A stretch of 64,000 nucleotides of DNA, taken from Trichothermofontia sichuanensis B231. GTDB lineage: Bacteria; Cyanobacteriota; Cyanobacteriia; B231. Of this stretch, positions 1 through 64,000 are shown in pieces. The position numbers were made by a program, and so were the translations under genes. Every line of letters begins with the position of its first letter. The stretch's first letter is position 1. The stretch covers positions 3,057,741 through 3,121,740 of the forward strand of contig NZ_CP110848.1 of NCBI RefSeq assembly GCF_026240635.1, given 5' to 3'. The notes beneath the pieces are model-generated. The model was given only the letters and a program-made list of their open reading frames with translations, ran no database searches and had not been told where the DNA came from.

Positions 1-2742
1 TTGCCCAAGGACACTAGCGGGAGATTTTGGGTATCGGCGTCGGGACAATTGGTGATCATGGTCAACAGTGGCTGGTTCTTAATATCGGTAATTAGCCTAA
101 TGTTCATCGGCTGGGCGAGTATGATTGCTTGGCGACATTTCTTCCCTGCCAGGGTGTCCCCTAAAACCACCGTGCTCGATGAACAGAACCAGTTTCTCCC
201 ACTTTTGCTCCAGCATATCCCCCTAGCGATCGCGATTTTTGATCGGGAGATGCGCTATATCTGCGCGTCGGATAATTGGTGCCATACCTATAACCTAAAA
301 CCCCAAACCCTCATCGGTCGATCGCACTACGAGCTGTTTCCCGAAATTTCTGATCGTTGGCGGGCTATTCACCAACGGTGCCTAGCTGGAGCGACTGAAA
401 CCTGTGACCTTGACCCCTTTCCCCGTGCCGATGGTTCAGTCGATTGGGTCAAGTGGGCCATTCATCCCTGGTATGCGGCTCCTGGCCAAGTGGGTGGTCT
501 GGTCATGATCACCGAAGTCATTACCGATCGTGAAGCTAAATATCGACACCTGATTGAAAACCTCCATGCGGGGGTGGTGGTTCATGCCCCCGATACGCGA
601 ATTTTGCTGTGTAACACCAAGGCTTGTGAACTCCTTGGCTTAACCTTAGAACAAATGCTAGGGAAAACAGCGATCGATCCGGTCTGGCATTTTGCCTATG
701 AAGATGGTAGGCCCATGCCCCAGTCTGCCTATCCCGTGAATCAGGTGATTGCCAGCGGCCAACCCTTAAAAAACCTTGTCGTTGGTATTCACCGCCCCCA
801 GATCACAGGGTGTACATGGGTGCTGGTGAATGCCTTCCCAGAAGTTGACGCCCAGCAGTCCTTACGCCAGGTTGTCGTCACCTTTATTGATATAACGGAG
901 GTTAAGCAGGCAGAAGCCTTCCTGGCGCAACAGGCGGCCCAGGAACGGTTGCTCAGCCTGATGGCCAAACGCATTCGCCGATCGCTGGATCTGAGTACCA
1001 TCCTTAATACCACTGCCCAGGAAGTGGGCCAATTTCTACAGGTCGATCAGGTGACAATCTATCGCCTGACAAACCCCAACCGGGGGCAAATGATGGCGAT
1101 GGCCGGTCTGTCCGCAGTAGCCCCTGGTGGTCCAGTTTTACCCCCCTCCCGACTCGCGACGGGGGAATTGGCAACCGACCAATCCTTATCCCTTACTGAT
1201 CCCCAGGGCCAGCGGCGATCGCTCATGGAGCCACAAATCATTGATGACTGTCATGGCTATCAGGGGGGGCTAGTGGCAGCCCCCGTTGCGGCCCTACTCA
1301 CAGTCCCGATCGCCTGGGCACCAATGGCATGGGGTGTCCTCGTCGCGCAACATCGGCAACCCCGTTCCTGGCAAGCGGCTGAGATTCAGGTAATCACACA
1401 ACTGCTAGATCAGGTTGGAATTGCCATCCAACAATCAGAACTGTATCAACAGGTCCAAACCCTCAACTGGCGTTTAGAACAAGAAGTCCAGGAACGGACG
1501 GCCCAACTTCAGCGATCGCTCGACTTTGAAGCTCTCCTCAAGCGGATTACCGATAAGGTTCGGGATAGCCTGGACGAACGTAATATTTTCAGTACGGTCG
1601 TGCACGAGCTAGCCGAGGGATTGCGTACCTATAGTTGTGACTCGGACATTTTTGATTTAGCCCATCAGACGACAACGATTCAGTATGAATATATTCGCCA
1701 TTCTATGCCCTCTGCCTTAGGGAAAGTGGTACAAATGGCTGATTTTCCCGGCCTCTACGAGTTACTGCTCCAAGGGCAAACCTTGCAATTTTGCTGGCTG
1801 CCTAGCGGTAACCCTGTTCATCGGGTGCAGCAACCCCTCGTTAGCCTTGCCTGCCCAATTAGCGACAATCAACAGTGTTTAGGATCGATCTGGCTGTATC
1901 GATCAGCCGATCAGCCCTTTGATACGCTGGAAGTCCAGTTAGTTGAACAGGTAGCCAACCAATGCGCGATCGCGATTCGCCAAGCCCGACTGTATAGCGA
2001 GGTCCAGGCTCAAGTTCAGGAATTGGAACGCTTACATCACCTAAAAGACGATTTTCTGAGTACCGTTTCCCATGAGTTGCGTACCCCCATCTCCAACATC
2101 AAGATGGCAACTCAAATGTTAGAACTGGGCCTACAACAGGCGCAAACGGAGTCAGCGACCTGTCCACGTCTGCATCAATACTTGCAAATTCTCAAAGATG
2201 AGGGAAAACGTGAACTAGCGTTGATTAACGATTTGTTAGATCTGTCTCGGCTAGAGGCGGAATCAGAACCATTAACATTAACAGATCTGGAGCTAACCCT
2301 CTGGCTACCCTATCTCCTGGAGGGATTTGTCGATCGCGTTGCCAGTCAGCACCAGTCGTTACACGTACAGTTACCCAATACGCTACCGCTTTTAAATACC
2401 GATGCTACGTTCTTAGAACGAGTGCTCATGGAACTGTTGAATAACGCGTGTAAGTACACCCCCGCCGAAGGCAAAATTATCGTCACTGCCAGTGCCCAGT
2501 CTGAGGTAATGCAAATTTCAGTACAAAATACGGGGGTTGAAATTGCCCCAGAGGAACTCACCCATATTTTTGATAAGTTTTATCGAATTCGCCAGCACGA
2601 TATCTGGAAACTGGGAGGTACGGGGTTAGGTTTAACGTTAGTGAAGAAATTAATCGATCGCCTGGGGGGAGATATTTATGTTCAAAGTTCAGATAATCAA
2701 GTTACCTTTACCATTCACTTGCCGCTGCAACCGGTGGTTTGA
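1..2742 (+). CDS. PAS/GAF multidomain sensor histidine kinase (5' end may lie outside the window)
   Basis: This is a sensor kinase that should autophosphorylate on histidine and pass the phosphate to a response regulator not encoded next to it. The frame is open to the left edge. A TTG at 1 or the ATG at 58 could be the start, and the ATG immediately precedes a hydrophobic membrane segment at residues 20-45. Numbered from base 1, two PAS domains lie at about 70-182 and 184-305, and two GAF domains at about 315-480 and 505-665. The HisKA H-box VSHELRTP has its histidine at residue 691. The HATPase domain shows an N-box (LLNNACKYT) and a G-box (GTGLGLTLVKKL). The signal is unknown. The GAFs lack an obvious chromophore cysteine, so a phytochrome role is not supported. 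The next gene starts 18 bp downstream. Confidence 0.9.
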   Translation: MPKDTSGRFWVSASGQLVIMVNSGWFLISVISLMFIGWASMIAWRHFFPARVSPKTTVLDEQNQFLPLLLQHIPLAIAIFDREMRYICASDNWCHTYNLKPQTLIGRSHYELFPEISDRWRAIHQRCLAGATETCDLDPFPRADGSVDWVKWAIHPWYAAPGQVGGLVMITEVITDREAKYRHLIENLHAGVVVHAPDTRILLCNTKACELLGLTLEQMLGKTAIDPVWHFAYEDGRPMPQSAYPVNQVIASGQPLKNLVVGIHRPQITGCTWVLVNAFPEVDAQQSLRQVVVTFIDITEVKQAEAFLAQQAAQERLLSLMAKRIRRSLDLSTILNTTAQEVGQFLQVDQVTIYRLTNPNRGQMMAMAGLSAVAPGGPVLPPSRLATGELATDQSLSLTDPQGQRRSLMEPQIIDDCHGYQGGLVAAPVAALLTVPIAWAPMAWGVLVAQHRQPRSWQAAEIQVITQLLDQVGIAIQQSELYQQVQTLNWRLEQEVQERTAQLQRSLDFEALLKRITDKVRDSLDERNIFSTVVHELAEGLRTYSCDSDIFDLAHQTTTIQYEYIRHSMPSALGKVVQMADFPGLYELLLQGQTLQFCWLPSGNPVHRVQQPLVSLACPISDNQQCLGSIWLYRSADQPFDTLEVQLVEQVANQCAIAIRQARLYSEVQAQVQELERLHHLKDDFLSTVSHELRTPISNIKMATQMLELGLQQAQTESATCPRLHQYLQILKDEGKRELALINDLLDLSRLEAESEPLTLTDLELTLWLPYLLEGFVDRVASQHQSLHVQLPNTLPLLNTDATFLERVLMELLNNACKYTPAEGKIIVTASAQSEVMQISVQNTGVEIAPEELTHIFDKFYRIRQHDIWKLGGTGLGLTLVKKLIDRLGGDIYVQSSDNQVTFTIHLPLQPVV

Positions 2743-2760
2743 TCCCGTTGCCAATGTCCT

Positions 2761-4566
2761 ATGAGCGATGCTGCCAAACCCTTTGTCGATAACTGGGACT
2801 ATTTAAAGGTCGAGCTAAATTGGGTCGATCGCCTCCTGCAACTGGCTGTTGCACGGCAACGTCAGGAAACTAAGGTGATCGATCGCGTTGCCCAGACGAA
2901 AGGCGATCGCGTAACCAGTCACTGGTGGAAAGGGTTAGTGGCATTGGAAGGCCAGGTCACCTACGATACCCCCCCCAACGACCATCACACAGCGGCAACT
3001 GCACCTCCCAAAATCGGCTATCAGCAACAGCTAGAAGCCCGCATTCAAGCCAGTTATCATCAGGGGATTGTCCTGGGTTTGCCCACCCTGCGCGATCGGC
3101 TGCATCTGACGAAGTTTGAGAAAAATCTAGTCCTGCTGGCCCTCGCTCCAGAAGTCAACCAACGCCATGCCCGCCTCTATGCCTACCTGCAAGGTCAGGA
3201 GCAAGCCCAATTACCATCGGTGAACCTTGTCCTCAAGCTCTTATGCGCCAATGATGCCGAATGGCGGGTGGCCCGTGAACAGTTGGCAGTGGCTTCTCCC
3301 CTGCGCCACTTGGGCCTGGTGGAATTGTTGCCCGCATCGGGGAGTGCCCTGCTCAACCGCTCGGTCAAGCTGGCCGATGCCCTGGTGAACTATCTCTTGG
3401 CGGAAACCCCCACGCTCCAGCAGCTAGAAGACCTGCTGCATCCCTTGTCGCCGCCGGCGATCGCGCCGCGCCTCCCCAAGAGAATCGCGCCATCTTCCCC
3501 CGGCTCCCAGCCCCCAGCCCCAACCGCCCACACGCCAGGATTCCTCCCCGCTGCCGACACGCTGTCGCAGGCATCCCCTGGAATGACTGCATCCAAGGCA
3601 ACGCAAACGGTTCTTCAGTCCTGCCAGCTTCCGGTAACCTGGTCCGATCTGGTGTTACCTGCTGCCCTCATGCTACAACTCCAAGCCTTAACGGTGTCTG
3701 AATTGGGATCTGAACGGGGGGCTGAATTGGGGTCTGAACTATTGGTCCCGCCTGCGGTAACCCTGCATTCCCCCAGCGTTTTCCCCGGCACGATCGCCCT
3801 GTTTACGGGTCCCCCTGGTACGGGTAAAACCACGGCAGCGGCGGCGATCGCTCACCATTGGCATCAACCGCTGACCTGGATTGATTTGGCTACGGTCCAC
3901 CCTGATGCTTACTCAGACCTTGTGGCGACGATCGTAAACCAGACCCCCATAGTCCTGTTCCTGCGATCGGCTCACACCTGGTTTGGCCCCCGTGCCGCGA
4001 TCGCCCCCACAACCCTCGCTGCCTTTTGCCAACACCGTCGCCAAGTCCCCGGTTTGACCGTGTTAAGTGTTCCCCAGCGATCGGCAGTACGGTTGCAATG
4101 GCAGGCTGGGTGCGATCGTATTCTTACCTTCCCCCGGCCCGACGCAATGGCCCGACGCCACCTCTGGCAAAAAGCTTTTAGCACCACCCTGTCCCCGATC
4201 GCCACCCTCGACTGGCATCCCCTCGCCCAAATTCCTACCCTCAGTGGGGGCGAAATCCAGCAAATTGTGCAATTAGCCGCCAGCTTAGCAACGGTTGCCC
4301 AGTCCCCAGTGGTTGAGCGCAACCATCTCATCACGGCGCTGGAGCACTGGCGACAACGCCTACCCCCTGCGGAAATCCATGCCCGTCACCTCGATCAACT
4401 GGATTGGGCGACCGTGGTCACGGACCTGCCCACCCCCCGCACTCCCTCCCGGCGCAAACGGCCTGCCCCTAGACGAGCCAAGGCGTTGCATTCGCCCAGC
4501 ATCTCCCCCACAGAATCGCACCCACCGCCAGCAATACAGGTGTTGGAGCAGACAATGGGGGAATAA
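2761..4566 (+). CDS. AAA+-like ATPase with degenerate Walker B and sensor motifs
   Basis: This 601-residue protein has an N-terminal helical or winged-helix-like region (1-240), a Pro/Ser/Ala-rich linker (about 240-290) and a C-terminal AAA+ core. It resembles the bacterial AAA ATPases whose core reads FFDEAD at Walker B. Walker A is intact (GPPGTGKT, residues 350-357). At the Walker B position it has VLFLRSAHTWF, without the Asp-Glu pair. The sensor-1 Asn and the usual Arg-finger pair are also not recognisable. It may therefore bind ATP without hydrolysing it efficiently. The C-terminal tail is basic and Pro-rich. It starts 18 bp after the histidine kinase and is probably cotranscribed with it. 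Its substrate is unknown. Confidence 0.75.
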   Translation: MSDAAKPFVDNWDYLKVELNWVDRLLQLAVARQRQETKVIDRVAQTKGDRVTSHWWKGLVALEGQVTYDTPPNDHHTAATAPPKIGYQQQLEARIQASYHQGIVLGLPTLRDRLHLTKFEKNLVLLALAPEVNQRHARLYAYLQGQEQAQLPSVNLVLKLLCANDAEWRVAREQLAVASPLRHLGLVELLPASGSALLNRSVKLADALVNYLLAETPTLQQLEDLLHPLSPPAIAPRLPKRIAPSSPGSQPPAPTAHTPGFLPAADTLSQASPGMTASKATQTVLQSCQLPVTWSDLVLPAALMLQLQALTVSELGSERGAELGSELLVPPAVTLHSPSVFPGTIALFTGPPGTGKTTAAAAIAHHWHQPLTWIDLATVHPDAYSDLVATIVNQTPIVLFLRSAHTWFGPRAAIAPTTLAAFCQHRRQVPGLTVLSVPQRSAVRLQWQAGCDRILTFPRPDAMARRHLWQKAFSTTLSPIATLDWHPLAQIPTLSGGEIQQIVQLAASLATVAQSPVVERNHLITALEHWRQRLPPAEIHARHLDQLDWATVVTDLPTPRTPSRRKRPAPRRAKALHSPSISPTESHPPPAIQVLEQTMGE

Positions 4567-4573
4567 AACAGCA

Positions 4574-4797
4574 TACAGCCTTTACCTAATTTACTCAGTA
4601 CACCGTTAAGGTTTGGCTCTGGTTCCGACCGGCAGCCCTCATCCCCCAACCCCTTCTCCCAAGTAGGGAGAAGGGGAGCCGGATTTTCAAGTCCCTCTGC
4701 CGCTCTGGGAGAGGGATTTAGGGTGAGGGCCACACCCGTGGGCAGCACCCAGCCTACCCAGGTAAACCTGGACTTTATGATTGAGGTAAAGGCTGTA
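4574..4797. repeat. Family B MITE-like repeat, full-length copy
   Basis: This 224-bp non-coding element starts 8 bp after the stop of the AAA gene. Its ends are inverted repeats: TACAGCCTTTACCTAAT on the left and ATTGAGGTAAAGGCTGTA on the right. The interior holds two imperfect palindromes built from CCCTTCTCCC/GGGAGAAGGG and CCCTCT/AGAGGG. A very similar copy lies at 49513-49744, and partial copies lie near 48273 and 61583. The inverted ends, size and lack of coding capacity suggest a MITE. Confidence 0.75.
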
Positions 4798-4983
4798 AAT
4801 GCGCGTCTGCGGTTGCCACTCTGAAAAGTTGAGCCACAATAGGGCCAGCGTTGATCTGGGCTTCTTGAAGATCCTTGACCCTTGACCCTAGGGATCTTTG
4901 ATCAAGGCAATAAGGGTCTTTAAGTTGAACCAATTAACGCAACTTCCCTTGACTGTGAGAAGCGTGTGCCCTGGGTCGCCCTT

Positions 4984-6624
4984 ATGCAACTGCGGGATTA
5001 TCAAATTGAATTCCTCGATCGGCTCTACCAAGCGATTCGCAACGGGGCTACTAAAATCGCCTGCGTCGCCCCCACCGGATCGGGGAAAACGGTCCTCATG
5101 GCGCAAATTGCCCAGCATATTGTCCAGGGGAATTGTCGCGTCTTGATCCTGGTCCATCTGGATGTGTTGGTGGGCCAAACCTACGATAAGCTGCAACAGT
5201 TTGGGCTGGCGGCTAAGTGTGGCTTTATTAAAGCGGGCTGGCCGGAAGAGCGCGAGGCCCCGGTCCAAATCGCTTCCATCCAAACCATGAGTAAGCGCCA
5301 GTGGTGGCGATCGTGGCCAGCCGATGTGGTGATCTACGATGAGGCTCACCAGACCCTCTTTGCCAAAGTCGGGCAAACCGTTCGCTACGAAACCCATCCC
5401 CAGGCTATTATCCTGGCCTTTACCGCCACCCCCTACCGCCTCAGTAAACACGAGGGGTTGGGCGATCACCTGGATACGCTGATTGCAGCTCCCACCCCGG
5501 CGGAGTTGCAACGGTTGGGGATGTTGGCCCCCATGCGCTACTTTGGCCTGCCGGTGGCGGATCAGGTTGACCTTGCGGGTGTCCGCACGATCGCCGGGGA
5601 TTATGCCGAATCGGATTTGAAAAATGCCTGCGATCGTCCAGCGCTGATTCAACGCATTGTTGAAGAATGGCAACGCCTAACACCGGGCAAACGCACGATC
5701 GCTTTTTGTGTGGATATTCCCCATGCCGAACACGTGGCGGCTGCCTTTCAACAGGCCGGCGTCCCGGCGGCAGTGGTGTCGGGGGAAATGCCTGTGGCCG
5801 ATCGCCAACGGTTGTACGAGAGCCTTGGTCAGGGTGAGCTATTGGTCTTGACCAGTTGTAATGTGATTAGTATCGGCTTCGATCGTCCGGAAGTCGAAGT
5901 CGGTTTGCTCCTGCGTCCGACCCAGAGTTTAGCACTACACCACCAGCAAATTGGCCGGGTGATGCGGATTGCACCGGGGAAAACCAGCGGCACCATCCTG
6001 GATCAGGCGGGCAATTTGCTCCGGTTAGGCTTTCCAGAAGATTTAGATGCCTATACCCTCACCCGTGGGGAAACCGCTAGTGGGGCAAGCATCATTCCCA
6101 AACGCCAATGCCCACAATGTAATTGTATCTGCCATGCCGCACTTCCCCGGTGTCCGGCCTGTGGGGTTGAGTTCCCCAACCTAGCCACGGCAGTCATCAA
6201 CGAAGCCGATCTGGTAGAAGTCCTTTCCCAGTACGAGCGGGAAGCCTCCCCAGCCATTCGACAACAAATTCACCACTATCGCCAACTTCGCCAGCGGGGC
6301 TATCAACAACGCCAAGACCCCACCTGGGCCGCACTCCAGTTCCGCCAGACCTTTGGCGTGCTTCCCAAGCGCTCCTGGTCCAAGGGCGCTATTTTCGGCC
6401 ATACCCCCACCCAACGGGACTATGAAACCTATCTGACGCACCTCAACCAACTGGCGATCGCCCAGGGCAAACACTATAGCTGGGTTCATCAGGAATTCCT
6501 GGATGAATTTGGAGCCGATGCCTCCCACTGGATTGCAGCCCAGATGCAAACACGGGTTAGACCAGCCTTAGCCGCGGCCCAGCGATCAGGCTATGGGCCA
6601 ACCAGTTATCCCGTTCTGCGTTAA
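4984..6624 (+). CDS. Superfamily 2 DEAH-box helicase with C-terminal zinc ribbon
   Basis: This 546-residue SF2 helicase should use ATP to unwind or translocate on nucleic acid. It shows the Q-motif-like LRDYQIEFL at the N terminus, Walker A APTGSGKT at residues 29-36, DEAH at 119-122, motif III FTATPYR and motif VI QIGRVMR. After the second RecA lobe there is a four-cysteine zinc ribbon starting near residue 376 (CPQC, then CPACG). The ATG at 4984 is chosen because family homology begins at once. An upstream in-frame codon at 4966 would add only six residues. The layout matches the SSL2/XPB-like helicases common in cyanobacteria. Whether it acts in repair, defence or RNA metabolism cannot be told from here. 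It stands alone between two non-coding stretches. Confidence 0.88.
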   Translation: MQLRDYQIEFLDRLYQAIRNGATKIACVAPTGSGKTVLMAQIAQHIVQGNCRVLILVHLDVLVGQTYDKLQQFGLAAKCGFIKAGWPEEREAPVQIASIQTMSKRQWWRSWPADVVIYDEAHQTLFAKVGQTVRYETHPQAIILAFTATPYRLSKHEGLGDHLDTLIAAPTPAELQRLGMLAPMRYFGLPVADQVDLAGVRTIAGDYAESDLKNACDRPALIQRIVEEWQRLTPGKRTIAFCVDIPHAEHVAAAFQQAGVPAAVVSGEMPVADRQRLYESLGQGELLVLTSCNVISIGFDRPEVEVGLLLRPTQSLALHHQQIGRVMRIAPGKTSGTILDQAGNLLRLGFPEDLDAYTLTRGETASGASIIPKRQCPQCNCICHAALPRCPACGVEFPNLATAVINEADLVEVLSQYEREASPAIRQQIHHYRQLRQRGYQQRQDPTWAALQFRQTFGVLPKRSWSKGAIFGHTPTQRDYETYLTHLNQLAIAQGKHYSWVHQEFLDEFGADASHWIAAQMQTRVRPALAAAQRSGYGPTSYPVLR

Positions 6625-7395
6625 CCCCCAGCAGCCAACTCTGCGAAAAACACAAATCTTGCGCTGACCACCAACCTCATCTCATCCCTTAGGGCAGTTG
6701 GACACCTCCAAATTCTCCGATCTCCACTCATCCAAGTGCCCTGACTCATCACGGACGGACTTAGATTCCTAAGTTACCCTTGATAGAATCTTTGCAATAG
6801 AAGGGGTGATCAATCGGGGTATTGAGAACATGACCCTGACCAGAGAAAAAGTCATTTCAGGGCTTCCAAGTCTCGCCAATCCATGCTTTTGGGCTGCATA
6901 GCAACGATAAATCAGGACTGGGAACCTGCACCAGACCGGCGGGCAGAGAGCACTGTGGTCAATTTATGAACATTCTGTAAAGCTATTGCAGTATCCATAT
7001 AGTGTTTGTCACTATAACCAGCAATAAGCTTGAGTGTGAGTGTTAGGCAAACTCAATAAAGGTTGCGTACACTGAATCTGCCTAAACCAGATGACCTAAA
7101 TGCGCAGTTTCTGTGGGGTAATCCTTGCTGAGGGTGTAGCAAGCTTGTTTGAGAATTCTTACTCTGCATCTTTGAGAAAGGTATCTCTGGGAAGGAGTTA
7201 TTGAGAGGGTATCTTTGACACTCTGTCTCTGATATGAGTGTGTATTAGCCTCTGCGACCTACGCTCCTCAGACTCATCTTAAAGATGAAGATATCAAATC
7301 AAGGCTAATCTAAATCTAGTTTAGATTGCTAAGCGCATCATTGCGAGGCAATTGCTCGTGTTTATTTGGGTAGTGAGATAAAGTGAGAGGACTGT
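6625..7395. other. Intergenic region of 771 bp without a convincing gene
   Basis: I see no coding frame with good initiation signals and no tRNA-like fold. A perfect palindrome (AATCTAAA, 5-base loop, TTTAGATT) lies at 7307-7327, and a shorter one (CATCTTAAAGATG) lies just before it. Both could be operators or RNA hairpins in the leader of the next gene. The region is visibly richer in A+T than the flanking genes. Confidence 0.5.
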
Positions 7396-7719
7396 GTGAA
7401 GCCCTTATCCTTAAAAATAGGTATCCCTTTGGCGTTGATATTGACCAGTGGTGTTTTGATGCTGACAACAATCCCCATGCTGAGTTTTGGGGATATAGAA
7501 GTTGTTGTGAAGGTGGACAAAGAGCCTGTTTTTGTGGGTCGATTAAACGATATGATCGTTCCTTATGCTGGCCTCGCGGTAGCGATTAGCTTACTCACTG
7601 GGGTAACAACGGTGGCGATCGCAGGCTGGCAGCAGGCACTGCACCACTCGAATCGAATGCAGGAGAAGTTAGCCAGTTTAGAAGGGAAGATTGAATCTCA
7701 GGAAAGTTTGATTGAATAA
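7396..7719 (+). CDS. Small two-helix membrane protein, possibly shortened by a nonsense codon
   Basis: I do not recognise this 107-residue protein. It starts at a GTG (7396) and has two hydrophobic helices (about residues 7-29 and 55-77), followed by a charged coiled-coil tail. The segment between the helices (VVVKVDKEPVFVGRLNDMIV) should face outside the cytoplasmic membrane. After the TAA at 7717-7719 the same frame stays open for 39 more codons to a TAA at 7837-7839 and reads as plausible protein (FADYRKQEEILAAAL). A single C-to-T change (CAA to TAA) could have truncated a longer protein of about 147 residues. No partner genes are adjacent. Confidence 0.55.
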   Translation: MKPLSLKIGIPLALILTSGVLMLTTIPMLSFGDIEVVVKVDKEPVFVGRLNDMIVPYAGLAVAISLLTGVTTVAIAGWQQALHHSNRMQEKLASLEGKIESQESLIE

Positions 7720-7956
7720 TATTTAACGTTTGCAGATTATCGGAAGCAGGAGGAGATTTTAGCTGCCGCGTTAGAACCGACTATCTCGCAGCACCTCCCT
7801 CAGCCCACTACTCCTGTGGTTGCGCTCTCGCGTTGGTAATGAGTCAATAACACGCTCGAAGATACCGTCAAAAGCCTGTCGAAAGCCGATACAATTAGGT
7901 GGATACCTACCTTTTGATTTGCTTACGATTCCTTCACTCTTAATTTATTCGGTTCC

Positions 7957-8427
7957 TTGATCACGCAGTGCCTACCCACAGCGGCAGCGACCCGATCGCT
8001 GGGTGAAAGCCTGGGACGATCGCTCCCGGCGGGAAGTGTGTTGTGTCTGCAAGGCGATTTAGGGAGCGGCAAAACAACGCTTGTACAGGGGCTAGGAATT
8101 GGCTTGGGAATTACCGAGGCGATCGATAGCCCTACATTTACATTGATTAACGAGTACGTGGGGGGACGGCTCCCCCTGTATCATTTTGATCTGTATCGCC
8201 TGGAGCCTGCGGACGTGGTCACATTAGCTCCTGAGATCTACTGGGAGGGGATTGAAACAGAACCGGGGATTGTGGCGATCGAATGGTCGGAACGTTTACC
8301 CTATCACCCTGACACCTATTTACACATTCATTTGCAGGCAGATGACGGTGCAGCCCAGGGTGACCCAGGTCGCATGGCAATCCTAACGCCGGTGGGTAGT
8401 TTTGTCTTACCACCGCTGATTAACTGA
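7957..8427 (+). CDS. tsaE: tRNA threonylcarbamoyladenosine biosynthesis ATPase TsaE
   Basis: TsaE is the ATPase partner of TsaB/TsaD in making t6A37 on ANN-decoding tRNAs in the cytoplasm. The 156-residue length fits the family. Walker A is GDLGSGKTT (residues 33-41). The family motifs SPTFTL, HFDLYRL and AIEWSERL follow in the expected order. The chosen start is a TTG at 7957. It is the only nearby initiator that gives the complete N-terminal strand, so the exact start is less certain than the identity. The other t6A genes are not in this window. Confidence 0.92.
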   Translation: MITQCLPTAAATRSLGESLGRSLPAGSVLCLQGDLGSGKTTLVQGLGIGLGITEAIDSPTFTLINEYVGGRLPLYHFDLYRLEPADVVTLAPEIYWEGIETEPGIVAIEWSERLPYHPDTYLHIHLQADDGAAQGDPGRMAILTPVGSFVLPPLIN

Positions 8428-8495
8428 CCACAACTGACCTCATCCCAATCCTAGGAGTGAGGATAGCGGAGTGAGAAGTGAGGAAACTGAGCGAC

Positions 8496-8595
8496 TACAG
8501 CTTTTATCTTAATCATAAAGTACAGCTTTACCTGGGTAGGATGGATGCATCCCCCTGGTGCGACCCCTTTGCCCCTTTTTTAGGTAAAGCCTGTA
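8496..8595. repeat. Family B repeat, short copy
   Basis: This stretch of about 100 bp begins TACAGCTTTTATCTTAAT and ends TTAGGTAAAGCCTGTA, matching the inverted ends of the 224-bp copy at 4574. It lacks the long GC-rich core. Its last two bases are also the first two bases of the family A element that follows. Confidence 0.6.
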
Positions 8596-8696
8596 TAGTT
8601 ATTTCAGATTAGAAAGAGATGTCTAAGCCCCTCTCCCGCTCTGGGAGAGGGGTTGGGGGTGAGGGTGCTGTTTTAGCCTAAATGGCAATGACTATA
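8594..8696. repeat. Family A MITE-like repeat
   Basis: This 103-bp element begins TATAGTTATTTCAG and ends GGCAATGACTATA, so the ends are imperfect inverted repeats that start with TA. The interior is CCCCTCTCCC-GCTCT-GGGAGAGGGG followed by GGGGGTGAGGGTGCTGTTTT. Copies with the same TATTTCAGATTAGAAAG arm lie at 10092 (opposite orientation) and 28240. It sits between the convergent tsaE and acyltransferase genes. Confidence 0.8.
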
Positions 8697-8814
8697 TCTC
8701 TGTTCTCTTTCCCCTCTTGTCTCTCTTCATCTGAGGGAAAAAGATTTATCAGTCAACCAGGAGAAGAAGGGTTTTCTTGCTGCTCACCTCACTCCTCTCT
8801 CCTCATATAATCGC

Positions 8815-9987
8815 CTAGCGATCGAGATTTGCCTGTACTGCCTGTCGCAGGTGTTCGGTTAACTCACTAATTGTTTGACTTTTCTGAGCTTTATACTGGG
8901 AAAAATAATTCCGTAAATTGATTATCTTGCCCAGTTTAATATAAACATCGCGATCGCCTTTAGGGAGTGGTTGATCAATCTTAAAAACTTCACGTTCCAG
9001 ACGGGTTAGTGTGTCTAAAAAACGCTCTGGTGTCGGATTCTCAGCCACATAGCCATCATAAATCGCATTAAAATTGAGCAAGCGATAAGTCGCCTGCTGA
9101 ATGGCTTCATAGCGGTTTAAATCCACAGCTTCATCGGCATTCGCTTGGGTTTCCAAGGTATGCTGGATGCGATAGACCCGTTCACGCAGAGAACTGTGGG
9201 GTGGGGGACTGATCCCCAATTCCTGTTCACAATGGTGTAGAACTTCCGTTTTTAAACGCTGGATGCGATCGTTCCAAGGCATCGCTTCTGAGGCTACCGG
9301 ATCAAAGCCATAGTCCTGTTCAAATCCCGCCAATACTTTGCCCGCAACTTGACGTAGACGATCGTAGGGTGTCGCCGCGATCGGGACCTGTAACTGTTGT
9401 TCTAAACGCCGCAGCGTTGCGTCCAGAACCCGTTCCATATTGCCGCGATACTGATACTTCAAACTCAGGGGGATTGCATATAAATTAGGGATCTCCCCCG
9501 TTTGTTTGGCACAGCGACTCATTGCCTGAAACGCCATCTGTACGGCCCCTTCGCGAAAGGGCATTACTGTATCGTTTTGAAACGAACACCCCCCTTCTGC
9601 AAACACCACTAACCGAGTGCAGGGTCGCATCAGCAGCTCGACTGTATAGGCAAAACTGGCGCGATCGCCCAAGCCTCGCCGAATCGAATAGGCTCCCACC
9701 GCTTGTAAAAATCGGCCCTCCCACCCCTGGAAGCGTTCGTAGGCTGCCAGATAGTAAAAGGGCACCGATAATCGCGCTGACAGCAAAAAAATAGCAATCC
9801 AATCATGAAATGTTGGATGATTCGGTAACAATAAAACCCGTTCCTGTCGCAACCGACGCAGGCGATCTAAGCTTTCGGGTTCTACCTGCAAGCGCAACCG
9901 GTAATAGCCACGCCCCACGATCGGGCTAATCAGTTGACACCCACGAACCAGAAAAGGATTCAAGCGGGGGGGATAGAAGTCCGGCAT
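8815..9987 (-). CDS. PlsC-domain 1-acylglycerol-3-phosphate acyltransferase family protein
   Basis: This 390-residue protein probably transfers an acyl chain to a lipid or related acceptor at the cytoplasmic membrane. Its N-terminal half carries the acyltransferase signature: NHPTFHDW supplies the H(X)4D catalytic pair, and FAEGGCSFQNDTVMPFREGA corresponds to the FPEG block, with Ala in place of Pro. The C-terminal part (about residues 230-390) is helical and charged, and makes the protein longer than ordinary PlsC (about 240 residues). This fits an uncharacterised cyanobacterial branch rather than the main lysophosphatidate acyltransferase. The ATG at 9987 opens just before the conserved N terminus. 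Substrate unknown. Confidence 0.82.
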   Translation of the reverse strand: MPDFYPPRLNPFLVRGCQLISPIVGRGYYRLRLQVEPESLDRLRRLRQERVLLLPNHPTFHDWIAIFLLSARLSVPFYYLAAYERFQGWEGRFLQAVGAYSIRRGLGDRASFAYTVELLMRPCTRLVVFAEGGCSFQNDTVMPFREGAVQMAFQAMSRCAKQTGEIPNLYAIPLSLKYQYRGNMERVLDATLRRLEQQLQVPIAATPYDRLRQVAGKVLAGFEQDYGFDPVASEAMPWNDRIQRLKTEVLHHCEQELGISPPPHSSLRERVYRIQHTLETQANADEAVDLNRYEAIQQATYRLLNFNAIYDGYVAENPTPERFLDTLTRLEREVFKIDQPLPKGDRDVYIKLGKIINLRNYFSQYKAQKSQTISELTEHLRQAVQANLDR

Positions 9988-10091
9988 CGCTTAGGGAGGA
10001 GTGACCGTGAACAGTGGGAGGGCGCAGCCATGAGCAGCAGATATGGCCATTGTATGCCCATAGTTTGCCCCTAATGTGTCCACACAGCCTT

Positions 10092-10194
10092 TATAGTCAT
10101 TGCCATTTAGGCTGAAACAGCCCCCTCACCCCCAACCCCTCTCCCAGAGCGGGAGAGGCTTAGACATCTCTTTCTAATCTGAAATAACTACTAT
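10092..10194. repeat. Family A MITE-like repeat (inverted relative to 8594)
   Basis: The copy begins TATAGTCATTGCCATTTAGG and ends TCTAATCTGAAATAACTA. It is the reverse complement of the layout at 8594-8696. It is the only recognisable structure in the intergenic stretch 9988-10365. Its palindromic core is CCCCTCTCCC-n-GGGAGAGG. Confidence 0.78.
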
Positions 10195-10365
10195 TTGTAC
10201 GACTCCGCGTAGCCGCTCGAGCAGAGAGCCACGACCCGTTCGGAGAACTTTTACGGCGGGCTTCAACTTTTCTTAGGCCGATCCAGCCATCTGGCCCATC
10301 CTCAGGGCTAGCTTCATACACTACCCTAGGTAATGAATGATTACGCCTGCTAGGAGCAAAGCGTC

Positions 10366-10806
10366 ATGGCTGAGTCAGAAATCCCCAAGGAGTCGGCGAT
10401 CGTGGAGGTTAGCGAAGAAACCAGCCAACTGGTGGAAGCGCAACTCAAAGATGAACCCGACGAACTCAAACAAGCCACTAAGGAATTGATCGAAGCCCTG
10501 AAGCGTAAGGCAGAGGCAGAGGTGAAGGAAGCCACCGCTGTCACCCAAAAGGCGTATGAGACTGCTGTCGCTCAGGCGCGGGAAGCCTATCTCAACTTCG
10601 TCCAGCAAACGACCAAGGCGGTTGAAGAAAATCGCATCGTTGACCCGGAAGCGATTGATAAGACCCTGAACCTGATCAAATCCCAAGCGGAGAAGAATTG
10701 GGACTGGGTGACCCGGGAAGTGACAGACCTCGGCGATCGCATTACGGAAGCAGCCAAAGCTGCCTGGGAAAAGCTTACGGCTCCGCGTTCTAATCAGTCT
10801 GATTGA
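10366..10806 (+). CDS. Hypothetical charged alpha-helical protein
   Basis: I do not recognise a function. The 146-residue product is rich in Glu, Lys and Ala, has no cysteine and no membrane segment, and is predicted to be almost wholly helical. Heptad-like patterns run from about residue 30 to 75, as in coiled-coil or LEA-like proteins (for example KAEAEVKEATAVTQKAYE). Near the C terminus, amphipathic helices contain the Trp pair NWDWV. An AGGAG ribosome-binding site lies at 10351-10355, upstream of the ATG. It stands alone upstream of aspS. Confidence 0.7.
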   Translation: MAESEIPKESAIVEVSEETSQLVEAQLKDEPDELKQATKELIEALKRKAEAEVKEATAVTQKAYETAVAQAREAYLNFVQQTTKAVEENRIVDPEAIDKTLNLIKSQAEKNWDWVTREVTDLGDRITEAAKAAWEKLTAPRSNQSD

Positions 10807-11152
10807 GGCCACGCATCACCGTCTGGTCATCAGTGTGCCGTTCCCCATCAAAACATAGAGCTACCACAGGACCTCTACGGTTTTAGGTAAGGTTTCAAGG
10901 CTGGGATTGCCTGGGGAGCCAAGCTAACGGGCAACGCTACAGCGGCAAGGTGTCCCCCGTCTGTGGTAAGAAGGGGAATGCGATAGAAGTGGGGGCACGG
11001 TTAGCTTACGATCGTCGCCCTCACCAACCAACGCAATTTTTGGCTTTGCGGTAATCTAGCAGTAATCTAAAGGCTGCCGTATTAGCTGAACTCGGATCAA
11101 CGAATTCTAACCAATCCAACGTTTCCACGATCGATTTTTCTAATCAACAACA
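10807..11152. other. Leader region of aspS, no gene seen
   Basis: These 346 bases hold no convincing open frame. The middle (about 10885-11015) is GC-rich with several short complementary segments and could fold as a 5' leader or small RNA. I could not match it to a known riboswitch class. Confidence 0.35.
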
Positions 11153-12976
11153 ATGCGGACTTATTACTGTGGTCAACTCCGGAGTACCCAGGTCGGTGAA
11201 ACCGTCACCCTCTATGGCTGGGTGGATCGTCGCCGCGACCACGGGGGCGTAATCTTTCTCGACCTGCGCGATCGCAGTGGGATAGCCCAGATCGTCGCCA
11301 ATCCGGATCAACCCACGGCCTATGCCCAGGCAGATGCCCTCCGCCATGAGTATGTGGTCCGCGTCACTGGCCAAGTGCGGCAGCGGCCCGCCGAATCCCT
11401 CAACCCTAACCTGCCCACCGGTGAAGTCGAGGTCTATGCGGATACCATTGATCTGCTGAACCCAGTCTGCAAGCAACTGCCCTTCCAGGTGTCAGCGGCT
11501 GAAGCCGAAAGTGTGCGCGAAGAACTGCGGCTGAAATATCGCTATTTGGACCTGCGGCGCTCGCGCATGAGCCGCAACCTCACCCTGCGTCACCAAGTCG
11601 TGCAGGCTATCCGGCGCTATCTAGAGGATCAGGAGGGCTTTATCGAAGTTGAGACGCCGATTTTGACGCGATCGACGCCCGAAGGGGCACGTGACTACCT
11701 GGTCCCTAGTCGTGTGAATCCGGGGGAATGGTTCGCCCTGCCCCAATCGCCGCAACTGTTTAAGCAATTGCTGATGGTGTCGGGTCTGGATCGCTACTAC
11801 CAAATCGCCCGCTGCTTCCGGGATGAGGACCTGCGCGCTGATCGCCAACCAGAATTTACCCAACTGGATATGGAAATGAGCTTCCTTTCCCAGGAAGAAA
11901 TCCTCCAGTTAAATGAAGGGCTGATCTGCCACATTTTCAAAGTGATCAAGGGGATTGACCTGCCCCGTCCGTTCCCTCGGTTGACCTATGCCGAGGCGAT
12001 GGCCCGCTTTGGTACCGATCGTCCCGATACCCGCTTTGGCCTAGAGTTGGTCGATGTCTCGGATCTATTCAAGGATTCCGGCTTTAAGGTCTTCTCCAGC
12101 GCGATCGCCAGCAGCGGCTGTGTGAAGGTATTACCCATCCCCAACGGGAATGACCAGGTTTCCAACGTGCGGATTAAACCCGGTGGTGACCTGTTCCAGG
12201 AGGCGACGATTGCCGGCGCCAAGGGGTTGGCCTATATTCGGGTGCGCGCGCAGGGCGAAATTGACACGATCGGGGCCATTAAAGATAACCTCAGTCCTGA
12301 ACAAAAGCAGGCATTACTGGAGCGAACCCAGGCCGAGGCAGGACATTTGTTACTATTTGGAGCCGGTCCGACGGATATTGTTAACAAAACCCTTGACCGT
12401 TTGCGCCAGTGCCTCGGTCAAGAACTGGGCCTGATCGATCCCAACCAGATCAACCTGCTCTGGATTACCGACTTCCCCATGTTTGAGTGGAACCCGGATG
12501 AAAAGCGTCTGGAGGCCCTCCACCACCCCTTTACCGCCCCCCATCCGGATGATCTGGCGGATCTCAAAACCGCCCGTGCCCAAGCCTATGACCTGGTGCT
12601 GAACGGCCTGGAAATTGGCGGTGGTTCCCTGCGGATTTATCAGCGATCGATCCAGGAACAAGTATTCGAGACGATTGGTCTTTCGTTGGAGGAGGCGTAT
12701 AGCAAATTTGGCTTCCTGTTAGAGGCGTTCGAGTATGGCACCCCGCCCCACGGGGGAATCGCCTACGGGTTGGATCGCCTGGTAATGCTCTTGGCGGGGG
12801 AAGATTCGATCCGGGATGTGATTGCCTTCCCGAAAACCCAGCAGGCCCGTTGCCTCCTCACCGACGCCCCCGCCCCCGTAGAGCGTAAACAACTACAGGA
12901 ACTACAAGTCGCCTCAACCTACAAACCCAAAGTAACGGCCCCAGCCACAACCTCAGCACCCCCCCCAGCCGTTTGA
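11153..12976 (+). CDS. aspS: Aspartyl-tRNA synthetase
   Basis: This class II synthetase charges tRNA-Asp in the cytoplasm. The 607-residue length is typical of bacterial-type AspRS. An N-terminal OB-fold anticodon-binding domain (about 1-110, with the [20 protein letters not shown] signature) is followed by the catalytic core. Motif 2 is around [19 protein letters not shown], a GAD insertion domain lies at about 290-420, and motif 3 is [12 protein letters not shown] near residue 535. A Pro/Ala/Thr-rich tail follows the core. The ATG at 11153 matches the family start ([10 protein letters not shown]). lepB lies about 50 bp downstream on the same strand. Confidence 0.97.
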
Positions 12977-13026
12977 GATGCAAGCGTGCTGGTCAGCGGC
13001 AGTTCTGACCGGAGCAGAGTATAGTG

Positions 13027-13707
13027 ATGTCAACGCCTATGTCTTCCAATCAACCCCCCGAAAAACCTGCTGCGATCATGACACCTGCCCCCGACAAAGA
13101 CAACCATTTGGAGCCAGAATTACAAGAGAATCCGTGGGTTGAGGGGTTGAAAACCATTGTTGTGGCCTTGCTGCTGGCCTTTGGGATTCGGACCTTTATC
13201 GCCGAGGCTCGGTTTATCCCCTCCGGATCGATGGAGCCGACCTTGCAGGGATCGCCCAACCGCTGGTATGCCGATCAAATTTTGGTCGATAAAGTCGGTT
13301 ATCGGTTTACCCAGCCCCAAGCCAGGGATATTATCGTCTTTCGGCCAACGGATGAGTTGAAACGTCAGCACTTTAATGATGCGTTTATTAAACGAATTAT
13401 TGGGGTACCAGGCGATCAGGTAGAACTGCGACAAGGGCGGGTTTATCGCAACGGTGTACCCCTGTCAGAACCCTATATCTATCCAGGGGCAGAAACAACC
13501 CTTGCCACCTGTCAAGGCAGTCCCTCGGAATTAAATCCGTTGCTGCAACATCCCGTCAGGATTCCGGAAAATCACTATCTGGTGTTAGGCGATAACCGCG
13601 AGAGTAGCTATGATGGCCGCTGTTGGGGACTGGTCCCGCGAGACCGCATTATTGGCCGAGCCGTATTCCGCTTTTGGCCCCCAACTCGGATGGGAGGGCT
13701 GAATTAG
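13027..13707 (+). CDS. lepB: Type I signal peptidase
   Basis: This membrane-anchored Ser/Lys protease removes signal peptides on the outer face of the cytoplasmic or thylakoid membrane. The 226-residue protein has a cytosolic N-tail, one membrane segment (TIVVALLLAFGIRTFI) and then the catalytic blocks. The nucleophilic Ser is in IPSGSMEPTL, the general-base Lys in FIKRIIGVPGD, and box E is GDNRESSYDGRCWG. A GTG at 13024 overlaps the ATG at 13027; the ATG is preferred. The N-tail before the membrane segment is about 40 residues. Most cyanobacteria have two lepB genes, and only one is seen here. Confidence 0.95.
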   Translation: MSTPMSSNQPPEKPAAIMTPAPDKDNHLEPELQENPWVEGLKTIVVALLLAFGIRTFIAEARFIPSGSMEPTLQGSPNRWYADQILVDKVGYRFTQPQARDIIVFRPTDELKRQHFNDAFIKRIIGVPGDQVELRQGRVYRNGVPLSEPYIYPGAETTLATCQGSPSELNPLLQHPVRIPENHYLVLGDNRESSYDGRCWGLVPRDRIIGRAVFRFWPPTRMGGLN

Positions 13708-13743
13708 CCCCGAACCGGATTACCTGGATCGCTGAGCCAGTCG

Positions 13744-14115
13744 TCACAGCATTCGTCGCAACCGCCGCAGGCGATTAGAGTAACTCCGCATGATTTCTAA
13801 AGCAAATTCTGGGGTTTCCTGGACCGCAAACAGAAAGTGATGTTTGTTCATCACTGCCAGTTTGCAGTCAGTGCGGGCGATCGTCGTAGAACCACGGGTA
13901 CCTTCGACATGGACGAGGGCACCTTCACCAAAGACATCCCCTACCCCGATCGTTTCAACAACCTTGCCGTCAACCAAAAAATCAACTTCCCCCTCTAGAA
14001 TGCCGTACATCTCCGTTCCGACATCCCCCTCGGAAAAAATCAGCTCACCGGCTGGGATGTGTTTAAAATCGGCTTGTTTCTGAAAAATTTTAACAGTAAT
14101 TGCTGGGTCCATCAT
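13744..14115 (-). CDS. Stand-alone cyclic-nucleotide-binding domain protein
   Basis: The 123-residue protein is a single cNMP-binding beta-roll with no DNA-binding or enzymatic partner domain. The phosphate-binding cassette is FGEGALVHVEGTRGSTTIA, where the Glu and Arg expected to contact ribose and phosphate are present. It could bind cAMP or act as a small cyclic-nucleotide-responsive adaptor. Both ATG codons at 14115 and 14112 are possible starts. It lies between convergent lepB and coaE, with its own short upstream gap, so it is probably monocistronic. Confidence 0.85.
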   Translation of the reverse strand: MMDPAITVKIFQKQADFKHIPAGELIFSEGDVGTEMYGILEGEVDFLVDGKVVETIGVGDVFGEGALVHVEGTRGSTTIARTDCKLAVMNKHHFLFAVQETPEFALEIMRSYSNRLRRLRRML

Positions 14116-14190
14116 TATGCGGTGAGGTAAGGGTTATCTCAAGCTGTGAGCCTGAGTATACGAGTAAAGGGTAACTCCCAGCAATCCCGA

Positions 14191-14847
14191 CTATCCCCCA
14201 CGCGCGATCGCTGCTTGAACCTGTGCCCACAAGGCAGCCAGGGTCGTGGTGTTATCGAGAACGACATCGGCCTGCGCCGCCTTGGTTGCCAGATCCATCT
14301 GACTGTGTATCCGGGCTAGGGCCTGTTCCGCACTGAGGTGGTTGCGCTGCATCAGCCGTGTTTGCTGCTGATCTGGCGAACAGGTCACGACCCAGATTTC
14401 AGTAACCAAGTGTGTGAGTCCTGCTTCAAACAGCAGCGGGATGACCAACACCAGGGTGGGGGCAGCCGCATGGGTTGTCGTCAGAGCCGTGAGGAAGCGA
14501 TCGTGCACATAGGGATGGATTTGTTGCTCAAGCCATTGGCGTTCCCCCGGATTCTGGAACACCAGATCCCCTAACTGCTGGCGATCAAGGTGGCCATCCG
14601 TCTGAAGGATGGTAGGACCATAGCGATCGACAATCCGCGCCCAAATCGGCGTACCCGGCTTGACGGCCTCACGGGCATAGACATCAGCATCCAACACTGG
14701 GATCTGGGCATCAGCCAGCCACTGGGCAACCGTGGTTTTCCCCGTCGCGATTCCCCCCGTCAACCCAATGCGGCGCTGCCGGGGATTGAGTCGCCAGGGC
14801 TGGCCGGCCTTCTCCGTCGCCAACCTAATCGGGGGGATTTTCCTCAT
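14191..14847 (-). CDS. coaE: Dephospho-CoA kinase
   Basis: CoaE phosphorylates dephospho-CoA in the last step of coenzyme A synthesis. Walker A appears as GLTGGIATGKTT near the N terminus. DADVYAREAV supplies the substrate-binding Asp, and IPLLFEAGL is the family signature. The ATG at 14847 gives 218 residues with an N-terminal extension of about 29 residues before the beta strand. A start further upstream at 14883 is less likely because it would overlap the preceding gene by nearly 60 bp. With 14847 the overlap is 23 bp, which suggests translational coupling to the HD-domain gene. Confidence 0.9.
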   Translation of the reverse strand: MRKIPPIRLATEKAGQPWRLNPRQRRIGLTGGIATGKTTVAQWLADAQIPVLDADVYAREAVKPGTPIWARIVDRYGPTILQTDGHLDRQQLGDLVFQNPGERQWLEQQIHPYVHDRFLTALTTTHAAAPTLVLVIPLLFEAGLTHLVTEIWVVTCSPDQQQTRLMQRNHLSAEQALARIHSQMDLATKAAQADVVLDNTTTLAALWAQVQAAIARGG

Positions 14848-15667
14848 GCTCCACAACAAACACATTGGAGTAGAGGTTGGCAATCACCTGCTTACCCTGC
14901 TGAGTTAAAGACAGGTAATTCAGGCCATCCTTCACATAGGGATAAACGCCCTTCCAGTAGAACTGGGGATAATTACGCCGCAAATCACCCGGATTTTTAT
15001 AACCCAGCGCCTTATTAACCCCCGTTTCCTCAAATTCGTAGAACAAAGCGCAGATCTTGCGGAGATACCGGGGATCGCTGAGTTGCCCAATCAGATCTGC
15101 CGCCCGCACCAAACCGGGGTAATTGGCCGTTTCCTGGTGATCCTCGGCCTTGGGCACGGGGAAACGGGTCAGTTCGATATTGCGCTTGATCACCTCAGCA
15201 TCAATCAGCTTATGGCCGCCGAAGCGCTCATCAACAAATAACTTGGCCCGATCGACATGGTAGGGGGTCAAACTCGCATCTGAGGCGCCTGGCGTTAGCG
15301 AGACCATTGTATCGCCCTGGCCAGTGGCATAGAGGCCGTTCCTATCCTGACGGCAGACTCCCTTGACATAGCCAATATCATGGCATACCAGGGAAATGAT
15401 GTAGTGCAGCCAATCCTCACAGGAGACCCCCCCCTCACGAATATGCTTGCCACGCAGGATTTCCTGACCAACCAGCGTTACCAGGATGGTGTGCTCAACG
15501 TTGTGGTAAAGGGCATCACTGTTGGCGATATTTTCCAGAGCCATTGAGCCAGCCCAAGCGATGATGTCTTCGTAGTCAGGTTTCCAGCCGCCGTAGGTGC
15601 GGTGGTACCCAGCCCTGAGCTTGCTAACAAAGTCATCAATCAGAAGTTCAGTGGAGTTAAACAACAT
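14825..15667 (-). CDS. HD-domain metalloprotein (Npun_R2479-like family)
   Basis: This 280-residue protein belongs to the HD phosphohydrolase superfamily. Metal ligands are visible as the His pair in YHNVEHT (H55 and H59) and the HD pair in SLVCHDIGY. It resembles a cyanobacterium-restricted family known as Npun_R2479-like HD metalloproteins, whose substrate is not established to my knowledge. HD superfamily members usually hydrolyse phosphate esters such as nucleotides or cyclic dinucleotides; that assignment here is only inference. It is the first gene of a two-gene unit with coaE. Confidence 0.85.
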   Translation of the reverse strand: MLFNSTELLIDDFVSKLRAGYHRTYGGWKPDYEDIIAWAGSMALENIANSDALYHNVEHTILVTLVGQEILRGKHIREGGVSCEDWLHYIISLVCHDIGYVKGVCRQDRNGLYATGQGDTMVSLTPGASDASLTPYHVDRAKLFVDERFGGHKLIDAEVIKRNIELTRFPVPKAEDHQETANYPGLVRAADLIGQLSDPRYLRKICALFYEFEETGVNKALGYKNPGDLRRNYPQFYWKGVYPYVKDGLNYLSLTQQGKQVIANLYSNVFVVEHEENPPD

Positions 15668-16150
15668 GCTCGTAGTTACAGTTGACTGAGTGCGTTTACC
15701 GGAAGCCTAACCAAGCGTGTCCCTTCCTCTTTCAACTATATCCATTGCCCTGTCAGAGACCCTTGATTCATATCACAAGTTGCTGATATTGACCAAGAGG
15801 GTTAACGCCTCCTCCCGTAACCTGGTGCGGTGATCGCGATCGCAGCCAAACCCTAGCCCGATCGTGTATAATGACAAGAAGGACAACGTTAAGACTGGAC
15901 TAGTACGCTGTCAAGCTTGAATTAGGTAGAGTGGGTCGCACCAGCTCGATGCCAACCAACAATCCGGCATTTTAGGCAGGACAGTCCACTTGCCTCAGGC
16001 ACCCCAGCCGCCCCCGGTGCAATCGCCTCTTCCAACTGCTAGAACCTCCACTCTCCCCAAAAAAATCCCCCAGTCTTAGGACTGAGGGGGTCGGCTACGA
16101 GTGATACGAGTCTTGGTGTGTAAGGTTATTGGTAGTGTGGTACCAGCAGA
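15668..16150. other. Long intergenic region with a TATAAT box and a leftward terminator
   Basis: No coding gene is apparent. A TATAAT hexamer lies at 15867-15872 without a clear -35 partner. A hairpin with a 7-U tail on the minus strand lies at 16059-16090 and is listed separately. The stretch contains AGGCA-n-TGCCT and similar small hairpins near 15975-16000, so a small RNA is possible. Confidence 0.35.
16059..16090 (-). terminator. Rho-independent terminator reading leftward
   Basis: On the minus strand the sequence reads CCCCCTCAGTC-CTAA-GACTGGGGGA followed by seven T residues (16065 to 16059). The T-run is only on this strand. The nearest upstream minus-strand gene is the HAD gene ending at 16726, on the far side of a plus-strand gene. 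The terminator therefore either ends a short leftward RNA or limits antisense read-through. Confidence 0.7.
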
Positions 16151-16190
16151 TGACAATCGGATGACAATGATTTGACAGGAGCGTGACAAT
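16151..16190. promoter_or_regulatory. Four TGACA direct repeats with exact 11-bp period
   Basis: TGACAAT, TGACAAT, TGACAGG and TGACAAT start at 16151, 16162, 16173 and 16184. That is one repeat per helical turn. The complement reads TGTCA with 11-bp spacing, which is the architecture of PhoB/OmpR-type operators. The array lies 125 bp before the secreted NPxL-repeat gene, and a TAACGT (-10-like) is at 16208. The binding protein is not known from the sequence. Confidence 0.65.
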
Positions 16191-16314
16191 TTTGTCGACG
16201 GTTCTGCTAACGTGGCAATTTTGTTGATTCGATCGCGATCGACAAACTCACAATCCGGCTATCTCCCTTACCCGCAAACCCAACGTTACCCAACTGATCA
16301 CTGGCAACTGTCCT

Positions 16315-16713
16315 ATGAAAAATTCCCCTATCTCCCGTTGGTTTATCCCGGCTCTGGCTGGGACGCTGGGTTCCCTCTCAACGCTTTGCCCAGGCCAGCC
16401 CGTGGTGGCTGCCCCCGCCCCCACTTTCCAACTCGCCCAAGCGGAATCCCTGGGGATTGATCTGCGCCAGTTACAGCAAACGCTCCAGCAAAACCCCCAA
16501 CTTCAGGAACAGGCCATCCAGTTCCTCCAGCAAAAACCGGAACTGGTTATGGAGATGATGCAGACTCTGATCAGCACGAATCCTGGTTTGATCGATCAGC
16601 TCCAACAGGACCCGGCGTTGGTCAAGCAGGTTGCCCAACAATACCCGCTGTTAATTCAGATGTTGCAGCAGAACCCGGCGCTTGTGGAGCAAATGCGTCA
16701 ACTTCTGGAATAG
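16315..16713 (+). CDS. Secreted small protein with STI1-like NPxL repeats
   Basis: The 132-residue product has a signal peptide (basic start, hydrophobic core IPALAGTLGSLSTL, possible cleavage near VVAAPA). A Gln-rich helical domain follows, made of repeated units around QQNPQLQEQA, STNPGLIDQL, QQDPALVKQV and QQNPALVEQM. The NPxL pattern resembles STI1/DP2-type helical repeats known from chaperone adaptors and ubiquilins. Those are normally cytosolic, so a periplasmic version is unusual. The ATG at 16315 is chosen because the signal peptide starts there. Upstream lies an array of four 11-bp-spaced TGACA repeats. Function unknown. Confidence 0.72.
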   Translation: MKNSPISRWFIPALAGTLGSLSTLCPGQPVVAAPAPTFQLAQAESLGIDLRQLQQTLQQNPQLQEQAIQFLQQKPELVMEMMQTLISTNPGLIDQLQQDPALVKQVAQQYPLLIQMLQQNPALVEQMRQLLE

Positions 16714-16725
16714 CTGGCTTTACCG

Positions 16726-17469
16726 CTAGGGCACTATCACGTTAATCGCGTGCCAGTGGGCCACCACGCAGTCAGGCTGTTCCAAAAGCGCCGGAGGAGA
16801 CCAGCCCCAGGTAACCCCAATAGTCCCCGCCGCACCCGCCGCCCGAGCCATGACCGCATCTCCCTCAGCATCCCCAATCACCAGGGTTACCGCAGGGGCA
16901 ATGTCCAGAGCCTGACACACGGATAACAACGGGGCCGGATCGGGCTTAGCCGGCAAGTTATCCGCACCTTGGGCGATCGCAAACAAGGAACCCAGATCAT
17001 AACACTCCACGAAATCATCAACATTGGCCGTTGTGTCTGCCGATACCAGGGCAAGCTGAATGCCAGCATTGGTCAGCGATCGCAACCAATCGACCATACC
17101 GGGGAAGGGAGGGGTATGCTCGGCTTTACGAGGCAGAGCCTGATCCGCTGCTTGAAAAGCCGCTCGCGTTATCTCACGGGCAGCATACCAACTATGCCCC
17201 CTCTCGGCGACATAGGCCGCCGCCGCAATCTCATTCTCGCGCCGCGTCCCAACAGCCAGTAACCCCGCCGCATCCACACGGGATCCCTGTAACCCAAAGG
17301 CCATCAATAGGGGATCCTGCACCCCCGGAACTTGGGCCTCAAGGAGGCGCGATCGCGTGTGGCCCAACGTCCGCAGAAACTGGGCTACATCCGCGATCGT
17401 CCCATCCTTATCAAGCGCGATCGCCTGAATATCCGCAAAAACAACACCGTTACACCGAACCGAGGCCAC
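16726..17469 (-). CDS. HAD-family hydrolase (phosphoglycolate phosphatase-like)
   Basis: This 247-residue HAD superfamily protein should use an Asp-phosphate intermediate to dephosphorylate a small metabolite. Motif I is ALDKDGTIAD, with the nucleophile Asp and the acid Asp separated by Lys. Motif II is around LALVSADTT, and motif IV is VIGDAEGDAVMARAAGA. The helical cap between motifs I and II places it in subfamily I, as in Gph phosphatases. The substrate cannot be inferred. It begins 12 bp after the stop of rpsA and is probably cotranscribed with it. Confidence 0.85.
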   Translation of the reverse strand: MASVRCNGVVFADIQAIALDKDGTIADVAQFLRTLGHTRSRLLEAQVPGVQDPLLMAFGLQGSRVDAAGLLAVGTRRENEIAAAAYVAERGHSWYAAREITRAAFQAADQALPRKAEHTPPFPGMVDWLRSLTNAGIQLALVSADTTANVDDFVECYDLGSLFAIAQGADNLPAKPDPAPLLSVCQALDIAPAVTLVIGDAEGDAVMARAAGAAGTIGVTWGWSPPALLEQPDCVVAHWHAINVIVP

Positions 17470-17481
17470 AGGCCGCTAGCC

Positions 17482-18507
17482 CTATACCTCACCCGCAGCA
17501 ACCACTTCCGGTTCAGCAGCCGTCGGGATCTCGACATCCGATAGATCCTCAGCCCCTACGGCTTCCGGTGCCGCTGGCGCAACAGTCGCCGTCAACCCTT
17601 CTTGCTTGGCCCGCATTTGTTCACGATAGCGCTCGGCCATTTCCTCCGCCTTCTCATAAACCAATTGCGGGTTCCTGACCATATCACCCGGTTCCGGCTC
17701 CAACTGCTTAGTCGACAGAGAAATCCGACCCCGCTCCGCATCCAGGTCAATGATCATCACCTTCACTTCGTCATTGACGTTGAACACACTGTGGGGGGTG
17801 TCGATATGGTCGTGGGAAATTTCGGAAATGTGCAGCAAGCCACTGACACCGCCAATGTCGATGAAGGCCCCGTAGGGTTTGATCCCGCGGACGGTGCCCA
17901 CCACCACTTCGCCCACTTCCAGGCGATTCATCTTGCGTTCCACCAGGGCACGGCGATGGCTCAACACCAGACGATTGCGTTCTTCGTCCACTTCCAGGAA
18001 CTTCAGGGGCAACTCTTCACCCACCAGATCTTCCTTGGGCTTACGCGTGCTGATGTGGGAGCCAGGGATAAAGCCCCGCAACCCCTCAATCCGCACCAGT
18101 GCACCGCCCCGATTGGTGGCAAAGACCCCCGATCGCACAGTGGCATCCTCCTGCTGGAGTTGACGTACCCGTTCCCAGGCCCGCATATACTCGATCCGCC
18201 GAATCGAGAGGGTGAGTTGCCCATCCTCATTTTCATCGCTGAGGATAAAGAACTCACGCGTCTCGTTCGACTGCAAGACCTCTTCTGGACTATCCACCCG
18301 GTTAATCGACATTTCCTGGATGGGGATATAGGCCGCTGTCTTCGCACCAATGTCAATCAGTGCCCCCCGTGGCTCCAGGCTGAAAACCGTCCCTGCGACG
18401 ATATCGCCAGGACTAAAGTGGTAATCGTACTTGTCCAGTAGGGCGGCAAAATCTTCGTGGGTAAACCCAATATCTACACTCTCTTTTTCTAACGGCTGAT
18501 TGACCAT
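17482..18507 (-). CDS. rpsA: 30S ribosomal protein S1
   Basis: The 341-residue protein binds mRNA on the small ribosomal subunit. It has three S1/OB domains, the usual cyanobacterial and plastid number rather than six as in E. coli. Recognisable blocks are GDIVAGTVFSLEPRGALID, GVFATNRGGALVRIEGLRGF and GTVRGIKPYGAFIDIGGVSG. The frame extends upstream to 18588, but the ATG at 18507 is preferred because AGGA lies 8-12 bases before it and the acidic N terminus (MVNQPLEKESVDIGF) fits the family. The C-terminal tail is Glu/Ala/Val-rich. The 260 bp before it may be a leader that allows autoregulation. Confidence 0.95.
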   Translation of the reverse strand: MVNQPLEKESVDIGFTHEDFAALLDKYDYHFSPGDIVAGTVFSLEPRGALIDIGAKTAAYIPIQEMSINRVDSPEEVLQSNETREFFILSDENEDGQLTLSIRRIEYMRAWERVRQLQQEDATVRSGVFATNRGGALVRIEGLRGFIPGSHISTRKPKEDLVGEELPLKFLEVDEERNRLVLSHRRALVERKMNRLEVGEVVVGTVRGIKPYGAFIDIGGVSGLLHISEISHDHIDTPHSVFNVNDEVKVMIIDLDAERGRISLSTKQLEPEPGDMVRNPQLVYEKAEEMAERYREQMRAKQEGLTATVAPAAPEAVGAEDLSDVEIPTAAEPEVVAAGEV

Positions 18508-18767
18508 GCTGCGGTTTCCTGACTTGGTGTCTCCATGTATATGGGCAGAAGTTGAAACAACGCCTACGGCGTTAGAGCGGACGCCCACTCCCGGTTGATT
18601 CCCCCGTTCTCCCCGACACGCTCAGGCTCAAGGAGACTGATGGGCATAGATTCTCTATGATAGCTCAATCTGTGCTTGTTGAGGGAGCCGGCTACGGTTC
18701 TACCGTTTAATCTATCCGGCAACGTCCGCGCTAGCTACCCGACTGGAGGATCTCGACTGCTGGCTGA

Positions 18768-19406
18768 CTAACTGCTAGGGGTGGAGACCAACGGATGACC
18801 AGACCGGCCAGACGTTGGTGTCTCCGAGGCCGTAGGCGTTGAGGCTGATAACAGGGAGTGATGGGATTGGACTTCCGGGGGGTAGGGCATCTCCTCACTG
18901 GCCCCTACAATCACATCGCCGTCGTCGTCCGAAATTTCTGCCGCGATCGCAGCCCGCTGTTGACGTAGACGATCGAGGGTATCGATAAAATCCCGAATCC
19001 CCCGAAACTGGCGGTAAACCGAAGCAAAGCGAATATAGGCCACTTCACTCAAGGGTTGCAGACGCGCCAGCACTAGCTCACCAATCTCGGCGCTCGTGAC
19101 TTCCCGCACCGCCCGCTGTTGCAGTTCGGCTTCAATTTCATCGACTAGGGCTTCCTGTTGTTCCAGACTGACGCCCGTTTTTTCACAGGCCCGGATGATA
19201 CCCCGCAGCAGTTTGGAGCGATCGAAGGACTCGCGCTGTCCATCCCGTTTGATCACCGTAATCTGAACAAATTCAATCCGTTCATAGGTAGTAAACCGCC
19301 GCCGACAGGATAAACACTCCCGCCGCCGCCGCACGCTCTGTCCGGCCTCTGCCGATCGCGATTCAAGAACCCGGCTATCGGTATGCTGACAAAACGGACA
19401 TTGCAT
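18768..19406 (-). CDS. nrdR: Transcriptional repressor NrdR
   Basis: NrdR senses ATP/dATP and represses ribonucleotide reductase genes by binding NrdR boxes. A zinc ribbon uses Cys3, Cys6, Cys31 and Cys34 (MQCPFC, CLSC), followed by the ATP-cone domain from about residue 46 ([20 protein letters not shown]). The core ends near residue 150. Another 60 residues, rich in Ser/Thr/Pro, extend the C terminus beyond the normal length of about 150. It lies between psbT and rpsA on the same strand. No nrd reductase gene is in the window. Confidence 0.93.
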
Positions 19407-19502
19407 AGGTCATGCCCCTAACAATAGCGGTGAATGCAGAGCCATGAATTCGCTGTGGGCGGTGTGAAAGGCCAATAGAAGACAGAAGTACAAAAATACT
19501 AA

Positions 19503-19538
19503 CTGCTCAGGTACGCCATAAGGCTATAGCCTGAGCAG
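19503..19538 (-). terminator. Terminator after psbT
   Basis: On the minus strand a 9-bp stem (CTGCTCAGG with CCTGAGCAG) encloses an 18-base loop and is followed by TTAGTATTTTTGTAC. It lies about 45 bp downstream of the psbT stop codon. Confidence 0.75.
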
Positions 19539-19582
19539 CCATGATTTCGACCATAGCCACAACCACAATCAGGAAGTGTTAG

Positions 19583-19678
19583 TTACTTCCCAATCCGAGG
19601 CGGTTCCCGGAAGGCGACGGCGAAAAAGAGAACCGCAATGGCCCCCGTTAAGACGAAGATATAAATCACGCTTTCCAT
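19583..19678 (-). CDS. psbT: Photosystem II protein T
   Basis: PsbT is a single-helix subunit at the photosystem II dimer interface. The 31-residue product starts MESVIYIFVLTGAIAVLFF and ends FREPPRIGK, matching the family over its whole length. One membrane helix covers about residues 3-23. It lies on the same strand as psbB but 534 bp downstream. A family C repeat and a terminator intervene, so its transcription may be partly uncoupled from psbB. A terminator follows it. Confidence 0.95.
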   Translation of the reverse strand: MESVIYIFVLTGAIAVLFFAVAFREPPRIGK

Positions 19679-19820
19679 AGGAAATCAGGATGATTATTCG
19701 GATTGATGACATCGCTTCTATTCTATCAGCATGGGGAAAGTAAAACCGCAGTCTTTTTAGATTGATGAGGAGCGGCTCCAGTGTCCCTGCCTAGGGTAAG
19801 CATCCGGCCTACGATCCTGG

Positions 19821-20040
19821 CTGACTGACCAATCTTTGCCCCTTTCACGAGGAGAGAGGACAGAGAACAGAGAACAGAGATAGTCGTTCCGTTTCCCTCG
19901 CTGCTCACTTCTCTATCCTCACTCCTAAATGCCTGCTCCCCCCAGGGGCGAAGGGACTTTACCCCCAACCCTGGCTCGCACTCGCCCGCTCTGGGAGAGG
20001 GGTTGGGGTGAGGGCAGTCCGAGTTTTGTCGGTTAATCAG
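19821..20040. repeat. Family C repeat between psbB and psbT
   Basis: This non-coding element of about 220 bp has imperfect inverted ends (CTGACTGACCAATC on the left, TTGTCGGTTAATCAG on the right). Inside are an AGGACAGAGAACAGAGAAC tract and the GC-rich GCTCTGGGAGAGGGGTTGGGG core shared with families A and B. A second copy lies at 35236-35397 with the same internal order. Confidence 0.65.
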
Positions 20041-20073
20041 GCCTAACGACTCACCCCCACAGAAAAACAAAAC

Positions 20074-20097
20074 AGGAGGGCCAGATTTGACCCTCCT
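20074..20097 (-). terminator. Terminator downstream of psbB
   Basis: The stem AGGAGGG/CCCTCCT with a 10-base loop is followed on the minus strand by GTTTTGTTTTTCTG. It lies about 115 bp after the psbB stop codon and before the family C repeat. Confidence 0.8.
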
Positions 20098-20212
20098 GCA
20101 ACCGTTACTCAGAATCGTTACTCTGAATAGTTGTTGAGTATTTATACGTTAACGAGCTAGTGCCCTTGGTTAAATCGCTGGTCGCCAACTCGTTAACTCA
20201 AGCGCGGGCAAA

Positions 20213-21736
20213 CTATGCTTGACGGGTGGTCTTGTCACCCACCTTGGCATAGTAGCCCCATTCCACTTGCTCTTCTTCGAGATCGGGATCGATGCCTGCA
20301 AACACATCGCGGTAGAGGGTACGTGCCCCATGCCAAATATGGCCAAAGAAGAACAGCAAAGCAAAGACAGCATGGCCAAAGGTGAACCAACCGCGGGGGC
20401 TGGTGCGGAACACCCCATCTGAATCCAGGGTTTCCGTGTCAAACACAAAGGGTTCTCCTAACTGGGCTTGACGGGCATAGCGCTTGACGACCGCCGGATC
20501 GGTAAAGGTTTGACCATCTAGCTCACCGCCATAGAATTTGACCGTGACGCCGGTTTGCTCAAAGCTGTACTTGGATTCTGCCCGCCGGAAGGGGATATCG
20601 GCCCGCACGATGCCATCCTTATCCGTAAGGATCACCGGGAAGTTCTCGAAGAAGTTGGGCAGACGACGCACCGTCAGTTCCCGACCCGCCGCGTCGGTGA
20701 AGACGGGATGACCCAGCCAGCGTTGGGCGATCCCATCCCCAGAGTTCATCGGGCCAGCTCGGAAGAGACCTCCCTTCGCCGGACTGTTGCCCACATAGTC
20801 ATAAAAGGCCAATTTTTCGGGAATCGAAGACCAGGCTTCGCTGAGGCTCTTCCCTTCCGCTACAGCCGCATCAACTCGGCGTTCAATCTCCTGGCGGAAA
20901 TATCCTTGATCCCACTGATAGCGGGTGGGGCCAAATAGTTCGATCGGCGTGGCGGCACTGCCATACCACATGGTTCCTGCTACCACAAAAGCCGCAAAGA
21001 ACACCGCGGCAATACTGCTAGAGAGTACGGTTTCAATGTTCCCCATCCGCAGGGCACGATACAGCCGCTCAGGCGGTCGCACACTTAGGTGGAACAGACC
21101 GGCAATGATACCAACAATCCCAGCCGCAATATGGTGGGCCACAATCCCGCCGGGGTTGTAGGGATTAAATCCAGCCGGTCCCCATTCCGGCGGGACGGGC
21201 TGGACGCTACCCGTCAAACCATAGGGATCAGATACCCACATCCCTGGGCCAAATAAACCGGAGAGGTGGAAAGCGCCGAACCCAAAGCAGAGCAGACCCG
21301 ACAGGAACAAATGAATCCCAAACATCTTGGGCAAATCCAGGGCCGGTTCACCAGTGCGCGGATCACGGAACAGTTCCAGATCCCAATACACCCAGTGCCA
21401 AACCGCGGCCAGGAACAGCAGACCCGACAGCACGATGTGGGCGGTTGCCACCCCTTCAAAACTCCAGAAACCAGGGTCTACCCCTGTTTCTCCGGTAATG
21501 CTCCAGCCCCCCCAGGACCCGGTGACCCCTAAGCGTGCCATGAAGGGTAGGACAAACATCCCCTGACGCCACATTGGATTGAGCACAGGGTCGCTCGGAT
21601 CAAAAACAGCTAGCTCATAGAGCGCCATTGAGCCAGCCCAGCCTGCCACCAATGCCGTGTGCATTAGGTGAACAGCAATCAGCCGCCCTGGGTCATTCAG
21701 GACGACTGTGTGGACTCGATACCAGGGTAGTCCCAT
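20213..21736 (-). CDS. psbB: Photosystem II CP47 chlorophyll-binding protein
   Basis: CP47 is the core antenna of photosystem II in the thylakoid membrane. The 507-residue length and the start [19 protein letters not shown] are diagnostic. Six membrane helices carry the conserved chlorophyll-ligating histidines (for example [21 protein letters not shown] and [14 protein letters not shown]). The large lumenal loop E lies at about 260-450. The C terminus extends slightly beyond the last helix ([17 protein letters not shown]). A terminator follows it. The divergent ferredoxin gene shares its upstream region. Confidence 0.98.
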
Positions 21737-22071
21737 TGACTACGCTCCTCCTTCAAAAATCTCCGTTTCGTTAAATCCTGCTTTCAGCATCCCACCTTGG
21801 TGCCCCAGTGTGATCGAGGACTTGACCTGCAAGTACCGATCGGCCTGAAAGCTGGGGATTTTTAGCATTTTCTGAGGACAAAGTATAAAGAATTGTAACC
21901 AGCGTGAGGACGCTTGGCAAGCACTTCGGCGGTATTCTGAATCATTCTCAAATCTGGAGAGAATCGCAGCTTAAATTGGTAACTTTTGTTTATAATTCTT
22001 TACAATTGCAGTAGGGAATATCGTTATGACTGGTTATGACGGTTACGAGCAATACCATTACTAAGGGGAGT
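21737..22071. promoter_or_regulatory. Divergent psbB / ferredoxin promoter region
   Basis: This 335-bp region separates two divergent photosynthesis-linked genes. A minus-strand TATACT (complement of 21882-21887) could be the psbB -10 box. On the plus strand TATAAT is at 21990-21995 and TACAAT about 13 bp further on. No convincing -35 element pairs with these, so the assignments are tentative. Confidence 0.35.
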
Positions 22072-22368
22072 ATGGCGGACATCACCTTTGTCAAGGAAAA
22101 TAAGACCGTGATTGCGGCGGATGGGGCCAATCTCCGGCTCCAGGCAGTGGCCAATGGCATTGATCTCTACACCCTGACGGGCAAGTTGATGAACTGTGGG
22201 GGGTATGGCCAGTGTGGAACTTGTATTGTTGAGGTGGTTGAGGGTATGGAGAACCTGTCGCCGCGCACGGAGGTAGAGAACCGTAAACTGAAGCGCAAGC
22301 CTGAAACCTACCGGCTGGCCTGCCAGACGATCGTCAATGGTCCGGTTTCCATCAAAACCAAGCCTTGA
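22072..22368 (+). CDS. 2Fe-2S ferredoxin, CX5CX2C type
   Basis: This 98-residue soluble electron carrier has cluster ligands at Cys42, Cys48, Cys51 and Cys84. The CX5CX2C spacing differs from the CX4CX2C of the photosynthetic plant-type ferredoxin PetF, so it is a distinct small 2Fe-2S protein conserved in cyanobacteria beside psbB and psbM. The frame extends to an ATG at 22036. The ATG at 22072 is preferred because the family begins at MADITFVKE, although the AAGGGGAG upstream is unusually close. Its redox partner is unknown. Confidence 0.88.
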
Positions 22369-22484
22369 GGCGAGAGTTGCGGTCGAGAGTGCGGCTGGGT
22401 GATCGGGGTGATCTCTTTTTGCGATCGCGCGATGATACGCTAGGAATTGTTAACGACTGAACACTTCATACGAGGTGGGGACGG

Positions 22485-22601
22485 ATGGAAGTTAATAACC
22501 TTGGTTTTGTTGCGAGTCTTCTCTTTGTACTGGTGCCGGCAGTGTTTCTGCTGATTCTGTACATCCAGACGGCCAGCCGTGAAGGCAGTAAAAACTCCTA
22601 G
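22485..22601 (+). CDS. psbM: Photosystem II protein M
   Basis: The 38-residue product ([19 protein letters not shown] at the N terminus, REGSKNS at the C terminus) matches PsbM, a single-helix subunit at the photosystem II dimer interface. The membrane helix covers about residues 5-28. A GAGGTGG ribosome-binding site lies 6-12 bases before the ATG. It sits 116 bp after the ferredoxin gene on the same strand. Confidence 0.95.
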
Positions 22602-22680
22602 TGTTGGTATTTGTCTGCTTGGGGTGATCGGGTATGCCATGCTTGCTGCCCTTAACCCTATAGGGTCTGACGCGATTACC

Positions 22681-22757
22681 TCTGTGCTCTCTCCTCTGTG
22701 CTCTCTGCGTCTCCGTGGTTCCCTATTCACCACAGAGGCACAGAGGGCACAGGGGTA
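22681..22757. repeat. Imperfect inverted repeat with CTCTGTGC / GCACAGAG arms
   Basis: The stretch holds CCTCTGTGCTCTCTGCGTCT on one side and CACCACAGAGGCACAGAGG on the other, giving a hairpin of the REP-like type common in many bacterial genomes. It lies between psbM and the RND adaptor gene. No coding signal is seen. Confidence 0.55.
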
Positions 22758-22900
22758 TTTGTTTAGGGGGCGATCCTAGAGATCGCTTGAGAATGGAGTT
22801 TGGCAAAAGCAAACAAAAAATTAAAAAATTTGGGCCTAGCCTTGAACCGAACGGGGCGCAGTGCTGTCTTAGATTCTTAATAATACCTGTGGAACGAGGC

Positions 22901-24211
22901 ATGATGGCAACATCCCAGCGTTTTGCAATGGCGGTTCAGTCTGGGGCCAAGCGCCGCTATTCCCTATGGAGCAGCTTAGTGATGGGGGCATTGCTCTTGC
23001 TGGTGACGGGCTGTGCTTGGCAGAACCGGGATCAGGCGGATGCGCGGCAATCCCCCGGTCGGGGTAATCGGGAGGCAGGCCCGATCGTGGTGGAAACAGC
23101 GGTGGCCAGAAGGGGAGCGATCGGGGAAGGGCTGACCTATACCGGGAGTACGGAACCCCGGCAGCAGGTGACCCTACGATCGCGCTCGGATGGACAGTTG
23201 CTCAGTTTGGCGGTTGATGTAGGTGATTCAGTTCAGCAAGGCCAACGTCTGGGGCAGTTAGATGCGGTGCTTTTGCAAACAGCAGTCCGGCAGGAAGAAG
23301 CCGAACTGGCGGCCCGTCAGGTGGAAGTTTCCCAGGCGCGGACGTTGGTAGCCGATGCCCAAACCCAGGTCGAGCAGGCACGGGCCACCCTACAACAGGC
23401 CCAGGCCGACGCCGATCGCCTGCAATCCCTGGCCGACCAGGGGGCGATTCCCCAGCAACAGGCAGAATTAGCCCAAACCCAGCGTCGCACCGCCGAGCAA
23501 GCCCTCCGTTCTGCCCAGGAGCAGGTGCGCACCCGGCAACAGGCGATCGCGGCTCTGGAGCGACGGGTTGCGGCCCAACAGGCGATCGTCAACCAGGCCA
23601 AGCAGCGGCTTACCCATACTGTACTGGTATCCCCCCTAACGGGTGTGGTTCTGCGTCGCTTTGTCGAACCGGGTGATTTAATCCAACCGGGTCAGGAAGT
23701 CCTGCAACTGGGGGATCTGCGGACATTGAAAGTGCGCGTCCAGGTGAGCGATCGGGATTTAGGACAAGTGCGAACTGGCCAATCGGTCCAGGTTCAATTT
23801 GATGCGCTACCCAACCAAACCTTTACCGGCCAAGTTACCCGCATCGCCCCCACCGCCGATCCCGCCGGTCGCCTAGTGCCCATAGAAATCAACCTGCCCA
23901 ATCCCAACAACAAACTGGGCAGCGGCCTTTTAGCACGGGTGCAATTTACCCGTCTGGCTCCGACCTTAGTCGTGATTCCAGAGCAAGCCTTAGCCGTTGG
24001 AGCCGACACCGACGCCCCGACCGTCTTCGTCGTGACTAAGACGGATGCCCAACTCACCGTTCAACCCCGTCCAGTACAGATCAGCCAGCAAGTCGAAGGC
24101 CAAGTTGCCCTTACCACCGGCCTCAATCCTGGTGAACGCTTCGTCATCCGCAGTAACCGGCCCCTGCGCCCCGGCCAAGTCGTGCAGATGAGCTTATTGT
24201 CAGAATCCTGA
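22901..24211 (+). CDS. RND efflux periplasmic adaptor lipoprotein (HlyD/AcrA family)
   Basis: The 436-residue adaptor should join the RND pump encoded next to an outer-membrane channel. An N-terminal signal ends in a lipobox (LLVTGC), so it is probably a lipoprotein. The barrel-sandwich hybrid domain is split by a long Ala/Gln-rich coiled-coil hairpin (about residues 135-235), followed by a beta-barrel (VKVRVQVSDRDLGQVRTGQS) and a membrane-proximal domain. The ATG at 22901, preceded by GAACGAGG, is chosen although the frame extends further upstream. The pump gene follows after about 95 bp. No TolC gene is nearby. Confidence 0.9.
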   Translation: MMATSQRFAMAVQSGAKRRYSLWSSLVMGALLLLVTGCAWQNRDQADARQSPGRGNREAGPIVVETAVARRGAIGEGLTYTGSTEPRQQVTLRSRSDGQLLSLAVDVGDSVQQGQRLGQLDAVLLQTAVRQEEAELAARQVEVSQARTLVADAQTQVEQARATLQQAQADADRLQSLADQGAIPQQQAELAQTQRRTAEQALRSAQEQVRTRQQAIAALERRVAAQQAIVNQAKQRLTHTVLVSPLTGVVLRRFVEPGDLIQPGQEVLQLGDLRTLKVRVQVSDRDLGQVRTGQSVQVQFDALPNQTFTGQVTRIAPTADPAGRLVPIEINLPNPNNKLGSGLLARVQFTRLAPTLVVIPEQALAVGADTDAPTVFVVTKTDAQLTVQPRPVQISQQVEGQVALTTGLNPGERFVIRSNRPLRPGQVVQMSLLSES

Positions 24212-24305
24212 TCAGAAGACAGAGGACAGAGGACAGGGAAAATAATTTTTCTCTTCTTCCCTCTCTCCTCTTCCCTTTTGCCCACCTCCTAGCCCACAGA
24301 CGCCT

Positions 24306-27300
24306 ATGAATTCCTCCCCCAGCCGTTCCGGCGCGAGTCTCAGTAGTCTGGCGATTCGGCGGCACATTGGTACGTTGATGTTGACGCTGGCGCTTATCGT
24401 TCTGGGGGTGTTTGTGGCCCTGCGATTGCCGGTGGATCTATTGCCCTCGATTACCTATCCCCGCATTGGTTTGCGGATGGCGGCTCCGGGGATTGCGCCG
24501 GAGGTGGCGATCGATGAAATTACCCGCCCCCTGGAGGAGGCCCTCTCGGCGACGGAGGGGGTTGTCCAGGTGTTTTCCCAAACCCGTGAGGGGCAGGTCA
24601 GTATTGATTTGTTCTTTGAGCCGGGAGGGGATATTGATCAGGCGTTGAATGACGCTACGGCAACTTTGAACCGCGCCCGCGATCGCCTGCCTGATACGGC
24701 AGAAACTCCCCGGTTATTTAAATTTGACCCGTCCCAATTGCCTGTGTATGAAATGGCCCTGACTTCCCCGTCCCTGCGGGCGGTTGATCTGCGGGTGTTT
24801 GCCGACGAGGAATTGGCGCGGGAATTGGCACGGGTGCCGGGGGTGGCCAGTGTTAATATCTCCGGCGGGGTCCGGGAGGAGGTGCAGGTTAACCTGGATC
24901 TGCAACGGCTCCAGGCGGTGGGGTTGGGTCTCAACGATGTTCTGCATGCCCTGCGGGAACGGAATTTGGATACGGCAGGGGGACGCATACGGGGAGGCGA
25001 AACGGAACCCCTGACGCGCCTGGTGGGCCGATTCCAGGATGTGGAGGCGATCCGCAATTTGCTGATCACGGTGCCGAATACAACGCCGCCCCAGCAGGTC
25101 TATCTCCGGGATGTGGCTACCATCACCGACGGCACCGAGGAACAACGGGTGTTTGTCTTGCTCAATGGCGAACCCGCTGTCAAGGTGAGTGTGCAAAAGC
25201 AGCCGGATGCGAATACAGTACAGGTGGTAGACGGGGTGAAGGCTCGCCTCGCCCAACTCCAGGCGGCGGGGGTTTTACCGGCTGATCTGGTTCTGACGGC
25301 TACCCTGGATGAGTCCCGCTTCATCCGCAACTCGATTCACAATGTAATCACGGCGGGCCTGACGGGGGCGGCGCTGGCGGCGCTGGCGGTCCTTCTGTTC
25401 CTGGGGTCCCTACGCCAAACCCTGATCATTGTCCTGGCGATCCCCCTGGCCACGTTAACGGCCCTCTTGCTCATGGGCTTTTTCAACCTGTCCCTGAATG
25501 TGTTTAGCCTGGGTGGCTTGGCCCTGGGGGTGGGGATTGTGGTGGACAATGCGATCGTCATGCTGGAAAACCTGGCCACGGGGCTAGAGGTGGGCCAACG
25601 GCGGGCGGGAGATCGGCCTCTTTCATCTCAACAGGCTTTGCTCCAGGCCGAGGTCAGCAGCCGCGAGTTGGAGTCGGCCCTTCTGGCTTCGACGACCACT
25701 AACCTGGTGGTGGTTCTGCCCTTCCTGCTGCTGGGGGGCTTTATTGCCCTGTTGTTTAATGAATTGATCCTGACGATTAGTTTTGCGGTGGCGGCGTCCT
25801 TAGTCGTGGCCTTGACCGTGGTGCCCGCCCTGGCCTCCCGGTTGCTGGTCCTGCCTGTCCGGAGTGGCCTGCGGCAGGTCTGGTTGATCCGGGTTTTTCA
25901 GCAGCAATTGCAAGGGGTCACCCACCAGTATGCTCGGTTCCTGGAGTCGGTGTTGCGCTATCGCCTGGTCGCGATCGCCCTAGCCATTGTGATATTAGGG
26001 GGCGGAAGTGTCTGGATGTTGGGCCAGATCCCCCAGGAAATTTTGCCCCGGATTAATACAGGACAGGCACGGCTGTTTGTTCAATTCCCGCCGGGTACAC
26101 CCCTGAGTGCCAACCGCAAGGTGATGCAAACCCTGGACGAACTGCTCCTGGAGCAACCGGAAACGACCTATGTTTTTACTACAGCGGGGGGTGCCCTCTT
26201 TGGGACAGCGACGAGTGAAAATGCCCTGCGGGGGTCCAGCACGATTACCCTGAAGCCGGGGACGAATGTGGCCGCCTTCGTCGATCGCATGGATGGGATT
26301 TTCCAGCAATTGCCGCTGGTGGATACGATGATTCGGATGCAGCCAGAGACAGTGCGCGGGTTAATCCTGAGCAATTCTCCGGTACGGGCAGATATTGATG
26401 TGGGTCTTCAGGGGGAGGATACCCAGGCGTTGGAACAGGCCAGCCGTCGGGTCCTCGCGGCCCTGCGGGAACAGGCCACCCTCGCCCGCTTCCGTCCTGA
26501 GGGTGAGCAACGGCAACCAGAAATCCAGATTCGCCCTGACTGGCGACGGGCAGCAGAGTTGGGCCTCTCTGCTCAGGAGATCGGGGCCACGATTCAAACG
26601 GCTTTGAATGGTTCAGTGCCCACCCAGCTACAGCGCCAAAACCGGCTATTGGATATCAAGGTCCAGATCACCCCAGGGTCCGTGCAGCGATCGGCCCAGT
26701 TACGTCAGATTCCCCTATTTACCCCTAGTCGTCAGCGGGTGCAGTTGGGCGATGTGGCCACGATCGAACAAGGCACCGCACCGGGGGAAATCCAGCGGAT
26801 CAACCAGCGCCCGGTTTCCCTCATTGCTGGGAGTTTAGTGGACGGAGCCAGCCTCAGTGATGCCCTGGCCGAAGTGGAAGCGATTCTAGCCCAGGTGGAA
26901 CTGCCGCCGGGGGTATCGATCTTGCCCAGTGCCAATGCGGCCACCAACCGTCAGTTGCAATCCTCCCTGGTGGTATTGGGCGGCTTGGCTGCTTTTATGG
27001 TGTTTGTGGTGATGGCGGTGCAGTACAACTCCCTGCTGGACCCGCTGGTGATTATGCTGACGGTGCCGCTGGCTCTGGCAGGGGGGATTTTGGGCCTGTT
27101 TATTACCCAAACTGCGATCGGAGCGACGGTGATCGTGGGCGTCATCCTGTTGGTGGGGATTGTGGTCAACAACGCGATCATTATGGTGGAGTTGGCCAAC
27201 CAGATCCGGGAACAGGAACAGATGACCCATACAATGGCGATCCTGAAAGCGGCACCGCAACGGCTGCGCCCGATCTTGATGACGACAATTACCACCGTTT

Positions 27301-27530
27301 TGGGGCTTTTCCCCCTGGCGCTGGGGTTAGGGGAGGGGGGCGAATTCCTGCAACCGCTGGGGATTGTCGTATTCTCTGGCCTGTCCTTGGCGACGCTGTT
27401 GACCCTGTTTATTATTCCCTGCTTCTACACTCTGCTCCACGAACCGCGACGGCCTCGGTGGCGCAAGCTGGAACCCGTGGCGGCAGCCCCCACGCCCAAT
27501 TACGACCTTGACCCAATGGGACGATTATGA
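24306..27530 (+). CDS. RND family efflux transporter permease (AcrB/MdtB-like)
   Basis: This 1074-residue inner-membrane proton antiporter exports drugs, metals or metabolites. The first membrane helix (about residues 19-40) is followed by a large periplasmic porter domain (about 41-340) and helices 2-6, then a second porter domain and helices 8-12. GGLALGVGIVVDNAIVMLEN is helix 4 with the Asp of the proton relay. The second half repeats this topology and ends with LIIMVELANQ- and TLLTLFIIPCFYTLL-like helices. The substrate cannot be inferred from sequence. It forms an operon with the adaptor gene upstream. Confidence 0.93.
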   Translation: MNSSPSRSGASLSSLAIRRHIGTLMLTLALIVLGVFVALRLPVDLLPSITYPRIGLRMAAPGIAPEVAIDEITRPLEEALSATEGVVQVFSQTREGQVSIDLFFEPGGDIDQALNDATATLNRARDRLPDTAETPRLFKFDPSQLPVYEMALTSPSLRAVDLRVFADEELARELARVPGVASVNISGGVREEVQVNLDLQRLQAVGLGLNDVLHALRERNLDTAGGRIRGGETEPLTRLVGRFQDVEAIRNLLITVPNTTPPQQVYLRDVATITDGTEEQRVFVLLNGEPAVKVSVQKQPDANTVQVVDGVKARLAQLQAAGVLPADLVLTATLDESRFIRNSIHNVITAGLTGAALAALAVLLFLGSLRQTLIIVLAIPLATLTALLLMGFFNLSLNVFSLGGLALGVGIVVDNAIVMLENLATGLEVGQRRAGDRPLSSQQALLQAEVSSRELESALLASTTTNLVVVLPFLLLGGFIALLFNELILTISFAVAASLVVALTVVPALASRLLVLPVRSGLRQVWLIRVFQQQLQGVTHQYARFLESVLRYRLVAIALAIVILGGGSVWMLGQIPQEILPRINTGQARLFVQFPPGTPLSANRKVMQTLDELLLEQPETTYVFTTAGGALFGTATSENALRGSSTITLKPGTNVAAFVDRMDGIFQQLPLVDTMIRMQPETVRGLILSNSPVRADIDVGLQGEDTQALEQASRRVLAALREQATLARFRPEGEQRQPEIQIRPDWRRAAELGLSAQEIGATIQTALNGSVPTQLQRQNRLLDIKVQITPGSVQRSAQLRQIPLFTPSRQRVQLGDVATIEQGTAPGEIQRINQRPVSLIAGSLVDGASLSDALAEVEAILAQVELPPGVSILPSANAATNRQLQSSLVVLGGLAAFMVFVVMAVQYNSLLDPLVIMLTVPLALAGGILGLFITQTAIGATVIVGVILLVGIVVNNAIIMVELANQIREQEQMTHTMAILKAAPQRLRPILMTTITTVLGLFPLALGLGEGGEFLQPLGIVVFSGLSLATLLTLFIIPCFYTLLHEPRRPRWRKLEPVAAAPTPNYDLDPMGRL

Positions 27531-27572
27531 TCGGAAGACACTGGCTGGTACGTTCTTCTGGCAGGGTTAGCG

Positions 27573-28244
27573 ATGGTTAAAGTGCCCATTTCCCACCCAC
27601 CACTGCCGCCGCTAGAGAGTGGCGATCGCCTGAGCCGTGCTGAGTTTGAGCGTCGCTATGCGGCCATGCCCCAGCTCAGGAAGGCTGAATTAATCGAAGG
27701 AGTGGTGTACGTGGCGTCCCCCTTACACGCACAAGCGCATGGCAAACCGCACGGGAGTATCATGACATGGCTGGGGGTCTATAGTGCGGCAACGCCAGGG
27801 CTTGGTTGTTACGATGCCCCAACGGTACGATTGGATGCCAACAATGAACCACAACCAGATGCGGTTTTGCGTTGGGAGCAGGGCGGGCAATCCCGAATTA
27901 GCGCGGATGACTATATTGAAGGGGCACCAGAATTGATTGCCGAAATTGCGGCGAGCAGTGCCTCCTATGATCTACACGATAAATTGCGGGTTTATCAACG
28001 CAATGGGGTGCAGGAGTATCTTGTTTGGCGCACCTATAATCAGGCGATCGATTGGTTTTACTTAGATCAGGGGGTCTATCAAACCCTAGTACCTGGTGCC
28101 AATGGGATTTATCGCAGTCAACAATTTCCAGGGCTATGGTTGGCCGCAGAGCGTCTCTTGGCCCATGATCTCGCCGCAGTTCTCGATGTTCTCCAGCAGG
28201 GAATTAATACCCCTGAGCACCAAGCCTTCGTTAAGCAGTTATAG
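27573..28244 (+). CDS. Uma2 family (DUF820) restriction-like endonuclease
   Basis: The 223-residue protein belongs to the Uma2/DUF820 family, a PD-(D/E)XK-fold group greatly expanded in cyanobacteria. Catalytic positions are visible: Glu in KAELIEGVVY, Asp in EPQPDAVL, and Glu with a downstream Lys in LIAEIAASSASYDLHDK. The biological role of the family is not settled. Its last codons are unusual: the stop TAG at 28242-28244 lies inside the left end of a family A repeat starting at 28240. The original C terminus may therefore have been replaced. It follows the RND pump by 42 bp. Confidence 0.88.
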   Translation: MVKVPISHPPLPPLESGDRLSRAEFERRYAAMPQLRKAELIEGVVYVASPLHAQAHGKPHGSIMTWLGVYSAATPGLGCYDAPTVRLDANNEPQPDAVLRWEQGGQSRISADDYIEGAPELIAEIAASSASYDLHDKLRVYQRNGVQEYLVWRTYNQAIDWFYLDQGVYQTLVPGANGIYRSQQFPGLWLAAERLLAHDLAAVLDVLQQGINTPEHQAFVKQL

Positions 28245-28342
28245 TTATTTCAGATTAGAAAGAGATGTCTAAGCCCCTCTCCCCCTGTGGGAGAGGGGTT
28301 AGGGGTGAGGGGGCTGTTTCAGCCTCAATTGCAATGACTATA
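28240..28342. repeat. Family A MITE-like repeat overlapping the Uma2 stop codon
   Basis: This 103-bp copy runs from TATAGTTATTTCAG to GCAATGACTATA, in the same orientation and length as the copy at 8594-8696. It overlaps the last 5 bases of the Uma2 coding sequence. Confidence 0.82.
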
Positions 28343-28679
28343 AAAGCGCGATCGGCGACACCAAATTCGGGCAAAGGCGATCGTTCCTTAGAGGGATTAG
28401 AAGAGGGATTAGATTGATTGGACTAGATTGAGCGTCAAAGGTCGTGTCCCTGGTTGGCTAATGCCCGTCACAGGGGCGTGAGCAGCGGGCTAATTTCGTG
28501 AACGATTATTGCAACCCCTCCCATTTCAGGGCATTTGTTGTTGTCATGGGAAGTACGGCTTGGGCCAAAGACACCCAGCGAGGGGAAGGGATAACCGTCT
28601 CGGCTGTGGTGGTTTTGGGCATTGCTGTCTGAGTCTAGCCAGGACTGGGTGCTCAGGGGATCGGTTATGGAGAGGGCGC

Positions 28680-30632
28680 ATGAACTTGTTCCGTTGGCAG
28701 TGGCCGGTTAGGTGGAAATCTTGGCGCAGCGTCTCCATCCGAGTATTGCTCCGGTTCATCAGCCAATACCGCACCGTTTCCCCCTTCTTGCTGTTGCTGC
28801 TGGGCATCAGCCTGATGGAATTAGCTAAAATGCTACCTGTCCAGGCCGACAAACAAGCTCCGCCGCCCCCCGTGCTACTGAGTCAGGGGCGACCCACCCT
28901 GGAACGTCAGGGTAATCGGATTAACCTGAATGGCCGCACCTATACCCTCCCCTGGGGACAATGGCGATCGCCCCAAGATGGCGAAGCCCGGTTAGGTATC
29001 AGTGATGCCGGGTTAATGCAACTCTTTGGGGCAGACCTGCTGGATACGAATGACCCCAGCCAACAGCCGGTGCAGTGGTTCTCGGAGCCACAAACCAACC
29101 CTCAGATTTTGGCCACCTTCCTCACGCCCCAGTATCGCTACCTAGATATCACGGATTGGGTGCGGGCCAGCCAGTGGCGGATCACCGTAACCGGTCCGAC
29201 GCTCGAAATCCAGACGCCAGCTGCTAACCTCCAAACCCTGCGCCAGGGACGACAAACCTGGGGCCAACGACTGGTGGTCGATCTGGATCAAGCGACCCCG
29301 TGGCAGGTAGAGCAATTCCCCCAAGAAGCGATCGTCACCCTCGAAGCGATCGCCCCGCCTGCTGTGCTCCACCAATTTCGGCCTCAACCCCCAGCACCAG
29401 CCCCCCCCACTTCCCCACCGACACCACCCTCCCCACCGATACCGCCCTCTCCACCACCCCTCCCTACCCCAAGCGTCGAACTTGTCCAGCAACAAACCCG
29501 TATCCGTATTCCCCTGCCAGAGGGAGCACGGGTCCAAGCCTCAACACTCCCGAACCCCACTCGCTTAATTCTGGATGTGCGCAACGATGCGCCCCTGCTG
29601 CCTCGCAATATCCAGTGGGCACCGGGGTTACGCTGGCAGCAACAACTGGTGCGCCTGGGGACCGCGGCTTTCCCTGTGGTGTGGTTAACCCTGGAGCCAC
29701 CCCAAGCCCTCTCCCTCCGCCCGATCTGGACTTCCCCCCAATCCATGACCGGGATCGATCCCCTCCTGCGGATGGCCGAACGCAACCAGGCCCTAGCTGC
29801 CATCAACGGCGGTTTTTTCAATCGCAATCACCAACTGCCCCTCGGCGCAATCCGGCATGAGAACCGCTGGCTATCCGGACCCATCCTCAACCGGGGCGCG
29901 ATCGCTTGGAACGATCGTGGTGAAACCCTCTTTGGTCGCCTCACCCTCCAGGAAACCCTGGTCACAGCTACCGGGAATCGCCTACCCTTGCAGTTTTTGA
30001 ATAGTGGTTATGTCCGGGCTGGGATCTCCCGCTATACCCCTGCCTGGGGCAGTAGCTATAGTACCCTCACCGATAACGAGGCCATCTTGACCGTGCGCCA
30101 GTCCCAAATCGTGGATCAACGGTCAGGCGGTCCCCAGGGTCAAATGGCCTTTCCCATTCCTAGTGATGGCTACTTGTTGGTGGTGCGATCGCAGGCATCC
30201 AGCCTGCCCAGCCTGCCCGTTGGGTTGCGGGTCGAAGTCACCCAAGCCACCAGTCCGGCTAATTTTGACCCCTATCCCCATATCCTAGGTGCCGGTCCCC
30301 TGTTGATGCAGAATCGCCAGATTGTGCTGGACGCTAAGGGAGAAGGGTTTAGCGATGCCTTTATTCAACAATTAGCCCCCCGCAGTGTCATTTGTCGCAC
30401 CGCCACGGGTACTCTCCAAATAGCAGCCATCCATGCCCGTGTGGGGGGACGCGGCCCCAGTTTGTTGGAAACTGCCCAACTGGCATCAGCCCTGGGGTGT
30501 GTTGATGCTTTGAATCTGGATGGCGGCAGCTCGACCAGCCTCTACCTGGGGGGACAATTACTCGATCGTCCCCCGCGCACCGCTGCCCGCGTTCATAACG
30601 GGATTGGCCTTTTTCTGCGGCCCCAACCATAA
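28680..30632 (+). CDS. Phosphodiester glycosidase (NAGPA-domain) protein
   Basis: This 650-residue membrane-anchored or exported protein has its C-terminal half in the NAGPA/phosphodiester glycosidase family, which in other organisms hydrolyses sugar-phosphodiester bonds. Conserved blocks are AAINGGFFNRNHQLPLGAIR and NLDGGSSTSLYLGGQL. An N-terminal hydrophobic segment (FLLLLLGISLMEL) precedes a beta-rich domain (about 80-240) and a Pro-rich linker of PPTSPPTPPS type (about 235-260). The frame extends upstream to 28509, but the ATG at 28680 has a GGAGAGG ribosome-binding site and begins the basic signal region. A role in exopolysaccharide processing is inference. Confidence 0.85.
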   Translation: MNLFRWQWPVRWKSWRSVSIRVLLRFISQYRTVSPFLLLLLGISLMELAKMLPVQADKQAPPPPVLLSQGRPTLERQGNRINLNGRTYTLPWGQWRSPQDGEARLGISDAGLMQLFGADLLDTNDPSQQPVQWFSEPQTNPQILATFLTPQYRYLDITDWVRASQWRITVTGPTLEIQTPAANLQTLRQGRQTWGQRLVVDLDQATPWQVEQFPQEAIVTLEAIAPPAVLHQFRPQPPAPAPPTSPPTPPSPPIPPSPPPLPTPSVELVQQQTRIRIPLPEGARVQASTLPNPTRLILDVRNDAPLLPRNIQWAPGLRWQQQLVRLGTAAFPVVWLTLEPPQALSLRPIWTSPQSMTGIDPLLRMAERNQALAAINGGFFNRNHQLPLGAIRHENRWLSGPILNRGAIAWNDRGETLFGRLTLQETLVTATGNRLPLQFLNSGYVRAGISRYTPAWGSSYSTLTDNEAILTVRQSQIVDQRSGGPQGQMAFPIPSDGYLLVVRSQASSLPSLPVGLRVEVTQATSPANFDPYPHILGAGPLLMQNRQIVLDAKGEGFSDAFIQQLAPRSVICRTATGTLQIAAIHARVGGRGPSLLETAQLASALGCVDALNLDGGSSTSLYLGGQLLDRPPRTAARVHNGIGLFLRPQP

Positions 30633-30771
30633 TAGTGGCAAGCATGGTGGCAATTCCCCCCATTAAACAGGCCAACCTCGGCGTTGGGAAGCGTCCATCG
30701 CATGACTGATTTTGAGACTTAATTTAGATTTTGAAGAATTTAGATTTTGAAGAGTTTGAGGAAAGGTACTC

Positions 30772-31209
30772 ATGGTTCAACTGCAAGATACCAGTTCCCG
30801 CCCGGCTGTGGCTCCTAACCTGGAACCGGTTGCCGCCACCGAGTTGCGCCCCTGGGGGTCCTTCACGGTCCTAGAGGAAGGTCGGGGGTACAAGATCAAA
30901 CGCATTGAAGTCAAACCCGGTCATCGCCTCAGTTTGCAAATGCACCACCACCGTAGTGAGCACTGGATCGTTGTGTCCGGTACGGCACGGGTGATTTGTG
31001 GCGATCGGGAAGTGCTGCTTTCGAGTAATCAATCCACCTACGTCCCCCCCTGCACCCATCACCGCCTGGAAAATCCTGGCGTAATTCCCTTGATCCTGAT
31101 TGAGGTGCAAAATGGTGAGTATCTCGGCGAAGATGATATCGTCCGCTTTGACGACGACTACGCCCGCGATGCCCAACAGTCCAATCAGCCGCCGCATAAA
31201 TCGCGATGA
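30772..31209 (+). CDS. Cupin-type mannose-6-phosphate isomerase (type II domain)
   Basis: The 145-residue protein is a single cupin corresponding to the C-terminal isomerase domain of bifunctional GDP-mannose pyrophosphorylases. It should interconvert mannose-6-phosphate and fructose-6-phosphate using a bound metal. RPWGSF and KIKRIEVKPGHRLSLQMHHH contain the metal-binding histidines, and SEHWIVVSGTARV is the second cupin motif. The pyrophosphorylase part is absent, so it is a free-standing isomerase. The last four bases overlap the start of the IscA-type gene. Confidence 0.9.
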   Translation: MVQLQDTSSRPAVAPNLEPVAATELRPWGSFTVLEEGRGYKIKRIEVKPGHRLSLQMHHHRSEHWIVVSGTARVICGDREVLLSSNQSTYVPPCTHHRLENPGVIPLILIEVQNGEYLGEDDIVRFDDDYARDAQQSNQPPHKSR

Positions 31210-31532
31210 TCCAGATTACCCCCGCCGCTGCCAGCGAACTCAAGCGTTTACAAGCCAAACAGGCTAGCCCCACCGCCCGCTTGCGCCTGAAGGTGGAGGC
31301 GGGGGGCTGTGCCGGACTGTACTATGCCCTCTCATTTGACGAAACCCTGAATGCCCAGGATCAAGTGGGCGAATGCCAGGGGATTGCCACCGTTGTTGAT
31401 CTGGAAACCCAAAAACATATTGAGGGTCTCGTCTTAGACTACACCGAAGACCTGATGGGGGGAGGCTTCCGGTTCCACAACCCCAAGGCCGTCCAAAGTT
31501 GCGGTTGTGGTCACTCCTTTGCCCTAGCCTAG
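31206..31532 (+). CDS. IscA/SufA/HesB-type iron-sulfur assembly protein
   Basis: This 108-residue A-type carrier delivers Fe-S clusters to apoproteins. The three conserved cysteines are present: Cys35 in EAGGCAGLYY, and Cys99 and Cys101 in the SCGCG motif near the C terminus. Its ATG overlaps the stop region of the preceding cupin gene by 4 bp (ATGA), indicating translational coupling. No other suf/isc gene is nearby, so it is likely one of several A-type proteins in the genome. Confidence 0.9.
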   Translation: MIQITPAAASELKRLQAKQASPTARLRLKVEAGGCAGLYYALSFDETLNAQDQVGECQGIATVVDLETQKHIEGLVLDYTEDLMGGGFRFHNPKAVQSCGCGHSFALA

Positions 31533-31662
31533 GGGACAGTCCAACGATGAAGTTGTGCGGCAGCAGACAGGCTTGAACTCCCACCAATAACCTCCGTACT
31601 GTCCGCACCAACACAGGGTTGGGCTGTGGCTGCTCAATCAATCTACAAACCTAACCAATCTC

Positions 31663-31815
31663 TCATTGCTCAGGCTGATCAGCATCAACCTTGGATAACT
31701 GACCGATCACTTTGATCACCAAACCTTCATGTACTGTATAGACGCCTCTTTTGACTGTAGTTACTACGTTCAATCCTGCTGCTGCCCACTCAGGCAACAC
31801 AAACTCACCTGCCAT
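31663..31815 (-). CDS. Small hypothetical protein, 50 residues
   Basis: The reading frame starts at an ATG on the minus strand (31815-31813) and ends at TGA (31665-31663). The product is protein-like, beginning MAGEFVLPEWAAAGLNVVTT and ending in an acidic tail (KVDADQPEQ). It has a beta-rich middle (VYTVHEGLVIKVIGQL) and no membrane segment. The start lies 15 bp from the edge of a family A repeat, so the element may carry its promoter or may have cut off a longer gene. I do not recognise the family. Confidence 0.4.
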   Translation of the reverse strand: MAGEFVLPEWAAAGLNVVTTVKRGVYTVHEGLVIKVIGQLSKVDADQPEQ

Positions 31816-31829
31816 TAGTGAACCGTTTT

Positions 31830-31936
31830 TATAGTCAATCCAAATAAGAACGATACAATTTTTGGCTCCCCTCTCCCAAAGCGGGAGAGGAGTTGGGGGT
31901 GAGGGTGCTGTTTCAGCCTAAATTGCAATGACTATA
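31830..31936. repeat. Family A MITE-like repeat, second subtype
   Basis: This 107-bp copy begins TATAGTCAATCCAAATAAG and ends AATTGCAATGACTATA. One arm (CAATCCAAATAAGAACGATA) differs from the copies at 8594 and 28240 but is shared with those at 32802 and 38050. This defines a second subtype with the same GC-rich core and right end. Confidence 0.82.
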
Positions 31937-32105
31937 ATCTCAAAACAGATAATCTCAAAGTCTCAAAACAGATAAATCTCAAAGTAGATTAGCCTTCACT
32001 TGCGGTAAATGGTGAATAGTTTTTCTGTGGTCGTCGGATCGCGAACGAACTTGCCTGTTGGGTTTTCCAGACTCAACCCCAGCCTACCGGCTGTCACTGG
32101 GACCG

Positions 32106-32780
32106 TTAGGACTTAGCCCGTTGAGCCAGCAGAGCACGTAGTTGTTTGAATTCGTTCGCGATCACAGCCAGGACTCGATTCTGTTGATCGAGTTGCTTCG
32201 TCAGGTGGTCTATCTTGGCTTCCAGAGCAGCGGTTTTGATTTCCTGTTGTTGAATCCGCTTGCCTAAGACAGAAAGCCGGGTGACCACTTCCCGCTGGAC
32301 AAGGTTTTCTGTCCCCTGGATTAAGAGCGTTTCCAGGTTGGTCATTTTCGCAAGGAGTAGATTTTGGGCAGATTGATCAGCTTCGGCGGTAGAGGCTACT
32401 GCGGGCTGGGGCGTCATCTGGAGCAGGTGGCGAATGTGATTGAGAAGCACGTCCGCCTCGAAGGGTTTCTCAATAAAATCAAATCCCTTAAAGGGTTCAG
32501 GAATTCGGGCCGTCACCTGTTCCTTCAGCCCTGACATGATGATGACGGGTGTCCGCCGCAGGCTTTCTTCCTGGCGGATATGGCGCAGCGTGTCATAGCC
32601 ATCCATTTTGGGCATGACAAAATCTAGCAAGATCAGGTCGGGATGGTGTTGTTTGGCCATTTCCAGTCCCATGACCCCATCACTGGCCTCCAGGACCTCA
32701 AAATGCTTCGCGAGAATGCCCGCAACCATCCTCCGAATCATGCTGCTATCATCGATGACCAAAACTTTCCTGGTCGGCAT
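32106..32780 (-). CDS. CheY-like response regulator with C-terminal coiled coil
   Basis: This 224-residue protein has an N-terminal receiver domain (about 1-120). The acidic pocket lies in VLVIDDSS, the phosphoacceptor Asp in ILLDFVMPKMDG, and the conserved Lys in FIEKPF. The C-terminal 90 residues have no DNA-binding or enzymatic domain. They form heptads (LSVLGKRIQQQEIKTAALEA), so output is probably through oligomerisation or a partner protein. No histidine kinase is adjacent. The upstream gap to the MBL gene contains a family A repeat. Confidence 0.88.
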   Translation of the reverse strand: MPTRKVLVIDDSSMIRRMVAGILAKHFEVLEASDGVMGLEMAKQHHPDLILLDFVMPKMDGYDTLRHIRQEESLRRTPVIIMSGLKEQVTARIPEPFKGFDFIEKPFEADVLLNHIRHLLQMTPQPAVASTAEADQSAQNLLLAKMTNLETLLIQGTENLVQREVVTRLSVLGKRIQQQEIKTAALEAKIDHLTKQLDQQNRVLAVIANEFKQLRALLAQRAKS

Positions 32781-32801
32781 AAATAATCAGTAATTTACTT
32801 G

Positions 32802-32910
32802 TATGGTCAATCCAAATAAGAACGATAGAGTTTTTCACTCCCCTCTCCCGCTCTCTGGGAGAGGGGCTGGGGGTGGGGGTGCTGTTTCAGCCTCAATTGC
32901 AACGACTATA
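32802..32910. repeat. Family A MITE-like repeat, second subtype
   Basis: The 109-bp copy begins TATGGTCAATCCAAATAAG and ends CAATTGCAACGACTATA. It lies 21 bp upstream of the response-regulator start. Its ends carry two substitutions relative to the copy at 31830, so it is an older or decayed copy. Confidence 0.78.
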
Positions 32911-33084
32911 GTCCATACTTGTAGTTCAGCTTAACCCTTCGGCTTAACGCTTCCCGATCGCGCAGTGCTCTCGCACAGGAATTGCCAATGGGGGAATCCC
33001 CATCCATTATCGGCTGAGCCTATTCCCTTGGCGGTAAGCCCGACAGGCTCGCGATCGCCCTGATGTCAACCCACGCCCGACCCA

Positions 33085-33855
33085 TTAAACACTACCCAGG
33101 ACTTGAATTACTGGTCCCGTTGTTGGCAGATTAGCACGGGTGAGGGTCAGGGTGCTGCTATTGGTGCGACGAATTGGGAAAGCCGCTACCCGCTCTAGGA
33201 AAGCCTGAAGATCAACCAGATCACAGGTATTAGCATCCGCGGCAGCCGTACGGTAGTGGCATGGGATGACCAGCTTAGGATTGAGGACCTGGATCGCCGC
33301 GACCGCCTGATCGGGGCTATAGGCTTTGACCCCATTACCCACCGGCACAATCAGCAGATCCGGCTGCCCCATGAGAATCCGTTGTTCTAGAGTAATGGGC
33401 GTGGCCGCTCCCCCTAGGTGCAGAATATTAATCCCCGCCTGGGGCCAGCGCCAGGCAATATTGTTGGGGAACCAGCGGCCATTCTCTAGTCGCCGCTCCA
33501 TCCGGATCCCCTGGATCTGGGTATTGCCCAGTTGATAGACCCCCGGTTCAAACAAGAGCCGCTGATTAGGCGCAAGGTTATCGATCGCCCCCTCATCCAG
33601 CAAACGACTACTAATCATCACCAGGTCAGCGGTCACTTTAGGGGCTGGATACCCCTGGGTACAGCCGATCGGACGAAAAGGATTGACTAGAATCTGCTGC
33701 CCGCCCCCCTTAAAAACAAAACAGGTATGTCCTAACCATTGGATGGATAAGCTACCTTCTTGGGCCTGCGCCCCAGGTAGATGGGCAAGCAGCCCAGCCG
33801 CCAGGGTAGCGAACAAGCTAGCCCCCGCATAGTACAGTACTTGTCTTCGTCTCAT
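33085..33855 (-). CDS. Exported MBL-fold protein lacking the canonical metal motif
   Basis: The 256-residue protein has an N-terminal signal (MRRRQVLYYAGASLFATLAA, ending near GAQAQEG) and an MBL fold related to UlaG-like hydrolases (SIQWLGHTCFVFKGGGQQIL). At the position of the usual HxHxDH metal motif it reads VMISSRLLDEG. NILHLGGAAT replaces the later HLGD block, while a late histidine (VIPCHYRT) remains. The active site is therefore altered, and hydrolase activity is doubtful unless metal binding differs. It is probably periplasmic. No partner gene is evident. Confidence 0.78.
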   Translation of the reverse strand: MRRRQVLYYAGASLFATLAAGLLAHLPGAQAQEGSLSIQWLGHTCFVFKGGGQQILVNPFRPIGCTQGYPAPKVTADLVMISSRLLDEGAIDNLAPNQRLLFEPGVYQLGNTQIQGIRMERRLENGRWFPNNIAWRWPQAGINILHLGGAATPITLEQRILMGQPDLLIVPVGNGVKAYSPDQAVAAIQVLNPKLVIPCHYRTAAADANTCDLVDLQAFLERVAAFPIRRTNSSTLTLTRANLPTTGPVIQVLGSV

Positions 33856-33924
33856 GGTTCCTCACACACAACACAGATAGGCGACCTCCCAGGGGGTGAT
33901 CATAGGGAACGGATCACAGTTAAC

Positions 33925-34527
33925 TTACCAGTGGTGATCGACGATTGCCGTCAAAAAGTTGCGCAGCAACGACTTACCTGCCTGGGTCAGGATACTTTCC
34001 GGGTGGAACTGTACCCCTTGCAGGTGGGGCCAAGTCCGGTGACGGATGCCCATAATGGTGCCATCTTCAATCCAGGCTGTAATCTCCAAATCAGCGGGGC
34101 AACTGGGGCGATCGATTACCAGACTATGATACCGGGTTGCCGTAAACGGTTGCGGGAGTCCCCTAAACACACCAGTGTCTGCATGAGTAATCTGCGAAGT
34201 TTTACCATGCATGAGGGTCGGTGCCGACACAATTTTGCCCCCGAATGCCTGACCGATACTTTGGTGTCCCAGGCACACCCCCAGAATGGGTAGGGTTGGC
34301 CCCAATTCCTTAATCAGATCGAGGGAAATGCCTGCATCCTCCGGACGCCCCGGTCCAGGTGAGATCACCACCCCATCCGGCTGCATCGCCTGAATCTCCG
34401 CCAGGGAAATTTGGTCATTGCGGAACACGGGAACCTCGGCAGCCACGGGCAACTCAGCCCCCAGTTCGCCGAGATACTGCACCAGGTTGTAGGTGAAACT
34501 GTCGTAATTATCAATCACCAGAATCAA
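33925..34527 (-). CDS. pabA: Glutamine amidotransferase subunit of anthranilate / aminodeoxychorismate synthase
   Basis: This 200-residue class I glutamine amidotransferase feeds ammonia to the chorismate-using partner (TrpE or PabB) for tryptophan or folate synthesis. The start [20 protein letters not shown] is typical. The catalytic Cys is in [15 protein letters not shown], and the His/Glu pair is in VQFHPESI. Sequence alone does not separate TrpG from PabA; one protein often serves both. It lies downstream of ybeY and dgkA on the same strand, an order seen in other cyanobacteria. Confidence 0.9.
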
Positions 34528-34665
34528 AGCAGGCGACTCCTTTGCACACGCGTTTAAGTATCGGTTTGAGTATGAGCGTGATAGAGATCCTTATCCCCCA
34601 CTATCCCTTGCCCACGCCCCCCCATCTACTGCCTCGCCCCTGTCCCCTGTCCTCTCTCCTATTCC

Positions 34666-35127
34666 CTAGCCCCCAGCCTGCACCAACACCAGCAACGGTG
34701 GCAACAGCAACACACTACCCACGAGAATTGAGACGATCGCCGAGATGACCACTGCCCCGGCTGCACAGTCCTTGGCAATCCGGGCTAATTCATGATAGGT
34801 CTGTTTCACCGTCAGATCCACCACCGACTCCAGGGCCGTGTTAATTAACTCCATTGTCAACACCGCCCCGATCGTCAGGAACAGAATCACCATTTCGATC
34901 GCACTCAAGTGCAAATACAGCGCCAGGGAGAGGGCTAGTAGGCCAATAACCACCTGGATGCGGAAGTTGCGTTGGGTTTGGAAGGCGTAACTTACCCCAT
35001 TCCAAGCGTACTTGAAGCTAATGAAGAGGTTGGAGGCCACTTGCCAGGAAAACTGCCGTTTGAGTTCCTCACCCGGATTGCGATGGCTACTAGCAGCAGA
35101 GGATTGGGTTGAAAGCTTTTGGGTCAT
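34666..35127 (-). CDS. dgkA: Diacylglycerol kinase
   Basis: The 153-residue membrane protein belongs to the prokaryotic DgkA/undecaprenol kinase family, which phosphorylates a lipid alcohol at the inner membrane. Three helices are visible in the second half, with the signature NTALESVVDL and the catalytic-site block IAKDCAAGAV. The soluble N-terminal extension is about 40 residues. A GTG at 35145 is an alternative start, but the ATG at 35127 is preferred. A family C repeat separates it from ybeY upstream, and pabA follows. Confidence 0.9.
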   Translation of the reverse strand: MTQKLSTQSSAASSHRNPGEELKRQFSWQVASNLFISFKYAWNGVSYAFQTQRNFRIQVVIGLLALSLALYLHLSAIEMVILFLTIGAVLTMELINTALESVVDLTVKQTYHELARIAKDCAAGAVVISAIVSILVGSVLLLPPLLVLVQAGG

Positions 35128-35235
35128 AGGTATCAAATCCAGCACAGTGATTTGGTGGAGAGAGTCACGGCAGCATCTTGTTAGGTGCGCTAGGTGGAGG
35201 TCCCTAATCTGGGCAATGATCAGGCGGGGGAGCTA

Positions 35236-35397
35236 GTTAACTGACCCTTCACGAGGAGAGAGAACAGAGAACAGAGAACAGAGATAGTCGCTCAGCTGCC
35301 CTCGCTTCTCACTTCTCTATCCTCACTCCTCTTAACCCTCGCCCGCTCTGGGAGAGGGATGGGGGTGAGGGCAGTCCGAGTTTTGTCAGTCAATCAG
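35236..35397. repeat. Family C repeat between ybeY and dgkA
   Basis: The copy of about 160 bp runs from TTAACTGACCCTTCACGAGG to GTCAGTCAATCAG. It has the same CAGAGAACAGAGAAC tract and GCTCTGGGAGAGGG core as the copy at 19821-20040, in the same orientation relative to its flanking minus-strand genes. Confidence 0.65.
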
Positions 35398-35613
35398 AGA
35401 TGGGGTTGGGGGATGGGCGCAGGGAGCACCGAAGTCGCACACGCAACCTTGATCACCTAACAAGGTCACAGTCAAAGTCATCGTATAGATACTCTCTTTG
35501 GTGAGATTAGCAGGTTCATCCAGAAATGCAAACGAGGGAGTTTCCCGACGGGGCCGCGCCGCGGCTTCATGGCAGCTGTGCACCGCTAAGTCCCAGGCAG
35601 GGTACCCTGACTC

Positions 35614-36192
35614 CTAAACATCCGTTTGCTGGGCTTTGAGGGTTGGGACATCCTGTTCTATTGCCGGCGGGGGTAACCCGATCGCGCTGAGTAACTGGGC
35701 CTGTTGGGTGAGCATCGCCGTTAATTGTGCCTCATCCGGATGATCCCACCCCAGAAGGTGCAGCAATCCGTGGGCCGCTAACCAGGCCAGTTCGATCGTG
35801 AGATCATGGCCAGCCGCTTGGGCCTGTCGTTGGGCCGTGTCGATCGAAATCACCAGGTCGCCCAGATAGAGAGGTTCTGTCGAGCGATCGGGGATCACGG
35901 GTGCCTCAACCTCCAGCGCTGCAAAGGCCAGGACATCCGTTGGCTGGTCTTGCTGGCGATAGTCGGCATTGAGTTGTTGGATTTCGGCATCATCCGTTAG
36001 CCGCAGGCTCAACTCATATCCTCCAGGGGCGAGGGGCGGTTGTAGGATTTGGAGCCACTGTTGAAACCAGCTTTGCCAGCGATCGGGCGTCAGGTCAAGC
36101 TGAGACAGCCTCACTCCATCCCCCTGGATAGAGCGCATCGCCTCCCGCGCGGTGTAATGGTCCTGGAGATTGAGGTCTACTGCAATCATCAA
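35614..36192 (-). CDS. ybeY: Endoribonuclease YbeY (rRNA maturation factor)
   Basis: YbeY is a zinc-dependent RNase involved in 16S rRNA 3'-end maturation and ribosome quality control. The three-His zinc motif is clear in [13 protein letters not shown]. The 192 residues exceed the E. coli protein mainly through N- and C-terminal extensions, as in other cyanobacteria. Two adjacent ATGs (36192 and 36189) could start it. It follows the DUF3285 gene by 12 bp and probably shares its transcript. Confidence 0.93.
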
Positions 36193-36204
36193 CCCCCTCC
36201 AGCC

Positions 36205-36465
36205 CTAGCGGGTGAGATAGGAGATACCCACCAGGAAGGCAAGGAGGCCGATCGTGGTCAGGGAGAAATGCACGAGCGACTGCCTGCGCTTACGCACCAT
36301 ATTCCGCATGGCCAATTTGACATAGCTACCGCTGGGCGGCGCGATTGCCGCTTGCGGCGGCGGCGCGATCGCGGGAGCCTCACCGTGGGGATGTGCACTG
36401 GCTGGGTCGGTGAGGTCGGTCTCGCCTGGGACAACCGGAACGGGAGACGAAGCAGGTTGGGTCAT
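36205..36465 (-). CDS. DUF3285 single-helix membrane protein
   Basis: This 86-residue protein has a Pro/Ala-rich, low-complexity N-terminal half. A conserved C-terminal part (SYVKLAMRNMVRKRRQSL) then precedes one membrane helix (LTTIGLLAFLVGISYL). This matches DUF3285, a small cyanobacterial family of unknown function. It lies between prfB and ybeY, suggesting an operon prfB, DUF3285, ybeY. Confidence 0.82.
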   Translation of the reverse strand: MTQPASSPVPVVPGETDLTDPASAHPHGEAPAIAPPPQAAIAPPSGSYVKLAMRNMVRKRRQSLVHFSLTTIGLLAFLVGISYLTR

Positions 36466-36523
36466 AGGAACGGGGCAATCAGCCTTTTATTAATACTTCT
36501 TAATATTAACGACATTCTTGCCG

Positions 36524-37655
36524 CTACACACTAACGGGTTGAGTAGCGACGATCTGGTTTTCCTGGCGCAGGTAGGCCTGGATAAAGGCCGTGAGATCGC
36601 CATTCATGACGTCGGCGATCGCCGTCGTTTCCACGCTAGTCCGCAAATCCTTGACCAGTTGGTAGGGGTGGAACACATAGTTGCGAATCTGGTTGCCCCA
36701 GGCGGCTTCTACCATGTCGCCCCGGATATCGGCGATCGCCTGGGCGTGTTGTTCCTGGGCAATGACTAATAATTTGGCCTTGAGTAGGGCCATCGCCTTT
36801 TCCTTGTTTTGGAGTTGCGATCGCTCTTGGGTGCAGCGCACGGCAATCCCGGTGGGAATGTGCACAATGCGCACGGCGGTTTCCACCTTGTTGACGTTTT
36901 GGCCGCCCTTGCCGCCCGATCGCGAGGTGGTAATTTCCAGGTCCTTGTCGGGAATGTCCAGTTCGATGGTTTGATCCAGAATCGGCATCACTTCCACCCC
37001 CGCAAAGCTGGTCTGGCGTTTGCCATTGGCGTTAAATGGCGAAATCCGCACCAGGCGATGGGTTCCCTTCTCTGACTTTAGGTAGCCGTAGGCATAGCGC
37101 CCCTCAATTTCCAGCGTCGCCGACTTGATCCCGGCCTCGTCGCCTTCCGAGTATTCGAGCAGGTGGACCTTATAGCCCTGATTCTCCGCCCAGCGGGTAT
37201 ACATGCGCAGGAGCATCTCGGCCCAGTCCTGGGCATCGGTGCCTCCCGCACCCGCATTGATCGTAAGGGTGGCCCCATTCTGGTCATAGGGACCGGATAA
37301 CAATTGTTGCAATTCCCATTGATCGAGTTCCCGATCGAGATGGGTAAGGTTAGTGTGGGCCTCTTGGAGTAAAGCTGCATCGACTTCTAACTCCAACAAC
37401 TCCAGGATGGCCCTTGTATCGTCCAGGGTGGCTTGCCACTGCTGCGATCGCTGGACGTGGGCCTTGAGATCATTCAGTTCTTGCAAAATCGCCTGAGCAC
37501 GGGCCGGGTCTTCCCACAGGTCCGGCTGGGCTGCGGTTTGTTCCAAATCCTGGATCTTGGCATTCAGGGCAGGCAGGTCAAAGATAGTCCTGGGCTTTGC
37601 CCAGGCGGTCGGCCACCAATTCGAGATTGCGTTTCAGTTCTTGCGTTTCTAGCAT
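36524..37655 (-). CDS. prfB: Peptide chain release factor 2, made by programmed +1 frameshift
   Basis: RF2 terminates translation at UGA and UAA. The main frame (37579 to 36524) carries the SPF codon-recognition motif ([12 protein letters not shown]) and the GGQ peptidyl-hydrolysis motif ([12 protein letters not shown]). The N terminus is in another frame. An ATG at 37655 opens 25 codons (starting [13 protein letters not shown]) that end TAT CTT TGA at 37578-37580, followed by C. This is the classic CUU-UGA-C slip site, with an SD-like AGGA just upstream. Skipping base 37580 joins the frames into 376 residues. UGA recognition by RF2 makes this autoregulatory. Confidence 0.95.
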
Positions 37656-38448
37656 GGTGTCAAATCCAATCACACTTAACCCCACCCCCTATATTTCAGG
37701 TTGATCGCAAACCCGATCGCGGCGATCGTATCAACAGTGGGGGCTGTAGGGCTGATCTTAGCTCATTCGCTGTGACGCCCTTGGACAGTCTTTCCGAATC
37801 AAACTGGTTGATCGCCGTCGTTCACTAAACCAACCTTGGCGGCTGGGGTGGAAAACCCACGAGGCAGCCCCCCTCAATCGCGATCGCACTCCCCCGCCAT
37901 CGGCCAATCCCCCCTGGAGATGCTCAGTAAATCCACGGACGATCGCCTGTCACGGCTTCTCAGTGATCGCAAATTTTCTCATAGATCCAGACGCCCCTAA
38001 CCCGCATTCTGAGAACCAGCTCCCCGGTAATCTCTTGCCAGATAAGGCTTATAGTCATTGCAATTGAGGCTGAAACAGCCCCCTCACCCCCAGCCCCTCT
38101 CCCGCTCTGGGAGAGGGGAGTGAAAAACTGTATCGTTCCTATTCGGATTGACCATATTGATAAAGCCCCCGCCAGTAATGCCCACCAGAATTTTCTGAGT
38201 AAATTGTAAACTTGCGTAAAGAATGATTGATCCCGTTAAGAAATGTTGCAGGTTGTGAATCTGGCTGCTAACGTCGGTAGGTAGGTGACCCGCAGTTGAG
38301 TCCCTAACTGTTGATCGCAGCGAGGTGAATGACCGATGCGCTCACAAACCCATATCGGCGGTTGCCTGAATCAAAATCGGGTTGATGACCTGGCATGGCT
38401 GGTCTGAACGACCAGTTGCCATCCCACCCCTTCGGAGGAGGTAATCCC
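37656..38448. other. Intergenic region holding one family A repeat
   Basis: This is the spacer between prfB and a small ORF. Apart from the repeat at 38050-38156 I see no gene. The segment 38275-38448 leads to an unusually strong Shine-Dalgarno (GGAGGAGG) and may be a transcribed leader. Confidence 0.4.
38050..38156. repeat. Family A MITE-like repeat, second subtype, inverted
   Basis: This 107-bp copy reads TATAGTCATTGCAATTGAGG at one end and ATTCGGATTGACCATA at the other. It is the reverse of the layout at 31830-31936. Confidence 0.8.
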
Positions 38449-38517
38449 ATGTTCAAAACCGCTACGATGCCCAATCACACCGCGATCACTTTGGCTGATC
38501 GAGATCTTGCTGAATGA
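38449..38517 (+). CDS. Candidate 22-residue peptide with strong ribosome-binding site
   Basis: An ATG at 38449 is preceded by GGAGGAGG at a 6-base spacing, one of the strongest Shine-Dalgarno matches in the window. It opens a 22-codon frame (MFKTATMPNHTAITLADRDL, then AE) ending TGA at 38515-38517. Downstream are a perfect 19-bp tandem duplication and a weak terminator-like hairpin. It could be a small protein, a leader peptide or the 5' part of a regulatory RNA. The ATG could also be a chance placement. Confidence 0.35.
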   Translation: MFKTATMPNHTAITLADRDLAE

Positions 38518-38575
38518 TCCACTCAAACGACCACTCAAATGACAGGTTCGCTGGCGGTAACCCTACCTGTTCTCC

Positions 38576-38613
38576 ATAAGTGGGCTAATCAAAAATAAGT
38601 GGGCTAATCAAAA
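38576..38613. repeat. Perfect 19-bp tandem repeat, two copies
   Basis: ATAAGTGGGCTAATCAAAA occurs twice back to back at 38576-38594 and 38595-38613. It lies between the 22-codon frame and a hairpin at 38642-38665. Confidence 0.85.
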
Positions 38614-38641
38614 CGTCTTGGTGATGTCTTTTTATTTGCTA

Positions 38642-38665
38642 AGCGGGCCAGCTTTTTAGCCCGTT
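38642..38665 (+). terminator. Possible terminator
   Basis: AGCGGGC pairs with GCCCGTT around a 10-base loop containing TTTTT. The following sequence (AACGTCAACTTTTTGC) has a delayed T-run, so this is a weak candidate. Confidence 0.35.
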
Positions 38666-38811
38666 AACGTCAACTTTTTGCTAACCAACATCAAACTTGT
38701 CTGGCTACGTCCCTTCGGCGTATGGCTTGCCTGTGGTCATCTGGGCCGATCGGCCTCACCACAGGGGTGCTGAAGTGAGGACGTTGGCAGACCTCGCAAT
38801 GGAGGTTGCGT

Positions 38812-39588
38812 ATGCATTTGCAAGGTAAAACCGCCCTGGTGACTGGGGCCTCCCGTGGGATTGGGCGGGCGATCGCCCTGGAATTGGCCCGTCAAGGGGT
38901 TCAGCGCCTACTCCTGGTGGCCCGTGATAGCCAACGGCTGGCCGAGGTCGTCACCGAAATCGGGGCATTGGGAGTCGATGCGATCGCCCTGCCCCTGGAT
39001 CTCACCCAGGCGATCGCGACCCATACCGCCATTTCACGCGCTTGGCGGGATTATGGCCCGATTCACTTGCTGGTCAACGCCGCCGGAGTGGCTCACCAGT
39101 CCAGTTTTCTGCGTACCCGGCTTCCCCATGTGCAGGAAGAAATTGCCGTCAATCTGGTTGGCCTCTATACCATTACCCGATCGCTGGCCCGGCGCATGGC
39201 CGCCCGTCGGGAGGGCCATATTGTCAACGTTTCCAGCCTGATGGGCAAAGTGGCCGCACCAACAATGGCCACCTATTCCGCTACCAAATTCGCCATCCTC
39301 GGCTTTACCCAGGCCCTTCGGGGCGAGCTGGCCCCCTATAACGTGCAAGTATCGGCCCTGCTGCCGTCACTCACCGATACCGATATGGTACGGGAACTGC
39401 ACTGGTTCCGCTGGGTGGTGCCCCTGTCTCCGTCCCAAGTGGCTAAGGCACTGGTGCACGGGTTGAAGCACGATCGCGCCGAGATCCCCGTTGGCTGGCA
39501 AAGTCACCTTGCCATTTGGGCCAACCGGCTGGCCCCCTGGCTAGTGGAACAGGTGGTTCATCGGGCAGCGCCTTCCTCTCTGGGGTAG
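38812..39588 (+). CDS. Short-chain dehydrogenase/reductase
   Basis: This 258-residue SDR oxidoreductase has the NAD(P)-binding motif TGASRGIG near residue 13 and NAAG in the fourth strand. The catalytic Ser is in NVSSLMGK, and the YxxxK motif is YSATKFA. Arg in ASRGIG together with basic residues nearby suggests NADP(H) preference. The ATG at 38812 has GGAGG six bases upstream, better than the TTG two codons earlier. The substrate is not predictable. It is preceded by a long non-coding region. Confidence 0.9.
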   Translation: MHLQGKTALVTGASRGIGRAIALELARQGVQRLLLVARDSQRLAEVVTEIGALGVDAIALPLDLTQAIATHTAISRAWRDYGPIHLLVNAAGVAHQSSFLRTRLPHVQEEIAVNLVGLYTITRSLARRMAARREGHIVNVSSLMGKVAAPTMATYSATKFAILGFTQALRGELAPYNVQVSALLPSLTDTDMVRELHWFRWVVPLSPSQVAKALVHGLKHDRAEIPVGWQSHLAIWANRLAPWLVEQVVHRAAPSSLG

Positions 39589-39756
39589 GGCTAGGGGGGG
39601 TGAGGGTAAATTTGCCCAGACCGATCGCGGGCGATCCTGAAACTGTTACACTTTGTAATGGCTTCTTCCCATAGCCACCCTGGGGAACCGGCCCGCTGGC
39701 TGGGCTAGACTCCCACAATCCTCCAAACCCCTATCCACGCTGAGCAAGTTAAGAAC

Positions 39757-39957
39757 ATGATGGAGATTGGACAAACCGTAAAAGTATGCCGGCTGAGAGA
39801 TCGGATTTCGGCAGAAGTGATCGATCGGATCAAGAAAAACCCCAAGGGCACCGTCAAGGGCTACAAGATGGTAGACGGGAGTGGCGTTGGCGTTGTCGTC
39901 CAGTTTGAGGGGGGCTTCTCCACCTGGTTTTTTGAGGACGAAGTTGAACGGGTCTAG
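39757..39957 (+). CDS. petP: DUF2862 protein, probable cytochrome b6f subunit PetP
   Basis: The 66-residue protein has an SH3-like fold pattern (IGQTVKVCRLRDRISAEVID, then DGSGVGVVVQFEGG and STWFFEDEVERV). This matches DUF2862, the family of PetP, a small peripheral subunit of the cyanobacterial cytochrome b6f complex that affects linear electron transport. Two ATGs in tandem (39757 and 39760) could start it. It sits between an SDR gene and the Get3-like gene. The symbol rests on family resemblance recalled, not on a search. Confidence 0.75.
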   Translation: MMEIGQTVKVCRLRDRISAEVIDRIKKNPKGTVKGYKMVDGSGVGVVVQFEGGFSTWFFEDEVERV

Positions 39958-40012
39958 GCTTGCCAGCGGTTCTTAATCACACCTTGGGTTGCACGTCGGG
40001 TCACACTGGACC

Positions 40013-40064
40013 CACGTACTCAACGAAACTCATTGAACCTACCCATAAAAGCACGTACTCAACG
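40013..40064. repeat. Direct repeat CACGTACTCAACG before the Get3-like gene
   Basis: The 13-bp sequence CACGTACTCAACG occurs at 40013-40025 and 40052-40064, spaced 39 bp start to start, 26 bp before the next start codon. It could be an operator or a chance duplication. Confidence 0.5.
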
Positions 40065-40089
40065 CACGTAAGTTAGGGCAACAGCATCC

Positions 40090-41196
40090 ATGACCTTAAT
40101 CCTGACATTCTTGGGTAAAGGGGGCACCGGGCGCACGACTGTGGCGATCGCGGCAGCGAAACGTCAGGCCGCCCAGGGTCAGCGGGTGCTGCTGGCCAGC
40201 CAAGATGCCAGTCCCGTTCTGTCCTTACTATTAGGACCGCTCCCCGACAGTCCCGATCCCCATCCCCTGACGGATCATCTGGATGTGGTCCAATTCCAAA
40301 GCACCCACCTACTGGAGCAGAGTTGGGAAACCATGAAGGATCTGGAGGCCCAGCACGTCCGCACACCCTTTTTTAAGGAGGTCTTCGGTCAGGAGTTGGG
40401 GATCTTACCGGGGATGGATCAGGCCCTAGCGTTGAATGCGTTGCGCGAGTATGTGGAATCTGGGCGCTATGACACGATCGTCTACGATGGGACCGGGGAT
40501 TTGATCACCCTGCGGATGTTCGGGATGCCGGAAATCCTTAGTTGGTATCTGCGGCGTTTCCGGAAGGTAGTGACCAACTCGGACCTAGCACGGGCACTGT
40601 CTCCCTTCCTGCAACCGATCTCGTCGGCCATTTTCCACAACATTAGTTTTTCCAGTGATAACTTTGCGGAACCGACCAACCAGGTGAATGATTTGCTCGA
40701 TCGCGGCAAAGCGGCCCTGGCGGATCCCCGTCAGGTGATCGCCTATCTGGTGACAACGGGTGATGCCGCGGCGATCGCGATGGCCCGTTACCTGTGGGGC
40801 AGTGCCCAGCAAATTGGCCTGACGGTGGGGGGGGTTATTCTCAACCAGGGGATTACCGTTCCAGTTGCGACCCAACCGGACTTTGCCCCCTTGCCCCTGA
40901 GTCAACTGCCCCCTCGGCTGGGGGACGATTGGCAACCCCTGCTAGCGGCCCTGCCCGACTTTGCCAACCCGGCCAGTGTCCCAGCGCCGATGAGTATTGA
41001 TATCAGCGGGCGCAAGGTGAGCCTATTCCTGCCCGGATTTGCGAAAAAACAAGTCAAACTCACCCAGTACGGGCCAGAGATCACGATCGAAGCTGGGGAT
41101 CAGCGTCACAATGTTTTCCTACCCCCAGAGTTGAGCGGTCGGCCTGTGGCAGGAGCCAAGTTCCAAGACAGCTATTTGATCATTTCCTTCGGATAA
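40090..41196 (+). CDS. Get3/ArsA-like ATPase with C-terminal HSP20-like domain
   Basis: This 368-residue protein of the ArsA/Get3 group could escort membrane proteins or bind a small anion. The P-loop reads FLGKGGTGRTT. The signature Lys near the start is kept, but the P-loop Lys before TT is Arg, unlike typical GKGGVGKTT. YDGTGDLI corresponds to the switch region. The last 75 residues (ISGRKVSLFLPGFAKKQVKL) form the alpha-crystallin-like module seen in some ArsA homologues. It lies immediately upstream of chlG and is probably cotranscribed with it. Confidence 0.85.
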   Translation: MTLILTFLGKGGTGRTTVAIAAAKRQAAQGQRVLLASQDASPVLSLLLGPLPDSPDPHPLTDHLDVVQFQSTHLLEQSWETMKDLEAQHVRTPFFKEVFGQELGILPGMDQALALNALREYVESGRYDTIVYDGTGDLITLRMFGMPEILSWYLRRFRKVVTNSDLARALSPFLQPISSAIFHNISFSSDNFAEPTNQVNDLLDRGKAALADPRQVIAYLVTTGDAAAIAMARYLWGSAQQIGLTVGGVILNQGITVPVATQPDFAPLPLSQLPPRLGDDWQPLLAALPDFANPASVPAPMSIDISGRKVSLFLPGFAKKQVKLTQYGPEITIEAGDQRHNVFLPPELSGRPVAGAKFQDSYLIISFG

Positions 41197-41233
41197 TCCT
41201 TACCCGCGTTTGAATTCCCTGGTGAGTACCATC

Positions 41234-42268
41234 ATGACTGATTCCCGACCTGAGTCCCCGCCGATGTCTGAATCGAAGCCATTATCTGCTGAGCTGGAGA
41301 CTGCCAATGACCAAGGCAGTAAGGAGGGCAGTAAGGCGCGGCAATTGCTGGGGATGAAGGGGGCCGCCACGGGCGATCGCTCGATCTGGCAACTGCGGCT
41401 GCAACTGATGAAGCCGATTACCTGGATTCCGCTGATCTGGGGTGTCGTCTGCGGGGCGGCAGCGTCGGGAAACTATACCTGGACGATCGAGCATGTCCTG
41501 ATCGCGGCAGCTTGTATGCTGCTGTCGGGGCCACTGATGACGGGCTATACCCAGACATTGAATGATTTCTACGATCGCGAAATTGACGCGATCAACGAAC
41601 CCTATCGCCCCATCCCCTCCGGTGCCATTTCGGTGCCCCAGGTGATTGCCCAGGTGTTGGTCCTGCTGGGGGTGTCGATGGTTCTGGCCTTTGGCCTAGA
41701 TCTGTGGGCCGGTCATGCGTTTCCATCGGTGGCGGCGATCGCGATTCTCGGTGGCTTCCTAGCCTTTATCTACTCGGCTCCCCCCCTCAAGTTAAAGCAA
41801 AATGGCTGGCTCGGTAACTATGCCCTAGGGGCCAGCTATATTGCGCTGCCCTGGTGGGCGGGACAGGCCCTCTTCGGTGAACTGGACTGGCAGACGATGG
41901 TGTTGACCCTGTTCTATAGCTTGGCGGGGTTGGGCATTGCGGTGGTGAATGACTTCAAGAGCGTTGAGGGCGATCGGCAATTGGGGTTGAAATCCATTCC
42001 CGTCATGTTTGGCATCACAACTGCTGCCTGGGTTTGCGTGTTAATGATCGACGTGTTTCAGTTGGGGATTGCTCTCTATTTATTTAGTATTCAGCAAAAA
42101 ATCTACGCGGTTATCCTCATTTTGCTGGTGATCCCCCAGATCACCTTCCAGGATATGTACTTTCTCCGGAACCCGTTAGAAAATGATGTGAAATACCAGG
42201 CCAGTGCTCAACCCTTCCTGGTGTTGGGGATGCTGGTCACCGCCCTGGCGATCGGTCATGCCGCATAG
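41234..42268 (+). CDS. chlG: Chlorophyll synthase (geranylgeranyl/phytyl transferase)
   Basis: ChlG attaches the phytyl or geranylgeranyl chain to chlorophyllide at the thylakoid membrane. The 344-residue UbiA-family protein has multiple helices and the two Asp-rich motifs NDFYDREIDAINEPYRP and NDFKSVEGDRQLG. The N-terminal 50 residues are polar. An in-frame TTG at 41210 could extend the protein by eight residues, but the ATG at 41234 is preferred. The Get3-like ATPase gene upstream makes a functional link to membrane-protein insertion plausible but unproven. Confidence 0.96.
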   Translation: MTDSRPESPPMSESKPLSAELETANDQGSKEGSKARQLLGMKGAATGDRSIWQLRLQLMKPITWIPLIWGVVCGAAASGNYTWTIEHVLIAAACMLLSGPLMTGYTQTLNDFYDREIDAINEPYRPIPSGAISVPQVIAQVLVLLGVSMVLAFGLDLWAGHAFPSVAAIAILGGFLAFIYSAPPLKLKQNGWLGNYALGASYIALPWWAGQALFGELDWQTMVLTLFYSLAGLGIAVVNDFKSVEGDRQLGLKSIPVMFGITTAAWVCVLMIDVFQLGIALYLFSIQQKIYAVILILLVIPQITFQDMYFLRNPLENDVKYQASAQPFLVLGMLVTALAIGHAA

Positions 42269-42336
42269 GGGGAGAGGTTTGCGCCGCGTCTCTGTTAGGG
42301 AGAATTCGTTTGCCCGCAGTGTAGTCCGCAACTAGC

Positions 42337-44700
42337 GTGAGGAAGCGCATGACGAAAGTTGGCCCCCGATTCAAAATAAACCTACCCTGGTCGTTGCCGA
42401 AGTTCCTACCTAAGCGTTGGCGTTGGGTCTCCCCAAGAGAACTGGCCATCGACCCGCACCAATTGGGCCAACAGCTATGGCACGTGGGACGGCGGAGCCT
42501 GGTGATCCTGGCGATCCTGGGGGTAGGAGCTACCCCGGTAGCGCTGCGGTGGTACTGGTTGCAATTACAAGCCGAATTGCCCGACTCATCGGAAGTGCTC
42601 ACCTTTGTCCGTGATGGCACCTTGACGATCGTAGCGGAGGACGATACTGTCCTGCATCAAATTGGCCCCATTAGCCGGGAACAGTTATCCATTCGGCAAT
42701 TGCCCCCCCAAGTCGTGCAAGCCTTCATCGCGGCGGAAGACCGACGATTTTATCAGCACGACGGAGTGGATTATTGGTCGATCGTCCGGGCAATTATTAC
42801 CAATGCCTTAGCCGGGGAGGTGGTTGAGGGCGGGAGTACCATTACCCAACAGTTGGCACGCATTGTCTACCTTGATCAAGAGAAAAGCCTGAACCGTAAA
42901 TTTCGCGAAGCTCTCCTCGCCCAAAAGCTAGAGCAGGAAATCCCCAAAGCTGAATTATTAGAGCGCTATATTAACCTGGTGTATTTGGGGTCCGGGGCCT
43001 ATGGCGTTGCCGATGCCGCCTGGATCTATTTCAGTAAATCGGTGGACGAACTCACGCTCCCAGAAATTGCCATGATTGCCGGTATGCCACCGGCTCCGAG
43101 TGTGTATTCCCCCCTGGTTGATCCGATCGCCGCCCGACAACAGCGCGATCGGGTCTTAGCCCGGATGCAGGAAGCCAAGTTTATCACTGCTGCAGAGGCT
43201 GAAGCCGCAATGGCTGCCCCGTTGCAATTGAATCCGGCCCCGCCCAAAAATTTTAATAGTCAGGCCCCCTATTTCACCAGCTACGTTCAGAAGGAAATGG
43301 CCCGCTATCTGACGCCAGAGCAGATCGAAGCGGGGGGACTAACGATTGAAACAACCCTAAATGCCCAGTGGCAGGAACAGGCAGAGAAGGTGATTGCTGA
43401 CACAATTGCCCTAGATGGTCCAGCAGAAGGCTTTACGCAGGCGGCTTTAGTGGCAATCGATCCGCGCACCGGTGAAATTAAATCCCTGGTCGGCGGCTCG
43501 GATTTCAGCAAGAGTCAGTTTAACCGCGCGACCCAAGCCCAACGCCAGCCCGGATCAACCTTTAAGACGTTTGTCTATACCACGGCGATCGCCACCGGGA
43601 AATCGCCTAACCAGGGCTATGAGGATGCCAGTTTTCGGATTGATGGCTACGAACCCCAGAACTATGGTCGCACCTTCCGGGGGTGGGTATCCATGCGGGA
43701 GGCCCTCGCGGCCTCCATCAATGTGGTAGCTGTCAAGGTTCTGGTTGATGTTGGCTTTGAACCCGTAATCAACGTGGCTAAGGCGATGGGGATTGAATCC
43801 CCCCTAGCGGCGACCTATTCCCTGGCGCTGGGGGCATCAGAAGTGAACCTGCTGGAGTTGACCAGTGCCTATGGTACCCTGGCCAACCAAGGGAAGCGCA
43901 TTCCGGCCCACGGCATTCGCCGGATCACCAATTGGCGGGGCGAGGTGTTGTTTGATGCTAGTACCGCCTTCAAACCTAAGCAAGCCGTAGATGCCGATAC
44001 AGCCGCGATCGTCACCTGGATGCTGGAGTCGGTGGTCCAAGGTGGAACGGGACGGGCAGCGGCGCTGGGGCGACCTGTCGCTGGGAAAACCGGCACCTCA
44101 GAAAAAGCCCGGGACCTGTGGTTTGTGGGGTATATCCCCCAACTCGTTACCGGCGTGTGGTTGGGCAATGATGATAATACTCCCACCTACGGCAGCAGTA
44201 GCACAGCAGCCTATAATTGGCGGCTCTTTATGGAGCCGATCGTCAAAGACTTACCCGTGGAAGCCTTCCCGAACCTCCCTCCGCTGGAAGGACGTCAAGG
44301 CACCATCAAAGCCCAACCGGTGCGGGGTCGTGCCACCGCCGGGACCAGTTCATCCTCTGGTAAGGATCCCAGTACTGATAATTATCAGTACTGGGAGGAG
44401 CAGGGTGCCTATCGTGACGATACCTATTATGACGACACCCATTATTATGAAGAACCTAGTCAGCAGGAAACCCTGCCCTCGGATCAGCCGGCACAGGATG
44501 GGGGCTGGGAAGGTAGTAGCCAACAAGCGCCGGCCCAACCTGAACCTGACTATGTAGCCCCGGCATCGCCGGTAGAACCGCCCCCCGCACCAGTTGCCCC
44601 GGAGCCACCCCCTGAACCTGCGCCTCCGACCAGTAGTCCTAACTCCTACGAAGTACCAACCAACGTAGAACCAGTGCCGGAACCCACTGCTTCACCTTAG
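42337..44700 (+). CDS. Class A penicillin-binding protein (PBP1A-type)
   Basis: This 787-residue bifunctional enzyme polymerises and cross-links peptidoglycan at the outer face of the inner membrane. The N-terminal membrane helix is near residues 53-70. The glycosyltransferase (GT51) domain has AAEDRRFYQHDGVD and GGSTITQQLAR. The transpeptidase domain has SxxK in PGSTFKTF, SxN in SINVVAVK and KTG in GKTGTSEKARD. After the catalytic domain comes a tail of about 130 residues rich in Tyr/Asp and then Pro/Glu. The GTG at 42337 and the ATG at 42349 are both possible starts. Confidence 0.93.
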   Translation: MRKRMTKVGPRFKINLPWSLPKFLPKRWRWVSPRELAIDPHQLGQQLWHVGRRSLVILAILGVGATPVALRWYWLQLQAELPDSSEVLTFVRDGTLTIVAEDDTVLHQIGPISREQLSIRQLPPQVVQAFIAAEDRRFYQHDGVDYWSIVRAIITNALAGEVVEGGSTITQQLARIVYLDQEKSLNRKFREALLAQKLEQEIPKAELLERYINLVYLGSGAYGVADAAWIYFSKSVDELTLPEIAMIAGMPPAPSVYSPLVDPIAARQQRDRVLARMQEAKFITAAEAEAAMAAPLQLNPAPPKNFNSQAPYFTSYVQKEMARYLTPEQIEAGGLTIETTLNAQWQEQAEKVIADTIALDGPAEGFTQAALVAIDPRTGEIKSLVGGSDFSKSQFNRATQAQRQPGSTFKTFVYTTAIATGKSPNQGYEDASFRIDGYEPQNYGRTFRGWVSMREALAASINVVAVKVLVDVGFEPVINVAKAMGIESPLAATYSLALGASEVNLLELTSAYGTLANQGKRIPAHGIRRITNWRGEVLFDASTAFKPKQAVDADTAAIVTWMLESVVQGGTGRAAALGRPVAGKTGTSEKARDLWFVGYIPQLVTGVWLGNDDNTPTYGSSSTAAYNWRLFMEPIVKDLPVEAFPNLPPLEGRQGTIKAQPVRGRATAGTSSSSGKDPSTDNYQYWEEQGAYRDDTYYDDTHYYEEPSQQETLPSDQPAQDGGWEGSSQQAPAQPEPDYVAPASPVEPPPAPVAPEPPPEPAPPTSSPNSYEVPTNVEPVPEPTASP

Positions 44701-44793
44701 ATAATCCAATCAGTTAGATGATCGAGTCAGTTTGCTCCTCGTCTAACCTAATCATCCCAATAACCCAATCATTGAACATTCATCCCATCCCGA

Positions 44794-46803
44794 ATGCCCG
44801 CCCTCCTTTCCCCCCTACCCCAATTCCCCCTGACCGCGATCGTGGGTCAGGAAGCGATTAAACTTGCCCTCCTGTTAGCAGCGATCGATCCAGGTTTGGG
44901 CGGGGTCGTGATTGCCGGGCGTCGTGGCACGGCCAAATCGGTGATGGCACGGGCACTCCATGCCTTGTTGCCCCCGATCGAGGTGGTCAAGGATTCCTAC
45001 TGGAACGCCTCGGTGAGCGAATGGCAGGCCGAAACTGGGGCCAATCCAGAAACAACCCCGACGGAGATTATTCCCGCGCCGTTTGTGCAGGTGCCGTTAG
45101 GAGTGACGGAGGATCGGCTGTTGGGGTCTGTTGATGTGGCGCAGTCGATTAAGCAGGGGGAAGCTGTGTTTCAGCCGGGCCTGTTAGCCGAGGCCCATCG
45201 CGGGGTTTTATACCTGGATGAAATCAACCTGCTGGATGATCAGATTGCCAACCTGTTGCTGAATGCCCTCACGGAGGGGCGCAATGTGATTGAACGGGAG
45301 GGGATCAGTGTGGAGCATCCCTGCCGATCGCTGCTGATTGCTACCTACAACCCGGAGGAAGGCCCCCTGCGGGAACATCTGCTAGATCGCATCGCGATCG
45401 CCCTATCGGCGGATGGGGTTTTGGGTCTGGATCAACGGGTACAGGCGGTGGAACAAGCATTGGACTATGCCACCTCGCCCCAAGCCTTTCTCCAGCAATA
45501 CACGGACGATCTGGAGGACCTGAAAACCCAAATTATCCTGGCGCGGGAGTGGCTTAAGGACGTGACCATCAGCCGGGAACAGATTAGCTATCTGGTCACC
45601 GAAGCCGTGCGGGGGCGGGTGCAGGGGCATCGGGCGGAACTGTTTGCGGTGCGGGTGGCCAAGGCCCATGCGGCGCTGGCGGGACGTAATCGGGTGGACG
45701 CGGAAGACCTGCGCTGTGCGGTGGAATTGGTGATTATTCCCAGGGCGACGGTGATCGAAACCCCACCGGAACCGCCGCCGCCCCCGCCGCCCCCGCCAGA
45801 GGATCTGGACGACAGCGATCGCGATCAAGAGGAGCAGCAAGACGAGAATCCCGACGAACCGGAGGAACCGGAGTCGTTGGATATTCCCGAAGAGTTTGTC
45901 TTTGATCCGGAAGGGGTGGTTCTCGATCCCAGTGTGCTGTATTTTGCCCAGCAAGCCTATCGCCGGGGCAAATCCGGTAGCCGCAGCCTGATCTTTTCCC
46001 AGGATCGGGGCCGGTATGTCAAACCAGTGTTACCCAAAGGCAATACGATTCGCATTGCGGTCGATGCCACCCTGCGGGCGGCAGCCCCTTACCAAAAGGC
46101 GCGACGTGCCCGCCAGAGCCAACGCCAGGGCAATGGCCCGACTCAACGGCGGGTGTTCATTGAGTCGGGGGATGTGCGGGCTAAACGCCTTGCCCGGAAG
46201 GCAGGGGCGTTGGTGATCTTTGTGGTAGATGCCTCGGGATCGATGGCGTTGAATCGAATGCAATCGGCCAAGGGCGCGGTGTTGCAACTGCTGACGGAAG
46301 CCTACCAAAACCGGGATCAGGTGTCCCTCATCCCCTTCCGGGGCGAACAGGCAGAGGTGTTGTTGCCCCCGACGCGATCGATTACTACGGCCCGTCGTCG
46401 GCTGGAGCGGCTGCCCTGTGGCGGGGGGTCACCCCTGGCACATGGCCTGACCCAGGCGGTGCGGGTGGGCCTCAATGCCCAGAAGGCTGGGGATATTGGT
46501 CAGGTGGTGATTGTGGCAATTACCGATGGCCGGGGCAACATTCCCTTGGCCCGATCGCTGGGGGAACCGCTCCTGGATGATCAAAAGCCCAATATCAAGG
46601 AAGAGTTACTGGAAATCGCAGCCAAAATCCGGGCACTGGGTCTGCAACTACTGGTGATTGATACGGAAAATAAGTTTGTCTCAACGGGTTTTGCCAAGGA
46701 ACTGGCCCAGACAGCGGGGGGCAAATACTATCACCTGCCTAAGGCGACGGATCAGGCGATCGCGGCCATGGCACGGGGGGCGATCGCCGATCTACGCGGT
46801 TAG
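44794..46803 (+). CDS. chlD: Magnesium chelatase subunit D
   Basis: ChlD forms the AAA+ motor of Mg-chelatase with ChlI and presents it to ChlH, inserting Mg into protoporphyrin IX. The N-terminal AAA+-like domain (about 10-330) includes [14 protein letters not shown] at Walker A and [11 protein letters not shown] at Walker B. A Pro run and an acidic linker (about 330-385) follow. The C-terminal integrin-I/VWA domain has the MIDAS motif [11 protein letters not shown]. The 669-residue length matches cyanobacterial ChlD. It lies 93 bp after the PBP gene. Confidence 0.96.
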
Positions 46804-46892
46804 TACGGTTAAGGTCTAACTTGGCCAGAAGAAAGAGACGAGGGGTATCGATTCATCCAGGGGGATAGTCATCCCGGCTGTCTTTAGGTAGG

Positions 46893-46990
46893 TGAGATAC
46901 CTACTTCACCCGTTGAGCCAGCCATCGTCCTCATGGGAAACAGTCCCATTTCGCGGCTCCCCGCAGGAAACACAGTGCGAACGGGGTAAT
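46893..46990 (+). ncRNA. Candidate Yfr2-family small RNA
   Basis: Two GGAAACA motifs lie in predicted hairpin loops. The first is in ATGGG-AAACAGT-CCCAT at 46933-46949. The second is in the loop of CCCCG (46959-46963) paired with CGGGG (46982-46986). Two GGAAACA loops and a CGTCCTCA segment before the first are, as I recall, hallmarks of Yfr2-type cyanobacterial RNAs. The strand and both ends are approximate, and no promoter or terminator was confirmed. The region lies between chlD and the pentapeptide gene. Confidence 0.5.
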
Positions 46991-47035
46991 TCCTCACTGT
47001 CAACGTTCTTTACGACAAGTTGGAAACGCGTCGTC

Positions 47036-47698
47036 ATGGCCAATGCAGAGCATGTTACCCGCTTAAAGCGGGATGTGGCGGAATGGAACCACTGGCGACA
47101 GAGCCACCTCGACCTGATCCCAGATTTGAGTGGGGCGGACCTGCGCCATGCCCAATTGCAAGGGGCCAATCTCTTTGGTGCCCTCCTGGCCACAGCGGAT
47201 CTCTTTGCCGCGGATCTGAGTCATGCCGACCTCTGCGCCGCGAATCTGAACCTGGCTAACCTCGATCGAGCCGTCCTGAGTGCGACGAACCTCACTCAAG
47301 CCCTCCTCACCAGTGCCCGTCTGCGGGAAACCACCCTCAGTGCTGCCAGCCTCAATCGTGCCCACCTCTTCCGAGCCGATCTGACCCGTGCTTTTTTATT
47401 TCAAGCCAACCTCTTTGCCGCCGATCTCCGCCAAGCCTCCCTGGTCGAAGCCACCCTCAAGGAAGCCAGCCTCAGCCGTGCTGACCTCCAGGCGGCCAAC
47501 CTGAGTGGGGCCGATCTGCGGGGAGCCGACCTCCGGGAAAGTAACCTCGTGGCCGCAACACTGACGGGAGCCTTGCTCACGGGCGCTGATCTGTGTGGCC
47601 TGATCTTGCCCGATGGTAGCGTTTACCACCCAGAATTCTGGGCCAGCAATTCCTCGGTAATACCGGGATCGACCCCAATTTGTTCTAAATTGATATAA
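47036..47698 (+). CDS. Pentapeptide repeat protein
   Basis: The 220-residue protein consists almost wholly of A(D/N)LXX pentapeptides from about residue 32 (for example [15 protein letters not shown]), which should fold as a right-handed quadrilateral beta helix. There are roughly 30 repeats. The N-terminal 30 residues are helical ([20 protein letters not shown]). No signal peptide or kinase domain is present, so it is probably cytosolic. Such proteins are numerous in cyanobacteria and mostly without known function. The ATG at 47036 begins the helical cap; the frame upstream overlaps the Yfr2-like RNA and is not used. Confidence 0.85.
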
Positions 47699-47738
47699 GA
47701 CAGCCTGTCAAACATCGATCGAATTGCTGGAGGTAACT

Positions 47739-48143
47739 ATGCACCTCATAACTTCGCTGAGACGGAGTTTGAGTCTTCTGCTTGCTGTGGGCCTTGTGGT
47801 GGTGGGGACGTTATGGGTGGGGGTTAACCCCGTACTGGCGGAAACCTACACGGTCAAGATGGGGGCTGATAACGGGATGCTGGTCTTTGATCCCGCCAAA
47901 CTCACCATTAAGAAGGGGGATACCGTCCAATGGGTCAACAACAAGCTTCCCCCCCACAACGTCGTCTTTGACCCCGCCAAGGTCCCTGGGGGCGATGCGG
48001 CATTAGCGAAGAGCCTTTCCCATAAGCTGGTGTATCAACCGGGGGAAACCTTTGAAAACACTTTTAATGTTGCGGGTGAATACAGCTACTACTGTGAACC
48101 CCATCGTGGGGCAGGCATGGTTGGTTCGATCACGGTCAACTAG
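47739..48143 (+). CDS. petE: Plastocyanin
   Basis: Plastocyanin carries electrons from cytochrome b6f to photosystem I in the thylakoid lumen. The 134-residue precursor has a signal peptide (to about residue 34, cleavage before ETYTVK). In the mature type I copper domain, ligands are visible as His in PPHNVVF, and Cys, His and Met in [16 protein letters not shown] precedes the ATG at 47739 by about six bases, so the in-frame TTG at 47724 is not used. A good terminator follows. In many cyanobacteria petE is copper-regulated; nothing in the upstream sequence decides this here. Confidence 0.97.
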
Positions 48144-48196
48144 CCAATCGCACCCCCAACACCACCGGTGATCGTAGCAGCGATCGTTCCCCTAGG

Positions 48197-48225
48197 CACC
48201 TCCCATCATGGGAGGTGTTGCTTTT
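48197..48225 (+). terminator. petE terminator
   Basis: A perfect 8-bp stem, CACCTCCC/GGGAGGTG with loop ATCAT, is followed by TTGCTTTT, 53 bp after the petE stop codon. Confidence 0.88.
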
Positions 48226-48272
48226 AGAAAGGATGGCCTCGTGTCGCTAGGGAGCATCTCCGTTGGGCAAGA

Positions 48273-48400
48273 TGCGGCCCTCATCCCCCAACCCTTTCCC
48301 CCTTGTGGGGAGAAGGGGGGCCGGATTGGCAAGTCCCTCTCCCGTTCTGGGAGAGGGATTTAGGGTGAGGGTCGCACAAGTGTGATGCACCCTGTCCCTA
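48273..48400. repeat. Family B core, partial copy
   Basis: The segment reads CGGCCCTCATCCCCCAACCC followed by GGGGAGAAGG and GGGAGAGGGATTTAGGGTGA, matching the GC-rich interior of the copies at 4574 and 49513. The TACAGCCTTTACC ends are missing. Confidence 0.6.
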
Positions 48401-48506
48401 TGCCGGGTACTCGCTAGATTAAAGATTTGATTAAATGTATGCCTTGATGCAGAATCGGGATGGCAGACTGCACAAGATTTTATACTCAAATGAAAACCAC
48501 TCAATG

Positions 48507-48539
48507 CTGTAATAATACTGTAATAATACTGTAATAATA
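48507..48539. repeat. 11-bp tandem repeat, three copies
   Basis: CTGTAATAATA is repeated three times without interruption (48507-48517, 48518-48528, 48529-48539) in the spacer between petE and the REC-like gene. Confidence 0.85.
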
Positions 48540-48810
48540 AATTTTTTGCCCAAGTCGCCGTCCCACCGTCTGCGTCAGGAGGGTGGATCTTAGAATCGAT
48601 GTCAGCGATGTCAGGGTACTTTAACTGGTTGCTTTTAAAGATTTCGTTTCAAGATACTCGCGATCGCCCGTAACGAGGTGCATCCAACTTCCAAGCGATT
48701 TTCTGCTGAGATGGGTGTTTCCACTGCTGTTTGCATTGACGGCAGTCGCTTTAATCAAAGGTGTATTTCCCACCCCTTTGCGTCACTTTGCACCCCCTAC
48801 TAGAAGCATC

Positions 48811-49476
48811 ATGGCTCATTTACAACCAACCGTCCTGATTATTCAAGCAACGAATTTCCAGGGAGCGGCCTGGGAGGCAGCCTTAGCCTCCCAACAAGTT
48901 GCTGTGATTCGAGAATCTCCTGATGTGGATATCCTGCTCATCCTCCGGCAACTGCAATCTGCTGGGATTGGCCTGCCAGACCTGTTGTTACTGGATATGG
49001 GCATTCCAGGGCTGAATCCCTATGCCTTTTGTCGCCTGTGTCGAGATACCTACCCTGACTTAGCGATTATCCTAACAAACAATAGCCAACGACAAATCTC
49101 GGATGCTGAGCGCCGTTGGGCAGTTTTTCAAGGAGCACAGGCGGTGGTTCCCGGCTTTCAACAGGAAACCCTCTTGACGGATTTGATGTCGGGGGTTGAG
49201 CGGGTGTTGCAATTCCTGGAAAACAAAGCTCTCGATCAGCAAGCGCTCATCCCTGTCCTCCTGGATCTCAGCAAGATGCGGGAAGGGGGAGAATCTGCCG
49301 CACCGCAGCGACGCTCCCGACAACGGGTTGAGACGCGAATCCAAGCTCCTCCGGCTGCCAACCCCAAGGTTCAGGTGGCAGACAAAACAATCGCCCGCAC
49401 ACCGAAGCCCACTGATGCCCCAGCAGCAGCGGCACCACCTACCCCTGTGCGCCGTTATCGAGGCACGATCTATTGA
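48811..49476 (+). CDS. Receiver-domain-like protein with Pro/Ala-rich tail
   Basis: The 221-residue protein has an N-terminal CheY-like fold (VLIIQATN, LLLLDMGIPGLNPY and LAIILTNNSQ). The phosphoacceptor Asp is present in LLLDMGIPG. The first acidic pocket (normally DD) is absent, and AVVPGF stands where the conserved Lys is expected. It is therefore probably a pseudo-receiver that does not use phosphorylation normally. After residue 150 there is a basic, then Pro/Ala-rich tail (KPTDAPAAAAPPTP) ending RRYRGTIY. The ATG at 48811 is chosen because the first beta strand follows; the frame extends to 48715. Confidence 0.75.
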   Translation: MAHLQPTVLIIQATNFQGAAWEAALASQQVAVIRESPDVDILLILRQLQSAGIGLPDLLLLDMGIPGLNPYAFCRLCRDTYPDLAIILTNNSQRQISDAERRWAVFQGAQAVVPGFQQETLLTDLMSGVERVLQFLENKALDQQALIPVLLDLSKMREGGESAAPQRRSRQRVETRIQAPPAANPKVQVADKTIARTPKPTDAPAAAAPPTPVRRYRGTIY

Positions 49477-49485
49477 TTATTACTA

Positions 49486-49512
49486 TTAGGCCTATTAGGC
49501 TATTAGGTCTAT
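49486..49512. repeat. CTATTAGG-type short tandem repeats
   Basis: CTATTAGGC, CTATTAGG and CTATTAGGT occur in tandem just before the family B element. Similar units (GGTCTATTAGGTGGG) recur just after it near 49755-49790. Short heptamer-like tandem repeats are common in cyanobacterial intergenic DNA. Confidence 0.6.
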
Positions 49513-49744
49513 TACAGCCTTTATCTAATTGACTTTACCTAATTGGCTCAGTACACCTTAACGCTGTGGATCGGGAGCCTACCAGCACCCCTCATCCCCC
49601 AACCCCTTCTCCCACAAGGGGCGAAGGGGAGCCGAATTGTTAAGTCCTTCTCCCGCTCTGGGAGAGGGATTTAGGGTGAGGATCGCACCCGTGGGTAGCA
49701 TCCAGCAGGTAAAGCTGTACTTTGTGATTGAGGTAAAGGCTGTA
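49513..49744. repeat. Family B MITE-like repeat, full-length copy
   Basis: This 232-bp element begins TACAGCCTTTATCTAATT and ends GATTGAGGTAAAGGCTGTA. It shares order and most positions with the copy at 4574-4797. It lies inside a tract of CTATTAGG-like repeats. Confidence 0.78.
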
Positions 49745-49984
49745 AAGGCTGTGGGTCTATTGGGTGTCGGTCTATTAGGTGGGTTGGGGTGGCAAACTAG
49801 GATCGCTGCAAATTTGAAATCAAGTTTGAACCGGCCACCGCTTTGTGAACAGTTGCTTTATAATGGGGCGACTGTAAGAGGCGGTCTCCCGCTGCCTTGT
49901 ATCTAGGGAAGACTTCCAGCGAGGTTGTTAGGGCCAATTGGCAGCAGCGGGCGATTCAGGGACAGCTTGAAGTCAGCAGGGATC

Positions 49985-52027
49985 ATGACACTTTCCAGAC
50001 TGCCATTACTGAGAGGAAAACGATTTGCCCGTGGAGCAATTAGGCAAACACCGGGTGACGATGCTAAGCGAACAGCCCGACGGGAACGTGCCCATGCCAG
50101 AGGCGATTCGCCGCGAGCAAGTGCAGCTAGGGTGGTTCCCGATCGTGCCCAGTTTGCCCCGTGGCACTTCTTGGGGGGAGATAGCGCACAAACGCGATTG
50201 AGGCCCTCTAATCCTTCTCCCAAGCAGCCACGCTCGCGCTCAGGAATGCCACCGGTTCCCCAATCATCCGTCTGGCGAAGCCGGGCTTCACGCTCCTCCT
50301 TTACCAAACCTTCTCAAAAACCAGAAGCTGTCGTTCAACCCTCACGCCTGCGTTTTTTACTGGTTTGGGGGTTCCTGCTGGTTGGTGGTTTGGGTTTGTT
50401 AGTCAATTTGGCGCGTTTACAGATTATCGAGGCGAAGAATTTACAAGAGCGGGCGCAGGAACAGCAAACGGCCTTGGTCCGTCCCGTTGTCCCCCGCCGT
50501 CCGATTACTGATCGCAATGGGGTGGTTCTGGCGGTTGATCAACCAGTGTACTTGCTGTATGCCCATCCCCAAATGTTTACGATCCCGCCGGCGCAAGTGG
50601 CTGCCCAGTTAGCCCCGTTGCTTGCTCGCCCGGTTCAGGAATTGGAGGAGATCTTTGCCCAAGGGGGGACAGGGATTAAGGTGGCCCTAGATTTGCCAGA
50701 GGCGATCGCCCAACAAATCCAACGACTTGGGCTGGATGGCATTGACTTGGAGCAACAGCAGGAGCGGCTCTATCCGCAGCAGGATCTCTTTGCGGGGATT
50801 GTGGGCTATGTTAACGCCGATCGCCAGGGGCAAGCTGGGGTTGAATTTAGCCAGCAGAAAGTCTTGGAGCGCTTGGCCCCCGACCTGCGTCTACGGCGCA
50901 TGGGGGATGGTACAATTTTGCCGATCGACCTGCCGGAAAGTTTCCTCCATGCCGATACCCTCCGGTTGCAACTGACCCTTGACAGTGGCCTGCAACGGGT
51001 GGCCCGCACTGCGCTGCAGCAACAGATGCAAAAATTTAATGCTAAGCGTGGCACCGTTTTGGTGATGGATGCCAGGGATGGTTCCTTGTTGGCTCTTGTA
51101 TCTGAACCGTCCTTTGATCCCAACCGCTACTACGAGGCCAAGATGGAATTGCTCAAAAACTGGGCATTGACTGATCTCTATGAACCCGGTTCGACGTTTA
51201 AGCCGATTAATGTGGCGATCGCGCTGGAAGCTGGGGCGGTGGAACCCCAAACGGTGTTACCGGATGAGGGGGAAATCTATGTTGATGGTTGGCCGATCCG
51301 CAACAATGACGGCGTATCCTACGGCGCTGTCTCGGTGACCGAAGCGGTGAAATATTCCAGCAACATTGGCATGGTCCACATGGTCGAGCGGATGGAACCT
51401 AATGTCTACTACGACTGGCTGGAGCGGATTGGTCTGGGGAAACCGGTAGGTATTGATCTCCCTTTTGAAGCCGAAGGTCAGGTGCGATCGCGCGAGGAAT
51501 TTGTCGGGGCGAAGATTAACCGGGCCACAACGTCTTTTGGCCAAGGCTTTTCTCTAACGCCGCTGCAACTCCTGCGGTTGCATGGGATGTTGGCAAGCGG
51601 GGGCCTGATGATTACCCCCCATGTGGTGCAAGGGCTAATTGATGAAAATGGCAAGGCCCAGTGGCAACCGACCTTACCGGATCCCAAGCGCATTTTCTCA
51701 CCCAAAACAGCCCAAGCGGTTGTGGAAATGATGGAGCAGGTGGTGAAGGACGGGACGGGGAAGCCTGCCCAAATCCCAGGCTATCGCATTGCTGGGAAGA
51801 CGGGCACTGCCCAGAAGGCCAGCCCCTATGGCGGGTATAGCAATGCGGTCATTACCAGTTTTGTGGGCATTTTACCGGTCGAGGCTCCTCGCTATGTGGT
51901 TTTAGCTGTCGTGGATGAACCGACGGGTGGTCTGGTGTTTGGTTCAACGGTTGCGGCTCCGATCGTCAAGACAGTGATGGAGGCTCTCATCGTCACTGAA
52001 GGGATTCCTCCGACCAGTAGCCGTTGA
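49985..52027 (+). CDS. ftsI: Class B penicillin-binding protein (FtsI/PBP2-type transpeptidase)
   Basis: This 680-residue transpeptidase cross-links septal peptidoglycan. The membrane helix (FLLVWGFLLVGGLGLLVNLA) is followed by the pedestal domain (VVPRRPITDRNGVVLA) and the catalytic domain with SxxK in PGSTFKPI, SxN in SSNIGM and KTG in GKTGTAQK. Before the helix there are about 120 residues rich in Arg, Ser and Pro, much longer than the usual short cytoplasmic tail. The ATG at 49985 has AGCAGGG upstream; an internal ATG at 50246 is a weaker alternative. It could also be a PBP2-like elongation enzyme, but the motifs and size favour FtsI. Confidence 0.9.
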   Translation: MTLSRLPLLRGKRFARGAIRQTPGDDAKRTARRERAHARGDSPRASAARVVPDRAQFAPWHFLGGDSAQTRLRPSNPSPKQPRSRSGMPPVPQSSVWRSRASRSSFTKPSQKPEAVVQPSRLRFLLVWGFLLVGGLGLLVNLARLQIIEAKNLQERAQEQQTALVRPVVPRRPITDRNGVVLAVDQPVYLLYAHPQMFTIPPAQVAAQLAPLLARPVQELEEIFAQGGTGIKVALDLPEAIAQQIQRLGLDGIDLEQQQERLYPQQDLFAGIVGYVNADRQGQAGVEFSQQKVLERLAPDLRLRRMGDGTILPIDLPESFLHADTLRLQLTLDSGLQRVARTALQQQMQKFNAKRGTVLVMDARDGSLLALVSEPSFDPNRYYEAKMELLKNWALTDLYEPGSTFKPINVAIALEAGAVEPQTVLPDEGEIYVDGWPIRNNDGVSYGAVSVTEAVKYSSNIGMVHMVERMEPNVYYDWLERIGLGKPVGIDLPFEAEGQVRSREEFVGAKINRATTSFGQGFSLTPLQLLRLHGMLASGGLMITPHVVQGLIDENGKAQWQPTLPDPKRIFSPKTAQAVVEMMEQVVKDGTGKPAQIPGYRIAGKTGTAQKASPYGGYSNAVITSFVGILPVEAPRYVVLAVVDEPTGGLVFGSTVAAPIVKTVMEALIVTEGIPPTSSR

Positions 52028-52132
52028 TTTGGGGGGCAAAGGGGAAAGGGGGAAGGAAAAAGGAAAAGGATGATGGGGTGAAAGGTAAATACATTGCATA
52101 CGGCATAGGGTACAGGTTGCGAAGGGTTGTGA

Positions 52133-52879
52133 GTGGTGGGTGAGCAGGCGATCGGGACCTTGTATGGCCTCAGTGTGGGACCGGGAGATCCAGAGTTGCT
52201 CACCCTGAAGGCGTTACGGCTGCTCCAGCAAGTCCCAGTGGTTGCCTTTCCGGCAGGTCGGGGGGGGAAACCCGGTATGGCTGAACAAATCATCGCGCCC
52301 TGGGTGCAACCCCATCAGCAACGGGTGGCCCTGACGTTCCCCTATGTCCACGATCGCGACCAGCTACAAGCGGCTTGGCAGGCTGCAGCTATACGGGTTT
52401 GGACGTTTCTTCGGCAGGGGCAGGATGTGGTCTTTGCCTGCGAGGGGGATGTCAGTTTCTATAGCACCTTTACCTATTTGGCCCAGGCCCTGCAACAGTT
52501 ACCCGCTACCCTCACGGCTGACATACGGTCTCCGATTCCGATCGTCGCTGTTCCTGGGGTCTGCTCCCCAATGGCGGCGGCGGCAGCCTTGACCCTGCCG
52601 CTGACGATGGCGGACCAGCGGTTGTTGGTCCTGCCTGCTCTCTACGCGATCGCGGAACTGGAAACCGCCCTGACCCAGGCGGATGTGATTGTGTTACTGA
52701 AGGTAAGTTCAGTCTATGCTCAGGTCTGGCCCATTTTGCAGCGCCATAACCTGTTAGCCAACAGTGCTGTGATTGTCCGTGCTACCGGCCCTGATCAGCA
52801 AATTTATGTCGATCTCAGCTCCTATCCGGATTTGCAATTGCCCTATTTTTCCTTGTTGATCATTTGGCCATCGCGCTAG
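52133..52879 (+). CDS. cobI: Precorrin-2 C20-methyltransferase
   Basis: This SAM-dependent enzyme methylates C20 of (cobalt-)precorrin-2 in cobalamin synthesis. The 248-residue protein has the TP-methylase N-terminal glycine loop (GTLYGLSVGPGDPELLTLKA). The later AVPGVCSPMAAAAALTLPL and VIVLLKVSSVYAQ segments are characteristic of CobI/CbiL. It starts with a GTG at 52133, and a second GTG follows three bases on. No other cob gene is adjacent, and it faces pgi. Confidence 0.88.
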   Translation: MVGEQAIGTLYGLSVGPGDPELLTLKALRLLQQVPVVAFPAGRGGKPGMAEQIIAPWVQPHQQRVALTFPYVHDRDQLQAAWQAAAIRVWTFLRQGQDVVFACEGDVSFYSTFTYLAQALQQLPATLTADIRSPIPIVAVPGVCSPMAAAAALTLPLTMADQRLLVLPALYAIAELETALTQADVIVLLKVSSVYAQVWPILQRHNLLANSAVIVRATGPDQQIYVDLSSYPDLQLPYFSLLIIWPSR

Positions 52880-52922
52880 CTTAAAAAATGCGAGAAAATT
52901 GTCTGCGGCAGGGTGTACGGCT

Positions 52923-54509
52923 CTAGAGAGTTGTTACCTTGAGGCTGGCTGGCTGGCCCCGATCGCCAATTAGCCGCAGATGGCGTTGATTGGCATCTAA
53001 ATGGCGCACGATCTTATAGATGGTTTCTACCTGGTCGGCTGCCCCCACCCGATCGGCCAATTCTGCCAAAGACAGGGGAGCGCCTGCCCCCCGCAGGGTG
53101 GTGATGACCTGGGTTTGCAAGGCTAACACCGAAGCCGCCGCCTGTTTACCTGCTTCCACCCCCGGTTGGTGATAGGCATTGATATTAATCAACGACGCAT
53201 AAAGACCCACCGCCCGTTCATAAAGCGCAATCAGCGCACCGATCGTGCGCGGCTCCACATCCGGTATCGTCAAGGTAATCGAATCGCGCTGATTATCGTA
53301 GAGTGCTTGCCGGGTCCCTAATAAAAAGCCTGATAGGAAATCACCAGAGGTAATCCCCGGTTCAATGTCGATCGAAGGTCCCGATCGATCCTTGAGGACC
53401 TCAATAAAAGTGACGAAAAAGTTAGGGATACCTTCACGCAATTGCTGTACATAGGCGTGTTGATCGGTAGATCCCTTATTGCCGTAAACGGCAATGCCCT
53501 GATGGACCACCTGCCCCGCTAGATCCCTTTCCTTGCCAAGGGACTCCATCACTAACTGCTGCAAGTAGCGACTGAACAAGAGCAGGCTATCCTTATAGGG
53601 CAAAATAACCATGTCCTTTAGCCCCTTGCCCTCACCAGCGTAGTACCAACTCAAAGCCAGTAAAGCCGCCGGATTTTGTTGAATCAACGGTACGCGGGTA
53701 GCCTGATCCATCTCCTTAGCCCCGGCCAGCATCGCGTGGATATCAATCCCTTGCAGGGCCGCCGGGAGCAACCCCACGGCAGACAGTTCGGAAGTCCGTC
53801 CGCCCACCCAGTCAAACATGGCAAATTCTGCCAACCAATGTTCTGCCGCCGCCTGTTGCGAGAGGCGACTCCCCGTCATGGTGATCGCGACAGCGTGTTT
53901 GGCAAAGTCTAACCCTAGCTGTTTATAAACCGCTTGCACCTCTAGCATCCCATTCCGGGTTTCTGGGGTACCGCCAGATTTACTGATGACCAGGACTAGT
54001 GTACTTTTCAGGCGATCTTTGAGAGACTTCAGGAGGCGATCGATCCCTGCCGGGTCTGTGTTGTCAATAAAGTGAATCGCAAGGGGAGCTGGATCAGGCG
54101 CGAGGGCTGCTGCTACAAATTGGGGACCTAGGGCCGACCCCCCAATCCCGATCACCAGCAGGTCCGTAAACTTAAAAGCACCAGGGGGGCAGATCTCCTG
54201 GCGATGGATTTGACGTACAAAGGTCTCGATCTGGGCTAAAGAATCAACGATCTGCTGGCGTGTCTGCGCATCTGGGGCAAGATCCGGGTCCCGCAGCCAG
54301 TAGTGGCCCACACGGCGCTGCTCATCCGGATTCGCGATCGCCCCCGCTTCCAAGTCAGCCATTGCCGCAAAGGCCTTAGCAAACGGTTGTTCTAAGCGGC
54401 TGATCCACTCCGGGCTAAAGCGCATCCGACTGACATCCAGGTAAACATTGAGTCCTGGGTGGTAGTAGAGCCAGTCTTGATAACGTTGCCAAAGGGCCGC
54501 AGCATCCAT
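52923..54509 (-). CDS. pgi: Glucose-6-phosphate isomerase
   Basis: This cytoplasmic enzyme interconverts glucose-6-phosphate and fructose-6-phosphate. The 528-residue protein has the sugar-phosphate-binding motifs [13 protein letters not shown] and [14 protein letters not shown] and the signature [16 protein letters not shown] with the catalytic His. The length fits cyanobacterial Pgi, and the C-terminal extension folds as the small SIS-associated domain. The ATG at 54509 is the family start. The gene is monocistronic. Confidence 0.97.
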
Positions 54510-54604
54510 AGATATTCCCCAATCCCGTATCCTGATCCAAATTGGTCAATCCCTAGTTTAGATGACGGGTGAAACCCAAATTTGCCCAAATATGAGTCTC
54601 ACCC

Positions 54605-55204
54605 CTACGGATTAGCCGGCGACGGTGATGCCGGAGGTAACAGCGGACTGGGTTGAGCCTCTGGTAGGGGGACTGTTGGGCCGAGGGGAGCCAAGTTATT
54701 AGTGGCCGGGAAGGTCGGCAGCACCGGTGGGGAGGTTCCCATCCCCGGCAGCGCCGGGTTGAAGGGGGGCAGTGGTCCCTGCGGGCGGCGCGGATCAGCC
54801 GTCTCTGGTAACGTTGCCAACGCTACCCGCGTTCCCCCGATCGCGCGCATCTGATCCAGCACTGTAATCACATTGGCGTAGACGGCTGAGCGATCGGCAT
54901 ATAACACCATCAGACCTTCTGGTTTAGATTGCTGATACCCCCGCAAAATCAACAGCAATTGTTCAGAATTAACAGGCTGCTGATCCACATAGGTCTGGCC
55001 AGCAGCATCAATGCTAACAATCAGCATTTCTCGGATCTGGAGAGTACCGGTTTTCGCCTGCGGCAAGTCCACACTAATGGCCTGTTGTCGTGTTAGCTGC
55101 AAAGCAGCGAGAATAAAAAAGATCAGGATGCAAAAAATGACATCAATCAAAGGGATGATTTCAATTCGGGATTCTTCGGCGGGTGTGTCAAGGCGGATTT
55201 TCAT
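54605..55204 (-). CDS. ExbD/TolR-type biopolymer transport protein with Pro-rich tail
   Basis: This 199-residue partner of the ExbB-like protein encoded just upstream should couple proton flow to work across the envelope. One membrane helix (residues about 16-40, IEIIPLIDVIFCILIFFILA) has the proton-relay Asp at its start. A periplasmic domain extends to about 140. The last 60 residues are a Pro/Leu-rich tail (PPFNPALPGMGTSPPVLPTF). No TonB or TolA gene is adjacent. The overlap pattern with ExbB (16-bp gap) indicates an operon. Confidence 0.87.
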   Translation of the reverse strand: MKIRLDTPAEESRIEIIPLIDVIFCILIFFILAALQLTRQQAISVDLPQAKTGTLQIREMLIVSIDAAGQTYVDQQPVNSEQLLLILRGYQQSKPEGLMVLYADRSAVYANVITVLDQMRAIGGTRVALATLPETADPRRPQGPLPPFNPALPGMGTSPPVLPTFPATNNLAPLGPTVPLPEAQPSPLLPPASPSPANP

Positions 55205-55220
55205 ACTATCGAGCTAGGGA

Positions 55221-55991
55221 TTAGGCGTGGGGCGGTTCCTGTCTGAGTTCAGCGAGTTCGTCCAGGGAGAGGCTGGGGGGGGGCAAAGGAGAGGATAGCG
55301 GACGGTTCTCCGGCAATGGTCCGGCAGGGGCCGTCTTATCGACGGCGGGTGTGACCCTTTGTTTACGAGTCGGCCAATACTGACGGTAGAGCAGTTCCAG
55401 TTCGTTCCCAGCTTGCCGAAAAATCTTCATCTGGGTAAATACAAATCCCTGGAACAAGCGATAAAAGGCCAGACTCACGATCGCAACCACCAACCCCGTC
55501 GCCGTACTGATCAATGCCTCCCCAATTCCCAGGGTTACCCCTGCGGTTGAAGCGGTTCCCAGGTCTCCTAAGCGAATTTTCCCCAGCGAGCGGATCAGTC
55601 CCACCACTGTTCCCAAAAGTCCTAGTAACGGGGCCAGGGCGATGACCGCTTCCAGAAGCTTATCCCCCCGGCGCATCTCTGCCAATTCATCATCAGCCGC
55701 TGCCTCTAGGGCCAAGCGAAACAGTTCCGGATCAGGCTCTTCTGGTAATCGTAGCGGTGCATAAAGAAAGCGTCCGATCGGTTGACTTCTGGCCTCCTGG
55801 GCAATGCGGGTGGCTGCCGCCCAATCATAGCGCGCTGCTTCCAGCACCCGGCTGACCACCTGGCGCTCCCCCGCCAGCACACTGCTCCAGAACCATAGTC
55901 GTTCCACGATCGCACTTAATGCCAGAATCGAGAGCAACAACAGGGGCACCATCGTCATGCCACCCTTCTGGAAGATCTCAAAGATATCCAT
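55221..55991 (-). CDS. ExbB/TolQ/MotA-type proton channel protein
   Basis: The 256-residue protein has the three-helix ExbB pattern: a first helix in [21 protein letters not shown], a cytoplasmic loop, and helices two and three around [20 protein letters not shown] and [20 protein letters not shown]. These Thr/Gly-rich helices form the ion channel. The ATG at 55991 is preceded by AAGGG; the upstream extension to 56027 is not expected. The C-terminal tail is Pro-rich. It forms a unit with the ExbD gene. Confidence 0.88.
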
Positions 55992-56434
55992 ATCCCTTTT
56001 ACCGGCCTCCGCCCGATCAACGGGCACCCAAGTTTATCTGCGCAGACACGCCCTGGGAACGCACCCGCCATCGCCCCCTGCCAGCAGCTAACCGTTCAGT
56101 ATTCATCTCAAGGGTAACCGCGGTCTCAGGTCGTATTCGGTCGCGATCGCCAGCAGCCCATCTGACAAATCTTACTCGTAGATCCACAAAACTGTCGCCT
56201 CTGGCATAGCCCCGACAGAACGCCACACCCTGAAGGCCCTCATGCCCTCACCCCTGCTCCCAAGCCGGGAGCCAGGGAACCTAACTTATCCCCCTCGCCC
56301 ATTGTTGGGAGAGGAACTGGGGGTGAAGACAAAAATTTTGAGAGGGGTGATCGATTTTTGGTAAGGGGTGGGTAAGTTACATCCAGGAGTTAGAAGTTAT
56401 CGATTTCCACCCACTGACAAGGAGACGAACCCTT
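55992..56434. other. Divergent spacer between exbB and pilA
   Basis: The 443-bp spacer has no gene. At 56236-56330 there is a decayed GC-rich core resembling the family A/B repeats (GGGAGAGGAACTGGGGGTGA). The last 30 bases contain the AAGGAGA ribosome-binding site of pilA. No promoter consensus could be assigned. Confidence 0.4.
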
Positions 56435-56977
56435 ATGAAGACCGAACTGAAAGCCAAGTTCTTGCAACACATGCTCAAAAAGCAAGAAGCGGAAGCAGGT
56501 TTCACCCTAATTGAACTGCTGGTGGTCATCATCATCATCGGTATCCTGTCCGCCATTGCCTTGCCTTCCTTCCTGAACCAAGCCAACAAGGCCAAGCAAT
56601 CGGAAGCCAAGACCTACGTCGGCTCCATGAACCGCGGGCAACAAGCCTACTTCCTGGAAAACTCGCAATTCGCACCCAACATGGAACTCTTGGGAGTTGG
56701 CATTAAAACCTCAACGACTAATTATCAATACAACATTGTTCTGGCTAATAACGGTTCAACCAACGCCAGTGCTACTGCTCAAGGCGAGTCCTTGAAGCCC
56801 GCCCTGAAAGCCTATGTGGGTCTGGTGCAGTTGGGTCAAGTTGCTGCGACCAGTGAAGCCACGACCCTAGCTGTTCTCTGCGAAAACAACGCTGCCGGTG
56901 CTGGCAACGCTGCCACCCCGGCGACGTCTGCAACCGGCCCGACCTGTGCTAGCGGTACGGCTGCGATCATCAAGTAA
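56435..56977 (+). CDS. pilA: Type IV pilin (PilA-like)
   Basis: This 180-residue prepilin should form type IV pili for motility, adhesion or DNA uptake. The 22-residue leader ends EAEAG and is cleaved before FTLIELLVVII. This leaves the methylated Phe1 and the essential Glu5, followed by the long hydrophobic helix. The head has a Cys pair near the end (VLCENN and GPTCASG) that could form the usual D-loop. The C-terminal region is rich in Thr, Ser and Ala, giving many potential O-glycosylation sites. AAGGAGA precedes the ATG. A strong terminator follows, then two GT41 genes. Confidence 0.92.
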   Translation: MKTELKAKFLQHMLKKQEAEAGFTLIELLVVIIIIGILSAIALPSFLNQANKAKQSEAKTYVGSMNRGQQAYFLENSQFAPNMELLGVGIKTSTTNYQYNIVLANNGSTNASATAQGESLKPALKAYVGLVQLGQVAATSEATTLAVLCENNAAGAGNAATPATSATGPTCASGTAAIIK

Positions 56978-57016
56978 TTCAGACTTGGCTGTCAGCAGCT
57001 TAGGTTAAGTCCTTTG

Positions 57017-57057
57017 CCGGAGGTGGATAGCTATTGCTACCCACCTCCGGTGCTTTT
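57017..57057 (+). terminator. pilA terminator
   Basis: A perfect 10-bp stem, CCGGAGGTGG/CCACCTCCGG (57017-57026 and 57041-57050), is followed by TGCTTTT. It lies between pilA and the first GT41 gene, so expression of the GT41 genes relies on read-through or a separate promoter. Confidence 0.88.
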
Positions 57058-57075
57058 AATTGTCATCTCACTGTT

Positions 57076-59319
57076 ATGCTTAATGCCGACCCAGATGTTG
57101 TGTTCTCTGAGCTTTTCCAACCCATTGAGGCAGGTTTCCAGGCGGAGAACTATGGGCAAGTTATCCGCTACTGTGAGGAGCAATTAGCAGGAAATCCTGA
57201 ATGTTTGCCCCTTTATGGTTACTTAGGGTTGGCTTTGCTGCTGCAAGGACAAGAAGCTGAAGCCCAAATGAGTTGGTTGTTGGGGCTGGAGGCAGTACCG
57301 GATACGCAAGGTGAGTCGGGGCTAGAAACCTTGGTTGCCCTTTTAAGCACGGAGGCTGAGCGTCAGGAAGCTGCCGAACACTGGTCAATGGCCTGGACAA
57401 TTCGGCAACACATTCGGGAACTGGATGCCGCCAATATCCCCAATCTTTTGCGGCTAATCCACTGTTCCCTCCAGACTGGCACCTTTTCCGGTGAATCCCT
57501 CAGGGAATGGGGCATTATTGCTACCCTCCAGGCCAATGAAAAGGTGGAACTCAGCCCAGACCAAGTGTTCCCGCTACTGAAACAAATCTTTGAAGCCGAT
57601 CCCTACCATCCCGCTTGTCTGGAATTGGCAGCCGCTTGTTTCCGCCATTGTCCGCAAATCTCCACTCGCACGGCTGATATCACGCACCTCACCTTAAATC
57701 TCGCTAAAGTCCACAGACGACCCGATTTAGCCATTGTTCTCTCTGAAAGTTATCTTGAAGTCGATCCAGACAATCGCAATATGATCCGTGCCCTGGCCAC
57801 TCAATACCAGGATGCTAAGCTTTACGAACAGGGAATTGCGATGGCAGAACGGTGCTATGAGCTAGCCCCCAGCATGATCGAGAAGGTATTTGCAAATCAC
57901 TTACTCACACGCGGCGTGATGGGGACGGGGGGACGCTGGGCCGAAGGTTACGCGCTGCTGCAACGTCAGGAGTCTCTTTTAGAGCAGTTATTGGCTGCCC
58001 CTGCTGATGAAATCGGGATTGATAGCGGGGCTTTGTTCCTAACTAATTCAACCTTTTTTGGGCCTTACTTTCAGGATGATCCGCGTCATCATCATGGCTT
58101 ACGCAGACGGGTGATGCAGCGATTTCAGCAAATTGTGGCACGGGATCTGGCGCTAGATGAACTGCAAGCGGATCATCACTGGCAGCGGCGATCGCCGGAA
58201 CAACGAGATCCCCACAAACGGCCCCTCAAGGTTGGCTATCTTTCCTACTGCATGACCACCCATTCCGTGGGTTGGTTAGCCCGATGGCTAATTCAACATC
58301 ACGATCGCTCCCAGGTTGAACTTTATGGCTACTTTATTAACTACCGCCAAGTAGATGACCCGATTCAAAATTGGTATACGCAGCAAATGACCCACGTGCG
58401 GCGGTTAGGGGCCAATCCGGGTGAAATTGCCATGCAAATTTATCAAGATGGCATTGATATTCTGGTGGACCTGGATAGCATTACCCTGGACATTACCTGT
58501 CAGATCATGGCAGTCAAACCGGCCCCGATCCAGGTAACTTGGTTAGGCTGGGATGCGTCCGATTTACCGACTGTTGACTACTTTATTGCTGATCCCTATG
58601 TCCTGCCGGAGGATGCTCAGGATTACTACCAGGAAAAAATCTGGCGTTTACCCCAAACTTATATTGCTGTTGATGGTTTCGAGGTAGGGCTACCCGATCT
58701 CCGGCGCGATCAGTTGGACATCCCCGCAGATGCGATCGTCTATCTGACTGGACAAAGTGGCCCCAAGTGGAACCCGATGATCACCCGTCTCCAGTTGCAA
58801 ATTATCCAGGCTGTCCCCGGTAGTTATTTCCTCATCAAAGGCTTAGCGGCTGACCCAAGCATTCAGGAAACCTTCTGTGGCATTGCTGAAGAGTTGGGCG
58901 TCAGCCGCGATCGCCTACGATTCCTTCCAATTGCGGCTAGTGAACCGATTCATCGGGCTAACCTCAACATTGCCGATGTGGTCCTCGATACCTATCCCTA
59001 CAATGGCGCAACGACGACGCTGGAAACGCTCTGGGTGGGAATTCCCCTGGTCACACGGGTGGGCGAACAATTTGCAGCCCGTAATAGCTATACCATGCTG
59101 GTAAATGCCGGCATTGAAGAAGGCATCGCCTGGACCGATGAGGACTATGTCCAGTGGGGGATACGATTCGGTACCGAACCGGAACTCCGGCAAAGGGTGA
59201 GTTGGAAATTGCGCCAATCCCGCCAAACTGCCCCTCTTTGGAATGGCCGTCAGTTTGCACGAGACATGGAAGCCGCCTATCAGCAAATGTGGGAGATTTA
59301 TTGCTCATGTCAGACCTAG
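57076..59319 (+). CDS. TPR-GT41 (SPINDLY/OGT-like) glycosyltransferase, copy 1
   Basis: This 747-residue protein has TPR-like helical pairs in the N-terminal half and a GT41-like catalytic domain from about residue 390. Such enzymes transfer a sugar (GlcNAc or fucose in known members) to Ser/Thr of proteins. Characteristic blocks are HSVGWLARWL, DGIDILVDLDSITLD, PAPIQVTWLGWDASDLPTVD, LDTYPYNGATTTLETLWVG and AARNSYTMLVNAG. The acceptor is unknown. The start at 57076 is chosen because an upstream start lies inside the pilA terminator. Its last 13 bases overlap the next GT41 gene. Confidence 0.85.
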   Translation: MLNADPDVVFSELFQPIEAGFQAENYGQVIRYCEEQLAGNPECLPLYGYLGLALLLQGQEAEAQMSWLLGLEAVPDTQGESGLETLVALLSTEAERQEAAEHWSMAWTIRQHIRELDAANIPNLLRLIHCSLQTGTFSGESLREWGIIATLQANEKVELSPDQVFPLLKQIFEADPYHPACLELAAACFRHCPQISTRTADITHLTLNLAKVHRRPDLAIVLSESYLEVDPDNRNMIRALATQYQDAKLYEQGIAMAERCYELAPSMIEKVFANHLLTRGVMGTGGRWAEGYALLQRQESLLEQLLAAPADEIGIDSGALFLTNSTFFGPYFQDDPRHHHGLRRRVMQRFQQIVARDLALDELQADHHWQRRSPEQRDPHKRPLKVGYLSYCMTTHSVGWLARWLIQHHDRSQVELYGYFINYRQVDDPIQNWYTQQMTHVRRLGANPGEIAMQIYQDGIDILVDLDSITLDITCQIMAVKPAPIQVTWLGWDASDLPTVDYFIADPYVLPEDAQDYYQEKIWRLPQTYIAVDGFEVGLPDLRRDQLDIPADAIVYLTGQSGPKWNPMITRLQLQIIQAVPGSYFLIKGLAADPSIQETFCGIAEELGVSRDRLRFLPIAASEPIHRANLNIADVVLDTYPYNGATTTLETLWVGIPLVTRVGEQFAARNSYTMLVNAGIEEGIAWTDEDYVQWGIRFGTEPELRQRVSWKLRQSRQTAPLWNGRQFARDMEAAYQQMWEIYCSCQT

Positions 59320-61559
59320 CAACCGCGATCGCTCTACCCGCTTCAGCCCAGGATGTTCCCCAATTAATTGCGGCAGGCGATTATGCCCAAGCGCGTCAAA
59401 TTTTGGAAGATGCGATCGCGGCATCGCCTGAGGTGATCACTCTGGGGGCTTACCTGGGTGTCGCCTATCTACTGGAAGATAATGAATCGCAAGCCTATTT
59501 AACCTGGCTGTTGTGTCTGGAAGCGGCAACTGAAACAGAACTGGCTCAGCAGCAGCAGGTACTGATCACTGTTTTAGAAACCGTGGCGCAGCAGCAGGAA
59601 TCTCAAGCAAATCATCATCATGCCTGGTTAATCCGCAAATATTTGCGAGAGTTTAACCCCGAAGATATTAACAATACCCTGAAACTGGTTCAACTCGCGA
59701 TCGCGACTCAAACCTATACCAGCCAGGAAGCCGAAGACTGGTTTAACGCCATTGATTTTACCGTCGTAGCCTGCAATTCCCCTCTGCAAGCAGAGTTGTT
59801 AAATACGCTACAAACTCTCTTAGAAAATACGAATTGGGATCAGGCTACCCAAAGCTTCTTTACGAAACTGCTACAAGCCACCGATGAGCCAAGAATCTTT
59901 TCTGGACTCGTCCTGACTGCGGCGATTAAGTTTAGTTATGCGGGTCAATACAAAACTGCGATCGATATTCTTGAGCGCTATCTACAATTTGATCCCGACT
60001 GTCTATCACTTAGATTATATTTAGTGATTTACTATCGTGAAGACAAACAATTTCAGAAATCTATTGCAACGGCAAAATTATGTTATGATAAAGCAATATT
60101 TATTATCGATCGTATTTTTGCAATTAACGAACTTCTATATAGCCTAATCAGTGAAGGTAACAGTTGGCATGAAGCCCTAAAATATCTCAATATACATCAA
60201 GAGTTATTACAGCAAGTTGTCCAATCTAAAACGCAATCTTTAACACCTCAAAACATTAGCATTTTAATCTACGCTTGCTTTACGTTACCTTATTTTCGAG
60301 ATTCTCTCAAACAAAATCGATTGCTACAAAATCAGATTCTTAAACTTTGTCAGGAACATTTAAGGACCTGTTCTGAGCAAACGATCGGTCCTGATCATCC
60401 CCTCGTGCTTGTTAATAAGCCATACAAGCAAAAGACCCAATCACCAAAACGGCTTAGGATTGGCTACCTGTCCTATTGTTTGAGAACCCATTCTGTTGGC
60501 TGGCTAGCCCGTTGGCTGATGGCCTTCCATGATAAGGAAAAGTTTGATATTTTTGCCTACTCAATCAGGCCCAATCTGAACGAAACTGACCAGCTTACCA
60601 AATTTTACCAATCTATCGTTCCCAATTTTAAGACCGTTGTCATGAGTGGTGATCAGTATCACGATTACCTAGATATTGCTGAAAAAATCTATGCTGATGA
60701 TATTGATATTCTCATCGATTTGGACAGCATTACCCTTGATCTAAGCTGTAAAGTCCTGGCCACAAAACCTGCCTCTATCCAGGTCTCCTGGCTCGGTTGG
60801 GATGCCCCTGGTTTACCCGCAGTCGACTACTTTATCGCTGATCCTTATGTCCTGCCCGATCGCGCCCAGGACTACTATACCGAAACCCTGTGGCGGCTAC
60901 CCCACACCTACATCGCAGTGGGTGGATTTGAACTCGGTGTCCCTACCCTACGCCGTAGCGATCTCAATCTTCCTAGTGATGCTGTAATTTATTACAGCAG
61001 TCAAAATGGGCGTAAGCGCCATCCCGATACCATTCGCCTCCAGATGAAAATTCTTAGCCAGGTTCCCAATAGTTATTTCCTCATTAAGGGTGTTGCGGAT
61101 GAGGTCAGACTGCGGGAATTATTTAGCAACCTGGCGGAGGCCGAAGGGGTGAGTTGCGATCGCCTGCGCTTCCTCCCCGCTACCCCAACAGAAGCTATCC
61201 ATCGGGCCAATCTGGGCATTGCTGATGTGGTATTAGATACCTATCCCTATAACGGTGCAACGACAACCCTGGAAACGCTTTGGGTAGGGGTGCCTTTAGT
61301 AACCCGTGTCGGGGAACAATTTGCCAGTCGCAACAGTTATACCATGCTGGTCAATGCAGGGGTTGAGGAAGGGATCGCTTGGACGGATGACGAATATGTT
61401 GAATGGGGAGTTCGGTTTGGGAAAGAGCCAGAACTCCGGCAGCAGGTTAGTTGGAAATTAAAGCGATCGCGACACTCAGCCCCACTGTGGAATCCCCAAC
61501 AGTTTACACGAGAGATGGAAGCTGCCTATCAACAAATGTGGGAAAACTATGGCAATTGA
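59307..61559 (+). CDS. TPR-GT41 (SPINDLY/OGT-like) glycosyltransferase, copy 2
   Basis: This 750-residue paralogue of the preceding gene has the same order of TPR-like repeats and a GT41 domain. The catalytic half is very close to copy 1 (LDTYPYNGATTTLETLWVG is identical). The TPR half differs, and its DNA is AT-rich: 60061-60120 has 16 G+C of 60. The ATG at 59307 overlaps copy 1 by 13 bases, so the two are translationally coupled; an upstream in-frame extension to 59154 inside copy 1 is not used. A partial family B repeat follows its end. Confidence 0.85.
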   Translation: MSDLATAIALPASAQDVPQLIAAGDYAQARQILEDAIAASPEVITLGAYLGVAYLLEDNESQAYLTWLLCLEAATETELAQQQQVLITVLETVAQQQESQANHHHAWLIRKYLREFNPEDINNTLKLVQLAIATQTYTSQEAEDWFNAIDFTVVACNSPLQAELLNTLQTLLENTNWDQATQSFFTKLLQATDEPRIFSGLVLTAAIKFSYAGQYKTAIDILERYLQFDPDCLSLRLYLVIYYREDKQFQKSIATAKLCYDKAIFIIDRIFAINELLYSLISEGNSWHEALKYLNIHQELLQQVVQSKTQSLTPQNISILIYACFTLPYFRDSLKQNRLLQNQILKLCQEHLRTCSEQTIGPDHPLVLVNKPYKQKTQSPKRLRIGYLSYCLRTHSVGWLARWLMAFHDKEKFDIFAYSIRPNLNETDQLTKFYQSIVPNFKTVVMSGDQYHDYLDIAEKIYADDIDILIDLDSITLDLSCKVLATKPASIQVSWLGWDAPGLPAVDYFIADPYVLPDRAQDYYTETLWRLPHTYIAVGGFELGVPTLRRSDLNLPSDAVIYYSSQNGRKRHPDTIRLQMKILSQVPNSYFLIKGVADEVRLRELFSNLAEAEGVSCDRLRFLPATPTEAIHRANLGIADVVLDTYPYNGATTTLETLWVGVPLVTRVGEQFASRNSYTMLVNAGVEEGIAWTDDEYVEWGVRFGKEPELRQQVSWKLKRSRHSAPLWNPQQFTREMEAAYQQMWENYGN

Positions 61560-61582
61560 TCAACCCAATTAAGCAACCATAG

Positions 61583-61759
61583 TACAGCTTTTACCTCACT
61601 CATAACCTCACTCATAAAATACAGTTTTACAGGGGTAGGATGGGGGCAGCCCACTGGTGCGGCCCTCACCCTAAATCCCTCTCCCAGAGCAGGAGAGGGT
61701 CTTGAAGATCAGGCTCCCCTTCTCCCAAGTGGGGAGAAGGGGTTGGGGGATGAGGGCCA
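61583..61759. repeat. Family B repeat, partial copy
   Basis: It starts TACAGCTTTTACCTCACTCA, contains CCCTCTCCCAGAGCAGGAGA and CCTTCTCCCAAGTGGGGAGA, and ends GGGGGATGAGGGCC. The right TIR is not recognisable. It lies between the convergent GT41 and GT61 genes. Confidence 0.6.
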
Positions 61760-61775
61760 AAACTGGGATATGCCG

Positions 61776-63320
61776 TTAAGTTAAACCAGCCATCTCTAAA
61801 ACAGCTAAAAGTGAAGTTAGCGATACCGTAAAGTCGAGCGGTGCCTGAGGAATCCTGAAACCTGCCTCCTCAGTAATAATCGGCGGTGCATTTTGGGCTA
61901 ACTCTCCTTGCACGTAGTAATAATCAAGCCCAACATGATTACTGATAATCCAATAATAGTTTAATATCTGATGACCAAAGAGTTCAATAACTTTAGTATG
62001 CGGCTGACAAAATACAATGTTTGCTAACCCAGCCCCATGGGGAGCCACGATCGCACTAGCTTGCTGAAAAAGATTAACTTGCTCTGTAAAAGATAGCTTT
62101 TCCGGCCTAACCACTTCAAACCCAAAGCGATCGATAATTGCAATAATCTCTTCTTCGTTTAACAAACGACGATGACTAGCATGACCTCGACTAATGTAAA
62201 AGCGTCTTGGATAACGGTTACTACCGGCATTAACCTTGTCAAGAAAGGCGCGTCTTAAATAATGACAAACTGACTGCGATACATAGCCCTTGTTAAAAGA
62301 AAACAATGGAATCAATAATCTTTGACATTTGGCATATATTTTATTGACAAAGGATAACTTATCTAAGTTAAGATCTACAAGTTCAAAAACTTGATGCTGG
62401 AAATTTTCATAATTCTTGTTAAAGATAAACCGATCAATTGCTCGCAAATCTTCTTGTTCTTGTAGTAGACCTATCTTCGGTACCACATCAAATAGCCAAT
62501 GAAAGTAACTATAGGCATACCGCGTACCGCAGCAGACAATGTTACCCTCAAGCATCAGTGGTTCTGGTAAATACCGGGAAGATGCCACTAGGGCCACATT
62601 TCCTGATGAAGCAGATTCAACAACGGCGTGTTCCGATGAAAAAATCACACGGGTATAAGCATCCAGCCAAAAATAACCATTATGGATAGTTATAATTTGA
62701 GCGGGTTCTGATTCAAATCCATGATTAAAATCAGAAAAACTTTGATGGTTAATTAGCTCGATATGCTCTGATGGAAACCGATAGCGTTCAGATGGATATA
62801 TTTGAGCAACACTAATATCATCTTGTCTTAACTCATGGGCAACCTGCCACTCCAATTTGGGATCAGCGCAATCTTCAATCACCCTTGATTCCAGTAATTT
62901 CATACTGATACAACTTTGAGCCTCATTGTGCCTGCCTTTCTGTTGCAGACAGTACCCGATCGCTAAAAAACCTGGAATCCAATCAGGTTGAACACATAGT
63001 AAATGGATAGATAGGTTTAGAACTGTATCCAGATCCCCACTTTCGATCAGTGATTTAAGAAAATCTTCATAGAAACTGGTAATTTCTGGCCAATTCTGCA
63101 ATGCTTTCTGGAAATAGGGCATTGCAATCTCTGGATGATGATACTGTAACCAAAGTTCTCCTAACTCCAGATACGTTTCTGGTTGATCAGGGCATAGTTC
63201 AATCAACGATCGTGAGTAATCTGCTGCTTGTTCAAGCTGATCTTCAGCAATAGACAGAGCAACCATCAGGCGTAGTGTTTCTACTGCTTCTGGAGAAGCG
63301 TCCTGGGAAGATGAGGTCAT
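61776..63320 (-). CDS. TPR-GT61 family glycosyltransferase
   Basis: The 514-residue protein has TPR-like repeats in the first 160 residues (for example CPDQPETYLELGELWLQYHH). A C-terminal GT61/DUF563 domain follows, with RRFYISRGHASHRRLLNEEE and ASAIVAPHGAGLANIVFCQP. GT61 enzymes transfer pentoses or GlcNAc onto glycans. Its codon usage and AT-rich DNA resemble the atypical part of the second GT41 gene, suggesting shared origin by transfer. It is convergent with the GT41 pair, with only a repeat between. Acceptor and donor unknown. Confidence 0.85.
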   Translation of the reverse strand: MTSSSQDASPEAVETLRLMVALSIAEDQLEQAADYSRSLIELCPDQPETYLELGELWLQYHHPEIAMPYFQKALQNWPEITSFYEDFLKSLIESGDLDTVLNLSIHLLCVQPDWIPGFLAIGYCLQQKGRHNEAQSCISMKLLESRVIEDCADPKLEWQVAHELRQDDISVAQIYPSERYRFPSEHIELINHQSFSDFNHGFESEPAQIITIHNGYFWLDAYTRVIFSSEHAVVESASSGNVALVASSRYLPEPLMLEGNIVCCGTRYAYSYFHWLFDVVPKIGLLQEQEDLRAIDRFIFNKNYENFQHQVFELVDLNLDKLSFVNKIYAKCQRLLIPLFSFNKGYVSQSVCHYLRRAFLDKVNAGSNRYPRRFYISRGHASHRRLLNEEEIIAIIDRFGFEVVRPEKLSFTEQVNLFQQASAIVAPHGAGLANIVFCQPHTKVIELFGHQILNYYWIISNHVGLDYYYVQGELAQNAPPIITEEAGFRIPQAPLDFTVSLTSLLAVLEMAGLT

Positions 63321-63381
63321 TGCTGCAATGGTAAATAGGATGAGATCTTTAAGAGTTAACAGAAAACTCCGACATCATCGC

Positions 63382-64000
63382 CTAGTCCACTAGGCCCGAT
63401 CGCAGGGCGCGAACGGCGGCCTGGGTGCGATCGCTGGCACATAACTTATTGAGAATACTGCGTACATGGGTCTTGACTGTCCCCACCGTAATATAGAGTT
63501 TTTCAGCAATTTCGGCATTGCTACAGCCCGCCACAATCAGTTCCAAGACCTCCAATTCCCGCTCCGTTAATGGATCAGTCAACAGCAGGTCATCATCACC
63601 TAGGGGTAACGGGGTGCTAATCGGGCGGCGATGGGGAGCAGGGACGGGAGGACTGGTGGTGGATACCTGGGTTTGCTTCAGCACAATGCGGGCGATCGTG
63701 GGATCAATCCAGGCGTTACCCTCACGAGTCGCCTGTAGCGCCTCAACCAACTTATCCATACTGACATCCTTCATACAGTAAGAGTCGGCCCCCGCGGCAA
63801 ATGCCGCCAGTACCGATGACTCGTTGTCGTGCATCGTGAGGATCAGGACCCGGCTCTGGGGCACCCTCTGCTTAATGTCACGGGTGAGTTCGATGCCATC
63901 GCGATCGGGCAGGCCAATATCCACCACCGCCACATCGGGTTGCTGAGCCTGCACGACCGAAAGGCCCCCCGCTGCCGTCCCCGACTCCCCCACTACCGCA
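63382..64000 (-). CDS. NarL/LuxR-type response regulator, 5' end cut by window edge
   Basis: The visible part contains most of a receiver domain (phosphoacceptor Asp in VAVVDIGLPDRDG, conserved Lys in SYCMKDVS), a Pro-rich linker and a LuxR-type HTH (LTERELEVLELIVAGCSNAE, EKLYITVGTVKTHVRSIL). The first beta strand and start codon lie beyond base 64000. It should be a DNA-binding regulator activated by a histidine kinase outside the window. The C terminus ends at LRSGLVD. Confidence 0.9.
   Translation of the reverse strand, partial: AVVGESGTAAGGLSVVQAQQPDVAVVDIGLPDRDGIELTRDIKQRVPQSRVLILTMHDNESSVLAAFAAGADSYCMKDVSMDKLVEALQATREGNAWIDPTIARIVLKQTQVSTTSPPVPAPHRRPISTPLPLGDDDLLLTDPLTERELEVLELIVAGCSNAEIAEKLYITVGTVKTHVRSILNKLCASDRTQAAVRALRSGLVD

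What the first reader, a model, noticed from the sequence alone, without database searches (positions are those of the whole stretch)
16151..16190. Four TGACA half-sites spaced exactly 11 bp
Repeats start at 16151, 16162, 16173 and 16184. One repeat per helical turn is the hallmark of OmpR/PhoB-class operators, and the complement (TGTCA every 11 bp) resembles an E. coli-type Pho box more than the cyanobacterial SphR box I know. The regulated gene would be the secreted NPxL protein to the right or a short RNA to the left.
Basis: partly seen in the sequence, partly recalled or inferred. Interest (0 to 1): 0.6.

Follow-up and report, generated by a model that had tools for sequence, protein, structure and literature searches.

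The report
PhoB-style operator before a candidate sRNA

Summary
The array is real: TGACA at 16151, 16162, 16173 and 16184, unique in the 4,436,989-bp genome (size identical to Trichothermofontia sichuanensis B231). Half-sites are perfect and spacers unrelated, so it is not a decayed tandem repeat. Read leftward (TGTCA) it scores as an E. coli-type PhoB box: its three dimers rank 3rd-5th of 127,966 window positions. It is not this genome's Pho box: its pstS-type promoters carry TTAA-type SphR boxes, which the array lacks. Nor is it a RpaB HLR1 site. Polarity favours a leftward promoter: across 40 spacer-diverse TGTCA arrays a -10-like hexamer peaks 11 nt downstream in the TGTCA direction. The window has CACACT there on the minus strand, then one of only three strong intrinsic terminators in 64 kb. 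Together these predict a noncoding RNA of about 68 nt (16127-16060, minus). Homologues of the rightward NPxL gene in six genomes lack the array. A related TGTCA array with a TATA-type -10 at the same spacing is conserved upstream of an HtrA-like protease in one cyanobacterial family, so such operators exist in cyanobacteria outside the SphR code. The regulator is unknown; no expression data were available.

The parts
16151..16188 (-). Operator: four TGTCA half-sites (TGACA on +) at 16151-16155, 16162-16166, 16173-16177, 16184-16188, period exactly 11 bp, dissimilar spacers
   Evidence: E. coli PhoB matrix ranks its three dimers 3rd-5th of 127,966 positions
16134..16139 (-). Candidate -10 hexamer CACACT, 11 nt downstream of the last TGTCA, the spacing seen in other TGTCA arrays; weak
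   Evidence: 2.7% of window hexamers score as well
16123..16128 (-). Alternative -10 hexamer TAACCT, 22 nt downstream of the last TGTCA (one further helical turn)
   Evidence: 0.8% of window hexamers score as well
16060..16127 (-). Predicted noncoding RNA of about 68 nt (start inferred from the -10, end from the terminator); no start codon seen in it, no Rfam match
   Evidence: inference; no transcript data
16059..16088 (-). Intrinsic terminator: 9-bp stem, 4-nt loop, then A plus seven U
   Evidence: one of three of this strength in 64 kb on both strands
16182..16227 (+). Direct repeat CGTGACAATTTTGTCGA / CGTGGCAATTTTGTTGA (88%), 29 bp apart, overlapping the fourth half-site; meaning unknown
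16315..16713 (+). Secreted NPxL-repeat protein, 132 aa: rival target, 126 bp right of the array

Best explanation
The array is a four-half-site operator for a response regulator of the OmpR/PhoB family whose half-site is TGTCA at 11-bp spacing, as for E. coli PhoB. Two dimers would bind head to tail on one DNA face, reading leftward, and activate a promoter whose -10 lies one turn beyond the last half-site (CACACT 16139-16134, or TAACCT 16128-16123). The transcript would be a noncoding RNA of about 56-68 nt ending at the terminator at 16067-16059. Shown: the array, its PhoB-like score, the terminator, absence of a start codon, mismatch to the SphR and HLR1 codes. Inferred: binding by a response regulator, activation, leftward direction, the RNA itself. 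Unknown: which of the 12 OmpR-type regulators binds it and what signal it reads.
For: Array and uniqueness. PhoB matrix ranks 3-5 of 127,966. In 40 such arrays -10 likeness peaks at offset 11 in TGTCA sense: mean -2.1 against a profile mean of -5.6, sd 0.9. The window obeys this on the minus strand, not on the plus strand. One of only three strong terminators in 64 kb lies just downstream, chance about 0.2% per 100 nt per strand. A conserved cyanobacterial htrA promoter has the same layout, half-sites 91% and spacers 70% conserved.
Against: The -10 candidates are weak. No orthologous intergenic region exists in the searched genomes, so neither array nor RNA has a phylogenetic footprint. TGTCA pairs are not clearly enriched in the genome: 12 against 6 for the reversed control, four of the 12 being this array or a tandem repeat. 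None of the eleven other OmpR-type regulators nor SphR has all four PhoB base-contact residues. The terminator might end the HAD-gene transcript coming from 16726.
Confidence: 0.5

Rival explanations
1. The array is an OmpR-family operator for the rightward secreted NPxL gene (16315-16713), as activator site or repressor site.
For: It is the nearest annotated-size gene, 126 bp away and pointing away from the array. An extended TGCTAACGT -10-like hexamer (TAACGT, offset 19) lies between. Regulators can act in either orientation.
Against: Offset-11 position on + has no -10 likeness. Homologues in G002, G026, G055, G041, G217 and G258 have no TGACA pair with fewer than 3 mismatches upstream.
Confidence: 0.2
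2. It is a Pho box bound by this genome's SphR under phosphate starvation.
For: 11-bp period and E. coli PhoB likeness; SphR candidate L138 keeps three of four PhoB base-contact residues.
Against: Cyanobacterial SphR boxes are CTTAACCT-type with a required TTAA core (PMC1906773, PMC11126600). The three pstS-type promoters of this genome score 14.7, 20.9 and 6.7 on the SphR matrix, the array -4.4, rank 769.
Confidence: 0.1
3. It is a RpaB HLR1-type light/redox element.
For: RpaB keeps three of four PhoB base-contact residues including Arg201; TTACA and TGACA differ by one base.
Against: HLR1 has a 10-bp period (KTTACAWW-N2-KTTACAWW); the array scores below zero, rank 364 or worse.
Confidence: 0.07
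4. Chance or neutral sequence with no regulator.
For: Allowing any 5-mer and several periods over the genome, about 0.03 such arrays are expected; no conservation can be shown.
Against: Half-sites perfect, spacers unrelated, match to a known regulator code, -10 at the expected distance and a rare terminator beyond it.
Confidence: 0.13

Closest known systems
E. coli PhoB box (TGTCATAAAACTGTCATA type; PMC10294691)
   Same: TGTCA half-sites, 11-bp period, tandem; -10 about one turn after the last half-site
   Different: Four half-sites; no Pho gene beside it; host uses a different Pho code; regulator not identified
Cyanobacterial SphR/PhoB Pho box (CTTAACCT-N3 repeats; PMC1906773, PMC11126600)
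   Same: Direct repeats at 11 bp, three or more copies
   Different: TTAA core absent in all four half-sites; strongly negative matrix score
RpaB HLR1 element (KTTACAWW-N2-KTTACAWW; PMC13421787)
   Same: OmpR-family direct repeats in cyanobacterial promoters
   Different: 10-bp period, TTACA core; no match
RpaB-controlled sRNA PsrR1 of Synechocystis (PMC13421787)
   Same: An sRNA under an OmpR-type response regulator in a cyanobacterium
   Different: Different regulator code; the RNA here is predicted only and has no Rfam match
TGTCA operator before the HtrA-like protease in cyanobacterial family f31 (found here)
   Same: TGTCA-type repeats at 11 bp, -10 at 11 nt, TGTCA in the direction of transcription
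   Different: Three main half-sites, conserved, drives a protein gene; not at htrA in this genome

Membership tests
OmpR/PhoB-family operator | Tandem direct half-sites one helical turn apart | tested here: met
OmpR/PhoB-family operator | Bound by an OmpR-family response regulator | not testable with these tools
   12 Trans_reg_C proteins in the genome; binding not measured
E. coli-type PhoB box | Match to the PhoB ChIP-seq motif | tested here: met
   three dimers rank 3-5 of 127,966
E. coli-type PhoB box | -10 hexamer about one turn after the last half-site, in TGTCA direction | tested here: inconclusive
   CACACT at the right place but weak
E. coli-type PhoB box | Host has a PhoB with all four base-contact residues T194, V197, R201, R219 | tested here: not met
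   read from the translations; SphR candidate has W at 201, RpaB has V at 194
Cyanobacterial SphR Pho box | TTAA core in each repeat | tested here: not met
   score -4.4 against 6.7 to 20.9 for own pst promoters
RpaB HLR1 | KTTACAWW repeats with 2-nt spacer | tested here: not met
Regulator-controlled sRNA | Short noncoding transcript with an intrinsic terminator | tested here: inconclusive
   terminator present; transcript not measured; no Rfam family

The most novel reading that the evidence does not exclude
Cyanobacteria contain a second PhoB-like regulatory code (TGTCA, 11 bp), separate from the SphR TTAA code and read by an unassigned OmpR-type regulator; it controls an envelope protease in one family and an uncharacterised sRNA in Trichothermofontia.
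Probability: 0.3. Interest if true: 0.55.

Novelty: new member of a known kind. Interest (0 to 1): 0.4.

Why it matters
If right, the genome holds a response-regulator-driven small RNA that annotation does not show, under a recognition code not assigned to any cyanobacterial regulator in the papers I could read. The conserved htrA operator gives a handle for finding that regulator by DNA affinity capture, and would link it to envelope protein quality control. It also shows that a Pho-box-like motif in a cyanobacterium should not be read as phosphate control.

Tried and rejected
Minisatellite decay: spacers unrelated. SphR Pho box and HLR1: matrices do not match. Known RNA family: none. Conservation of the region: no DNA match in 38 other genomes of the class and no closer relative held. 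NPxL orthologous promoters: array absent. Genome-wide TGTCA regulon: pairs 12 against 6 control, not convincing; other 3-copy matches at up to 3 mismatches are mostly simple tandems or single chance-like sites. Class-wide 3-copy count is about equal to the reversed-pattern control because tandem repeats dominate both, so raw counts are uninformative; only spacer-diverse arrays were used. The G036 array between a sensor kinase and a 120-aa membrane protein is not conserved upstream of 29 homologues. A transposon end was considered for TGTCA repeats (recalled, not tested by a dedicated search): flanking genes are ordinary chromosomal genes and no transposase is adjacent. No structure prediction was run, as it would not bear on the operator.

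Full report
What was checked. No other 3-copy exact array exists in the genome. The genome is 4,436,989 bp in one contig, the same size as the chromosome reported for Trichothermofontia sichuanensis B231 (PMC10172474), a hot-spring cyanobacterium. In the window it is the only 4-copy 5-mer array at a fixed period of 8-14 with dissimilar spacers, and none appeared in 60 simulations. Spacer identity is 17%, so the half-sites are kept while the spacers are not, the pattern of a binding array and not of slippage.

What code it matches. I built a matrix from 50 E. coli PhoB ChIP-seq sites listed in PMC10294691 and one from the cyanobacterial SphR boxes of PMC1906773. On the PhoB matrix the three overlapping dimers of the array, read on the minus strand, take ranks 3, 4 and 5 of 127,966 positions; ranks 1 and 2 are a simple TGTAATAATAC tandem at 48508. 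On the SphR matrix the array scores -4.4, whereas the promoters of the three pstS-type genes of this genome score 14.7, 20.9 and 6.7 (the last is weak). Synechocystis PhoB/SphR needs the TTAA core in each repeat (PMC11126600), which the array lacks. The RpaB HLR1 element has a 10-bp period and does not match. So it works like a PhoB box but does not belong to this genome's Pho code.

Which way it points. Most are simple tandems; 26 arrays have diverse spacers. Several of these lie, in TGTCA orientation, ahead of a PhoD phosphatase, a phosphonate-binding protein and other solute-binding proteins. Pooling these with 14 diverse 3-copy arrays from cyanobacteria, likeness to a sigma-70 -10 hexamer peaks at 11 nt after the last TGTCA in the TGTCA direction, mean -2.08 where the profile over 45 offsets averages -5.57 with sd 0.88; in the other direction the value at 11 is -3.99. 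The -10 matrix used consensus frequencies from my own knowledge. In the window the offset-11 hexamer is CACACT on the minus strand, and nothing -10-like at offset 11 on the plus strand; TAACCT lies one further turn away.

What lies to the left. A 9-bp stem, 4-nt loop and seven U form a minus-strand terminator at 16088-16059. A stricter scan finds only three such terminators on both strands of the 64 kb, giving about 0.2% chance of one within 100 nt on a given strand. Between the predicted start near 16127 and the terminator there is no start codon, and no Rfam family matches. The fold of that stretch is not exceptional beyond the terminator (z -1.7). The leftward gene, an HD-domain metalloprotein of the Npun_R2479 family, starts 484 bp away beyond the terminator. 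The economical reading is a short RNA of 56-68 nt. The caveat is that the HAD hydrolase gene on the minus strand ends at 16726 without an obvious terminator, so the hairpin could end its transcript.

What lies to the right. The 132-aa secreted NPxL protein has homologues of about 40% identity in a few genomes of the class. Their upstream regions have no TGTCA or TGACA array. They are distant and in other gene neighbourhoods, so this weakens but does not exclude the rightward reading.

Do cyanobacteria use such operators. One spacer-diverse hit led to the shared promoter region of an LptA-like gene and an HtrA/Deg-like protease in genome G294. Searching its family found the same promoter in genomes of several genera. 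Aligned, the array reads CGTCA-N6-TGTCA-N6-TGTCA followed at 11 nt by a TATA(G/T)T hexamer, in the direction of the protease gene; half-site columns are 91% conserved, spacer columns 70%. From memory, E. coli phoA has the same layout. This is a phylogenetic footprint for a TGTCA-type operator in cyanobacteria. It does not show that the window array is read by the same regulator.

Which regulator. The genome has 12 OmpR-type DNA-binding domains. RpaB, NblR, a RppA-like and a SphR-like protein are recognisable; L138, followed by a membrane-anchored kinase-like gene, is the likely SphR by my reading of its recognition helix. PhoB reads bases with T194, V197, R201 and R219 (PMC3264566). None of the 12 has all four: L138 has W at 201, RpaB V at 194, and L142, an orphan regulator close to the pst genes, has V, T, R and I. 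The regulator therefore stays open, and the signal with it.

Limits. There is no closer relative to footprint the window itself, no transcript data, and the -10 is weak. Confidence that an OmpR-type regulator uses the array is about 0.75; that its main product is the leftward RNA about 0.5.

Noticed in passing
L235-L246, L249, L250 (promoter block; e.g. L234 6024-6065): Conserved TGTCA direct-repeat array with a TATA(G/T)T -10 at 11 nt upstream of an HtrA/Deg-like protease across several genera of one cyanobacterial family; layout like an E. coli PhoB promoter.
   Followed up: partly
L233 7372-7398: In G036 an almost E. coli-consensus Pho box (TGTCATAAACCTGTCATTTTCTTGTCA) lies between a RppA-like regulator/kinase pair and a 120-aa membrane protein; not conserved upstream of homologues.
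   Followed up: yes
window 48507-48539: Three tandem TGTAATAATAC units, top PhoB-matrix hits in the window, about 175 bp upstream of a 253-aa receiver-like protein and downstream of a plastocyanin-like gene.
   Followed up: no
L128 1500-1530 (genome 3123632-3123662): A tandem of TTGTCACTCAT units just past the window end, ahead of a 116-aa minus-strand ORF; identical spacers, so probably a simple repeat.
   Followed up: partly
L150, L151, L152 upstream regions: SphR-type boxes upstream of the three pstS-type genes of this genome, e.g. TTTTTGAACCTCTTAACCTGGTCTTTACGC.
   Followed up: yes
window 16182-16227: Direct repeat CGTGACAATTTTGTCGA / CGTGGCAATTTTGTTGA, 29 bp apart, overlapping the fourth half-site; each copy is a near inverted repeat of the half-site.
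   Followed up: no
L192 and L193 around 1501-1538: Perfect or near-perfect palindrome of two TGTCA plus two TGACA half-sites (TGTCAAACGAATGTCAAA..TTTGACATTCGTTTGACA) shared by G183 and G021.
   Followed up: no
window 16315-16713; L182-L184, L186: Small secreted NPxL-repeat protein family; in four genomes the gene lies directly upstream of a dprA-like gene.
   Followed up: partly
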